This document shows, piece after piece, positions 1 through 45,200 of a stretch of 45,200 nucleotides of DNA; positions within the stretch are counted from its first letter, which is position 1; the number at the start of each line of letters is the position of its first letter. The stretch is taken from positions 1 to 45,200 of the forward strand of contig QGNN01000011.1 in the NCBI GenBank assembly GCA_003228105.1, given 5' to 3'. This DNA comes from Chloroflexota bacterium. Its GTDB lineage: Bacteria; Chloroflexota; Dehalococcoidia; Lucifugimonadales; UBA826. A program made the position numbers and the translations under genes. The notes under the pieces were generated by a model. It did not search any database and had not been told where the DNA came from. It worked only from the letters and a program-made list of their open reading frames with translations.

Positions 1-625
1 CGACGGCATCTCTAAAAATATCAATGAGGGTTTCTATATGCGGAATTAACCATTTTGGAGCTACTTGATCTGTCGTGCCAGACCCAGCAAAAGAACCTCC
101 CCCGAATGTAGCACTCTGGCCGGGGAGTAAAGCATTAGGTTTTAGAGCCGTAAATCCTTTGCTTTTAACTTCCTTACCCAGCCTAGTAACATCATCCCAA
201 GTCTCTATAGGCGGCGTCCCTAGAATATCTGTATGCCTAATCCTGCTCGAACCACAGTAAGACCAATAAACTCTCACTTTATCTCTAGTTGGTCCGCCGA
301 ATAGCTCGGCCACAGATATATTTAATGATTTAGCTTTAATATCAATAAAAGCGCAATCCAGCCCTGCTAAGGCCTTGGCAGCTATCCCGCCTTTACTAGC
401 TTTTGTCCCTATATACATTTCTTGAAATCTCATTTCAAAGGCACATGGGTCTTTGCCAATTAAAACAGGTTTCAAGTCCCTGATAACACCTTCAATCCCG
501 TGCGGCGATTTTCCAGCACTACATTCTCCCCAACCTGTAATGCCTTCATCAGTTTCAATTTTAACAAAGGTCCAGGGACGCTAACCAGCATCCACTATCG
601 AGGTGTCTATATTAGTTATTTTCAT
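1..625 (-). pseudogene. Mandelate racemase/enolase-superfamily gene, interrupted by TAG; 3' end outside window
   Basis: The minus strand reads from an ATG at 625 to the window edge in one frame, broken only by a TAG at 583-581 (codon 15). The product begins MKITNIDTSIVDAG, then the stop, then RPWTFVKIETDEGITGWGE, a typical enolase-superfamily N-terminal capping domain. It continues with GLDCALIDIKAKSLN and VAELFGG, and the start of the barrel with a KGFTALKPN strand. Family members normally have Trp at the stop position (GWRPWTFVKIETDEG), so one TGG-to-TAG change explains the lesion. These enzymes abstract a proton alpha to a carboxylate, usually as sugar-acid dehydratases or racemases; the substrate is unknown. 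No good restart codon lies between the TAG and the conserved N-terminal strand, so a working protein is doubtful unless the stop is suppressed or is a sequence error. Confidence 0.8.
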
Positions 626-742
626 TAAATGTTCTCCTGATTAGCGGTAGTTAATCTTATTTGTGAATTTAACAAATTTCTCGACGGAAATACATTTCTG
701 TCTATTTATGAACCGCTCTTCCTGCTACAAGGTATAACAATT

Positions 743-2011
743 TCACCGGGCTAGTTCGCTACCACATCCAGTACAAAATCGTTCCGGATTTCTGAAACTC
801 ATTCCACAGCCAGGACACACATTTCCAAAATTTGATCCCCGGTGTCGTTTACCGTTCAAAAATAGGCCTATAAAAGTAGCTCGTACAAAATACCGATAAG
901 TTACTAAGCAAACCCCGGCAGTAAAAGTTGTTGCTATAAAAAATTTAATTTCTGGGTATATTGGCCACCCAAACATGAGGAATGTCGTAAATGTAACGAC
1001 AGGCAAATGAATCAGATACATCCAATATGAACCATCTGATATAAATCGGGAAAAACCATTATAAGAACCAAATTTGTCTTCCGCCAGACCAATGAATCCC
1101 ATTGAAAACAAAACGGCACCAATAATTTCCATACTATACCGTGTCAGTACAAATAGACTTAAATCCTGAGTTTGGTTTTCTCCTATCCGCGTTTGATAAA
1201 TCACCTCAGCTATATCTTTGACCACTCTCATATCCAATGCTATATACAAAGAAAAGATGAGAGTAGCGATTAATAAATAGTATTTCCATTCCTTTTTTAT
1301 AAAAGAAAGCAAAGAGGGGTTTTTATATAAGCTAAACCCAAAAAGGAAATATAGCCCGCTACCTAAGGGGTTTATTATTAGCTCTCCTCCTGCCCATAAA
1401 TTAGTGATTCCGCATGCGAGCATAAATCCAATTGGGCATTTAGATTTAAAAATAATTATTGCTGTAACATTTTTAAGTTTATAAAAAAATGAGGTTAATA
1501 CCTCCAGCCCCTCGCCGTTTAGTAGGCGCATCAAAGCAACAAGGAATTTTCCGGGCATTCGAAATAGGATCGAAAATAGGACAAATATTAAGAGGTGCCA
1601 TAAAAACTACAAATGAAAAGGCTGGCCTGTATTCGAGTAGAAAAAGTAAAATTCCCCGGTTCGTCCATATTTCCAAATCCAAGGTAGTGTTAGACCCATA
1701 ACAGGAAAAAATACCGCGATAGGTAGCCCAACTCGCAAAGCCCGGTTATTACACCAAAACATCCAGGACTTACGGGTAATAATCAAATTAGCAAAAAATC
1801 CGGCTAATATGAAAAATACTGGCATTCGCCACATATGGATGAATTCAAAAACAATTTTTATCGGATATGAAGAACTATTATCAGAAGGCCAAATGGCTGA
1901 AGGCATCCCCGGTATATATGGAAGGGCAGCATGCAGGGCTATTCCCAAAACCATGGCAATGCCCCTCAGGGCATCTAGTCCATGATACCGTGCCGTTGAA
2001 GTAGTCATCAT
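743..2011 (-). pseudogene. Acyltransferase-3 family membrane protein with C-terminal zinc ribbon, interrupted by TAG
   Basis: Two open segments, 2011-1607 and 1606-743, lie in the same frame and are separated only by a TAG at 1609-1607 (codon 135). The N-terminal part carries the acyltransferase-3 signature YHGLDALRGIAMVLGIALHA, with the conserved Arg and His. The stop interrupts what would read PFHL-W-FLWHLLIF; this HLWFL motif is typical of the family, so a TGG-to-TAG change is again the simplest cause. About ten hydrophobic membrane segments follow. The last 30 residues hold CPGCG and CTGCG, a double-CxxC zinc ribbon not usual in this family. Such proteins transfer acyl groups from acyl-CoA to envelope glycans or lipids; the acceptor here is unknown. 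The second segment has an internal ATG (1558) but would lack the catalytic His. Confidence 0.8.
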
Positions 2012-2032
2012 TGACCTTCGGAATCAGCCGCC

Positions 2033-2530
2033 TTATTTTGAGAAAGGAGGTTCAAAGGCAAACTTGCCTGATTGCCCTCCTGATTTGGTGGCAAGCCATA
2101 CCCTGAAATTCATACCCCTATCGACAGCTTTACACATATCGTAGATCGTGAGTGCGGTTACAGAGGCTCCTGTCAATGCCTCCATCTCAACCCCCGTTTT
2201 ACCATTAGTTTTAACGGTGGATGCGATTTTTACGCTATTATTTTCTTCATCTAATTGAATATCAACCTTTACCTGACTGATTGGTAAAGGGTGGCACAAT
2301 GGTATCAATTTGGAGGTCTCCTTTGCAGCCATTATTCCAGCGATGCGGGCCGTGGCTATCACATCTCCTTTATCAAAAGAATTGTTCCGAATCAGAGCAA
2401 TAGTTTCTCCTTGCATATAAACTTCGGCTTTCGCCTCGGCAATTCTCTCAGTGTTTGGCTTTGATCCCACATCAACCATATTGGCGGTGCCGGTTTCATT
2501 AACATGCGTTAATTTTTTTTCTTTAGCCAC
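2033..2530 (-). CDS. moaC: Cyclic pyranopterin monophosphate synthase MoaC
   Basis: MoaC converts the MoaA product (a 3',8-cyclo-GTP) into cyclic pyranopterin monophosphate, the first stable intermediate of molybdenum cofactor synthesis. Signature segments are NMVDVGSKP, KGDVIATARIAGIMAAK, LIPLCHPLPIS (catalytic His), GVEMEALTGASVTALTIYDMCKAVD (acidic pair and Asp/Lys near the active site) and KSGGQSG near the C-terminus. The open frame extends upstream to 2620 inside rnhA, but I prefer the GTG at 2530. It has AGAGGAG six bases upstream (2543-2537), lies past the rnhA stop, and gives 165 residues, the usual family length. It is last in the minus-strand run rdgB-moaA-rnhA-moaC. The start is the only uncertain point. 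Confidence 0.93.
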   Translation of the reverse strand: MAKEKKLTHVNETGTANMVDVGSKPNTERIAEAKAEVYMQGETIALIRNNSFDKGDVIATARIAGIMAAKETSKLIPLCHPLPISQVKVDIQLDEENNSVKIASTVKTNGKTGVEMEALTGASVTALTIYDMCKAVDRGMNFRVWLATKSGGQSGKFAFEPPFSK

Positions 2531-2561
2531 TTTTGGCTCCTCTGATGTAAGTATTATGCTG

Positions 2562-2990
2562 CTATCTTTCTTTAGCCACTTTTGAGGCTTCTCCATACGC
2601 CAATTGGTCGGCTTCTTCATTAAAACGATCTCCAGAATGGCCTTTCACCCATTCCCACTCAACATTCCGAAGCCTTACCTCGTTATCTAACAAGGGCCAT
2701 AAATCTTGATTTTTCTTTCTCTTCCAATTCTTTGTCATGGTATTTATTACGTATGTTGAATCAGAAAAAATTTTCACATCGGCATTTCTAGGAATAGTTC
2801 TCAAAGCTTCAACCACCGCCATGATCTCCATCCTGTTGTTGGTGGTGTTTTCTTCTGATCCCTGAAGTTGTTTCTTTTCTCCATTTTCAAAAATGACGGC
2901 CCCCCAGCCACCGGGACCAGGATTTCCCAAGCATGCCCCATCGGTGTATATGACTATCCGGGGTTCTCCTAGGTTTTTACTAGCCTCCAA
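2562..2990 (-). CDS. rnhA: Ribonuclease HI
   Basis: RNase HI cleaves the RNA strand of RNA-DNA hybrids (R-loops, primers) in the cytoplasm. The 142-residue product has the complete DEDD active site: Asp17 in YTDGACLGNPG, Glu55 in NNRMEIMAVVEAL, Asp77 in FSDSTYVI, and Asp128 in HSGDRFNEEADQLA. The start is a TTG at 2990 overlapping the last codons of moaA by 11 bases, which suggests translational coupling; no ATG precedes the first strand. The C-terminal residues EASKVAKER come from a short sequence repeated 49 bases downstream at the start of moaC, so the tail may have been remodelled by a local duplication. The stop is TAG. Confidence 0.93.
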   Translation of the reverse strand: MEASKNLGEPRIVIYTDGACLGNPGPGGWGAVIFENGEKKQLQGSEENTTNNRMEIMAVVEALRTIPRNADVKIFSDSTYVINTMTKNWKRKKNQDLWPLLDNEVRLRNVEWEWVKGHSGDRFNEEADQLAYGEASKVAKER

Positions 2991-3996
2991 TGTGATACAT
3001 CTCTACTTTTTTCCTTTTTACTGTCTCTTCAGACCGTTCTTCGGAATATCGATCCTCTCTCTCTCCCCATATCCCAATGATGGCGTCTTTTATTTGATCA
3101 TCAGTGGATCCATTTCGTAACCACTTCCTTAGGTCAGTCCCTGATTCTGCAAAAAGACAAGTAACAGCTTTCCCTTCCGGAGACAGGCGCATTCGCGAAC
3201 AGTCCCCACAGAATGGCTGGGATACTGAGGAGATGACGCCAAATTCGCCTTCCCCATCCTTATAGCGATATCTTTTGGCAACTTCCCCAGGGTAAGTGGG
3301 ACCTACCGGATCAGCCGGAAATTTTTGTCTTATTAACTCAACAATTTCGTCCGCCGCAACAACCTCTTCCAACTTCCAATCATTCAACGTACCAACATCC
3401 ATGTATTCAATAAACCGAGGAGTATGCCCATTACTCTTGCACCACTCTGCCAAACCCACAACAGTGTGATTATTAACTCCTTTTTGGACAACAGCGTTAA
3501 TTTTGATTGGCTGTAACCCGGCTTCTTTTGCTGCTTTTATTCCATCTAGTACACGGGCTGTGCTAAATCCTCTTCCATTCATCTTCTGAAAAATATCATC
3601 TTCGAGCGAATCGAGGCTTACTGTTATCCGCTGCAACCCTGCGTCTTTTAACTTTTGTGCATACCCGGATAGCAAATAGGCATTTGTCGTCATAGCTAAA
3701 TCTTCAACCCCGTCCACAGCTGCAATCATACCTATCAATTCCTCTATGTTTTGACGTACTAGCGGCTCTCCTCCAGTGATTCTCACTTTTGTGACACCTA
3801 GCTCAACTGCGATATTTACAACGCGAGTGATTTCCTCGAAAGTAAGCAGGTCTGCTCTGGGAAGAAATTCATACCGATCTCCAAAAATTTCAGCCGGCAT
3901 GCAATAAGGGCATCGAAAGTTACAACGATCTGTTACAGAGATTCTTAAATCTCGAAGCGGTCGATTCAACGTGTCGAATATCAGGTTGTTTCCCAT
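2980..3996 (-). CDS. moaA: GTP 3',8-cyclase MoaA (radical SAM)
   Basis: MoaA opens molybdenum cofactor synthesis by radical-SAM rearrangement of GTP. The N-terminal cluster motif is CNFRCPYC (Cys25, Cys29, Cys32), followed by the SAM-binding TGGEPLV. The C-terminal second 4Fe-4S site is CGDCSRMRLSPEGKAVTC. The protein ends in Gly-Gly, the conserved tail required for activity, directly before TAG. That makes this TAG a genuine stop, which matters for judging the in-frame TAGs elsewhere. 338 residues is normal. It follows rdgB by two bases, and the end of rdgB (GAGGAG) can serve as its ribosome binding site. With moaC it implies molybdoenzymes in the cell. Confidence 0.96.
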   Translation of the reverse strand: MGNNLIFDTLNRPLRDLRISVTDRCNFRCPYCMPAEIFGDRYEFLPRADLLTFEEITRVVNIAVELGVTKVRITGGEPLVRQNIEELIGMIAAVDGVEDLAMTTNAYLLSGYAQKLKDAGLQRITVSLDSLEDDIFQKMNGRGFSTARVLDGIKAAKEAGLQPIKINAVVQKGVNNHTVVGLAEWCKSNGHTPRFIEYMDVGTLNDWKLEEVVAADEIVELIRQKFPADPVGPTYPGEVAKRYRYKDGEGEFGVISSVSQPFCGDCSRMRLSPEGKAVTCLFAESGTDLRKWLRNGSTDDQIKDAIIGIWGEREDRYSEERSEETVKRKKVEMYHIGG

Positions 3997-3998
3997 CT

Positions 3999-4634
3999 TT
4001 AGACTCCTCGAAGACTAAATAAATTTTCTGCCATGTATGATGTGGCCTCTCTCATCGCTTTTCCCCTATGGCTAACGGATTCTTTTTCTTGTGAGGTCAA
4101 TTCTGCCAAGGTTCTATTCTTTTCAGGAACAAAAAATAAGGGATCATATCCAAACCCATTTTTTCCTTTCATATTCCTAGTAATACTGCCTTCCATTTTA
4201 CCCTCAAATGTCACCACAGTCTCATCAATAGGGTTCCATAGAGCAACAACACATCGAAACCTAGCCGTTAGTTCATTTCCTGATACCCCGTCTAGCTTTG
4301 TTAATAACAGTTGATTCCTGTCATTGTCATTTTTACCCTGGCCGCCGTAGCGGGCAGAATAAATTCCCGGGAACCCATCTAACGCATCTACTTCTATCCC
4401 GGAATCATCTGCCAGAGTTAATCTGCCGGTTAATTTACCATAGGTCTCAGCTTTCAATATAGCATTTTCTTTGAAAGTTGTTCCTGTTTCCTCTACTTCT
4501 TCAAACACTTTGGCCTGTTTAAGAGAAAGCGGCTGATAGGCACTGTTGAATAACATTCTTCCCATCTCATCCATCTTTCGTGAATTGTGGGTTGCGATCA
4601 CTATATCAATTGGCAGGTTATCAATATTTTCCAT
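3999..4634 (-). CDS. rdgB: dITP/XTP pyrophosphatase (RdgB/HAM1 family)
   Basis: This enzyme hydrolyses non-canonical purine nucleoside triphosphates (dITP, XTP) to monophosphates, keeping them out of DNA and RNA. Family landmarks are the N-terminal IVIATHNSRKMDEM (nucleotide-binding Asn/Lys), LADDSGIEVDALDGFPGIYSARYGG (metal-binding acidic residues), GFGYDPLFFVPE and the C-terminal SHRGKAMRE. The open frame begins at a TTG (4655), but the ATG at 4634 gives 211 residues, close to the family norm, so I chose it; neither has a clear ribosome binding site. It is first in the run with moaA, rnhA and moaC. Its upstream region (4656-4775) is shared with the divergent CoA-transferase genes. Confidence 0.93.
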   Translation of the reverse strand: MENIDNLPIDIVIATHNSRKMDEMGRMLFNSAYQPLSLKQAKVFEEVEETGTTFKENAILKAETYGKLTGRLTLADDSGIEVDALDGFPGIYSARYGGQGKNDNDRNQLLLTKLDGVSGNELTARFRCVVALWNPIDETVVTFEGKMEGSITRNMKGKNGFGYDPLFFVPEKNRTLAELTSQEKESVSHRGKAMREATSYMAENLFSLRGV

Positions 4635-4693
4635 AGGCAAATTATATGCGATCAACGTTTTGATTCATCAAAAATACTTAGTTCAGGCACTTA

Positions 4694-4721
4694 TTCAAAG
4701 AATACTCACCTCCTGTATAAT
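4694..4721 (+). promoter_or_regulatory. Possible sigma-70 promoter for the CoA-transferase pair
   Basis: A perfect TATAAT lies at 4716-4721, with TTCAAA at 4694-4699 as a weak -35 element and a 16-base spacer. It is 55 bases upstream of the proposed start at 4776 and lies in the divergent spacer with rdgB. Assignment is by pattern only. Confidence 0.4.
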
Positions 4722-4775
4722 CGGAATTTCCAAGTATTTTTAACCTGTTAGCCCAACATTTAAGGAGTAAATAAG

Positions 4776-5891
4776 ATAGGTTCCCTAACTGGATATAGAG
4801 TTATTGAGTTTAGTTCGTACCCTGTAGGTTCAATTTTAGGAATGCTATTATCTGACCAAGGGGCCGAGGTAGTTAGAATTGATTCTCCAAAAAATTATCC
4901 TATGCAGTTTGAAGGCCCCGCAAACTCGGTATGGAACAGAGGGAAACAGGTTTTTGAAATAGATGTGAGCGATAACCAGGGACAAGAACAGCTCATTAAT
5001 TACATCAACAATGCTGATGTAATCATCTACGACAAACACCCTGACTCCTATGAAGATTTCGATCTATCTTATAGCTCTCTGGCAAAAGGCAATCCAGGTC
5101 TGATATCTGTTTCCTTGCCCGGGTTTCCAAAAGGACATACCTATGAAGCCCTTCCTCCAGACGAAGGAATTGTGGCTTCGGCTTCAGGAATCTATTCTTT
5201 CAATCCTCCAGGAGAACTTCCAGTTGCGGGAGAAGGGCCATCCTTCCATGGGTTGTCATACGCCAGCACATTTGCTGCCATAACAGCTTCCACAGCCGTA
5301 GTCGCTGCACTTTACCACAGGGCAAAACATGACACTGGTCAGCAAATTACCGTTCCTGTCCATGACGCTATGTACCAAGGCATGGGAGCAGCTCTGGTAC
5401 GACATTCAAAGAGAAGCACCGGAAACCAAGAAGGTCATCCCGTCATAAAAAGATTTTACCAGTGCAAAGACGGGCGATGGGTTAACGTCAATATATCTTT
5501 CCCTAGGTTTTTAAAGCCATTTCTGGCAAGTATTGATCATATCGAATGGTTAGAACAGCTGACTGATATAAACACTCTACTGTCTAATAAAACAGACTTG
5601 AGGCACTGGATCAGCCGATTTGCTGCGGTTTGGCAAAATAAAACCGCCTTAGAGTGGGAAAACATCATGGACGAATTGGGAATTCCAGGAACAATGTGCC
5701 GGGCTATAGACGAATGGATGGATTCTGAACACTCCGTGATCTCAGGGGCCACTATCACTATTGATGATCCTATTTTCGGAAAAATGAAACAGCCGGGAAA
5801 ACTTGTCCGCCTTAATAATCATGATCATGCAAATTTAGACCCTGCCCGTGCCTCACAAATTCAAAAGCCTTCCCCTGAGGTGGAGCGATGA
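4776..5891 (+). CDS. CaiB/BaiF class III CoA-transferase, probable non-catalytic subunit
   Basis: Class III CoA-transferases move CoA between carboxylic acids. The conserved N-terminus, LTGYRVIEFSSYPVGSILG running into MLLSDQGAEVVRID, is encoded from about 4776. No ATG, GTG or TTG exists in that frame between the upstream stop (4761-4763) and the ATG at 4842. AAGGAG (4762-4767) sits eight bases before an ATA at 4776, so the true start is probably ATA or a mutated ATG; starting at 4842 would remove the first strand and helix. From 4776 the product is 371 residues. Where family members have the catalytic Asp, aligned through the downstream GQQI motif, this protein has Ser (SYASTFAAI). It ends in a four-base ATGA overlap with the next, Asp-containing paralogue, suggesting a heteromer like BbsEF. 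Confidence 0.8.
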   Translation: MGSLTGYRVIEFSSYPVGSILGMLLSDQGAEVVRIDSPKNYPMQFEGPANSVWNRGKQVFEIDVSDNQGQEQLINYINNADVIIYDKHPDSYEDFDLSYSSLAKGNPGLISVSLPGFPKGHTYEALPPDEGIVASASGIYSFNPPGELPVAGEGPSFHGLSYASTFAAITASTAVVAALYHRAKHDTGQQITVPVHDAMYQGMGAALVRHSKRSTGNQEGHPVIKRFYQCKDGRWVNVNISFPRFLKPFLASIDHIEWLEQLTDINTLLSNKTDLRHWISRFAAVWQNKTALEWENIMDELGIPGTMCRAIDEWMDSEHSVISGATITIDDPIFGKMKQPGKLVRLNNHDHANLDPARASQIQKPSPEVER

Positions 5892-7084
5892 CTAGGCTAC
5901 CTCTAGCCGGGATCCGGGTTTTAGATTTATGCATTGTTTTGGCTGGACCAACCTGTGGAAGAACTCTCGCACAATACGGTGCTGAAGTAATAAAAGTTGA
6001 CCCTCAGCACCGTCCGCCTCAATTGACTCCCTGGCTAGATGTTGGTAGGGGCAAGCGGAGTGTATCTTTAAACATCACGCACCCAGACGGATTAAATACA
6101 TTTCTTAAATTGGTTGATTCCTCTGACGTTATTTTAGAAGGCTTCAGGAAAGGGGTAACCAATCGATTAGGAATAGGCTATGAACAACTCAAGTCTAGAA
6201 ACCCCAGATTGATCTACGCTTCTATTAACTGTTTTGGCAGATCCGGCCCTTGGGAGTTTAGGCCGGGATTCGAGCAAAACGCCCAGGCCGCCACAGGGGT
6301 TCAGCTGCGAAATAGCGGAGGCAAAGGGCAACCGAGACCGGCTACATTTACCTTAAATGACTACGGAACCGGTATTGCTGCAGGATACGGGGTAATGATG
6401 GCCCTTCTAGAAAGAGAAAAAACCGGGGAAGGTCAGCAAATTGAGGCAGCCTTGTCTTATACCTCCGCTACATTTTCGGGCCCGTATCATGTCACACATG
6501 AAAATTATGTGAGGAATGATATTGGCGGGCCGGGAGCTCGGGGTTTACATGCGTTAAATGGGTTGTATGAGTCTTCAGATAGTTGGATGTTTTTGAGTGT
6601 TTCTTCTAACAAGGAATGGGAAACTCTTTGCAGGATAGAGGGGTTTTCAGGGCTAGGGTTACAGGAAAAGTTTTTCTCATCTGATTTAAGGTGGAAAAAT
6701 GATCTGCTTTTACGTGAAGCCTTAGAAAAAATCTTTGCGGCTAATTCCACCGCATTTTGGATTAGAACCATGAGTTCAATTGGAATTCCTTTGGTGAAAA
6801 ATGTAACAGCAGCTGAAATACATAATGATGAATTCAATCACGAGCGGGGCCTTATCAGAGATAAGGATTATACGAGTTCGGTGGAACTAAATTCCTCATG
6901 GGGCAGCACATCTTGGGCAGGAAATCCCGTGGTTATGTCTGAGACTCCTTTGCAAGACGTATTTCCTCCTATTTTTGGAGGGGATACCGTGGATGTATTA
7001 AAGGAACTTGGATTGACAACAGAGGAAATTGATCGGCTAAGAGAGGCAGGTGCTATTCCTAAGGTTTTACCGATAAAGATATAG
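5888..7084 (+). CDS. CaiB/BaiF class III CoA-transferase, catalytic subunit
   Basis: A 398-residue class III CoA-transferase with the standard opening PLAGIRVLDLCIVLAGPTCGRTLAQYGAEVIKVD split over residues 5-38. Later segments are FRKGVTNRLGIGYEQLKSRNPRLIYASI and the active-site strand TLNDYGTGIAAGYG, where Asp158 is the expected nucleophile that forms the acyl-aspartyl anhydride. It overlaps the preceding gene by ATGA, so the two are translationally coupled. The lyase gene on the opposite strand ends four bases after its TAG stop. The pair plus lyase suggests activation of a dicarboxylic or hydroxy acid as a CoA thioester, but the substrate cannot be read from sequence. Confidence 0.9.
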   Translation: MTRLPLAGIRVLDLCIVLAGPTCGRTLAQYGAEVIKVDPQHRPPQLTPWLDVGRGKRSVSLNITHPDGLNTFLKLVDSSDVILEGFRKGVTNRLGIGYEQLKSRNPRLIYASINCFGRSGPWEFRPGFEQNAQAATGVQLRNSGGKGQPRPATFTLNDYGTGIAAGYGVMMALLEREKTGEGQQIEAALSYTSATFSGPYHVTHENYVRNDIGGPGARGLHALNGLYESSDSWMFLSVSSNKEWETLCRIEGFSGLGLQEKFFSSDLRWKNDLLLREALEKIFAANSTAFWIRTMSSIGIPLVKNVTAAEIHNDEFNHERGLIRDKDYTSSVELNSSWGSTSWAGNPVVMSETPLQDVFPPIFGGDTVDVLKELGLTTEEIDRLREAGAIPKVLPIKI

Positions 7085-7088
7085 TGTG

Positions 7089-8435
7089 CTAATTACCAAT
7101 TAATTCCTTGCTTTTTTGCTCCGCTTTTAATGCAAACGCCTCTGCAAAATAGGAACATAGACCTGTGTATTCTTCTGGATCCAATAACCTTAGTATTTCC
7201 TCCTTAGTTAACTGGCTGGCCACTTCTGGTTCCTCTTGCAAGGTCTGAGAAAATGGCTTCCGTTCATTGACGGATCTTTGAGCTGCCTCATAAACTACAT
7301 CATGCGCCTTTTGTCGACCCATTTTCCAGCCAAGCTCTAGCATGATTCTCTCTGAAAGTATTAGCCCTCCACTAAGATCTAGATTTTGTCTCATCCTATC
7401 GGGAAACACCTTTAAGTCAGAAAATATTTCAACGAGACCTTTTGTGATCTGGCCCATTAGTACGCATGTCCTGTCAATAGCTGAATTTATCATCATACTG
7501 GTAGTCTTATCAGCTTCGTGCTCAGTTTGCATAGCTTCTAGAGACATCGGCACAAATGTCCTAATTTCAGAGGCCCACGCGACTACATCTTGACATAAAC
7601 GAGGGTTTCTTTTCTGGGGCATAGTTGAAGAGCCAACCGCGCCTACAGGAACAGGTTCTTCCACTTCACCAAACTCCTGTTTCATCATGGTATAGATTTC
7701 TCGAGCCATTTTGGTAGAGGTAGCCGCGAGCATGGCAAGAATAGTGATGTATTCAGTCAGATGATCTCCTATCACTCTAGAGGGCATCGTCATGGATCCT
7801 AATCCAAGTTCTTCTCCTATCAGCCTTTGGGTTTCAAGCCCTTCAAGGCCTACAGAAGCCATAGTCCCCGCTCCTCCCCCAAGCATTGCCACAAAAACAC
7901 GTTCTTCGCTTGCTTGCAAACGATCCACATGTCGCATCAACTCGTCTATCCATACAGCGACTTTGTAACCAAAGGTGGCTGGCACAGCATGTTGGCCGTG
8001 TGTTCTTCCTGGCATCGCGTAGTTTTTTGTTGTTTCAGCCAGCTTTCCCAGGATATGAAGCAAACTACCTAGGTCTTCTAGGTAACTGTTATGGCACTTT
8101 TTAATTAATAGCAGTTTTCCTGTCTGTGTTATATTTTGAGTCGTGGCACCCCAATGTATATATCCGCCTGCTTCCTCGCCACATATTCGGTCTAGCTCCC
8201 AAATTAAAGGAACCAGGGGATGCCCTGTTTTATCCAATCCATCATAAACATTTTGTATATTCAGAAGATCCAGCTTAGCTTTTTGCGATATTATCTCGGC
8301 GGCTTTGTTGGGAATAATTCCTTGGCTTGCCTGGGCTCTTGCAAGGGCTGCTTCCACATCTAAATAGGACTGAAAAAGGTTAGACTCACTGAACATTTCA
8401 CTAACTGCTGTCTTGTTTTTAATGTAAGGTGCCAT
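7089..8435 (-). CDS. Argininosuccinase/fumarase-superfamily lyase (PurB- or PcaB-like)
   Basis: A 448-residue lyase of the aspartase/fumarase superfamily, soluble and tetrameric in known members. It shows all three conserved regions: GYIHWGATTQNITQTG, PGRTHGQHAVPATFGYK (catalytic His) and the signature VGSSTMPQKRNPRLC containing the mobile catalytic Ser loop. Members cleave C-N or C-O bonds with release of fumarate or, in the PcaB branch, cycloisomerise carboxymuconate. The MPQKRNP variant and genome context (next to CoA-transferases, not purine genes) make purine biosynthesis only one option. The gene converges on the CoA-transferase pair. GAGGAG precedes the ATG at 8435 by about a dozen bases. 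Confidence 0.85.
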   Translation of the reverse strand: MAPYIKNKTAVSEMFSESNLFQSYLDVEAALARAQASQGIIPNKAAEIISQKAKLDLLNIQNVYDGLDKTGHPLVPLIWELDRICGEEAGGYIHWGATTQNITQTGKLLLIKKCHNSYLEDLGSLLHILGKLAETTKNYAMPGRTHGQHAVPATFGYKVAVWIDELMRHVDRLQASEERVFVAMLGGGAGTMASVGLEGLETQRLIGEELGLGSMTMPSRVIGDHLTEYITILAMLAATSTKMAREIYTMMKQEFGEVEEPVPVGAVGSSTMPQKRNPRLCQDVVAWASEIRTFVPMSLEAMQTEHEADKTTSMMINSAIDRTCVLMGQITKGLVEIFSDLKVFPDRMRQNLDLSGGLILSERIMLELGWKMGRQKAHDVVYEAAQRSVNERKPFSQTLQEEPEVASQLTKEEILRLLDPEEYTGLCSYFAEAFALKAEQKSKELIGN

Positions 8436-8481
8436 CTCTTCTATTTATCTCCTCAACTGTATAAATCTACTAATGTCCAAA

Positions 8482-8700
8482 AAGTTTTCCACAGAACCTG
8501 TGGAAAACTTGTGCAATTATATGTCTATTTTATTAATACCAAGAGGCTAGGCAGGGGACAAAGTACCATTGATATCCACACTCAATATAAACAGCAGTCA
8601 ATATACACAAATTTTTCTGTTACTCCTCTAATCTTCCACAATTTATCATGATAAAATCTATATATATCCACCGCCTAGCAGATGCGAATATCCACGATTC
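8482..8700. other. Cluster of DnaA-box-like motifs in AT-rich spacer; candidate replication origin
   Basis: Two perfect matches to the relaxed box TTWTNCACA form a 13-base inverted repeat with a 3-base loop: TTTTCCACA at 8485-8493 and its complement at 8499-8507. Further boxes in the plus orientation, one mismatch from that consensus, are ATATCCACA (8572-8580), ATATACACA (8601-8609) and TCTTCCACA (8632-8640). Weaker ones are ATATCCACC (8664-8672) and ATATCCACG (8688-8696). Between them is AT-rich sequence, including a 14-base palindrome TTTATCATGATAAA (about 8642-8655). The whole 8436-8750 spacer has no credible gene; it separates the divergent lyase and obg genes, so the inverted repeat is not a terminator. 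Origin function is inferred from motif density only. Confidence 0.45.
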
Positions 8701-8750
8701 ACACAGCCTTATTATTACTACTGTTATTTATAGAGGTAGAAAATCGATTT

Positions 8751-10022
8751 ATGATTGATAGCGTATTAATACAAATAATAAGTGGTTCTGGAGGTGACGG
8801 GGCAATCAGCGGCCGCCACGAAAAATTTGTGCCGAGAGGGGGGCCTGATGGAGGAGATGGCGGAAGAGGGGGCAACGTCATTATAAAGGGAGACCATAAC
8901 GAAAACACACTTATTAATTTTAGGTACGTGAAAAATTTTATGGCTGGAAAGGGAGGGAATGGATCTAAAGCAAAGAAGCACGGTAAGGACGGTGAAGACA
9001 CGATAATAAAAGTTCCAGTGGGAACTCAGATAATGGATGAAGAAGGCTCAGTTGTTGCCGATATTGTGGTCTCAGGACAAGAATACCTTGCAGCAGCAGG
9101 AGGAAGAGGTGGGTACGGCAACGTCAAATACTCTTCTTCCACAAGTCAGTATCCAGTGATCGCTCAAGGGGGTGAATTAGGATCTGAACATAATCTAAGA
9201 TTGGAATTGAAATTGATCGCCGATGTAGGGATAATAGGTGTTCCAAATGCCGGGAAATCGAGTCTTATCTCATTTCTCACTGCTGCACGCCCAAAGGTGG
9301 CTAGTTACCCTTTCACAACCATTGAACCGGTACTTGGGTTGGTAGAACACCGGGAAAAAGATTTTGTGATGGTAGATATCCCTGGCCTGCTTGAAGGAGC
9401 CCATCAAGGAATTGGTCTCGGACACGAGTTCCTTAGACATATTGAAAGAACTCGAGTTCTGGTACATCTTGTCGATGGAACGTCAGAAAATCCGAGAGGG
9501 GATTTTCACAAAATTAACCGGGAATTGGCATTATTCGACGAGTCTCTTAAAGATAAACCACAAATCTTAGCGATTAATAAAGTTGATCTTGAGGAAGTGA
9601 GAATACTTGCCGAGGATATCAGGGACTCAATGGGGGAAGATGCCTGGAGGTTTCATATAGTTTCGGCAATATCAGGCGAGGGAGTTTCCGAAATGATGGA
9701 TGAGGTGGTGCAAATTTTATCTGAGCAACCTACCCTAAACGCTCCAAAGTTTTCGGTCGAACCAGAGGAAGAACCTATTCCGATATTACGCCCAGAGCCT
9801 CGACGAAGGGGAATTTCAGTGCATCGAGAAGAGGGTGTATATATCGTGGAAGCTCCGGGGGTTGAAAGAATAGCGCAGAGGATAGATTATGAGGATTGGC
9901 TTGCCCGCATGCAATTTTATAAACACATGCAGAAAACAGGAATCGTAAAGGCTTTAGAGGACGCGGGGATTACCGAAGGTAATACTGTTCGCATTGGTAA
10001 CGTGGAATGGGAATGGGACTAA
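8751..10022 (+). CDS. obgE: Obg/CgtA ribosome-assembly GTPase
   Basis: An essential GTPase that acts in 50S ribosome maturation and stress control. The Obg fold at the N-terminus is glycine-rich (SGSGGDGAISGRHEKFVPRG, then GGPDGGDGGRGG). The G domain has G1 GVPNAGKSS (residues about 163-171), G2 with PFTT, G3 DIPGLLEGAHQGIGLG and G4 NKVD. The C-terminal OCT domain runs from about residue 340 to the end. The open frame extends to an ATG at 8682, but that adds 23 hydrophobic residues alien to the family. The ATG at 8751, with GAGGTAG upstream, begins MIDSVLIQIISGSGGDG as expected and gives 423 residues. Confidence 0.95.
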   Translation: MIDSVLIQIISGSGGDGAISGRHEKFVPRGGPDGGDGGRGGNVIIKGDHNENTLINFRYVKNFMAGKGGNGSKAKKHGKDGEDTIIKVPVGTQIMDEEGSVVADIVVSGQEYLAAAGGRGGYGNVKYSSSTSQYPVIAQGGELGSEHNLRLELKLIADVGIIGVPNAGKSSLISFLTAARPKVASYPFTTIEPVLGLVEHREKDFVMVDIPGLLEGAHQGIGLGHEFLRHIERTRVLVHLVDGTSENPRGDFHKINRELALFDESLKDKPQILAINKVDLEEVRILAEDIRDSMGEDAWRFHIVSAISGEGVSEMMDEVVQILSEQPTLNAPKFSVEPEEEPIPILRPEPRRRGISVHREEGVYIVEAPGVERIAQRIDYEDWLARMQFYKHMQKTGIVKALEDAGITEGNTVRIGNVEWEWD

Positions 10023-10051
10023 TACTTCGATAAATATGTCGGGGCAATATG

Positions 10052-10258
10052 TTAAAAAGCTATATTGAATTTGAACGATTTGTGAAGCTGGTTTCTAACA
10101 CTGCTGGCATGACCTCTAAAATTCACGCTCATCCATTTGTGAACCAATATACCATCCTTATCTATAGGGAAAGTACAATGAACCACAGGCCAGGCACGAA
10201 GACCTTCTTTGATGTCGAACCCAAAGCCCTTGACGTATTCCGTCTCGCTATCAGTTTA
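10052..10258 (-). pseudogene. C-terminal remnant of a peroxiredoxin (AhpC/BCP-like)
   Basis: On the minus strand, downstream of a TAA at 10258-10256, an open stretch runs to a TAA at 10054-10052. It reads TDSETEYVKGFGFDIKEGL, then RAWPVVHCTFPIDKDGIL, then VHKWMSVNFRGHASSVRNQL. This resembles the C-terminal third of BCP/AhpC-type peroxiredoxins (TFLIDKDGKI followed by KGHVDEVL). The catalytic Cys region is absent, and the stretch runs out of frame into the coding sequence of the neighbouring truncated gene. I read it as a decayed fragment. A plus-strand frame over the same bases is its mirror and has no family features. The match is by eye. Confidence 0.45.
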
Positions 10259-10539
10259 TTGAAATTCACCCCAGACCCCACATTCTTTGATCCTATTCTT
10301 TCAGATTGATTATTTAAGTCTGCGAAATCATGACCACCGCGGAAATTTATATCAGATAAATCAAGGTTATTGGCCACGGCTACAGCGAGATCCTGTCTTT
10401 GTTGGTTAATTGCCAATACAAGTTCTCTTTGTGCCACTGAAGGTTGCTGTTTCAATTGAAAGACCAAAACAAACACTACCACTAAAGTGGCTAGGCCAGT
10501 TATAATTTGTGCTCCATAGATTACGATTTCAGCGCTCAT
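10162..10539 (-). pseudogene. Single-pass membrane protein, apparently truncated at its C-terminus
   Basis: The 125-residue frame starts MSAEIVIYGAQIITGLATLVVVFVLVFQLKQQ, split here as a short head, one transmembrane helix and a Gln-rich continuation. It goes on with VAQRELVLAINQQRQDLAVAV and DLSDINFRGG. This resembles a common marine-bacterial family of small proteins with one N-terminal helix and a soluble tail, whose function is unknown. After about residue 80 the sequence loses resemblance and then runs in a different frame through the peroxiredoxin-like remnant. The junction suggests a deletion or recombination between two genes. The first 75-80 residues look genuine; the rest is probably read-through of foreign sequence. 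Confidence 0.45.
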
Positions 10540-10714
10540 AGAGGGTTGATTCTCTTTCTTAAGTTATTTAAATATATTGCTACTGCAATTTAGGTAATTT
10601 ACGATATTTGAAAAACAGGAATGGAATCATATCAGTCTTGTACAATGGTATTAAAGTTGCTGAGTGCAACATTTGTGTTTGTACTAAGTTTTGGGTTGTA
10701 AATCAAATTGTTAT

Positions 10715-10789
10715 GCCGACGTAGCTCAGTGGTAGAGCAGCTGTTTTGTAAACAGCAGGTCGTCAGTTCGAACCTGACCGTCGGCTCCA
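10715..10789 (+). tRNA. tRNA-Thr (anticodon TGT)
   Basis: A complete cloverleaf: acceptor stem GCCGACG (10715-10721) pairs with CGTCGGC (10779-10785). The D arm is GCTC-AGTGGTAGA-GAGC-like, the anticodon stem GCTGT/ACAGC encloses the loop TTTGTAA, and the T arm contains GTTCGAAC. The anticodon TGT (10747-10749) reads Thr ACA. The 3' CCA is encoded (10787-10789). No insertion or integrase lies next to it. Confidence 0.97.
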
Positions 10790-10815
10790 AGAAAACATTC
10801 AAAAGGATTCATCTC

Positions 10816-10968
10816 ATGCTAGAGGATGACAAAAAGTTGCAAGCGGATTCAGTTGATGCCTTTGAATTCATAGGGAAAATAGCCAAAACAAGAAAAAAAC
10901 AGGTTGAAAAAACCAAGGATTTATCTAAAGAAGTAGGCCAAAAGAAATCTGATACTGATTTGCAGTAA
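10816..10968 (+). CDS. Small highly charged protein, unknown
   Basis: A 50-residue frame starts at an ATG 27 bases after the tRNA-Thr CCA, with AAAAGGA (10801-10807) as a possible ribosome binding site. The product is about one-third Lys/Asp/Glu, is predicted helical (DAFEFIGKIAKTRKKQVEKTK) and has no Cys, signal peptide or membrane segment. I do not recognise a family. Its position immediately behind a tRNA could mean co-transcription. It may also be a chance frame. Confidence 0.35.
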   Translation: MLEDDKKLQADSVDAFEFIGKIAKTRKKQVEKTKDLSKEVGQKKSDTDLQ

Positions 10969-11045
10969 CGGGCAGCACACCTAACAATGTGCAGGGCGTA
11001 TCTGAAATTAAAGCCTAACATCCCAACAGCTGTGATAATTTCGTT

Positions 11046-12173
11046 ATGAAAATCAAAGATATAAAAGTCAGCGAATTTGAAATCAAGGACAATACACCGC
11101 GATTCAAACTTCGTAAGACAAATGAAGCGTGGGAGAAATATGACCTTAAATCCCCTACAGGTTATCTCCATGTAATGCATGTAATAACCGATGAAGGGTT
11201 GGAGGGAATCTGTACGGTAGGGGATGCTCGGTATACAACAATGACCGAAAATGCTCTTGCACACCTGAAACACCTTACAGTTGGGGAGGACCCAACTAAA
11301 AGGGAATACCTGTTCGATATGCTAACCAAAGCGACCAGAATGGTTTTCATGCCCCCAGGATGGTTTGGGGGGTTTGATAATTGTTTATGGGATATAGAGG
11401 GACAAAGGAAAGGCAAGTCAGTCTCAGCACTTATTTCTAATAAGAGCAAACCAGTTGAAGCTTACTATAACTACCGAGGGGCAGACCTTAATGCGTTGAT
11501 CGATGATGCAAATGTGGGTATTGGAAAAGGGTTCAAGGTTCTAAAGGATCATTTTGCTTGGAATGCAACACAAAATATAAAATCTTTCGAATCTGTCAGG
11601 GCCACCGTCGGAGAAGATATTGTTTTGTTGCATGACGCGGCTGGCTGCAACTATTCACTGGATGAGGCTGTCGAGGTTGCGAAGCAATTAAGCCAACTGA
11701 AATTTGGATGGTTTGAGGAACCTTTGAATGATAGAGAATTGGGTTCATTGAAAACACTTTGCTCACAATCGGATATACCAATTTTGGCTCTTGAAACTTT
11801 GATGAATGATTTTGTGATAATGAGAGAATGGGTGAGAGAAGCTGCGGTCAATATAGTTCGCGGAAATGCACGACATGGCACCACTGGGATTATTCGGATC
11901 GCAGAAGACCTGGCTAGAATTGGAATGAACATCGAATTAAATGGTCCAGGAGGATTATTCGGGCACGTCCACGCCCAATTGGTCGCGGGTATTAGCAATA
12001 CGTCCTATTATGAATACTTTCCGGATGGTAGCAGAGATTCCATAGGTGAGGAGATTGGTCTTCTAAATCCTCCGGTGCCTGTAAAAGGAGAGGTAAGGTT
12101 AACGGAAAGGCATGGGTGGGGGTATGAGTTTGATCGGGAATATTTCAACAAAAAAAGAGTTCGGGTTTTTTAG
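11046..12173 (+). CDS. Mandelate racemase/enolase-superfamily protein
   Basis: A 375-residue, intact enolase-superfamily enzyme with an N-terminal capping domain (LHVMHVITDEGLEGICTVGD) and a barrel domain. Expected metal ligands are present: Asp in LLHDAAGCN, Glu in WFEEPLND and Glu in LALETLMN. On the second barrel strand the usual Lys-x-Lys is replaced by Lys-Asp-His (FKVLKDHFAW), seen in some acid-sugar dehydratase subgroups. Proton abstraction alpha to a carboxylate is the family chemistry; the substrate is unknown. The gene stands alone between the small post-tRNA frame and the convergent reductase gene. It is a distant relative of the broken copy at the left edge of the window, fitting lineages with many enolase paralogues. 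Confidence 0.85.
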   Translation: MKIKDIKVSEFEIKDNTPRFKLRKTNEAWEKYDLKSPTGYLHVMHVITDEGLEGICTVGDARYTTMTENALAHLKHLTVGEDPTKREYLFDMLTKATRMVFMPPGWFGGFDNCLWDIEGQRKGKSVSALISNKSKPVEAYYNYRGADLNALIDDANVGIGKGFKVLKDHFAWNATQNIKSFESVRATVGEDIVLLHDAAGCNYSLDEAVEVAKQLSQLKFGWFEEPLNDRELGSLKTLCSQSDIPILALETLMNDFVIMREWVREAAVNIVRGNARHGTTGIIRIAEDLARIGMNIELNGPGGLFGHVHAQLVAGISNTSYYEYFPDGSRDSIGEEIGLLNPPVPVKGEVRLTERHGWGYEFDREYFNKKRVRVF

Positions 12174-12225
12174 TTAAATCAATAATTGCTGGAGGCGTGC
12201 TTATCTGTGCATGTCGATATTGAAA

Positions 12226-12939
12226 CTACCACCAAGTCTCCGATTTAATTTGGCCCTTATTGAAACCTGTCTTTTGTAATTGAGCTGACAGAGAATCGAC
12301 AAAGCTGTCTGGACCACAGACAAAAGCGGTATCGAAGGTGGAAGCTTCTGATTGATTTAACATGTCAGCATTAACCCTGCCTGAGAATCCTTCAGCGGAA
12401 TGATGAGGTGCGCCGGATATCGTGTAGACATAGGAAAGCTGATCACGGTTTTTCAGGCAAAGGTCTTTTAATTTCCTGGTGAACAACAATTCTTCATAAC
12501 AGCAAACACTATGTATGATTGTTGCTCTGTGATTAGTCGCCTCCCCGATGTACCTAAAAATACTCACTAAAGGGGTAATTCCGATTCCACCGGCTATTAA
12601 TATCGCATTACCCTGCTCAGGGGTATAAACGCAGCTTCCGCCGGTTGAAAAAGAAACAGTATCCCCTTCCCTCATAGATTGATGAATATACTGGGTTACT
12701 TCATCATCGCCTGTGTTTTTTACGGCTAAAGAAATGAATTCTGTGTTGCATGGGGTTGATGTGATTGAATAACCAGCCACTTGCTCACTTCCATGTAAGG
12801 AAACAAACAGATCAACCCATTGTCCAGGAAGAAAATCGATTTTGCCTTTATAGGGAAACAAATCGAAAGATTTCGTAGAGGTGGTTTCTTGCTTGATGTT
12901 AGTAACCTTCGCAGTGACTATATGTCTATCCGGTTGCAT
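12226..12939 (-). CDS. Ferredoxin-NADP reductase-like flavin oxidoreductase
   Basis: A 237-residue protein with a FAD-binding barrel (LPGQWVDLF, AGYSITSTP) followed by a NAD(P)-binding domain (AILIAGGIGITPLVSIFRYI and FVCGPDSFVDSL). Family members usually have Arg-x-Tyr-Ser in the FAD site; here it is Ala-Gly-Tyr-Ser. There is no C-terminal 2Fe-2S domain, so the electron acceptor must be a separate protein. It is last in the minus-strand amino-acid cluster, 30 bases after alanine dehydrogenase. It may recycle reductant there or serve an oxygenase elsewhere. Confidence 0.8.
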   Translation of the reverse strand: MQPDRHIVTAKVTNIKQETTSTKSFDLFPYKGKIDFLPGQWVDLFVSLHGSEQVAGYSITSTPCNTEFISLAVKNTGDDEVTQYIHQSMREGDTVSFSTGGSCVYTPEQGNAILIAGGIGITPLVSIFRYIGEATNHRATIIHSVCCYEELLFTRKLKDLCLKNRDQLSYVYTISGAPHHSAEGFSGRVNADMLNQSEASTFDTAFVCGPDSFVDSLSAQLQKTGFNKGQIKSETWW

Positions 12940-12969
12940 CTTGTTTTAAACCCTGTGCTTAATATGAAA

Positions 12970-14088
12970 TTATGAGAGCATTTCCTCTAAACTTGAAAAT
13001 GTCCTGCTCAGACTCTCTGCCAGAGCAGCATAGGTTATTTGCCCACCTATAGTGTTTACTCCTTTAGCAAGGCTACTGTCTAAAGCGATAGCCTTGTGGG
13101 CACCATTGTTCGCGATAGACCGAACATAGGGCAGAGTAGCATTTGAAAGCGAAGTACTGGCGGTATGGCCGACTATCCCCGGCATGTTAGTTACTGCATA
13201 ATGAATAACGTCGTCTTGAATATACGTTGGGGTTTGGTGCGAGGTTGGGCGAATTCCTTCAACACAGCCGCCTTGGTCAATCGCAACATCGATAATAACA
13301 CCTCCAGGCATCATATCTTTAACCATATCGCGACTGACTATTTTAGGAGCTTTTGCCCCTGGTACTAATACTGCACCCACGACAACCTCTGAGCGTTGAA
13401 CCTTCTCTGCCAGTGCCGCAGGGGTCGGATAAATGGTTTTCACGTGGCCATTGGTTAGGGTGTCTATTTCTCTAATCCTATCTAGATTGATATCAGCAAC
13501 GGTTACGTCGGCCCCTGCACCCATTAATGCCGTCGCCGCATTTAACCCCACGGTTCCTCCCCCAATAATAAAGGCGCTGCAATTGCCAGACCCAGGCACA
13601 CCACTAAGTAATTTACCAACCCCGCGGTCTATATTGGTTAGAAGGCGAGCTGAAACTTGAGAAACTAAACGTCCTGCAATTTCACTCATTGGATGAAGGA
13701 GTCCAAGCCTACCTTTGTCGTCTTCTACAGTTTCATAAGCGATCCCGGTCACATTTTTCTTCAATAGGCAATCAAGTAAATCTAGTTCAGCGGCTAGGTG
13801 GAGATAGGTGAAAATGGTTTGGCCTTTTTGTATTAAATTAAATTCGTTAGGCTGAGGTTCTTTCACTTTGACGATGAGCTCTGCTGTGCCATATATTTCA
13901 GCGGGGTCTGAGACTATTGTGGCACCTGCACCGTACAGGTAAGCATCATCGGAAAACCGAGACCCTTGGCCGGCACCAGATTCTACGAGGACTTTATGAC
14001 CGTCAGTGACTAAAACCTCGACTTTGTCGGGAGGCAAGGATACCCTGTTCTCATCAGGTTTTATTTCTTTTGGGATACCTATTATCAC
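12970..14088 (-). CDS. ald: Alanine dehydrogenase
   Basis: Alanine dehydrogenase interconverts L-alanine and pyruvate plus ammonia with NAD. The 372 residues match the family along their length: MIIGIPKEIKPDENRVSLPP at the N-terminus, IVKVKEPQPNE (substrate Lys), TYLHLAA (catalytic His), the NAD fold FIIGGGTVGLNAATALMGAGADVTVAD and DVAIDQGGCVEG (catalytic Asp). In this context it probably works catabolically, releasing ammonia and pyruvate from alanine delivered by imported peptides. It lies 44 bases downstream of the class I/II aminotransferase in the same direction. Confidence 0.95.
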   Translation of the reverse strand: MIIGIPKEIKPDENRVSLPPDKVEVLVTDGHKVLVESGAGQGSRFSDDAYLYGAGATIVSDPAEIYGTAELIVKVKEPQPNEFNLIQKGQTIFTYLHLAAELDLLDCLLKKNVTGIAYETVEDDKGRLGLLHPMSEIAGRLVSQVSARLLTNIDRGVGKLLSGVPGSGNCSAFIIGGGTVGLNAATALMGAGADVTVADINLDRIREIDTLTNGHVKTIYPTPAALAEKVQRSEVVVGAVLVPGAKAPKIVSRDMVKDMMPGGVIIDVAIDQGGCVEGIRPTSHQTPTYIQDDVIHYAVTNMPGIVGHTASTSLSNATLPYVRSIANNGAHKAIALDSSLAKGVNTIGGQITYAALAESLSRTFSSLEEMLS

Positions 14089-14132
14089 AGTTTAACCCCC
14101 CCACCTTGATAATATATAAACGCGGAGCACAG

Positions 14133-15401
14133 TTAATGTTGAATATCTAAAACCTTTTCAAAAGCTTTTCCGATTCTTCTACTGGCTTCCTCAAGATGTT
14201 CAAATGGAGCACGCGTGAAGGCTAGTCGAAAATGCGAATCATCCAGTGAACTATCAACATAGAAAATAGATCCTAGCGGAAAAACAACACCCTCTTCCGC
14301 GGCGGCCCGAATCAAATCAAAAGCTTTAGTTTGAGTACATTTTACCCAAAGAAAGTAACCGCCTTCTGGTTCTTCCAGTTCAATATAGGGATTGCAGTAT
14401 TTCTTGAGGGAATCTACCATTGTTCTACATTTCGATTTGTATAAATTCCGCATCGAAGTAATGTGGCTGTCCAGCTTTCCTGACTCCATTAGATCTGCTA
14501 ACGCATAATGGACCAATGGGCTGGTGCCCATGTCAAAACGTACTTTCGTTAGTGGTTCAGCCAACTCATCTCTGGCCTGAATCCAACCAGCCCTCAATCC
14601 GGTGGCCAAAATTTTGCTAAAACTACACATTTTTATTACTCCATGGCCATCAGAAAGCGCATAGTAGGATGGCGGCGGTGGCGAATCGTAATAAAGTTCG
14701 GTGTATGCGGCGTCTTCCGCTATGAGAATTTTGTGTTCCGCGCATATTTCCAGAATTTCTTTTCTAATTTCTAATGTAGTCACATTACCCATTGGGTTGT
14801 GATAATCAGGGATGGTGTAAAAGAGCTTTACTCTTTTACCTTGGGCCACAAGGGATTCGACAGTTTCCTTAAATAAATCCGGGTTAATGCCCTCTTTATC
14901 CATTGGTACTTCAACAACTTCTGCTCTGAATCCCCTAATGGCTCTTACCGTTCCCGAGTAACTTGGGGATTCTACAATTGCGATGTCTCCAGGCCCTACA
15001 AAAGCCTTGCAGACGTTTTCTAGACACCCAGAACTTCCATTGTGCATGATGATATTGTCAGGCAGAAGATTTGTTCCTTCAATTTTATTTTGGCGGTCAG
15101 CTATTAATTGACGTAGGCCCTCATAGCCAAACCAACCTCCGTACATAAGAGAATCACTGAAATGGTCTCTAATTGATTTGGAAAAACTATCGATTAAGTC
15201 TTCCGTTGGAAGAGCAGTATCATCCGGAATTCCACCAGCCAAAACAATGGGGTCTGGATGTTCTGTGGGGAGTCTCCAAAAACGGCCAGCATCAGTTGCG
15301 CTTCCCGCACCTATGCTGCGTGCAGCTTCCGAAAGTAAGTCGTTTTCTATGTCTAAGGATTGCCATTGGCCGGCGATTGTTTCTTTTTCGAATTGCACCA
15401 T
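14133..15401 (-). CDS. PLP-dependent aminotransferase, class I/II (2-aminoadipate/LysN-like)
   Basis: A 422-residue fold-type I aminotransferase. Landmarks are LAGGIPDDTALPTEDL near the N-terminus, MHNGSSGCLENVCKAF (cofactor phosphate site), IPDYHNPMGNVTT, EDAAYTELYYD (Asp that pairs with the pyridine N) and the Schiff-base Lys in MCSFSKILATGLRAGWI. The LAGGIPD opening and overall layout fit the LysN/2-aminoadipate and aromatic or branched-chain aminotransferase group; there is no DNA-binding domain, so it is not a MocR regulator. It lies between the permease gene and ald in one transcription direction, so it likely deaminates amino acids from imported peptides. Amino-acid specificity is unknown. 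Confidence 0.88.
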   Translation of the reverse strand: MVQFEKETIAGQWQSLDIENDLLSEAARSIGAGSATDAGRFWRLPTEHPDPIVLAGGIPDDTALPTEDLIDSFSKSIRDHFSDSLMYGGWFGYEGLRQLIADRQNKIEGTNLLPDNIIMHNGSSGCLENVCKAFVGPGDIAIVESPSYSGTVRAIRGFRAEVVEVPMDKEGINPDLFKETVESLVAQGKRVKLFYTIPDYHNPMGNVTTLEIRKEILEICAEHKILIAEDAAYTELYYDSPPPPSYYALSDGHGVIKMCSFSKILATGLRAGWIQARDELAEPLTKVRFDMGTSPLVHYALADLMESGKLDSHITSMRNLYKSKCRTMVDSLKKYCNPYIELEEPEGGYFLWVKCTQTKAFDLIRAAAEEGVVFPLGSIFYVDSSLDDSHFRLAFTRAPFEHLEEASRRIGKAFEKVLDIQH

Positions 15402-15531
15402 ATCAGTAAACCTTATGCCTATTGATCCCTTAGGCGAATAGGACAGTGAATCGTTTTATTTCAAATAAGGATAACCTGTCAGGACTAACTAGTGAAGCTA
15501 TAAAGTGATAGTAAAAAGTATGGTCAAGAGC

Positions 15532-16407
15532 CTATCGATTCATTGTGGGATCTAACGCATCTCTCAAGCCATCTCCTACAAACGTAAAGCCCATCGTAAT
15601 AATCGCTATCATGAGGCTCGGGAAAAGACCCATATGCCAGTAGGTGCGGATATAAGCAAGGCTGGTTGATATCATTTTGCCTAAACTTGGCATTGGCTCA
15701 TCAATTCCAAGTCCTAAAAAGCTAAGTCCGGCCTCATTGAAAATCACAGCTGGAATTTGAAAGGCTAGTAAAACAGCCAATATAGGTACGATGTTTGGAA
15801 AAATATGTTTAAATGCTACTCTGAATCTATTGGCACCGATTGCTTGCGCTGCGATTACAAATTCCCTCTCTTTAAAAGCTAAAAACTGCCCGCGGGTGAT
15901 ACGTGTTTCCACTACCCAGCCCGAAATTCCCAAAGCAAATATTACGTTCCACATGGAATGCCCAAGCATTCCCATAATGAACATTGCTATTAGTAAAGCT
16001 GGAATGCCGGTTGCTATTTCTATTATCCTGACCACTATCTGGTCTACCCACCCCCCAAGATATCCGCCAAGAGTACCTAAACTGATTCCTATACTTAAGG
16101 TGATGACTTGTACTCCCAAAGCTACAATGATAGAAGTCCGCGTGGCATAAAGCATACGACTGAGGTAATCGCGACCTACTGCGTCGGTGCCAAATACGTG
16201 AGACCAGCTGGGGGGCTGCCTCGCTTCAACCAAGTTTCCAATGTCGTATGAGGTAGGTGCCAAAAAGTTAGCGAACATAGCAATGAAAATACAGACAAAC
16301 ACGATGCCAGAGCCAACAACTGCCAGTTTGTTACGCCTGAAGCGCCATATGAAATTGGCCTTGCGGCGCCTCTGGCCTTTCTCTTCTACTTCTTTAAGGA
16401 TGTTCAT
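15532..16407 (-). CDS. Peptide ABC transporter permease, DppC/OppC type
   Basis: A 291-residue inner-membrane permease with six predicted helices. The N-terminal OppC segment is WRFRRNKLAVVGSGIVFVC, the substrate-loop motif is GTDAVGRDYLSRMLYATRTS, and the EAA loop that contacts the ATPase is AAQAIGANRFRVAFKHIFPN. Its ATG overlaps the DppB stop (16404-16407), so the two are translationally coupled and should heterodimerise. No ATP-binding subunit is encoded in the window. The gene is followed by a 130-base spacer and then the aminotransferase. Confidence 0.93.
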   Translation of the reverse strand: MNILKEVEEKGQRRRKANFIWRFRRNKLAVVGSGIVFVCIFIAMFANFLAPTSYDIGNLVEARQPPSWSHVFGTDAVGRDYLSRMLYATRTSIIVALGVQVITLSIGISLGTLGGYLGGWVDQIVVRIIEIATGIPALLIAMFIMGMLGHSMWNVIFALGISGWVVETRITRGQFLAFKEREFVIAAQAIGANRFRVAFKHIFPNIVPILAVLLAFQIPAVIFNEAGLSFLGLGIDEPMPSLGKMISTSLAYIRTYWHMGLFPSLMIAIITMGFTFVGDGLRDALDPTMNR

Positions 16408-17336
16408 GTTTGGCGATCCGTCAGTCTCACCCGAGGGTCAGCCCAAGTGTAGAGAATATCACTGATAAAATAAGTAAGGCCAAACAGAACGGCTACCAAC
16501 ATGAAAACACCCATGATAACCGGGTAATCTCTATCAAAAATACTGGTTACGAAATGGCGACCTATTCCCGGTATCCCGAAGGTGTTTTCTATAAAAATGC
16601 TTCCTGTCATCAGGTTTGGGATTAAAGGTCCTACGAGGGTAATAATAGGGATCAAGGCATTTTTAAAAACATGCCGAAGGATCACTACAGGTTCTGCTAA
16701 TCCCTTGGCTCGTGCAGTCCTGATGTAGTCAGACCTCATTGCTTCTAGCATGCTAACTCTTGTAAAACGCGCTATAAGGCTTGTGGGAGCAAGGGAATAG
16801 GCCACCACAGGTAGGATCATATGCTGCCAAGTTCCCCAACCTTGGGTTGGAAGGAGTTCCATTTTCACGGAAACAAACATAACTAACCACACCGCGACGG
16901 CAAAATTTGGAACAGTGATACCTGTTGTAGCTAGAAAAGTTACTGTGTAGTCGAGTAGGCTATTTTGTCGGAGTGCGGCAATAATGCCCACAGGAATTCC
17001 AATTGAAAAGGCTATTAGAAGTGTGACAGAGCCTATTTTGGCAGTGGCAGGCCAACCCCTTGCTATTGTTTGCCAAACGGTGTCAGTTTTGTATATGAAT
17101 GAATTGCCTAAATCTAAGTGAAGTAAATTCCACAGGTATTTTGCATATTGAATATGGATTGGTTGGTCCAATCCATATTTTCTCATCATGTTTTCTTTTG
17201 CGGCTCCCTGCAAGGGTATTTCCGCCTCATTCCATGGAGTACCAGGTAACCATCTCACCGCGATAAACAGGATTAGGGAAATGATTAAAACAGAGCCCAG
17301 TAAACCAAGCAACCTTCCTAAAGAATATCTAATCAT
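16404..17336 (-). CDS. Peptide ABC transporter permease, DppB/OppB type
   Basis: A 310-residue permease starting MIRYSLGRLLGLLGSVLIIS, with the family features FIAVRWLPGTPW in the first periplasmic segment, KYGLDQPIHIQYAKYLWNLL and the EAA loop TARAKGLAEPVVILRHVFKN. Six membrane helices are visible. It sits between the class V aminotransferase gene (24 bases upstream) and its partner permease. Together with the binding protein at 18626-20440 it forms an importer for oligopeptides or related solutes, lacking only the DppD/F-type ATPases. Confidence 0.93.
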   Translation of the reverse strand: MIRYSLGRLLGLLGSVLIISLILFIAVRWLPGTPWNEAEIPLQGAAKENMMRKYGLDQPIHIQYAKYLWNLLHLDLGNSFIYKTDTVWQTIARGWPATAKIGSVTLLIAFSIGIPVGIIAALRQNSLLDYTVTFLATTGITVPNFAVAVWLVMFVSVKMELLPTQGWGTWQHMILPVVAYSLAPTSLIARFTRVSMLEAMRSDYIRTARAKGLAEPVVILRHVFKNALIPIITLVGPLIPNLMTGSIFIENTFGIPGIGRHFVTSIFDRDYPVIMGVFMLVAVLFGLTYFISDILYTWADPRVRLTDRQT

Positions 17337-17360
17337 GGGCAGATTTTCTCTTCATTTGGG

Positions 17361-18518
17361 CTAAGATGCAAGTTCTGATAATTTGTCCGCAAGTAAATCT
17401 ATTTCTTCTTCCAGCAGATAAAAAGCGGCAGCAATCCGCATCGAGTGTGTTTTGGGGTTGTGCGCTGTCAAAATTCTATGCTCATTCCATAGCCAATTGC
17501 CTGGTTCAGGGTGATTAAGACCCGCTGTAGAAAAGGCGACTATCCCTGTGCTATCAGCTTCATCCATCGGTGTTTTAATTGTTATACCCTGAATGTCGAT
17601 TAGACGTCTTTTTAGTTGGCTGGCCAAATCATGGCTTCTTCTATATATATTTTCAGGACCTATGTTGTTATGGAATTCTAGAGCTTTAACGCCTGATGCG
17701 TGGGTTGCCCAATACCTAGTGCCAAATTCAAATCGTTGTGCAGTCTTAAGGCTTGTGTAGGACAATGAGTCAAGATCATATTCCTCAGTCATCCCCCAGC
17801 CTACCCAGCTCGTTTTTAACTTGGTTATCCAGTCTTTCTTCACATAGAGAAAGCCAGTTCCTTGCTGGCATAATAGCCATTTATGACCACATCCGGCGTA
17901 AAAATCACAACCAAGTTCTTTCATAGAGACCGGAAACTGACCTACTGCGTGAGCCCCATCCAACATATAAGGGATGTCTCGAGCCTTCAGAAATTCTCCA
18001 ACTTCCCTCGCGGGCAATCTAGCACCATCTACAGTAGATACATGGCTGAGAAAAACCAGCCTAGTTTTATCAGTTACTAGAGACTTCAAATCTTCTAAGA
18101 GCTGAGTCGGCTCTGTTTGGAATTTAAGCAGTTTCACCTGGACTCCGTACCGTTCAGATAAGTTCATAAACGGAAGGGAACCACTAGGATGTTCTTCATT
18201 GGTGATTATTACCTCGTCACCAGGAAGCCAATCAAATCCAGTGGCTACTATATTAATTCCATCAGACACATTTCGGGTTAGTGCTATCTCATCTGAGGAG
18301 GCCCCAATATAATCGCCAAAGCCTTTTCTAGAGTCTTCAAATAAGGTTAACACTTCATCATTAACGTCCCGGTCGTAGGGCCCTTTGTGTTCTATAAGAC
18401 GGGTCAATCTGACAGCTTCTTCTGCGACCACGCTTGGAGTAGGTCCGAAAGTTCCACAGTTCAAATATGTGCAACTCTGGAGTGCGGGTATTTGAGTGCG
18501 GATTGATTGAATATCCGT
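17361..18518 (-). CDS. PLP-dependent aminotransferase, class V (isopenicillin-N epimerase/cysteine desulfurase-like)
   Basis: A fold-type I class V enzyme. Landmarks are TNEEHPSGSLPF, LSHVSTVDGARLP, the cofactor Asp in MLDGAHAVGQFP and the Schiff-base Lys in AGCGHKWLLC. The coding frame clearly extends upstream of the TTG at 18464 through IQSIRTQIPALQSCTYL into NCGTFGPTP, the conserved opening of the family. The ribosome binding site GGGAGG (18530-18525) lies six bases before an ACG at 18518, with no ATG, GTG or TTG at that place. So the start is either ACG or a mutated or misread ATG; from there the product is 385 residues. Fold type I chemistry on an amino acid is certain; desulfurase, lyase or epimerase activity is open. 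Confidence 0.82.
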   Translation of the reverse strand, partial: TDIQSIRTQIPALQSCTYLNCGTFGPTPSVVAEEAVRLTRLIEHKGPYDRDVNDEVLTLFEDSRKGFGDYIGASSDEIALTRNVSDGINIVATGFDWLPGDEVIITNEEHPSGSLPFMNLSERYGVQVKLLKFQTEPTQLLEDLKSLVTDKTRLVFLSHVSTVDGARLPAREVGEFLKARDIPYMLDGAHAVGQFPVSMKELGCDFYAGCGHKWLLCQQGTGFLYVKKDWITKLKTSWVGWGMTEEYDLDSLSYTSLKTAQRFEFGTRYWATHASGVKALEFHNNIGPENIYRRSHDLASQLKRRLIDIQGITIKTPMDEADSTGIVAFSTAGLNHPEPGNWLWNEHRILTAHNPKTHSMRIAAAFYLLEEEIDLLADKLSELAS

Positions 18519-18530
18519 TTTGTACCTCCC

Positions 18531-18576
18531 TAAAAAAGCGGCCCACCTGATACAAAAAAGTACCGAGCAGGCCGCT
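18531..18576 (-). terminator. Rho-independent terminator-like hairpin between binding-protein and aminotransferase genes
   Basis: On the minus strand AGCGGCC (18576-18570) pairs with GGCCGCT (18543-18537) across a 26-base loop and is followed at once by six T (18536-18531). The next gene's ribosome binding site follows directly. Such a hairpin would let the binding protein be made in excess over the downstream permeases and enzymes, a common pattern in ABC import operons. Strength was not calculated. Confidence 0.6.
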
Positions 18577-18625
18577 CAATTTGTCTCTCTTGCTTCTAGC
18601 TAATAGCGAGAAACCTTATATACGG

Positions 18626-20440
18626 TTAGTAGGCTGATCGAGAGTGCTCTTTAACATTCTCGCCAACATATACCTCATAGATGTTTTGGGCTCCAAAGCC
18701 AGGATTCCAGTCAGGGAATTGAAGACCTGACCAACCAGCATCGTTAGTGTCGAGCCATGTACCTTTCAGGTACGGCTTGTGCAACTGGTTCTGAACCTGT
18801 GACCAGAAGAATACGCTACCAACATCCTCAGAGAGAATTTCTTGTAGCTTGTGCATCTTGGCAGATCTCTCATCTGAAAGTGCCATCGCACCTGCTTCTA
18901 TTCTTAAGTCCTCGAATTCTTTGTTGTTCCAGTTATGTCGACCATCCGTCTTGAAGACACCCATAAAGTTTGAAGCATCGACATAGTCAAAACCGTAGGA
19001 AACCATAGCAAATTGCAGGTTGTGGCCATTTAGATGACCCATGTAAGTTTTGCGGTCCATATTGTTGATAGTGACATCGACGCCGAGGTTTTCTTTAAGC
19101 TGCTGGGCAACTGCCGCTGCGGTTGCTTGGAAAAGCTCGGTTTCTTGTCTCAGGGCCAACTCTAGTTTTGGAAAACCTGAGCCGTTTGCAAAGCCTGCGT
19201 CAGCCAGCAGTTTTTGGGCTGCGGCGACATCGAGACCTTGGTACTGTTTGAGTTTGTCAGGTCCTGCAGCATCTGGGAAGCCAGGTATTAATACACCGTA
19301 CCTAGGCTCTCCGGCCGATTCCCCAACTATATTATTGATGATCGCATCTCTGTCTATAGCTTTGGCAAAAGCCTGCCTGACTCTGACATCGTTAAACGGT
19401 GCGCTCTGGTTGTCGAAGAAAAGATAGTGTGTTCGGAAGTCACCTGGAGAGAGGCCTCTTTCTTTCATTAACTTCGCGTCATTCTCCAGATATTCTTGGT
19501 CTGCTGGAGTAAACGGTCCGCTGATAGTATCGACCTCGCCAGCAAGGTAGGCATCAAATTTACGCTCACCATACACAGCCTTGTAATTTTCTATAAAAGG
19601 CTTGATCTTGCCGGTGTAATTCACATTGGCTTCAAATTCCGCATGCTGATTTGGTACCCATTCTTTTAGAATAAAAGGAGTACTTGAAAGTGTTGTCGCT
19701 GGATCATTTGAATAGTACTGGCCATGTTTCTCAGCGGCATGTTTTGCAAGCGGAGAACCATACATCATAAACCCGGGAACATATGGTGCTGGCGTATCAA
19801 GCTGGAAGACAAGGGTTTTGTCATCTGTTGCTGTAACACCTATGGTATCTAAAGCCTTCTCGCCAGCTTCAATCGCCCCATAGTTTTCTACTTCAAGCAT
19901 ACCGAAGTACCACGTGAAGTCGTAAGCGTGTTCTGGGTCAGCGTAATACTGCCATGTATATACGTAGTCATGAGCAGTTAGTGGGACACCATCACTCCAT
20001 GTGAGATCTGGATCGATATTGAATGTCCAAGTCTTCATATCGTCTGAAGACGACCAACTAGTGGCACCACCAGGGACGGTAGAAAGGTCTGTGCTCAGCA
20101 GAGCTAAGCTAAAACCACTCTGGATTCCTCCTGCGGCAGAGTTGTAAACACTGACGGGGAATTCTAGAGATTCACCTTCTTTTTCATAGTTGACCTTGAG
20201 ATATTGATCTGCCATTGGAGCAGCGTCACTTGGCATTTCACGTCCAAATACGTTAGTTGTTTTTGCTGCTGGAGCTGGTTTTGTAGCCGGTGCTGGAGCT
20301 GCTGCTGGAGCTGCTGCCGGAGCTGCTGCTGGAGCTGCATCTGTGTCTGCCTTTTCTGAAGAACCACATCCAATTGCAACCGAAAGGATCAGGGCCGTCA
20401 TGGCACCAATCACTAAAAACATGAAACCGTTCTTGCGCAT
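18626..20440 (-). CDS. Peptide ABC transporter substrate-binding lipoprotein (SBP family 5)
   Basis: A 604-residue family 5 (DppA/OppA-like) solute-binding protein. The chosen ATG at 20440 has GGAGG seven bases upstream. It is followed by a lipoprotein signal (charged MRKNGF, hydrophobic stretch, lipobox AIGC with lipidated Cys), so it is tethered outside the membrane. Next is an Ala-Pro-rich linker of about 30 residues, then the binding domain with WSDGVPLTAHDYVYTWQYY and VRVRQAFAKAIDRDAI-type family segments. A frame extending 36 residues further upstream is not credible. It is the first gene of the unit with the class V aminotransferase and two permeases. Expected cargo is peptides or amino-acid-like solutes. 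Confidence 0.93.
   Translation of the reverse strand: MRKNGFMFLVIGAMTALILSVAIGCGSSEKADTDAAPAAAPAAAPAAAPAPATKPAPAAKTTNVFGREMPSDAAPMADQYLKVNYEKEGESLEFPVSVYNSAAGGIQSGFSLALLSTDLSTVPGGATSWSSSDDMKTWTFNIDPDLTWSDGVPLTAHDYVYTWQYYADPEHAYDFTWYFGMLEVENYGAIEAGEKALDTIGVTATDDKTLVFQLDTPAPYVPGFMMYGSPLAKHAAEKHGQYYSNDPATTLSSTPFILKEWVPNQHAEFEANVNYTGKIKPFIENYKAVYGERKFDAYLAGEVDTISGPFTPADQEYLENDAKLMKERGLSPGDFRTHYLFFDNQSAPFNDVRVRQAFAKAIDRDAIINNIVGESAGEPRYGVLIPGFPDAAGPDKLKQYQGLDVAAAQKLLADAGFANGSGFPKLELALRQETELFQATAAAVAQQLKENLGVDVTINNMDRKTYMGHLNGHNLQFAMVSYGFDYVDASNFMGVFKTDGRHNWNNKEFEDLRIEAGAMALSDERSAKMHKLQEILSEDVGSVFFWSQVQNQLHKPYLKGTWLDTNDAGWSGLQFPDWNPGFGAQNIYEVYVGENVKEHSRSAY
20295..20338. repeat. 12-base tandem repeat coding for the Ala-Pro linker
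   Basis: About 3.7 copies of GGAGCTGCTGCT (one copy with C instead of the last T) run through 20295-20338. On the minus strand they encode Ala-Ala-Pro-Ala units in the linker of the binding lipoprotein. Such in-frame repeats change linker length by slippage without breaking the gene. Confidence 0.85.
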
Positions 20441-20638
20441 TGAGTAACCTCCACACAATACTTCTTTAACAAGCCGACGAAAATACTCGTAGCTTTTTAC
20501 GGGTTTTATTATATGATGAAAGTCAACAAAATATAATAGCAAACTCATAATAAATGGATATTACCTTTAAAAATGAGTTGTAGTGCCAAAATTAATATTC
20601 ACGGTAGCGTATTTACGGGAACACTGATATTTGACCAA

Positions 20639-21634
20639 TCAGATGTTGAATTGCGGATCACTATAATCGGTAATTTTATCGAAAATTTGGATTCGCCATC
20701 TTTGTGAATCCACGGCTAGCAACCTAGATTTCGAGTCATCGAAACTAACGCAAGTTGGCAATGCAAAAAATGTTTCAGGTTCTAAGCTTGGCACCCGTCT
20801 CCGGGCCTTATGTACGTCAGGGCTAGCGGCCACGTATTGCTTTTGCCATTTTGATAGCTCGACTGCTGAACCCGTTAGGCTTGCTATGTGGATACCGATT
20901 GAATCGTAAATCTGCACCCTGTTATTGACCCAATCTGCCACATAAATATCGCCGGACTCATCTATAGAAACGTCTGAAGGGTGGTTCAGGTTTGAGGCGC
21001 TGGAACCAAATACTCCTACTGACAGGATGAAAGTTCCATCTGAACTAAACTTTTGTACTCTGTGGTTTTTATGGTCAGCTACATACACAAAATTGTCACC
21101 GTCTGTGCAAATCCCCCAAGGAGCATTTAATAATCCATCAGTCTCGCCCAATTCTCCCCAGGATTGTATGAATACTAAATCTGGCGAAAGTTTTTGGATA
21201 CGGTGGTTAAGAGTATCAGCTACATAGACATTACTATCGGAATCTATCGTTATTCCTGACGGGCGATTAAATTGAAGTTTCCCATTTCCTGGGCCACCTA
21301 TGGTTTTGACAAGATCTCCTTGAGGAGTGAAAACAGAAATTATATTTCGGAGTTCATCGGTAACCAATAGGTGTTCACCATTGAAAACAGCGCAACTAGG
21401 CCAAGAACCATGGAAGTTTTCTTCAAGAACTTCCCTAAATGAAATCACAATCTCTTCATCATCTAAATTAGGGCCAATTGTTAATTTGATTATATCTGAT
21501 GCGTAAGTTTCTCTTAACACTACAAAAAAATCATTTCCCATACCTTTCGTGGCATAAATTATTCCTCTGAATTGTCGACCCCCTACAACCCGACTGTAAT
21601 CAAAAGCACGTCCCTTTGCTGATGTAGTTAGCAT
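20639..21634 (-). CDS. NHL-repeat beta-propeller protein
   Basis: A 331-residue protein made mostly of NHL repeats. Several blades are visible as GNGKLQFNRPSGITIDSDSN, VYVADTLNHRIQKLSPD, FVYVADHKNHRVQKFSSDG, IYVADWVNNRVQIYDS and a last blade RLLAVDSQRWRIQIFD. That fits a six-bladed propeller. There is no signal peptide, so it is probably cytoplasmic. Propellers of this kind bind proteins, RNA or ligands; I cannot assign one. It follows the DUF1501 gene by 36 bases in the same direction and may be co-transcribed with the DUF1800/DUF1501 pair. Confidence 0.82.
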   Translation of the reverse strand: MLTTSAKGRAFDYSRVVGGRQFRGIIYATKGMGNDFFVVLRETYASDIIKLTIGPNLDDEEIVISFREVLEENFHGSWPSCAVFNGEHLLVTDELRNIISVFTPQGDLVKTIGGPGNGKLQFNRPSGITIDSDSNVYVADTLNHRIQKLSPDLVFIQSWGELGETDGLLNAPWGICTDGDNFVYVADHKNHRVQKFSSDGTFILSVGVFGSSASNLNHPSDVSIDESGDIYVADWVNNRVQIYDSIGIHIASLTGSAVELSKWQKQYVAASPDVHKARRRVPSLEPETFFALPTCVSFDDSKSRLLAVDSQRWRIQIFDKITDYSDPQFNI

Positions 21635-21670
21635 TTTGAATCTACCTATAATCCACTTATATGGCTAATT

Positions 21671-22828
21671 TTAATTTGAAGAACTCATAAATCCCGGCTT
21701 TTCAAAATGTCCGCCGACGATAGGCACAGGGTCTAATTTCATCCAGTCTTCAGCCAAAGTGGTGTACACGCTTCGGAAATCCATGTTAGGTACTAAATCG
21801 CCCTGGTCAAGATCTCCTTCCTTCATCGATGGATATTGTCCATATTCGCCGCCCCTCACATTTTTGCCAATAGCAAGGCAAACACCCCCAGCGCCATGAT
21901 CCGTTCCTGCACCGTTGTCATACACTCTCCTGCCAAACTCAGAAAACAGAAACATGGTCACATTGTCAGCAGCCTGGTGTTCTTCCAAATCATCAAAGAA
22001 ATCTCTTATGGCTGATGAAGCTGAGGACCAAAGTTTATTATGGGTGGAAAGTTGATCTGCATGAGTATCAAAACTGCCAAGGTCACAATAAAAAATCCGA
22101 CTGCCTAAATTCGCCAAATGTATTTGAGCAATTCCCTTGAGCTTTTTGGCGATCGAGGAATCTGCGTATTCAACAGTTGATGAATACAAACTAGGTGCGA
22201 CATTTAATATGTCTGCTCCTTTCATTGCGTCCAATCCTGTTTGACCAAGAAATTCCATAACTGGACCTGATCCAATCATTGGAGAATACATTTTTTTGTA
22301 CCTATCTAGCACGCGGTCTCTTTTTTGCTCCGGGGAAATATCGGTAAGGAGTCCATAATTATCTAAATTTTCCACTGTGGCTACTGGAACATCAGGAGCT
22401 ACCATAGCCCTATAAAGTGATGGGCCCATACTTACGGCTGTCACCACGTTTTCTTTGTTGGGATCGATTTGCTTTATTGCTCTACCAAGCCAACCTTCCG
22501 TACCCAGAGTTTCAGGTTCACATGTGTGCCATATATCCATGGATCTAAAATGAGACCGAGGAGAGTTTTCGTAGCCGACCCCATGAATAATGGCAACATT
22601 GCCCTCTTTATACATTGCGGCCAAAGGAGCCATGGCAGGATGAAAACCTATTTCTGAGGTGAGCTCGATTACGTCAGTCTCATTTATGTTAACTGAGGGC
22701 CTGTAGTCTCTATATAAAGAGTTATTGTGAGGCACCACAGTATTCATGTAATCATTGCCACCCGATAATTGAACTACTATTATCACTGGGTCTTTTGATG
22801 GAGTTTCAGTCATGTTTATCCTCGTCAT
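21671..22828 (-). CDS. DUF1501 family protein (sulfatase-like fold)
   Basis: A 385-residue DUF1501 protein. Diagnostic segments are VQLSGGNDYMNTVVPH, IIHGVGYENSPRSHFRSMDIWH, GSFDTHADQ and MFLFSEFGRRVYDNGAGTDHGAGG. The family is related to alkaline phosphatase/sulfatase-like hydrolases and nearly always lies next to a DUF1800 gene, as here (33 bases upstream). Most members begin with a Tat signal; this one starts directly at the domain, and the alternative ATG at 22813 does not change that. The molecular role of the pair is not established. Confidence 0.88.
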   Translation of the reverse strand: MTRINMTETPSKDPVIIVVQLSGGNDYMNTVVPHNNSLYRDYRPSVNINETDVIELTSEIGFHPAMAPLAAMYKEGNVAIIHGVGYENSPRSHFRSMDIWHTCEPETLGTEGWLGRAIKQIDPNKENVVTAVSMGPSLYRAMVAPDVPVATVENLDNYGLLTDISPEQKRDRVLDRYKKMYSPMIGSGPVMEFLGQTGLDAMKGADILNVAPSLYSSTVEYADSSIAKKLKGIAQIHLANLGSRIFYCDLGSFDTHADQLSTHNKLWSSASSAIRDFFDDLEEHQAADNVTMFLFSEFGRRVYDNGAGTDHGAGGVCLAIGKNVRGGEYGQYPSMKEGDLDQGDLVPNMDFRSVYTTLAEDWMKLDPVPIVGGHFEKPGFMSSSN

Positions 22829-22860
22829 TCGCTATCCTTTTCTTTACAACACAACGGCAG

Positions 22861-24258
22861 TTAAGCAAATTGATATTCTCTGGTTGCGACTATAAGTTGG
22901 AGCAGTTCCAAGGCTCTTGCTACCCCGGTTGATTGCCAGTCGAAATCTCCTTGTGAAGAAACGTGATCTATAAGCTCAACTCTTGTCTCAGCTGTAACCT
23001 CTAGGGGTCCTATGATGTCAAGGCAAGCATCTACTACTTCTTCTGGTTTGAAAGATGTGGAGCTAACTCGATCTATTATTTTTGCAATACCTGGCCGCGA
23101 ATAGTCACCGACCATTTCCGACATGAAATTTGTACGCTTCATTAAAGTGCCACTGTTGATCCACTCTATACCAGAGTGCCACCCTTCAACACTTGGAGGG
23201 TTTAAGAGATCCTGGCCCATATAGACGATCTGGCTAGTCCAATTCAATATATCCGGTCCAGGAAGACTACTATTGCCAACCAACCTCAGCGTACTTACTA
23301 CAACTTCAGCGGGATTCTTAACCCGTGAGAATTGTGACTCCCTAAAAAAATCGCTATTGAATAATTTTCTAAGGACCGTTTCCATATGATAGTTACTGTC
23401 CATCAAGGCATCAGCCAAAAATTGTACTGCCTTGGGGTTGTTTGGTGGAACAACAGACCATGCCGGTACCTGGGGTTCGTCTTCTACAAAAAAGTTATAA
23501 ATATGCCTAGCCATGAAGGTCGCCGTTGCGGGGTTAGCAAGAATGATATCTATTACTTCTTCCCCGTCGAAGTTTCCTTTGTGTCCTAGGAATTCCTTTT
23601 CTCCAAAGTCGTGATCTTCTTCTACGAACTTGAAATGCCAATCCCACCTACCCATATGGAATCTAGGTAACTTGTGCTCTAAGGTCCATCCGGTGAAAGC
23701 CCTAGAACACTCTTGGACATCGCCCTCTGTATAATTTCCTACCCCCATCGTGAACAGTTCTAACAATTCTCGACCCCAATTTTCATTAATGGAATCTGCA
23801 TGATTTTCGTTGTTGTCCAACCAGTAAATCATTGCCGGGTTTTTTGCTACCTCAAGGAGAATATCCTTGTAGTGGCCAAGGCCCTTTTCTCGGAACATAT
23901 CAATCATGTCTTGGATTTCGTCGTAGTGATCAACTTTAGCGACCCCAGTAGCAAAAATATTGTGATAAAAAATACATAACTTTTCCTGAAGTGGTGAGGC
24001 AGTATTAATCATTGTCCAAACCCATGGGGCTTGGCCTAACCCTCCCAGGGTTCCGGGTTTCCACCACAATGGGTAGTATCTTAGAAATTCATATATATCA
24101 ACAGGAGTTTGAGCTAAGGGAGCCAACAGCTCCTCCACAGTTTCTGTGTACCCTTCCTTGCACCTGGTTTCAAGTTCCTCTCGGGAAGCTCCAAACCCGG
24201 CCCTTCTCATAAGGTGCGCCATCAAGCTAATTTCTGTATTGGCTTTAGTACTAATCAT
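22861..24258 (-). CDS. DUF1800 family protein
   Basis: A 465-residue DUF1800 protein, first gene of the minus-strand DUF1800-DUF1501-NHL run. Recognisable parts are the N-terminal HLMRRAGFGASREELE, FYHNIFATGV, MIYWLDNNENHADSINENWGRELLELFTMGVGNYTEGDVQECSRAFTGW (split over residues about 144-193) and the C-terminal PPSVEGWHSG. The ENWGRELLELFTMG stretch is the hallmark of the family. No secretion signal is seen. The biochemical function is unknown; the constant pairing with DUF1501 suggests a shared complex or process. Confidence 0.88.
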   Translation of the reverse strand: MISTKANTEISLMAHLMRRAGFGASREELETRCKEGYTETVEELLAPLAQTPVDIYEFLRYYPLWWKPGTLGGLGQAPWVWTMINTASPLQEKLCIFYHNIFATGVAKVDHYDEIQDMIDMFREKGLGHYKDILLEVAKNPAMIYWLDNNENHADSINENWGRELLELFTMGVGNYTEGDVQECSRAFTGWTLEHKLPRFHMGRWDWHFKFVEEDHDFGEKEFLGHKGNFDGEEVIDIILANPATATFMARHIYNFFVEDEPQVPAWSVVPPNNPKAVQFLADALMDSNYHMETVLRKLFNSDFFRESQFSRVKNPAEVVVSTLRLVGNSSLPGPDILNWTSQIVYMGQDLLNPPSVEGWHSGIEWINSGTLMKRTNFMSEMVGDYSRPGIAKIIDRVSSTSFKPEEVVDACLDIIGPLEVTAETRVELIDHVSSQGDFDWQSTGVARALELLQLIVATREYQFA

Positions 24259-24372
24259 GTACCTTACTCCAAACTTGTCTTAAATTTATGCCCCTAGCCA
24301 GTAAAGTACAGAATAGCAGAAAATTCTCAAAGTGTACGATTTAATCCCATTTAAATTATTGGAGCCGATGTC

Positions 24373-24419
24373 TGTTTTCTGTCTCCATTCTAAAGTGTGT
24401 TTTCTGTCTCCATTCTAAA
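24373..24419. repeat. Two-copy direct repeat, 22 identical bases at 25-base period
   Basis: TGTTTTCTGTCTCCATTCTAAA occurs at 24373-24394 and again at 24398-24419, identical over 22 bases. It borders the 3' end of the ruined hydrolase gene. It may be a remnant of a mobile element end or a local duplication. No transposase remains were seen. Confidence 0.85.
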
Positions 24420-25189
24420 TGCAGACGGGGAAAAAATCGGGATTTTGGCCTGCATAATCAAAAGAGCCTTCGATAAATTTCTCTATCGCGAAGTTGAATA
24501 GGTCTGGTTTTTCAAAATAAGCAGAGTGACTACAATCAGCGATGATGATCACTTTGACCCTTCAATATGAGCTGACGCTAGGTTAAGGAGGTGAGGCTAT
24601 GTCGTCATCTTCTCCAACGATGAACTGGGCGGGCATAATTAGTTTTTTAAGGCCTTTACCTCTAGGGTCTCCATAAAGAACACCTCCACTCACATCTCTC
24701 TGAGAATTAGATCTTTGTATTTGAAGATAAAGGTTTGTCATTGCGGGATTACGGGTATGAAATGCATCCGAAATGGCCCTGAGCCAATCCCTTTCGTATC
24801 AAGGTGGAATTCTCTGCAATGAGAAAGAATTGTTTCAACCTCGAGCTCAGCCATCACTCCAGTTGTGTCAGCAAAAGTTATATTTAGAACCCCCTTGGAT
24901 GGATGACTGCAAATTCCAATGCTGTTCTTCCGCCCACCGAGTGGTCTACTAAATGCATATTTTTGTTTTCTAATGTGACCGCGAGGATCCTCAAATCATT
25001 TGGAAAGGATTTCGTACCTGGACCGTTCCTCGAATTATAGGCATGCCTAAATCTTCTGTGTGAGAAAATTACGCAGCCGTATTTACGAGAAAAATAAGGC
25101 CCTTATTGAAACCATGAGAGTAGATTACCCCCTTCGCCATGAGCAAATATTATGGATTCTGCCCCCCCCCTCCCCGGTGTTTGGCCCAT
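24415..25189 (-). pseudogene. Alpha/beta hydrolase, disrupted by stop and frameshifts
   Basis: The minus strand holds a nearly full alpha/beta hydrolase spread over three frames. From the ATG at 25189 it reads SIIFAHGEGGNLLSWFQ (oxyanion HG motif), a TAA, then GPYFSRKYGCVIFSHRRF. Further on is HLVDHSVGGRTALEFAVIHP, the nucleophile elbow with Ser in VDHSVGG. After a frameshift comes NITFADTTGVMAELEVE. After another comes AISDAFHTRNPAMTNLYLQI and AQFIVGEDDDIASPP (acidic residue). Then, after a further lesion, VIIIADCSHSAYFEKPDLFNF (catalytic His). At least four lesions make this a clear pseudogene. A run of nine C (25162-25170) lies near the start. Confidence 0.85.
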
Positions 25190-25261
25190 ACCGCTGATGG
25201 TCTATTTCTATACCATTTAATATCAATTCTAGGCGTTTTTATTTCTAATTTTGATTTCTCA

Positions 25262-26851
25262 TTATTCGCTTTCTTTCAAAAAATCGGACAACCTTTCTCC
25301 TATCATCATTGTAGTGACATTGGTGTTTGCCCTGACAGTGTCTGGCATTATGGAGGCGTCACCGATATAGAGATTGTCGATTCCAAATACTCGACAATTT
25401 TCATCTACGACCGCAAATTTATTAGAAGACTTGCCCATGGAACAGGTGCTTGTCAGATGATTTCCCGTTGTTGTTGTGGAGCGGAGCCATTTGTGAAATT
25501 TGTTTTTATCGCCGAATATGTCTTTTTCCGGGCTCGTTCGAATATCGACTATGTGGTCTAGGTAAGAACTATCCATAATTTCCGATGCCATTTGGACACC
25601 TTCGGCCATTCTAGTAACATCACTTTCAGTTGCTAGAAGGTTTAAATTCACAATAGGTTTATCATCTGGGGCCGCAGACTTAAGGACAACACTTCCTTCG
25701 CTTGTGGCTCGATATAGGGAAACGGTTATCTGTATTCCGGTTAGCTGTGGTTGAACTTTGTTGTGAGAATTGTGCAAGGGTAATATGTCTCTATAATCAC
25801 CACTAACTGCATAAGAACCCATCCACATCATCATATCGTCTGTCAGGTGCGAATTTTGAGATGTGTACCTTAAGCCAACCTGTAGCCGTGGAGAGCTAGG
25901 GTCTAGAGATCCTAGCTGGTTCACTTTGGCTAGCACAAAATTCTGTGGGTGATCCTGAAGGTTCTTGCCCACGCCCTCCAAATTTATTAAGGTTTTTATT
26001 CCGCATGATGTTAAATTGTCTACAGGGCCTATGCCTGACAGCATCAATATTTTAGGGTTGGCTATACTTCCTGCGGAAAGTATTACTGTTTCTGCTTCCA
26101 CCCTAAATATTTCTCCACCACTTTCGGCCTCAACGGCTGAAATCTTATTTTTGTCTACTATGAGCCTTGTTACTGTGCAATTTGATCGTAGTGTGAAATT
26201 CATACGATGCCTTGATTGAGTTAGATATCCAAGAGAAGTACTCACGCGTATACCATTTGGGTTGTTGCACGGAAATGCACCTACACCTGTTGCGTCTGGA
26301 AGATTGAAATCTGTGGCTTTGCCAAAGTCCCTGTCGACGCACGCTTGATAAAATCCTTCTTGAGGTGCGGTCCATTGATTCCTGGGAAACCGCTTCGCCG
26401 CGATTGGACCGTCTTTTCCATGAAAATCCCCACCAAAATCCAAATCTGTTTCTAGTTTTCTGAAATAAGGGAGGACTTTTTGGTAATCCCAATTGGGGAG
26501 ACTGTTTTCAGACCAACTATTGAAATCGTGAGTTAATCCTCGAAGAAATATTTGTCCATTTATTGAACTTGTACCGCCTGTTAGTTTGCCTCTGGGCAGT
26601 CGAATCATTCGATTGCCTGGTTCACTTTGATTATTTACGGTGGCAATGTATCCCCAATCATGTTCATCAGAAACAGCTAGATCAGTACCAGTAGCGTACC
26701 CATATTTGACGTCATCTGGCAGATCTTCAAATACAGGGTAGTCAGGTCCTCCTTCTAGGAGCAAAACAGAGCTTTCAGGATTTTCTGAAAGTCGAGTGGC
26801 CACTATAGCTCCTGCAGAACCTGCGCCTATCACTAAATAGTCATACTTCAT
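25262..26851 (-). CDS. GMC-family FAD-dependent oxidoreductase (choline dehydrogenase-like)
   Basis: A 529-residue glucose-methanol-choline oxidoreductase. The N-terminal dinucleotide fold is DYLVIGAGSAGAIVATRLSE, followed by the GMC signature RLPRGKLTGGTSSINGQIFLRG. Further features are the second signature VILSAGSIANPKILMLSGIGP, the active-site His in GNHLTSTCSMG and the C-terminal NLYIGDASIMPDTVRANTNVTTMMIGER, whose Asn pairs with the His. It oxidises an alcohol to an aldehyde with FAD, with electrons passed to an unknown acceptor. There is no secretion signal. The substrate cannot be told. It is divergent from nadD. Confidence 0.93.
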   Translation of the reverse strand: MKYDYLVIGAGSAGAIVATRLSENPESSVLLLEGGPDYPVFEDLPDDVKYGYATGTDLAVSDEHDWGYIATVNNQSEPGNRMIRLPRGKLTGGTSSINGQIFLRGLTHDFNSWSENSLPNWDYQKVLPYFRKLETDLDFGGDFHGKDGPIAAKRFPRNQWTAPQEGFYQACVDRDFGKATDFNLPDATGVGAFPCNNPNGIRVSTSLGYLTQSRHRMNFTLRSNCTVTRLIVDKNKISAVEAESGGEIFRVEAETVILSAGSIANPKILMLSGIGPVDNLTSCGIKTLINLEGVGKNLQDHPQNFVLAKVNQLGSLDPSSPRLQVGLRYTSQNSHLTDDMMMWMGSYAVSGDYRDILPLHNSHNKVQPQLTGIQITVSLYRATSEGSVVLKSAAPDDKPIVNLNLLATESDVTRMAEGVQMASEIMDSSYLDHIVDIRTSPEKDIFGDKNKFHKWLRSTTTTGNHLTSTCSMGKSSNKFAVVDENCRVFGIDNLYIGDASIMPDTVRANTNVTTMMIGERLSDFLKESE

Positions 26852-26975
26852 CGAGTAAAATGCCTCAAGTCAGGGTGTTGATTGGTTCTAGAGTATCAGG
26901 ATTTTGCAACTATATCCTGTATCCTGTCATAAAAATCGCTAGAAATAGAGGTAGTTAATTCATTGGGAGTTTGTA

Positions 26976-27569
26976 GTGATCATTGGACTTTTTGGGGGAA
27001 CTTTCGACCCCATACATAATGGCCATATCCAAGCTGCAAGTTCCGCGCATCGAATTCTTAAACTGGATAAAGTGATCATGGTCCCTGCTGGGGATCCCTA
27101 TCTAAAGAGAACTAAATTAATGGCATCACCAAAAGAAAGATGCCATATGGTGTCCTTGGCAATTCAAGAAATTCCCTTTTTAGAAGTTTCAGATATTGAG
27201 ATTTTTCGGTCTGGACCTTCCTATACCATAGATACAGTGAGGGAATTGAAACGAAATGGCGATGAAGTGATTGTCCTGCTAGGGGCGGATTCAATAACTG
27301 AAATGGATAAATGGGAGGATCCAGATTCACTTCACTCCGAATGTGAAGTTGTTGGGTTAACCCGTCCTGGTTTCCAAATCGATGAATCGAAACCATACCT
27401 GTCTAGACAAAGAAAATACTCATTAAGAATGATCGAAGTTAACTCTCCTGCTATTTCATCCACCAAGGTAAGAAACCTTATTCAAAATGGGCTGGATGTA
27501 GCAGAGTTAGTTCCTCAGGGAGTAAATCAATACATTCAGAAGGAAAGGCTATATCATTTATTGGCTTAA
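26976..27569 (+). CDS. nadD: Nicotinate-nucleotide adenylyltransferase NadD
   Basis: NadD adenylates nicotinate mononucleotide on the way to NAD. The 197-residue product carries GLFGGTFDPIHNGHIQAA (the GTFDPIHxGH adenylyltransferase motif), the substrate residues in VPAGDPYLKR, and SPAISSTKVRNLI, the C-terminal ISST-x-x-R motif. The start is a GTG at 26976 preceded by GGGAG at a suitable distance. pyrE follows after 32 bases in the same direction. Confidence 0.95.
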   Translation: MIIGLFGGTFDPIHNGHIQAASSAHRILKLDKVIMVPAGDPYLKRTKLMASPKERCHMVSLAIQEIPFLEVSDIEIFRSGPSYTIDTVRELKRNGDEVIVLLGADSITEMDKWEDPDSLHSECEVVGLTRPGFQIDESKPYLSRQRKYSLRMIEVNSPAISSTKVRNLIQNGLDVAELVPQGVNQYIQKERLYHLLA

Positions 27570-27601
27570 ATTAACTTTGTGGAATATATTCTGTTATCGA
27601 A

Positions 27602-28171
27602 ATGAATGATATCGAGAGATTATTAGAAGTAGCTAAAGAGAGAAAAGCTCTGATATTCGGTGAATTCACCTTGTCGTCAGGAAATAAAAGCAGTTACTAC
27701 TTTGATGGTCGACTACTGACTCTTGATCCGGAAGGATCATACCTCACAGCTAAGTGCTTTTTACCTATCCTGTACAAATGTAATGCAGAGGCCCTGGCAG
27801 GACCCACCTTAGGAGCTGATCCAATTGTTTCCTCCGTTAGTACCTTGAGCTACATCGAAGGGAAACCTGTGCCGGCTTTGATTGTACGGAAGGAAAAAAA
27901 GACTCATGGCGGGGGTAGAAATATTGAAGGATATTTTTATAAAGGGCAGAAGGTTGCTGTGGTTGATGACACATGCACAACAGGAGGCAGTTTGTTTCAC
28001 GCCATAGAAGCGGTTGAAGATGAAGGGTGTGAGGTTGTCAAAGTGCTATCCATAATGGATCGAAAGGCTGGTGGCAGTGAGGAACTTAAACGCAGAGGGT
28101 ATGATTTTCAAAGTCTATTTGTCGCTGATGACAAAGGAGAAATCCACATTACTCAAATTGGATCACAGTAG
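27602..28171 (+). CDS. pyrE: Orotate phosphoribosyltransferase PyrE
   Basis: PyrE joins orotate to phosphoribosyl pyrophosphate in pyrimidine synthesis. The 189 residues include FTLSSGNKSSYYFDGR (orotate site), AGPTLGADPIVSSVS, the flexible-loop region RKEKKTHGGGRNIEG with catalytic Lys, and the PRPP-binding loop VAVVDDTCTTGGSLFHA. An ATG start at 27602 and normal length support it. It sits between nadD and the exporter gene in one direction. Confidence 0.95.
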   Translation: MNDIERLLEVAKERKALIFGEFTLSSGNKSSYYFDGRLLTLDPEGSYLTAKCFLPILYKCNAEALAGPTLGADPIVSSVSTLSYIEGKPVPALIVRKEKKTHGGGRNIEGYFYKGQKVAVVDDTCTTGGSLFHAIEAVEDEGCEVVKVLSIMDRKAGGSEELKRRGYDFQSLFVADDKGEIHITQIGSQ

Positions 28172-28183
28172 AAAATAGTATTG

Positions 28184-29701
28184 ATGATTTTATTTTTAAG
28201 CCGAATCCAAAATAAACCCTCATATCGGTGGTGGATTTACGGGGCAGTTGCTATTGGCACTTTCATATCCATTGTTGAACAGTCTGCGACATCTATAGTT
28301 GTTCCCAGTATCGCAGGACATTTTGGGGCAGATATTCCCACTGCTCAGTGGATGGCTATAGCCTACATGTTGAGTGTAAGTGCTCTAATGATGCCGGCAG
28401 GTGCTATTGCTGACTCCATCGGGAGAAAAAGAATATGGATATGTGGGCTGTTGATATTTGCTTGTGCTACCGCGCTCACTGGGTTTTCTCAAGAATTTTG
28501 GATGGTCATAGTAGGCAAAATTTTTATGGGTATTGGTGCGTCAGCCTTGCAGGCGAATGGCATGGCAATGATTGCGCGTTCTTTTCCTGATGAAGAGAGA
28601 GGCAAGGCCCTCGGGTTACACATGACAATCGTTGGGTTGGGAGCTATTGGTGGCCCAATATTAGGTGGGAGCATTGATAGCTATTTTGGATGGAGGGCCA
28701 TTTTCTTTTTCATATCAGTATTCAGCATTTTTGCAACTTGTATTGCTATGTTAATTTTGACGCCGGATCCTCAAAAAAGATCTGGGAAAGAAGATTCCAT
28801 CAAGAATTTTGATTGGAGTGGAACGTTCATTTCTGCGTTATTCCTGCTCTCACTAATGTTGGTTATAACTTTTAGTAACAAATTATCACTGTCCTCTCCA
28901 TATATTATTTTGGGAACGCTGTGTTCTATATTGTTGTTCGCTGCGTTCCTTTTTAGAGAAAAAACAGCAAAAAAACCAATATTGCCTCTTAGTCTATTTA
29001 AATCTTTTTCCTTTTCTTTGGGCTCCTCGTCAAGATTTATATCTTTTACCGCAAGCTCAAGCACGTTTTTCTTAATGCCATTTTTTCTGGTTTCAGGGCT
29101 AGGGTTAACAACGGCCACGGCGGCATTGTATTTACTTCCCGGGGCCATTGCATTGGCTATTTTTGGACCGATTAGTGGCCGATTAGCTGACAGAATTGGT
29201 ACCACGGGCCCATCAGTTATCGGAATGGTTTCTTGTTCGGTGGCGATGTATTTGTTCTCTCAAGTGAGCCTGACTTCTACACTGGCTTTGGTGGGCATAG
29301 CGTCAGGGTTATCTGGCATGGGAATGAGTATTTTTATGGCCCCTAATACGAGTGCTATTATGGGGAGTGCTGGTAGAAAACACTATGGGATTGTCTCTGC
29401 ATTTTTAAATTTAACCAGGAATGGCGCTCATATTGTAGGAATCGCAATACCAACCGCCATCGTAGTATCAGTAATGGCCAGTTTAGGTTATGAAGCAGAT
29501 TTATCGGATTCTGAGAAGCTTAAAGATATCGGGTTGCGAACCGCATATGCCTCAGCAATGGCGAGGGCATTTCAGTTATCTACCATTTTGATGATAATTG
29601 CGGGGCTTTTAGTTGTTGGTGGAGGGATTTTCGATAGATTTAGAAAACAAGTTAACCAGTTTAAATTGGATACCGTCCCGCCACCAGGTATAAAAAAATG
29701 A
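28184..29701 (+). CDS. MFS transporter, DHA2-type drug:proton antiporter
   Basis: A 505-residue membrane protein with about 14 predicted helices, the size and shape of the DHA2 family. Family motifs are WMAIAYMLSVSALMMPAGAI, then the loop 2-3 motif A as ADSIGRKR, the arginine-containing helix 4 region, and motif C on helix 5 as GLGAIGGPILGGSID. Such proteins export drugs, metabolites or acids in exchange for protons; no substrate can be named. The ATG at 28184 is preferred over the TTG one codon earlier. Its end overlaps the first codon of the phosphatase gene by four bases, so the two are coupled. Confidence 0.88.
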   Translation: MILFLSRIQNKPSYRWWIYGAVAIGTFISIVEQSATSIVVPSIAGHFGADIPTAQWMAIAYMLSVSALMMPAGAIADSIGRKRIWICGLLIFACATALTGFSQEFWMVIVGKIFMGIGASALQANGMAMIARSFPDEERGKALGLHMTIVGLGAIGGPILGGSIDSYFGWRAIFFFISVFSIFATCIAMLILTPDPQKRSGKEDSIKNFDWSGTFISALFLLSLMLVITFSNKLSLSSPYIILGTLCSILLFAAFLFREKTAKKPILPLSLFKSFSFSLGSSSRFISFTASSSTFFLMPFFLVSGLGLTTATAALYLLPGAIALAIFGPISGRLADRIGTTGPSVIGMVSCSVAMYLFSQVSLTSTLALVGIASGLSGMGMSIFMAPNTSAIMGSAGRKHYGIVSAFLNLTRNGAHIVGIAIPTAIVVSVMASLGYEADLSDSEKLKDIGLRTAYASAMARAFQLSTILMIIAGLLVVGGGIFDRFRKQVNQFKLDTVPPPGIKK

Positions 29702-30339
29702 GGTTAATCTTAATTAGGCATGCACAATCCAAGGCTAATGCTGAGGGTCGCTGGCAGGGGACCATGGATTTTGATCTTTCGAAAGACGGCCAAGGCCAAT
29801 GTGAAAAGCTTCGTGAAAGATTCATTAAGGAGGAATTGGAACCTTCTCATGTTTATTCCAGCCCATTAACAAGAGCTTATAAAACAGCCGAAATATCTTT
29901 GCCCAACACTCCTATTCATAAAATTCAAGATTTGAGAGAAAATGATGCAGGAGTATTTTCAGGTAAAACATCTGACGAGTTATCAACGGAACACTCTGTG
30001 ATATTTGAAGAATTTCTCAGTTCTAGAAATTTTGATTTAGTCCCAAATGCTGAAACTCGCTATAAGATTAAGCAAAGAGCCGAGACAGTTATAGGATTTC
30101 TTGTTAAAGGCCATAATTCTAAAGATTTTGTTATTGCCTTTTCACATAGTGGATTCTTAGCTCATTTGATAGCAGTAATTCTTGGAACTAATCGTGTATG
30201 GAATCTAAGAATACCTAATACAGCAATATTTGATTTTGAAATTGATCCCGATGGCTGGGAGCTAAGTAGGTCTATCAACGGTGATCGCGGGCGTTTCCAA
30301 ATAAATAGATTTGCAGATGCTGGTCATTTATTCTGCTGA
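29698..30339 (+). CDS. Histidine phosphatase family protein (phosphoglycerate mutase-like)
   Basis: A 213-residue histidine phosphatase. The catalytic His is in LIRHAQSKANAEGRWQG, with partner residues in YSSPLTRAYKTAEI, an acidic LRENDAGVFSG and the second His in IAFSHSGFLAHL. The canonical RHG is RHA here, a tolerated change. Substrate may be a phosphosugar, nucleotide or cofactor phosphate such as alpha-ribazole phosphate. It is coupled to the MFS gene upstream. Its 3' end overlaps, tail to tail, that of a second paralogue on the other strand. Confidence 0.88.
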   Translation: MRLILIRHAQSKANAEGRWQGTMDFDLSKDGQGQCEKLRERFIKEELEPSHVYSSPLTRAYKTAEISLPNTPIHKIQDLRENDAGVFSGKTSDELSTEHSVIFEEFLSSRNFDLVPNAETRYKIKQRAETVIGFLVKGHNSKDFVIAFSHSGFLAHLIAVILGTNRVWNLRIPNTAIFDFEIDPDGWELSRSINGDRGRFQINRFADAGHLFC

Positions 30340-30989
30340 GGCAGATGAGGTTGTTCGTTAAATCTAAGTATTCGCCATGAGGTTGGATTGAAACGATGCC
30401 TTGATAAATCCGACCATTTATTTGCATCCAGCTGGAATTCAAATACAGCTGTGTTTTTGGTGGTTATGGCCCAGAGCTTTGGTGACTCAAATATGCAGCT
30501 CACTGTGTGTTGGATTATTCCCGCATGGCAGAACATGACCACAATATCGGTGTCAGAGTGCCGAGATAAAGCTAAATTCAAGATTCTATTGGCTCTATCC
30601 CTTCGGTCGGTTTCTTGTTCTGACTCCTCCACATATGACCAGTCCCTACTATCTTTAAAATTCTCTGCTTGTTTCGGGTATTTTGCCTCAATCTCATTCC
30701 ATGTAAGGCCCTCAAAGATTCCGGCACCGGTCTCTTTTAAGTCGTCTATAGTGACAAAAGGAAGGTTCCAATGTGCACCTGCTAGACGAGCAGTGTCTTG
30801 GGCTCTTTTTTGTGGGCTCACGTACACATGTGTAGGGATAAAATTCTCTTTTTTAAACCAATGCCCTAATTCCTGCGCCTGACTTTTGCCAAGTGTTGTA
30901 AGGTTGGTAATTTCAAGATCCCTTGAGCCTGACCACCGCATCAATAAGTTTGCGTCGGTTTCACCATGTCTAATTAAAATGAGTCTCAT
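30324..30989 (-). CDS. Histidine phosphatase family protein, convergent paralogue
   Basis: A 221-residue histidine phosphatase with the full LIRHGETDANLLMRWSGSRD motif, YVSPQKRAQDTARLAGAHW, LKETGAGIFEGLTWNEIE and MFCHAGIIQHTV (second His). It shares about the same layout as the gene it faces, and the two coding ends overlap by 16 bases. The close pairing suggests an inverted duplication followed by divergence. Substrate unknown. It is 41 bases downstream of dnaA in the same direction. Confidence 0.88.
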   Translation of the reverse strand: MRLILIRHGETDANLLMRWSGSRDLEITNLTTLGKSQAQELGHWFKKENFIPTHVYVSPQKRAQDTARLAGAHWNLPFVTIDDLKETGAGIFEGLTWNEIEAKYPKQAENFKDSRDWSYVEESEQETDRRDRANRILNLALSRHSDTDIVVMFCHAGIIQHTVSCIFESPKLWAITTKNTAVFEFQLDANKWSDLSRHRFNPTSWRILRFNEQPHLPQQNK

Positions 30990-31030
30990 GAATATAAACC
31001 TTTAGCGGTTATAACGGTGGCCCAGCTAAA

Positions 31031-32461
31031 TCATCTTGCGGCACCGGTCAAGTTGTTTCTAATAGCTAAAACATCGTTTCTGAGCTTGCCGTCTATATTG
31101 ATTAATGAGGCGACTTTTTCGTGGCCATGTATCACGGTTGAATGGTCTCTTCCGCCCAGTATTTTGCCTATTGCAGAAAGACTCAAGGATGTTTCTTCTC
31201 TGAGAAGAAACATCGCGACTTGCCTAGGAACCAAATATATTTTTGTTCTGAGAGGTCCCATAATTTGATCAGAGGTTACTCCAAAGTAGTTTGACACTTC
31301 TGAAATAATTTTGGAATCAGAGATAGGCTCTTTGTTAATTCTTTCAGAATCTCCCACCATTCGCTTGACGGATTCAATTGTAATGGGCTCATCGCGAAAC
31401 TGAGCCAAAGCAACGACTCGATTTAGAAGACCTTCTAATTCTCTAACATTTGAACGAATTTTATCTCCTAAAAATTCAATTACATTCGGAGGTATATCAT
31501 ACCTTTGCTGGGCGGCCTTACCCCTTAATATGGCTATTCTGGTTTCTAGCTGGGGCGCCTGAATATCAGTTACCAATCCGCCAGTTAGTCTTGAGGTGAT
31601 ACGTGATTCCAAGGTTCTTAGCTCGTCAATATTCCGATCACTTGCAACCACTATTTGTTTGTTTTCTACATGCAGGGAATTGAAAGTATGAAAAAAGCCT
31701 TCCTGTGTTTGTTCTTTTCCTATAAGAAATTGAATGTCATCAATTAAAAGAACATCGGCAGTTCTATATTTATTCCGGAATTCCTCAGTTTGTCCATTTT
31801 GAATTGCCCTCACATACTGGTTCGTAAATTCCTCGGAGGTCACATAGATCACGACTAGGCCAAGTTTTTTGGTTTCGTGCCCAATTGCCTGTAATAAGTG
31901 TGTCTTTCCTAAACCTACGGGTGAATGAATCACTAAAGGGTTAAAAATTGTTCCAGGGTTTTCTGAAACCGCCTTTGCCCCGGCAAATGCAAGGTGATTG
32001 GAATTTCCAACAATAAAATTCTCGAATGTGTATCTTTTATTAAAGTCATGGGACTCGATACGTGGTTCACTTATAACATTGGAAACTGGGTCTTGGAATA
32101 AATCATGGCCAGATATTATGTGCTTCGCAGTAGGATCTGATCTGCTATATGGGCTAGACGGGATTACAGGTTGCTCATTTTTCCCTGAAATAATAATCTC
32201 ATTAATTACCGCGAACTTGAGCTTAACGTCGAAGCCGATTATTGTCCTCAATTCTTGTTCGAGCATGTCTAGCATACGTTCTTCTAAGTATTGAGCAGTG
32301 AAAGCGTTTGGAGTTTCCACATTGAACTCATCAGAAATAAACGAAACGCCAACTGTGTCTCGAAGCCAAGTATCATAGCTGGGCTTCGGGATGTTCAGTT
32401 CTACTTTACCCAGAACAGAATTCCAGATTTTATCGGCTTTTTGAATTGTTTCTCGGTCCAT
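31031..32461 (-). CDS. dnaA: Chromosomal replication initiator DnaA
   Basis: The 476-residue product has all DnaA domains. Domain I is IWNSVLGKVELNIPKPSYDTW. A linker follows to about residue 140, then the AAA+ domain with Walker A PVGLGKTHLLQAIGHE (about 181-196), Walker B VLLIDDIQFLIGKEQTQEGFFHTFN and sensor II REL region RSNVRELEGLLNRV. Domain IV has VPRQVAMFLLREETSLSLSAIGKILGGRDHSTVIHGHEK, split around the DNA-binding signature GGRDHSTVIH. Unusually, dnaN does not follow; the next gene is a histidine phosphatase, and upstream is a metal-binding lipoprotein. One relaxed DnaA box (TTTTACACA, 32465-32473) abuts the start and could be autoregulatory. Confidence 0.96.
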   Translation of the reverse strand: MDRETIQKADKIWNSVLGKVELNIPKPSYDTWLRDTVGVSFISDEFNVETPNAFTAQYLEERMLDMLEQELRTIIGFDVKLKFAVINEIIISGKNEQPVIPSSPYSRSDPTAKHIISGHDLFQDPVSNVISEPRIESHDFNKRYTFENFIVGNSNHLAFAGAKAVSENPGTIFNPLVIHSPVGLGKTHLLQAIGHETKKLGLVVIYVTSEEFTNQYVRAIQNGQTEEFRNKYRTADVLLIDDIQFLIGKEQTQEGFFHTFNSLHVENKQIVVASDRNIDELRTLESRITSRLTGGLVTDIQAPQLETRIAILRGKAAQQRYDIPPNVIEFLGDKIRSNVRELEGLLNRVVALAQFRDEPITIESVKRMVGDSERINKEPISDSKIISEVSNYFGVTSDQIMGPLRTKIYLVPRQVAMFLLREETSLSLSAIGKILGGRDHSTVIHGHEKVASLINIDGKLRNDVLAIRNNLTGAAR

Positions 32462-32947
32462 AAATTTTACACAAAACTACCTTCAGTATTTGAGCCCTTT
32501 TTTTCAAAAGGCAATATCGGAGATTTCCCGACTCCTCAACTTCTACCCCACACTTGCCTACATTAACACTGCTCTCAATATGAGCAGGGCAGGACAAGAC
32601 ATAAACCCGAAAAATTTCTTGGAGAAGTCATCTAAGATGACGTTGTATATTTTCGATCCTCTCCAGAACTCCTGAAAGTCAATCAAAATTGAACTTCTTT
32701 TCAGATATATGTTGTACACCCCATATTTAACACTGTGCAAGGGAGCCAAGAGGGAATTTAGACGTCAATTTGGTTCAAGCTATTAAAGGACGAAATTGTT
32801 ATTCATGAAACACAATTCATGCGTTAATGACGATATTTACAGTGGAATCTTGCATATTTATTCGAAAACATTGAAAAAGAAGGGTATTCCATGATTTTGT
32901 CCACTGTTTTTCATACTCCGAGGAAAGCAATGTAATAATCATGGAAT
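32462..32947. other. 485-base spacer upstream of dnaA, no gene seen
   Basis: No frame here has family features. I see one relaxed DnaA box at 32465-32473 (TTTTACACA), a perfect 7-base inverted repeat GTCATCT-A-AGATGAC at 32627-32641, and a palindromic TTCATGAA with an ATTCATG copy around 32802-32821. The region presumably holds the dnaA promoter on the minus strand. It lacks the dense box cluster expected of a dnaA-linked origin. Confidence 0.5.
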
Positions 32948-33979
32948 TTATTTCAATCCGTTATGGATTAATTCTGAAAGTGTCATCATCATCTCAATGT
33001 ATGATTCACCGTCTTTTAGGTATTCAACCTGCAATCCTGTTATAACCTGAACATTTACGTCTTGCGCTATCTGCCTTGTTATTTTCTCCTCAACCCCTTT
33101 TTCCATAAAAATACCCTTAACTTTCGTGAGTTTAATTTCGTCGATCAGCTTTGCTATATTGGCCGCGGTTGGTTCAGAATCTGTAGTTGCTGAAGGAATT
33201 ACTGCCCCTATGACATCAAAACCATACTTATCCTCTAGGTAGCCAAGAGCTTCATGGGAGGTTACTAATTTCCGGTCTTTTTCGGGGATTTTTTGAAACA
33301 GGGATCGCATATGCTGATCAAGGTCAGAAAGTTGGCCTTTGTAGACTGAGGCATTTTTTTGGTAGTAGTCAGATGAGTCAGGGTCCATATTGGAAAGTTG
33401 GACTTTGATTTCATCTATAGCTATGGACACACGGGACGGATCTAACCAGAAATGAGGATCCATGGGTCTATTGAGATGTTCATCGTGTTCGTCAGTTTGC
33501 GCCGCTTTGATTGGATTGACTTTGGTTCCCAAAACTAGAAATGTGGTATTTGGATTCAATGAATTTTCAAGAAGCGGTGTAATGTTGCTGCCTTCTAATG
33601 ACAACCCTATGGTAAACACCAATTGAGAATTAGATAGTTTGGCTACTTTTTTTGGGGTTGGCTGGTAAGTATGAGGGTCCTTACCGGCAGGTGTTAGGCT
33701 CTCAACTACCACCCTTTCTCCTCCTACAATCGTAACCCAATCAGAAATAATGCTGGTGGTGGTATGTATTTTTAGTAAACCATCTTTGTTTATATTTCCA
33801 GAGTTTTTGCCCTCCTGGCCTGAATCGGAAGTTTTTTCGTCCACAGTTAAGGTATCGGATTTGTTGGTGCATCCAATGCCAGCAGAAAAAATTCCCATTA
33901 CCAAGAGAGCTATACTAAATCTAAAAATCAGCTGTTTATATTGAGACGAACTCATATTATTCGAACCTGAATTGGTCAT
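32948..33979 (-). CDS. Zinc/manganese ABC transporter substrate-binding lipoprotein (ZnuA-like)
   Basis: A 343-residue cluster A-I metal-binding protein. A lipoprotein signal (helix then lipobox AGIGC) leads to an acidic Ser/Gly-rich linker and the binding domain. Metal ligands are expected from His in GKDPHTYQPTPKKV, His in MDPHFWLDPSRV, His in LVTSHEALGYLEDKYG and an acidic residue in the C-terminal lobe. A short His/Asp/Glu loop (DEHDEH) precedes the second ligand, as in ZnuA-type zinc carriers. No membrane or ATPase partner genes lie beside it, so the rest of the transporter must be elsewhere. The start could be the ATG at 33979 or at 33955. Confidence 0.88.
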   Translation of the reverse strand: MTNSGSNNMSSSQYKQLIFRFSIALLVMGIFSAGIGCTNKSDTLTVDEKTSDSGQEGKNSGNINKDGLLKIHTTTSIISDWVTIVGGERVVVESLTPAGKDPHTYQPTPKKVAKLSNSQLVFTIGLSLEGSNITPLLENSLNPNTTFLVLGTKVNPIKAAQTDEHDEHLNRPMDPHFWLDPSRVSIAIDEIKVQLSNMDPDSSDYYQKNASVYKGQLSDLDQHMRSLFQKIPEKDRKLVTSHEALGYLEDKYGFDVIGAVIPSATTDSEPTAANIAKLIDEIKLTKVKGIFMEKGVEEKITRQIAQDVNVQVITGLQVEYLKDGESYIEMMMTLSELIHNGLK

Positions 33980-34015
33980 CGGTTTATGTTTATTGAGACT
34001 AAGTATCAGTTAGCA

Positions 34016-34029
34016 ATAATTTTAATTAT
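34016..34029. promoter_or_regulatory. AT-rich palindrome, possible Zur/Fur-type operator
   Basis: ATAATT-TT-AATTAT lies 37-50 bases upstream of the metal-binding lipoprotein start, in sequence resembling a Fur/Zur box (AATGATAATTA on the minus strand). Position and composition fit metal-dependent repression. AT-rich palindromes are frequent in this genome, so this is a suggestion only. Confidence 0.3.
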
Positions 34030-34147
34030 CATTTTCGTTTCTTGTCAACATCCGATATAAGTCAAATATAGTTTCAAAATCTTAGGGTTTTTTTAGAATA
34101 TTAAGATATTCTTGAAATGGTGGAAATCATAAAATTAGAGGAATAAC

Positions 34148-35005
34148 TTGGTAGAACAAAAACTTCAATTGCCAGTATCAATATCTGGGAAGAATGCCTG
34201 GGATGTAGCGAGGGAAATATCTTTATCTGCAGGAGAAATACTGTTGGATTGGTGGCCAAAGTCGAAGGAAATATCTGATAAGGGTCAAAACGACATAGTC
34301 ACCAATGTAGACAGAGAATGTGAAGCGCATATTAGGGAGACCCTTGCAAGTTATTTTCCTGAACATGGAATTTTTGGGGAGGAAGAAAAGGGTGATGACC
34401 CCACAACAGGATGGACGTGGATCATTGACCCTATTGACGGTACCCAGAACTACGCTTGGGGAATTCCTTGTTTCTCCATTGTTATCGCTCTTGCAAAGGA
34501 TGGAGAAGTTGTAGCAGGGGTTAATTTCGACCCCATTAATAGAGAGATGTTCCATGCAGCTAGGGGAAAGGGGGCTTTCCTCAATGACAAAAAGATACAA
34601 GTAAGTGAGATCTTAAATTTCGAAGATGTAATAATGGTGACAGATCCGGCATATGGCCCTGTAGAAGGAACTACAGACACTCTACAAATGCTGAGAAAAA
34701 TTTGGCCTTCCTTAAAAACTGCCCGAATGATCGGCTCCTCAGCTCTGTCGATATCTTATGTGGCGGCTGGGAGAATGGATATTTTTGTACACCATCGTCT
34801 CCAACCTTACGACCAAGCGGCAGGAATTATACTGATGGAAGAAGCAGGGGGGCTGATAACAGACAGACAAGGAAACAGGGCTCAACTTTATTCGGATGGA
34901 TTAATAGCTTCTTCTTCAACAATTCACCAGCAGTTCATGGAAAGAACAAAACACTTACAGTGGAGAAAACCATCCAGTAGGGCACTTAATCCTAGGGAGA
35001 GGTAG
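34148..35005 (+). CDS. Inositol monophosphatase family protein
   Basis: A 285-residue member of the lithium-sensitive phosphatase family. It shows the metal sites GEEEKG, WIIDPIDGTQNYAWGIPCFS and, near the C-terminus, YDQAAGIILMEEAGG. Known members dephosphorylate inositol phosphate, histidinol phosphate (HisN), fructose-bisphosphate or PAP; without his genes nearby the substrate is open. The start is a TTG at 34148 with TTAGAGG upstream. The next gene, an HtrA-like protease, follows nine bases later in the same direction. Confidence 0.88.
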   Translation: MVEQKLQLPVSISGKNAWDVAREISLSAGEILLDWWPKSKEISDKGQNDIVTNVDRECEAHIRETLASYFPEHGIFGEEEKGDDPTTGWTWIIDPIDGTQNYAWGIPCFSIVIALAKDGEVVAGVNFDPINREMFHAARGKGAFLNDKKIQVSEILNFEDVIMVTDPAYGPVEGTTDTLQMLRKIWPSLKTARMIGSSALSISYVAAGRMDIFVHHRLQPYDQAAGIILMEEAGGLITDRQGNRAQLYSDGLIASSSTIHQQFMERTKHLQWRKPSSRALNPRER

Positions 35006-35013
35006 TAAAAAAT

Positions 35014-36213
35014 ATGAACAAGGTTGTTGGGATTCTATTAATAATATTGTGGTTATTAGTGGCTTGTAATCAGAGAGAAAATACCGCTCAATTGACGATA
35101 ACAGAAATTTCCACTCCAAGCATTGAGAGACTAAAAAAAGCCTCAAGTGAGGAGGACAAGCTATTGTTATCATCTGCTGATAGGGATATAGAAACCCCAG
35201 CAGAGGTGGCTCCAGGTGTTCCACCACCATTAGATATTTCACCGTCAGCCATTGCAGATTTGATATCGGTTTCTCAGAATGACGATGCTATGACTACTGT
35301 TGAGGTTGTCCGAGAGTTAGCCCCTTCCGTGGTTCAGATATCCACTGATACAGCTGTGATCAGGCTAGCCAACCAGATTGTTCCTCAAACTGGGGTAGGA
35401 TCGGGGATTATACTTGATAAGGCGGGTAACATACTGACAAACAATCACGTCGTGGAAGGTGCAGATCTTGTGACTGTCACTTTAAATGATGGTCGTTCTT
35501 ATCCTGCAATATTAGTTGGGAGTGATAATATCACCGACTTAGCTGTAATAAAGATATCGGCGGCCAAGCTGAATCCTGCAAAATTCGGTAAATCTTCAGA
35601 TTTGCAAGTCGGTGAGGATGTTATCGCCGTTGGTCACGCCTTAGGCCTCAAAGGAGGGCCTACTGTGAGTAAAGGTGTCGTCAGCGCTCTTGAACGTACC
35701 ATACAAACGGATGCCCAAAAAGCCATGGTTGATCTCATACAAACAGACGCCTCGATCAATCCAGGCAATAGCGGGGGCCCTTTGGCCAATAGCAGAGGAG
35801 AAGTTATAGGAATCAACACGGCAATCATTGATGGGAGTAATGGAATTGGGTTTGCCATAAATATTGATGATGCACATGTGGTGGTTGATCAAATACTGGC
35901 TTTTGGAAATGTACGCCGAGGATTTTTAGGAATTACCCCCTTTAATGTAACCGATTCAATAAGAGAACAGATAAACTTGCCTGTTTCAGATGGTGTCATT
36001 ATTGCCGGAGTAGTGAATGGGTTTCCGGCTGAAGAGTCAGGCTTACAACCTGAGGATGTGATTGTCATGTTGAATAAAATCTCTATCGAAAATTCCGGAG
36101 ATCTTTCCAAATTCCTATTGGATAATCCTCCTGGTTCGGAGGTAGAGGTACGGTTTTATAGACGCGGAGAACTAAAGAACGTGGAGTTGGTTTTAGCGGA
36201 TAAACCAGAGTAA
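35014..36213 (+). CDS. HtrA/Deg-family serine protease, lipoprotein
   Basis: A 399-residue trypsin-like Deg protease for envelope protein quality control. The signal ends in the lipobox LVAC (Cys18), so it is anchored outside the cytoplasmic membrane. An 80-residue low-complexity linker follows. The catalytic triad is His145 (LTNNHVVEGA), Asp175 (ITDLAVIK) and Ser253 (NPGNSGGPL). One PDZ domain occupies about residues 300-395 (GFPAEESGLQPEDVIVMLNK). It lies upstream of the cytochrome c maturation genes, and may act on envelope proteins generally. Confidence 0.94.
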   Translation: MNKVVGILLIILWLLVACNQRENTAQLTITEISTPSIERLKKASSEEDKLLLSSADRDIETPAEVAPGVPPPLDISPSAIADLISVSQNDDAMTTVEVVRELAPSVVQISTDTAVIRLANQIVPQTGVGSGIILDKAGNILTNNHVVEGADLVTVTLNDGRSYPAILVGSDNITDLAVIKISAAKLNPAKFGKSSDLQVGEDVIAVGHALGLKGGPTVSKGVVSALERTIQTDAQKAMVDLIQTDASINPGNSGGPLANSRGEVIGINTAIIDGSNGIGFAINIDDAHVVVDQILAFGNVRRGFLGITPFNVTDSIREQINLPVSDGVIIAGVVNGFPAEESGLQPEDVIVMLNKISIENSGDLSKFLLDNPPGSEVEVRFYRRGELKNVELVLADKPE

Positions 36214-36339
36214 ATGATTTGAGGTAAAAATGAAGGATTATTTACCCTTGATCGTTTTAGGGACTACTGCTCCGCATAATATTGGGTGATAATTGTAGAA
36301 AAGTTTTTATTGTGAAATCTCCACAGCTTGCGAAAAAAT

Positions 36340-36837
36340 ATGCGTCTTAGTTTGATAAGTCCCCTGAGTTTGTTATTTTTATTTCTTAGTACTGCTTGCT
36401 TCGCCGCAAACTCTGACTTCGTCTCTAAGGAAGAAAAAAAGATAAACCATCTTAATGGTGTCCTAATGTGCCCAGTTTGCCCTGGAGAATCTATAGATCA
36501 ATCCCAAAATGAAATCGCGTCAAATATGAGAATGATTGTTAAAGGTTTAGTAGAGGAAGGAAAATCAGAAGATGAAATAAAGGCTTATTTTGTTGGGAGA
36601 TACGGTCCTGTAATTCTTCTAGAACCAGCCACATCGGGGATAAGTCTCTATGCTTGGATTATCCCTCCGGTGGCTCTGGGTTTTGCTATTATCGTTGTGA
36701 TAGTTGCCTTGGGTGTGATGAGGAGAAAACAAAAATCCACTGGCCCAGACCAGCCATATAATTTGAGGGCAGAAGCTATTTCTATTGAGGAAAAGGAAAA
36801 ATATTTCCCTGTGATAGATCGAATATCTAATGAATGA
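36340..36837 (+). CDS. ccmH: Cytochrome c maturation protein CcmH/CycL
   Basis: CcmH keeps apocytochrome c cysteines reduced before heme attachment. After a signal peptide (MRLSLISPLSLLFLFLS, cleavage near ACFA) the protein has LNGVLMCPVCPGESIDQSQNEIA with the reactive CPVC pair, then a region GRYGPVILLEP typical of the family. One membrane helix (about residues 100-122) and a short tail follow. I prefer the ATG at 36340 to the TTG at 36328 because it gives a standard signal peptide. It starts the block with CcmF and the CcmI-like protein. The ccmA-E and ccmG genes are not in the window. Confidence 0.88.
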   Translation: MRLSLISPLSLLFLFLSTACFAANSDFVSKEEKKINHLNGVLMCPVCPGESIDQSQNEIASNMRMIVKGLVEEGKSEDEIKAYFVGRYGPVILLEPATSGISLYAWIIPPVALGFAIIVVIVALGVMRRKQKSTGPDQPYNLRAEAISIEEKEKYFPVIDRISNE

Positions 36838-36874
36838 TTTACAGTCAAAATTCCGTGACAATGGTGTTTCTTAA

Positions 36875-38875
36875 ATGGTAGAACTCGGACAAATTGCGCT
36901 TATTCTTTCTTTTATGATGGCAGGATATTCTACGATTGTGGGGTTTGCTGGTGGGATGCTGAATGGTAGGGATCTTGCAGCAAGTGCACGGTGGGGATTT
37001 TATTCTATATCTCCTTTGCTTCTCTTAGCTACAGCAGCCCTAATTTATGCTTTTGTTATAAATGATTTTTCTGTTAAATACGTTGCGGAAAACAGCAATA
37101 TAGCAATGCCTAAAGCTTATGCATGGGTTGCTTTCTATTCTGGAAATGCGGGTTCCCTTTTATACATATCACTGGCATTTTCAATAATGGCTGGTATTGC
37201 CATTAGAATTGTTAACAGTAAGTTGCCATATACATCTCCTTATGCGCTGGGTGTAATGAGTATGGTCTTGCTGTTCTTTTTAGCAGTTATTTTGTTTTTG
37301 GCTAATCCTTTAGATCAACATCAGGTTCCTCTTGAAGATGGACAAGGAATGAATCCTCTGTTAATTCATTTTGGCATGTTTATACACCCACCTTTTCAAA
37401 TGCTGGGCCTTATTTCGGTCGCTTTACCATTTTCTATTGCGATTGGAGCTTTATTGGCCGGAAGAGGAGGTCGAGATGAATGGGTTGACCAAGGTAGGCT
37501 TTGGGGAATGGTGTCGTGGTTATTACTCACAACGGGACTATTGCTGGGCGCTTGGTGGGCGTATACCATATTAGGTTGGGGTGGATATTGGGCTTGGGAT
37601 CCTGTAGAAAATTCAGCGTTGATGCCGTGGTTAGCAATGACCGCTTTTGTACATTCAATAATGGTTCAGAAGCGACGTGGAATGTTTCGCATGTGGAATA
37701 TGGTGCTAATTATCGTAAGTTTCGCAATGGCTCAGATGGGTATGTTTATTAATCGTGGTGGCCCGGTGCCTTCGGTGCATTCGTTCGCTGAATCTACTAT
37801 GGGATGGGTTTTTCTTGCGGTAATGGCGGCCACTTTGTTCATTTCCGTAGCTATTTTTATATTTCGATATGACACTTTGAAAAGCCGATCGGGATTGGAT
37901 TCAATAATCTCCAGAGAATCAGCTTTTTTAGCCCAAAATGTTCTTTTTCTACTTATAGCTTTAGTAACCCTCTGGGGCACCATATTTCCCATATTCTCGG
38001 AAGCTGTGGATGACACTACCATGACCATTGGTCAACCATTTTTTAACAAAGTTAACGGGCCTCTTATGCTTTTGCTAATTCTTTTGATGGGGATTGGGCC
38101 CGTACTTCCTTGGAGAAAAGCTGGGTGGGTTTCAATAAACAAGATGTTGCGCCTACCTTTCGTGGTTGCATCTCTGGTATTGATATCAAGTCTGATAAGT
38201 GGAATAACGCAATATTGGGTTCTTATATCTTTCGTGGTATGTAGTGTATCTATCACAACAGTGTGCCAGGAATTAATAAGAGGAACTAGATCAAGACATT
38301 CACATGGAGAAAATTGGGTTTTATCGTTCTTTTCTTTGATCGGGGCGAATCGACCTAGATACGGCGGGTATATAGTTCACTTGAGCATAGTTATGCTCGC
38401 TATCGGTATAACAGCTTCCTCCTTTTATGATGTTCAAAAAGACGTTGTTATGAAGCCAGGAGACTCTGAGGTTTTGGGAAAATATACTTTCAAATATATT
38501 GATGTGTCAGAAAAAACATACTCGGATAGGATGGAAGAAACGGCTAAATTCCAAGTGTGGTCAGGTGATAATTATATTGGATATATGTATCCCTACCGTG
38601 CCGTTTACCCTGAATTTCAAATAGCTGCTACCAGGGGGGCCATACATAGCACGATATTGGAAGATTTTTATCTTGTTCCCTCAGAATTTCAAGAGGATGG
38701 ACAGGCAGTGTTTAGGGTATTAATAAACCCATTGGTTTTATGGATGTGGGCAGCTGGTCCGGTGTTAATTTTAGGAACTTTGATTTCCTTGTCGCCTAAC
38801 AATCGGGGTCATAGGAAAAGAGTCAGTTTGCCATCCATGGATGTGGATCAAAGCCCTTTGGGAAGGGCAAAGTAA
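36875..38875 (+). CDS. ccmF: Heme lyase, CcmF/NrfE family
   Basis: A 666-residue polytopic protein, about 15 membrane helices, that ligates heme to apocytochrome c. The heme-handling tryptophan motif is WGGYWAWDPVENSALMPWL. Conserved His residues lie around it (IHPPFQMLG, PSVHSFAES), and the C-terminal periplasmic domain precedes the last helix. It follows ccmH by 37 bases, and its stop codon abuts the ATG of the next gene. The length is typical of the family. Confidence 0.94.
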   Translation: MVELGQIALILSFMMAGYSTIVGFAGGMLNGRDLAASARWGFYSISPLLLLATAALIYAFVINDFSVKYVAENSNIAMPKAYAWVAFYSGNAGSLLYISLAFSIMAGIAIRIVNSKLPYTSPYALGVMSMVLLFFLAVILFLANPLDQHQVPLEDGQGMNPLLIHFGMFIHPPFQMLGLISVALPFSIAIGALLAGRGGRDEWVDQGRLWGMVSWLLLTTGLLLGAWWAYTILGWGGYWAWDPVENSALMPWLAMTAFVHSIMVQKRRGMFRMWNMVLIIVSFAMAQMGMFINRGGPVPSVHSFAESTMGWVFLAVMAATLFISVAIFIFRYDTLKSRSGLDSIISRESAFLAQNVLFLLIALVTLWGTIFPIFSEAVDDTTMTIGQPFFNKVNGPLMLLLILLMGIGPVLPWRKAGWVSINKMLRLPFVVASLVLISSLISGITQYWVLISFVVCSVSITTVCQELIRGTRSRHSHGENWVLSFFSLIGANRPRYGGYIVHLSIVMLAIGITASSFYDVQKDVVMKPGDSEVLGKYTFKYIDVSEKTYSDRMEETAKFQVWSGDNYIGYMYPYRAVYPEFQIAATRGAIHSTILEDFYLVPSEFQEDGQAVFRVLINPLVLWMWAAGPVLILGTLISLSPNNRGHRKRVSLPSMDVDQSPLGRAK

Positions 38876-39253
38876 ATGCTGGTAGTGTCTGCTATTATCA
38901 TAAGTGTGATCCCTGCTATTTTGATTGCCTATCCAGTAATTAAAAAGATTGCCTCAAGAGCGCCACTTCCCGAAGATGAATCCTCTCTTCGTGCAGATTT
39001 AGAGAGAAGGTGGGAATCGGCCCTGGAAGGAATTCGGCATGCTGAGCTTGAGATGTCGATAGGCAATGTGAGTGAATCGGACTACCTATGGTTGAAACAG
39101 GTACACATGGCTGAGGCAGCAAATGTTTTAAAAACTTTGGAAATTTCTGCGGAAAAAGAAAGGTCGCTAATAGAGGAGATTTCTTCAGCAGCCAATACAA
39201 GATCACTTGATTCTTCCTTTAAAAATGCTCATGAAAAGGAAGATTGGGATTGA
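38876..39253 (+). CDS. Small membrane-anchored protein, CcmI-like
   Basis: A 125-residue protein with one N-terminal helix (LVVSAIIISVIPAILIAYPV) and a charged helical tail. The tail contains RHAELEMSIGNVSESDYLWLKQVHMAEAANVL, split between residues about 56-87. This resembles the short helical hairpin of CcmI/CycH proteins that present apocytochrome to the heme lyase. The assignment rests on position right after ccmF (adjacent stop/start) and on this pattern. It overlaps the next gene by ten bases. Confidence 0.6.
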   Translation: MLVVSAIIISVIPAILIAYPVIKKIASRAPLPEDESSLRADLERRWESALEGIRHAELEMSIGNVSESDYLWLKQVHMAEAANVLKTLEISAEKERSLIEEISSAANTRSLDSSFKNAHEKEDWD

Positions 39254-40424
39254 TAATACGAACATTTGTTGTAGTTGCCTTGCTACTATTTTTCCTCTTT
39301 CACATTGATACTTCATTTGCTGAGGAAATTGAAATAGACATAAAAGGCGAAATTGTTAACTTGACTCAAGGGGTAGGCGCTGGAGAAATGATTTCTGTGG
39401 CCTTACACGTTAGTTCCTTAGATTCTCTTCGAGAGACCGAACATACTTTTACTGATTCCAATAGCAGTTTTCAATTTGAATCTGTAGGATACAGCCCAGA
39501 AAACTTGTATGGCTTATCCACATATATAAGGGGGTTGTATATGTAAGTGACATAACTATTGAGGCAGGAATTGCAATATTTAGCTCCATATCAGTTTACG
39601 ATACGTCTACCGATGATGAGAGCATCTTTTTATCTAAAGGATCTTTTTCTATCACAGGTATCGATAGTTTGAATAGAAAAATTTCTATTTTGGAATTGGC
39701 AACTATCTCAAATAATTCGCAATTAACTTATGTGCGGGGTTCAGGACCAATGGATTTAATCAGATTTGGTATACCTGAAGGTGCGACAAATTTTCTCTTT
39801 GATACTTTAATTCCAGCGGCAGAATATGTACAAGTAGATAAGGGATTTGCTCTTATTGCCTCTCTTCCTCCTGGGAGTCATGAAATTATGTATAGCTATG
39901 ATATTCCATACAACAGTCAACAGGCCGAGGTAGTCAAGTCTTGGAGGTATGGGGTTGAAAACGCCAGTATTTTATATCCCACTGATATGGTTAATATAAA
40001 CACAGATTTCGAGACAAAAAGCCAAGATACCATTGGTGGAAAAGCATACACAATTTTAGAATCGAAAAATATCACAAAAGGTGCGAAAACCACGATAGTT
40101 TTAAACGATCTGCCGACCCCAAAATTTTTGAATCGCATTTTTAATCAGTTTGGGCAAATGCGCTATGAATATACCGGTCCGATAGGTTTACTGTTGGTTT
40201 TGATCTCCATCGGAAGCATTGGTATTTTTAGTACCATCCGGTTACGCAATCACCGAGAATCTTGGCTTGCGGGGTCCAGTGAATCTCAAGTTATTTTGGA
40301 TCAAATAGCTGAGTTAGACAGGCGGTATGGTGAAGATAATTTAGACAACCGGCTATATATAGACCGGAGAGATTATCTGGTGAAAAGGCTGCAAACCATT
40401 TCTACAGAAACTGAGGTCGAATAG
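39244..40424 (+). pseudogene. Cytochrome c biogenesis-associated membrane protein, frameshifted
   Basis: Two frames form one protein. The first starts at a TTG (39244) with a signal peptide (FVVVALLLFFLFHIDTSFA) and a beta-sandwich-like part (IDIKGEIVNLTQGVGAG, TDSNSSFQFESV). It runs off after YGLSTY at about 39525 into a TAA at 39544-39546. The other frame resumes YKGVVYVSDITIEAG at 39525 and continues to 40424. The second part has a membrane helix (LLLVLISIGSIGIFSTIRL) and ends QIAELDRRYGEDNLDNRLYIDRRDYLVKRL, a CcmI-like helical hairpin. One missing base in the TATATA run explains the break. It could be a real frameshift, slippage or a sequence error. Exact function is unknown. Confidence 0.75.
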
Positions 40425-40523
40425 GGGAGCTGTTTTGATAAAGTTCGTGTATTGTAAGAAGTGGTTTTTATTTGAAATGGCTCAATTAATAGAACTAAAA
40501 ACATAGAGATATTTTAGAATAAA

Positions 40524-40766
40524 ATGATAAACACAATAATTCTAACCGGTTCATGTCCTAGGTGTGGCACTGGGACTCTAACCAATGATGAAGACATGTT
40601 CGGGGTAAGGCTTTTTTGTGTGATGTGCGGACACAATAGAGATCTAGGAAAATTACCTGTAAAGGTTAAAAATATTCGTGATCTAGTATTGGCAGTGTTA
40701 GAAAGTGATCGTATTGCTCTTCAAAAACAGAGGGTGGCCACCTATCCCCCCTCAATATATGGTTAG
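40524..40766 (+). CDS. Small zinc-ribbon protein
   Basis: An 80-residue protein with two CxxC knuckles, CPRCGTGTL and CVMCGHNRD, spaced 17 residues apart between the first Cys of each pair, a zinc ribbon. A helical tail follows (IRDLVLAVLESDRIAL). Such small ribbons occur in nucleic-acid binding or as scaffolds; the role is unknown. It begins 99 bases after the frameshifted gene and converges on the wrecked metallo-beta-lactamase. Confidence 0.65.
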   Translation: MINTIILTGSCPRCGTGTLTNDEDMFGVRLFCVMCGHNRDLGKLPVKVKNIRDLVLAVLESDRIALQKQRVATYPPSIYG

Positions 40767-40782
40767 ATTGGTTGCATAACTT

Positions 40783-41456
40783 CTAGGCTATAGGCCTGTA
40801 GGATCGCTTGGATCCTACTTTTATAATTTCTCCAAAATCGGGTTTGGGAAAGTGCCCAGATGCAATCAGGGCGTGTTCTTTTTCTATGAAGTTTGCTCCA
40901 CCTGTGGAGGTATATGGGCTGCATCTCCCACAATAACTGTTTTGCCCCATCTGAATCTATAAGTAGACTGGTGTGGCCTGGGGCATGTCCAGGGGTTGGT
41001 ATGGTAACAACCCATTCAGTTAAAGATATTTCTCCTTCCAACAGGTATAAATTTCCGCTCGATAGTAAGGGTTGGACCTGTTCTTCTAAATAGTTGGATG
41101 CCGGGTTATTGATCATATGACTAAACACTTCCCAGTCAGATTTTCTGACCATATGCTGGGTTTTAGGGAATGTTTGCTTCCAAACCTCGTTGTCTTTGGT
41201 CATATTTGTATCTACATGATCTAAATTAAGGTGCGTCAGGAAAACAATGTCTATGTCCACTGGTCCTGATTGGAAATGACTCCAGCTCTGACAGTAAGAT
41301 TTCACGAATAGGCTGTTTGATATGGTGGTCCAGTTTTCCTAGCCTGGTATTTACTAGTATGGTTTTATCGGCTCCTTCGATTAGAAAAGAACCAATATTC
41401 ATTTCAAATTCCGGATCAGAATAACTGAGGTATGGTTCCCATGATTTAATAGCCAA
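40783..41456 (-). pseudogene. Metallo-beta-lactamase fold hydrolase, multiply frameshifted
   Basis: The minus strand shows MBL-fold pieces in three frames. They are MNIGSFLIEGADKTILVNT, then after a shift near 41275 VDIDIVFLTHLNLDHVD, then TPGHAPGHTSLLID. A further shift near 40945 gives VIVGDAAHIPPQVEQT, and after another, with apparent loss of about 20 codons, HALIASGHFPKPDFGEIIKVG. The metal motif HxHxDH reads HLNLDH, its second His replaced by Asn. The N-terminus also looks short. All this points to a decayed gene. Homologues are generic MBL hydrolases of unknown substrate. Confidence 0.8.
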
Positions 41457-41474
41457 TTCTGTTACTTGTAAACA

Positions 41475-41936
41475 CTAGCGGGTTACGGTTTGGGGATACC
41501 AAAGCTCAAAACCCATGGATCTGAAATTTGTAATGTTTTTGGCCTGAGCAGAGGAATAGATATCCAGATATCTGGTGTTTAATTCTGAGAATACGTAGCC
41601 TGATGCATTAATAGGCGAAGGATTAAAAATGTACGGTTCAAATTCAGGTTGTTTGTACCACTCCACTTTTGAGCTACCGTTCCACAAACCTACAAGTCGG
41701 CCGGAGGCACTATTCGATAGGAAAGTGAAAAATTGTCCTTCTGTCGAAGCATCGGGGCTAATCGCTCTGATGCCCGGTAGGAGAAGTTCAGAGTTTGAGT
41801 CGTCTGGTTCTACCCTATCAAGATATATTCCCTCATCGTAGACGATGTACAACTTTTCGTAAGTGCAGCTAATTATACAAACCAGGAGAATCGCCCAAAA
41901 TACAATTTTTAGCCATTGACTAAATTGGGTGCCCAT
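41475..41936 (-). CDS. Putative lipoprotein, unknown
   Basis: From the ATG at 41936 a 153-residue protein starts with a helix and lipobox (WLKIVFWAILLVCIISC), then a soluble part rich in Ser and aromatic residues. It contains LPGIRAISPDASTEGQFFTF and ISCTYEKLYIVYDEG. No family is recognised. The frame extends 18 codons upstream into the LLM gene, but the signal peptide argues for the internal ATG; no clear ribosome binding site precedes it. It is followed by the decayed MBL gene. Confidence 0.55.
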   Translation of the reverse strand: MGTQFSQWLKIVFWAILLVCIISCTYEKLYIVYDEGIYLDRVEPDDSNSELLLPGIRAISPDASTEGQFFTFLSNSASGRLVGLWNGSSKVEWYKQPEFEPYIFNPSPINASGYVFSELNTRYLDIYSSAQAKNITNFRSMGFELWYPQTVTR

Positions 41937-41952
41937 TAGAGAAAGGGAAGGC

Positions 41953-42897
41953 TCAGCCACTGTGATAACGAGGTACGATGTGCTTTCCAAGCAAATTCAT
42001 TTGGTCGAATGTCATTTCAGGAGGACAAGCCGACCGCAAAGTAAATTTAGTTGCGCCGGCTTTAATAAAATCGTCTAGAAGATTGACCAGAATGTCTGGT
42101 GGCCCAAAGGCGGTAACGTCTTTCAGATCAACATCTTTTCTTCGCACAACGTTGTAATTCTCCGCCAGTTTTTCAGCCTCTTTGCGAGTTTCTGCAAAAC
42201 AGAAGCTTATTAATGCCCCATAATGGTCATCTTCTATGTGATTTCCGTATTCGAGAGCCTTTTCTTTTATTTTTGGAACACTTACAGATACTTCCTCAGC
42301 AGTTGCATAGGAAACTAGCCAACCATCGCCTATTTTCGCTGTTCTGTTGATAGCAGGCTCACTCCTTCCTCCAAACCAAATTGGCGGCAAATTTTTTTGA
42401 ACTGGTTTTGGTTCAATAGAAACATTACTGAGAGTAAAATGATTACCTTTGTAGCTGACATTGTTGCCAGACCATAGAAGGCGCATAATTTCTACAGATT
42501 CTTCTGTCCTTCCCACACGTGATTTTTTATCGGTACCGCAGGCTTCATAGTCATTTTCTGTTTCCGGCCCCAAACCTACTGCAGGTAACGATCTACCGTT
42601 GGACAAATAGTCTAATGTAGCAATTTCTTTTGCGAGAATTGTAGGATTTCTTAGCGCCAAACCGATCACGCTGGTACCGAATTTTAATTTCTCCGTAAGG
42701 GCAGCGACAAACGACATTGCTACTACGGTTTCTAAGGTGAAAGTTTCCGATATTATGCGGTCAGTGAACCAAAGCGAATCAATATCCAATTTCTCCATTT
42801 CAGTAACATAGTCTCCAAGCTGGGAAGGATCATTATTTGGGAACGGCCAGCCTGATATAGCCATGCCAATTCTAACCTTGTCATATTTTGTAATCAT
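41953..42897 (-). CDS. LLM-class (luciferase-like) flavin-dependent oxidoreductase
   Basis: A 314-residue bacterial-luciferase-family enzyme using FMN or F420. Landmarks are DSLWFTDRII, LKFGTSVIGLALRNPTILAKEIATLDYLSNGRS (split over residues about 72-104), VGLGPETENDYEACG, RTEESVEIMRLLWSG and PPIWFGGRSEPAINRTAKIGDGWL. In F420-linked members the same layout holds; cofactor choice cannot be decided from sequence here. SAR202-type genomes carry many such paralogues, proposed to oxidise recalcitrant organic matter. The haloacid dehalogenase gene precedes it by 17 bases. Confidence 0.88.
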   Translation of the reverse strand: MITKYDKVRIGMAISGWPFPNNDPSQLGDYVTEMEKLDIDSLWFTDRIISETFTLETVVAMSFVAALTEKLKFGTSVIGLALRNPTILAKEIATLDYLSNGRSLPAVGLGPETENDYEACGTDKKSRVGRTEESVEIMRLLWSGNNVSYKGNHFTLSNVSIEPKPVQKNLPPIWFGGRSEPAINRTAKIGDGWLVSYATAEEVSVSVPKIKEKALEYGNHIEDDHYGALISFCFAETRKEAEKLAENYNVVRRKDVDLKDVTAFGPPDILVNLLDDFIKAGATKFTLRSACPPEMTFDQMNLLGKHIVPRYHSG

Positions 42898-42913
42898 CTA
42901 CCCTTATCCTTCA

Positions 42914-43624
42914 TTAAACCTCTAAAGTTTCACAAAGTTCGTAAAAGTTTTTAGTTGTGATGTCGGGAACAAAATCAGATTCGTCATAGGGCAAATCGTA
43001 GCGATTAACATATGCCCCCCTAAACCCACTATGTCTTGCTCCCAAAATATCGAAAGAATGCGCGGCCACCATCATAATCTGTTGAGGCTCTAGATTTAAC
43101 TTTTTTGCAGCAAATCTATACACAGATGGATGAGGTTTAAATTGGCTAACAGTCTCCGCAGACAGAATCTGGTCGAAATCTATTCCGATCCTGTTTTTTG
43201 CCAGGTGTTCTAGGTGGTGCTGTTCACCATTTGAAAGCATAACCAATCTGTATTTGCTCGACAGTCTTATTAATCCATCAACCGCGTCTTTAAATGGGAT
43301 CAATAGTTGATAAGCTTTCATGAATTCATCTAAATTTTCAGATCTGAAATCAACTTTTAAGCTTCGCAATGTGTACATTAATGCCTTTCTTTTGATCGTT
43401 AAATAACCGCTGTGCCCAAGCATAAGCATGTTGTCTTGGTATTGCTCGATTCTTTGTCTTAATCTCCACTGAGCCCACACGTTTTCTCCGGTTAAGGTAG
43501 GTGGAGCATCGCAATCTGTCAGCAAAAGGTTGAGAGGAGGAATCAAACTTCCCGCTAGGTCAAGAATGGTTCCAAAAATATCGAATGTGAGTGTGGTAAC
43601 GGAATCTAAATTGGCGGAAGACAT
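42914..43624 (-). CDS. Type II (S)-2-haloacid dehalogenase-like HAD protein
   Basis: A 236-residue HAD-superfamily protein. The nucleophile is Asp15 in TFDIFGTILD, motif II is MLSNGEQHHLEH, motif III Lys is in SQFKPHPSVYRFAAKKL, and MVAAHSFDILGARHSGFRGAYVNR carries the final acidic region. The FDxFGT opening and layout match L-2-haloacid dehalogenases, which hydrolyse short 2-haloacids by an Asp ester. A phosphatase role cannot be excluded. It forms a close pair with the LLM oxidoreductase downstream. Confidence 0.85.
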   Translation of the reverse strand: MSSANLDSVTTLTFDIFGTILDLAGSLIPPLNLLLTDCDAPPTLTGENVWAQWRLRQRIEQYQDNMLMLGHSGYLTIKRKALMYTLRSLKVDFRSENLDEFMKAYQLLIPFKDAVDGLIRLSSKYRLVMLSNGEQHHLEHLAKNRIGIDFDQILSAETVSQFKPHPSVYRFAAKKLNLEPQQIMMVAAHSFDILGARHSGFRGAYVNRYDLPYDESDFVPDITTKNFYELCETLEV

Positions 43625-43792
43625 TTCAATGGTCTCCTCAAAGTATAGTTATTAATAAACATTGTAGTTTAGTAGCCAAAAGTCGAATTTGAAAGTAATT
43701 GCCTGGGTAAAACTTAACCTTAATCCTCGTTGTACAACCAGAGCCTGTGGGCGTACCAGGTCGATGTAAATGCGGTTGGTATGAAGTTTCCA

Positions 43793-44206
43793 TTAAACAA
43801 AAGATGTCACATCTGGTGAGGTAAGCGAGCGAGCTACCAGACGCACATTTCGAACACCTTCTGGGTCTGCCAAAATCGAACCTAGGTACCCTCCGAGAAT
43901 CCCGCTCAAACAAGCGATTACAAAAGTCGTTAGATTGATCGTCATTTTTGCTTCTGGCTTAAGAAAACATATAAAAGCCGCAAGCCCACAACCGAATCCG
44001 ACTGATAGCGATAATCCCCACATAGGGATTATGATGATTGGCGGGATTAGCCAGAAAGTGCCTATCCTGAACATTGTTTCAAACATAAACCCAAAAATTG
44101 CGGCCAGACCGGCACGTATGAAAAAGGCAAAATTCGCTTCATAGTCAGATTTCTTATTCCCTTTAAAGATTAACTGTACAGCCTAATCCTCGTTATGGTT
44201 AGTCAT
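43793..44206 (-). pseudogene. Small membrane protein with in-frame TAG at codon 8
   Basis: An ATG at 44206 overlapping the end of the aldolase gene (ATGACTAA) opens a frame reading MTNHNED, TAG (44185-44183), then AVQLIFKGNKKSDYEANF. It continues uninterrupted to 43793 with three or four hydrophobic segments (FFIRAGLAAIFGFMF, FWLIPPIIIIPMWGLSLSVGFGCG, FVIACLSGILGGYLGSILA). The first internal ATG (44086) would delete the first helix. I do not recognise a family. The stop may replace Trp (TGG-to-TAG), like the two broken genes at the left end, but here there is no conserved motif to prove it. Confidence 0.55.
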
Positions 44207-45104
44207 CTGAGGCCATAGACATCATCGCACCAATTTCCAAATCCGACACTCTTTGGAGGGTATTTTCACGTCTCTTTCCTTCTAGAGGTGGATTTGGAAG
44301 CCTTCCACTTCCACAGTCAATCCCGAGTCTTTCTGTTAGTACGGCTTTTGTACCACTATGAACTCCGACTTCCCTCATTATTTCCGTGAAAGAGGAAGCT
44401 TTCTTTTGAGCATTCATGGCTTCATCAATATTACCCGTTTGCCAGGACTTCCAAATGTTTACCCACAATTCCGGAGCCGCACATGGGGGGCCATCTATGC
44501 AACCTATTGCCCCGATAGACAGGGCCGGAAGCATTAACATGCTACTTCCAATAAAGCATTTGAGGTCCATTTTTACCCATTCCCTTACATTGGTAAAGTT
44601 TATAGAGGAATGTTTTAGTCCTGCTAACTGTGGAACCGCATCTTGTATTTTTTGCATTAGTTCAACAGTTATTTCTACTCCTGTGGATTGAGGTAGGTTA
44701 TAAACATAAAAAGGTAAGTCTGCTGAAGCTGCAACGGCCTTGTAATGTTCTACGATTGCCTCATCGGTTTGGCTGTAGAAAAATGGGGGTACACAGCAGA
44801 TAGCTTCGGCACCCGTTTTAGCTGCGTGCGCGGCTAATTTTACGGCTCTCTCAGTAGTCGGAGCACCAACATGCATGATGTTATTGATTCTTCCTCTGTT
44901 TTGGTCAGAGGCAATTTCTGCAATACGCATGTTTTCTTCATCTGAAAGCAGCACGCTTTCTCCGTTTCCACCGGCTACCCAAAACCCTCCCACACCAGCT
45001 TGGATATTGAACTCCATTACTTCTCGGAAAGCTATTTCATTTAGTGTTCCATCAGAGGACATTGGGGTGACAATTGCTGGGAAAATACCTTCATATGGTG
45101 CCAT
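44199..45104 (-). CDS. Dihydrodipicolinate synthase/N-acetylneuraminate lyase family aldolase
   Basis: A 301-residue DapA-superfamily class I aldolase. Visible sites are the start YEGIFPAIVTPMSSDGTL, GGNGESVLLSDEE in place of the GTTGE loop, the Tyr in FYVYNLPQSTGVEIT, and the Schiff-base Lys in LAGLKHSSINF. The loss of the paired Thr and the YNLPQSTG context point to the pyruvate-lyase side (neuraminate, KDG or related sugar-acid aldolases), not lysine biosynthesis. It fits the sugar-acid enzymes elsewhere in the window. Upstream sequence to the window end is its promoter region, with TACTCC-type spacing not resolved. Confidence 0.88.
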   Translation of the reverse strand: MAPYEGIFPAIVTPMSSDGTLNEIAFREVMEFNIQAGVGGFWVAGGNGESVLLSDEENMRIAEIASDQNRGRINNIMHVGAPTTERAVKLAAHAAKTGAEAICCVPPFFYSQTDEAIVEHYKAVAASADLPFYVYNLPQSTGVEITVELMQKIQDAVPQLAGLKHSSINFTNVREWVKMDLKCFIGSSMLMLPALSIGAIGCIDGPPCAAPELWVNIWKSWQTGNIDEAMNAQKKASSFTEIMREVGVHSGTKAVLTERLGIDCGSGRLPNPPLEGKRRENTLQRVSDLEIGAMMSMASDD

Positions 45105-45200
45105 CAGAGTACTCCTTGTTTATGGTGCCGATTGAATGTTTGGAATTATGTCCAATAACTTTAGGTGGATATTGAGGATTCTAGCACGTGTTTAAAAATC

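Follow-up and report, generated by a model that had tools for sequence, protein, structure and literature searches.

A predicted chromosomal replication origin between purB and obg, apart from dnaA, in a SAR202-type bacterium

The purB–obg spacer and its DnaA boxes

The analysed stretch of DNA (the window, 45,200 nucleotides) makes up positions 1–45200 of contig 11 in a 52-contig MAG with a 1.62-Mb genome (88.7% complete), whose named relatives are MAGs labelled Dehalococcoidia, SAR202 or Chloroflexi. Members of SAR202 abound in the ocean but are hard to culture. The part of interest is the spacer between purB and the divergently oriented obg, a gene encoding a growth-controlling GTPase. The features are as follows:

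7089–8435, minus strand: purB (adenylosuccinate lyase; Pfam PF00206/PF10397), left neighbour of the predicted origin, divergent from obg
8436–8750, no strand: purB–obg spacer, predicted oriC (box cluster, strand-skew breakpoint, conservation)
8482–8510, no strand: inverted repeat AAGTTTTCCACAG-AAC-CTGTGGAAAACTT, holding DnaA boxes at 8485–8493 (plus) and 8499–8507 (minus)
8572–8580, plus strand: DnaA box ATATCCACA, the best conserved box (TTATCCACA in the three more distant genus members)
8601–8609, plus strand: weak DnaA box ATATACACA (ATATTCACA in two close relatives)
8632–8640, plus strand: weak DnaA box TCTTCCACA
8664–8672, plus strand: weak DnaA box ATATCCACC
8688–8705, plus strand: tandem trio-proximal boxes ATATCCACG (8688–8696, 2 mismatches) and ATTCACACA (8697–8705, 4 mismatches), by the BUS rule of PMC8287927; similar layout in relatives
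8706–8708, plus strand: GC spacer GCC between boxes and trios
8709–8732, plus strand: eight in-frame DnaA-trios, TTA TTA TTA CTA CTG TTA TTT ATA; predicted unwinding site
8751–10022, plus strand: obg GTPase (Pfam PF01018, PF01926, PF09269)
31031–32461, minus strand: dnaA (Pfam PF00308, PF08299, PF11638), on the opposite strand to obg
32465–32473, minus strand: lone conserved box TTTTACACA a few bases before dnaA; candidate site of autoregulation rather than an origin

The purB–obg spacer contains the densest DnaA-box cluster of the whole window. A preliminary description, made from the sequence alone, had reported seven box-like 9-mers within about 215 bases, six of them in one orientation, two boxes in a 13-base inverted repeat and a 14-base palindrome, and all of these were recovered. 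The seven boxes, each with at most two mismatches to TTATCCACA, occupy positions 8485–8696 (212 bases), six on the plus strand and one on the minus strand. Three of them have no more than one mismatch, i.e. TTTTCCACA at 8485 (plus) and again at 8499 (minus), and ATATCCACA at 8572 (plus). The inverted repeat (8482–8494 / 8498–8510) is perfect, and the palindrome TTTATCATGATAAA is located at 8642–8655, where only its right half is conserved (TGATAAA, invariant in six genus members). Domain IV of the encoded DnaA holds a DHSTV stretch, close to DHTTV, the signature of DnaA proteins reading TTATCCACA.

Three boxes with at most one mismatch were packed into 215 bp in 3 of 300 Markov-1 copies of the window, seven with at most two mismatches in 2 of 300, and both counts together in none of the 300. 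When the simulation used the AT-rich composition of the spacer itself (the GC content of the 400 bases 5' of obg is 34%), each box count was matched in 1 of 3000 sequences. Single boxes are uninformative, since the pattern TTWTNCACA has 134 matches genome-wide versus 155 for the reversed pattern; the window alone holds 180 boxes at up to two mismatches. A looser cluster of three relaxed boxes on the plus strand within 604 bases of another contig (G000:C5:19144–19747) was found among the matches listed.

A second, imperfect 13-base inverted repeat (85%), GCTAGGCAGGGGA / TCCACCGCCTAGC, lies at 8546–8558 / 8667–8679, with its arms 108 bases apart, and straddles the middle of the box array. A promoter consensus scan of positions 8400–8800 returned one promoter-like site versus 1.8 expected, and no terminators. 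The scan did not call TGATAAAAT at 8650–8658, which includes the invariant TGATAAA and resembles an extended −10 promoter that would serve obg from within the predicted origin.

The feature extends past position 8700, where the preliminary description had ended it, to about 8732, and the added part includes a tract of DnaA-trios that was missed earlier. In Bacillus subtilis, tandem DnaA boxes, a spacer and DnaA-trios together form the basal origin unwinding system (BUS), a layout reported as predicted in 1755 of 2070 origins (PMC6669920, PMC8287927). The rule, as given in PMC8287927, allows two mismatches in the box, four in the tandem box and a spacer of up to 16 bases, followed by at least three NAN trios. 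At position 8688 we found boxes with two and four mismatches, a distance of 12 bases from the better tandem box to the first trio (the reported peak is 10–13 bases), and eight trios with a middle A, which on the other strand read 3'-AAT AAT AAT GAT GAC AAT AAA TAT-5'. The predicted unwinding site ends 18 bases 5' of the obg start codon.

A scan of the window with at least five trios, a threshold chosen after the sequence was seen, gave a single match, at 8688. The BUS layout alone is not rare, with a mean of 1.6 matches per simulated window (n=40); five CTA/TTA trios, as at 8688, were reached in none of the 40. In the relative contig G007:C4 the best of 13 BUS matches (280108) is the homologous site before obg, and in G004 the top of eight falls in the same spacer but not on the trio site. 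A combined box-plus-trio pattern matched once in the 1.62-Mb genome and its control not at all, and the trio score reached P≤0.05 against each spacer's own simulation for 8 of the 12 spacers of the family and 15 of the 24 at order level; both the pattern and the scoring were devised after seeing the site. Tracts of the form box–GC–TTATTATTACTGTTA-like sequence also precede obg in other families of the order.

Conservation of the boxes and strand skew around obg

Among the checks that the preliminary description had proposed were conservation of the boxes in relatives and the position of the GC-skew minimum, and both outcomes speak for an origin at obg. As to the first, the boxes recur in the family and are in register within the genus. 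The spacer aligns end to end across six members of the genus, whose obg is 80–100% identical and all of which carry either ATATCCACA or TTATCCACA at −179 from obg and keep the inverted CCACA/TGTGG pair at −266/−252 (one with an N). Among the columns of this alignment, with the trio tract excluded, 37 of 63 in boxes are invariant versus 62 of 211 in the rest of the spacer (P=3e-5). At the inverted pair CCACA-N5-TGTGG (8488–8502) the flanking base co-varies, being G/C here, T/A in loci L007 and L008, and C/G in L009, and such paired changes suggest a symmetric protein site or a hairpin. Loci L004, L005, L007, L008 and L009 were equated with genomes G007, G002, G001, G005 and G004, respectively, by agreeing coordinates and identities.

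Twelve of the 16 family genomes entered the spacer counts; left out were G003 (44 bases before obg), G006 (an obg fragment), and G011 and G014 (obg not matched). In these twelve, the 300 bases that precede obg hold 25 boxes with at most one mismatch and 68 with at most two, versus 1 and 22, respectively, for the reversed consensus in the same spacers. At least one box of the stricter kind is present in 10 of the 12, and at least four of the relaxed kind in 11 of the 12. Box decay is seen in G008 (none at one mismatch, four at two) and in G015 (none even at two). On the long contigs G007:C4 (317 kb) and G004:C19 (134 kb), at least three boxes with at most one mismatch within 300 bp occur only just upstream of obg. 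The shorter pieces of G009, G010 and G012 have one such place each, also before obg, and those of G008, G013, G014 and G015 have none.

The second check concerned strand skew, which was fitted contig by contig, the MAG being in 52 contigs. Third-codon GC skew was regressed on gene strand plus a step, and genes were entered by their midpoints. In five of six family contigs the switch is at the start of obg and not at dnaA, placed to within about 1 kb of obg. The best steps are as follows: window, 8–9 kb (obg at 8751; bootstrap 6.0–11.5 kb); G007:C4, 280.0 kb (obg 280.17; bootstrap 277.0–284.0); G004:C19, 48.0 kb (obg 48.16; bootstrap 46.2–50.5); G013:C22, 39.0 kb (obg 38.99; bootstrap 39.5; dnaA not scored); and G012:C59, 27.0 kb (obg 27.12; bootstrap 27.5–29.0). 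Because genes enter by midpoints, steps at 27.5 kb in G012 and 39.5 kb in G013 still leave obg on the right-hand side. The log-likelihood gain for a step at obg versus one at dnaA was 13.3 versus 1.3 in the window, 54.5 versus 10.3 in G007, 55.0 versus 17.6 in G004 and 37.6 versus 0.4 in G012, where dnaA is 2 kb from the contig end. In the sixth contig, of G010, the best step is at 67 kb (bootstrap 65–67.5), between obg (63.3) and dnaA (70.0–71.3), and relative to it obg is 1.1 and dnaA 15.5 log units lower.

Raw cumulative skew was rejected as an origin locator owing to its ambiguity, and the gene-strand regression was used instead. In G007:C4 the raw curve drops over 280 kb and turns between obg and dnaA, and G004:C19 behaves alike. 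Each of these contigs has a minimum at obg and a second, slightly deeper, 15–19 kb on and nearer dnaA; the absolute minimum is at 299 kb in G007:C4 (dnaA at 303 kb) and at 63.5 kb in G004:C19 (dnaA at 68–69 kb). The raw curve is blurred because minus-strand genes predominate between obg and dnaA in this genus (plus-strand fraction 0.27–0.30 in G007, G004 and the window).

dnaA and obg in the family, order and class

In the window dnaA is located about 22 kb from the predicted origin, i.e. outside the roughly 2 kb within which oriC and dnaA are commonly adjacent. As described earlier, its 485-base upstream spacer has one relaxed box, TTTTACACA. The same box lies 12–13 bases upstream of dnaA in 8 of 15 family dnaA genes, and TTTTGCACA precedes the gene in two more (at 13 bases in G004 and 33 bases in G014). 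This single box probably serves the autoregulation of dnaA. In the 15 genes, the 400 bases before the start hold one to three boxes with at most two mismatches, and at most one box with one mismatch or none. The preliminary description had also remarked that dnaA lacks dnaN beside it. This is so, but it carries little weight because the dnaN family PF02768 has no match anywhere in the 88.7%-complete genome.

The genes dnaA and obg share a contig in nine family genomes, and in all nine dnaA follows the end of obg at a distance of 5.4–24.9 kb and is encoded on the other strand. Searches with tblastn showed purB next to obg in 11 of the 12 family genomes whose sequence reaches far enough ahead of obg. 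In G015 purB was not found in the available piece, and the sequence of G003 before obg is too short. An origin at obg had been called an unusual arrangement; this has to be inverted, as dnaA and obg are usually neighbours in the order and the class.

The order-level obg search covered 25 genomes, picked mainly for few contigs from 147 drawn (133 with dnaA); one, G077, gave no obg match, and boxes upstream of dnaA, as well as gaps, were scanned in 20. Outside the family, 19 of 24 order genomes have dnaA just ahead of obg and in the same orientation, with gaps of 135–3302 bases, and among the remaining five the two genes are about 91 kb or more apart in four and on different contigs in one. Four low-contig genomes of the order, G144, G135, G113 and G029, have dnaA far from obg. 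In other orders of the class, the dnaA–obg gap is below 5 kb in 43 of 62 genomes with both genes (median 327 bases), and the other 19 have them on different contigs (14) or apart on one contig (5). At least two boxes with at most one mismatch were found in the 420 bases before obg in 11 of 20 order-level genomes, and several of these sets are arranged − − + + with a spacing of 21 or 11 bases; 6 of the 20 had no such box in the 1500 bases before obg. Two such boxes upstream of dnaA were seen in none of the 20, where distances were measured from the match start, which partial matches put inside the gene.

These comparisons suggest that dnaA–oriC–obg is likely the ancestral block. Since dnaA and obg are usually neighbours in relatives, often with boxes between them, it is most likely that the origin kept its ancestral place and dnaA moved away, with purB (minus strand) in the presumed former place of dnaA before obg in 11 of 12 family genomes.

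The predicted origin, its alternatives and its meaning

Based on the boxes, the BUS layout, their conservation, the skew switch and the common adjacency of dnaA and obg, all directly observed, we predict that the purB–obg spacer is the chromosomal oriC of this SAR202-type bacterium, and hold this to be very likely. By analogy with B. subtilis (PMC6669920), DnaA would bind, unwind and fire the origin at the spacer. DnaA-ATP would occupy the box array (8485–8672) and the tandem boxes beside the trios (8688–8705), the upstream boxes raising the local DnaA concentration and the tandem boxes loading a filament onto the trios. This filament would grow over the GC spacer onto the trios (8709–8732) and pull out that strand, so that the duplex would open some 20 bases 5' of the obg start codon. 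Helicases could then load at the opened duplex, and two forks would depart, one towards purB and one towards obg. With dnaA presumably relocated in the family to about 5–25 kb beyond obg and inverted, the gene would now be read against the fork.

The site resembles the BUS of B. subtilis in its tandem boxes, the 12-base distance, the eight trios, whose middle base on the strand to be unwound is adenine, and the additional boxes upstream. It differs in that the second tandem box is weak (four mismatches, the limit of the published rule) and in that the trios end 18 bases before obg with dnaA 22 kb off, whereas the B. subtilis origin adjoins dnaA. Origins apart from dnaA are known from E. coli and Caulobacter. 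In Synechococcus the origin is reported to lie beside dnaN, not dnaA (PMC2275245). As in these three bacteria, oriC and dnaA are separated here and DnaA boxes are kept at oriC; in contrast to them, the neighbours are purB and obg, and comparison with relatives suggests that it was dnaA that moved. Dehalococcoides belongs to the same class of bacteria. Its predicted origin is reported to have the box TTATCGAAA (PMC2275245), unlike the TTATCCACA-like boxes found here.

The main competing explanation is that the true origin is located at dnaA (about 32 kb) and that the boxes before obg mark a promoter region through which DnaA controls obg and purB. Most bacterial origins are reported to adjoin dnaA (PMC6669920), the absolute raw-skew minima of G007:C4 and G004:C19 are near this gene, and the single box before it is conserved in most of the family. 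However, the corrected skew is 12–44 log units worse at dnaA than at obg (G007, G004, G012, G010 and the window), at most one box with no more than one mismatch occurs in the 400 bases upstream of any of the 15 family dnaA genes, and trios beside tandem boxes are features of unwinding, not of an operator. We thus consider this explanation very improbable; as an origin candidate, dnaA was rejected on the strand-corrected skew and the lack of a box cluster.

Slightly less probable still is that the boxes serve DnaA titration or timing close to the origin without being the origin itself, like datA and DARS of E. coli. Such a function would also suit a dense cluster in which some boxes are weak, the exact firing point is invisible in sequence, and the best skew step of G010 is 4 kb from obg. 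Against it speak the trios and tandem boxes in BUS order and the skew breakpoint, which five of six contigs place in the same kilobase. A third alternative is chance AT-rich sequence with an ordinary obg promoter. In its favour, two-mismatch boxes are common, the BUS rule finds chance matches in simulated windows and the spacer is AT-rich, yet the cluster simulations, the conservation of box columns in the genus and the independent skew evidence contradict this, and we regard it as the remotest of the three. The purB–obg spacer is, in our opinion, very probably a real origin, with an ordinary mechanism and a gene context that is new as far as the searched literature goes. No description of an origin at obg was found among titles and abstract openings of the literature on SAR202/Dehalococcoidia/Chloroflexi origins (DoriC may hold predicted members of the class), and a literature search for DnaA-trios in Chloroflexi returned no publication.

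A broader and tentative suggestion, which we think rather doubtful, is that obg, rather than dnaA, anchors the origin in the Dehalococcoidia, so that after a break of the dnaA–oriC–obg block the origin would stay in the obg leader. The skew outcomes of G144, G135 and G113 are the reason for this caution. G144, a member of another family, has dnaA and obg 1.5 Mb apart and speaks against a wider tie of oriC to obg across the class: the corrected skew in 160 kb around each gene gave a step of the wrong sign at both. In coarse 20-kb samples, the best split missed both genes in G144 and G135; that of G113 fell, weakly, in the interval holding obg. If the suggestion were true, duplex opening and obg transcription would share one site, and dnaA would be free to sit elsewhere, even head-on to the fork.

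The position of the origin has a practical side, as growth-rate estimates from metagenomes (peak-to-trough depth) need its true place, and within this family an origin assigned to dnaA would be misplaced by roughly 7–26 kb, an error that may be far larger in relatives. This family is, in addition, a clear natural case in which dnaA most likely left and the origin kept its neighbour, and therefore lets one ask what holds oriC in place.
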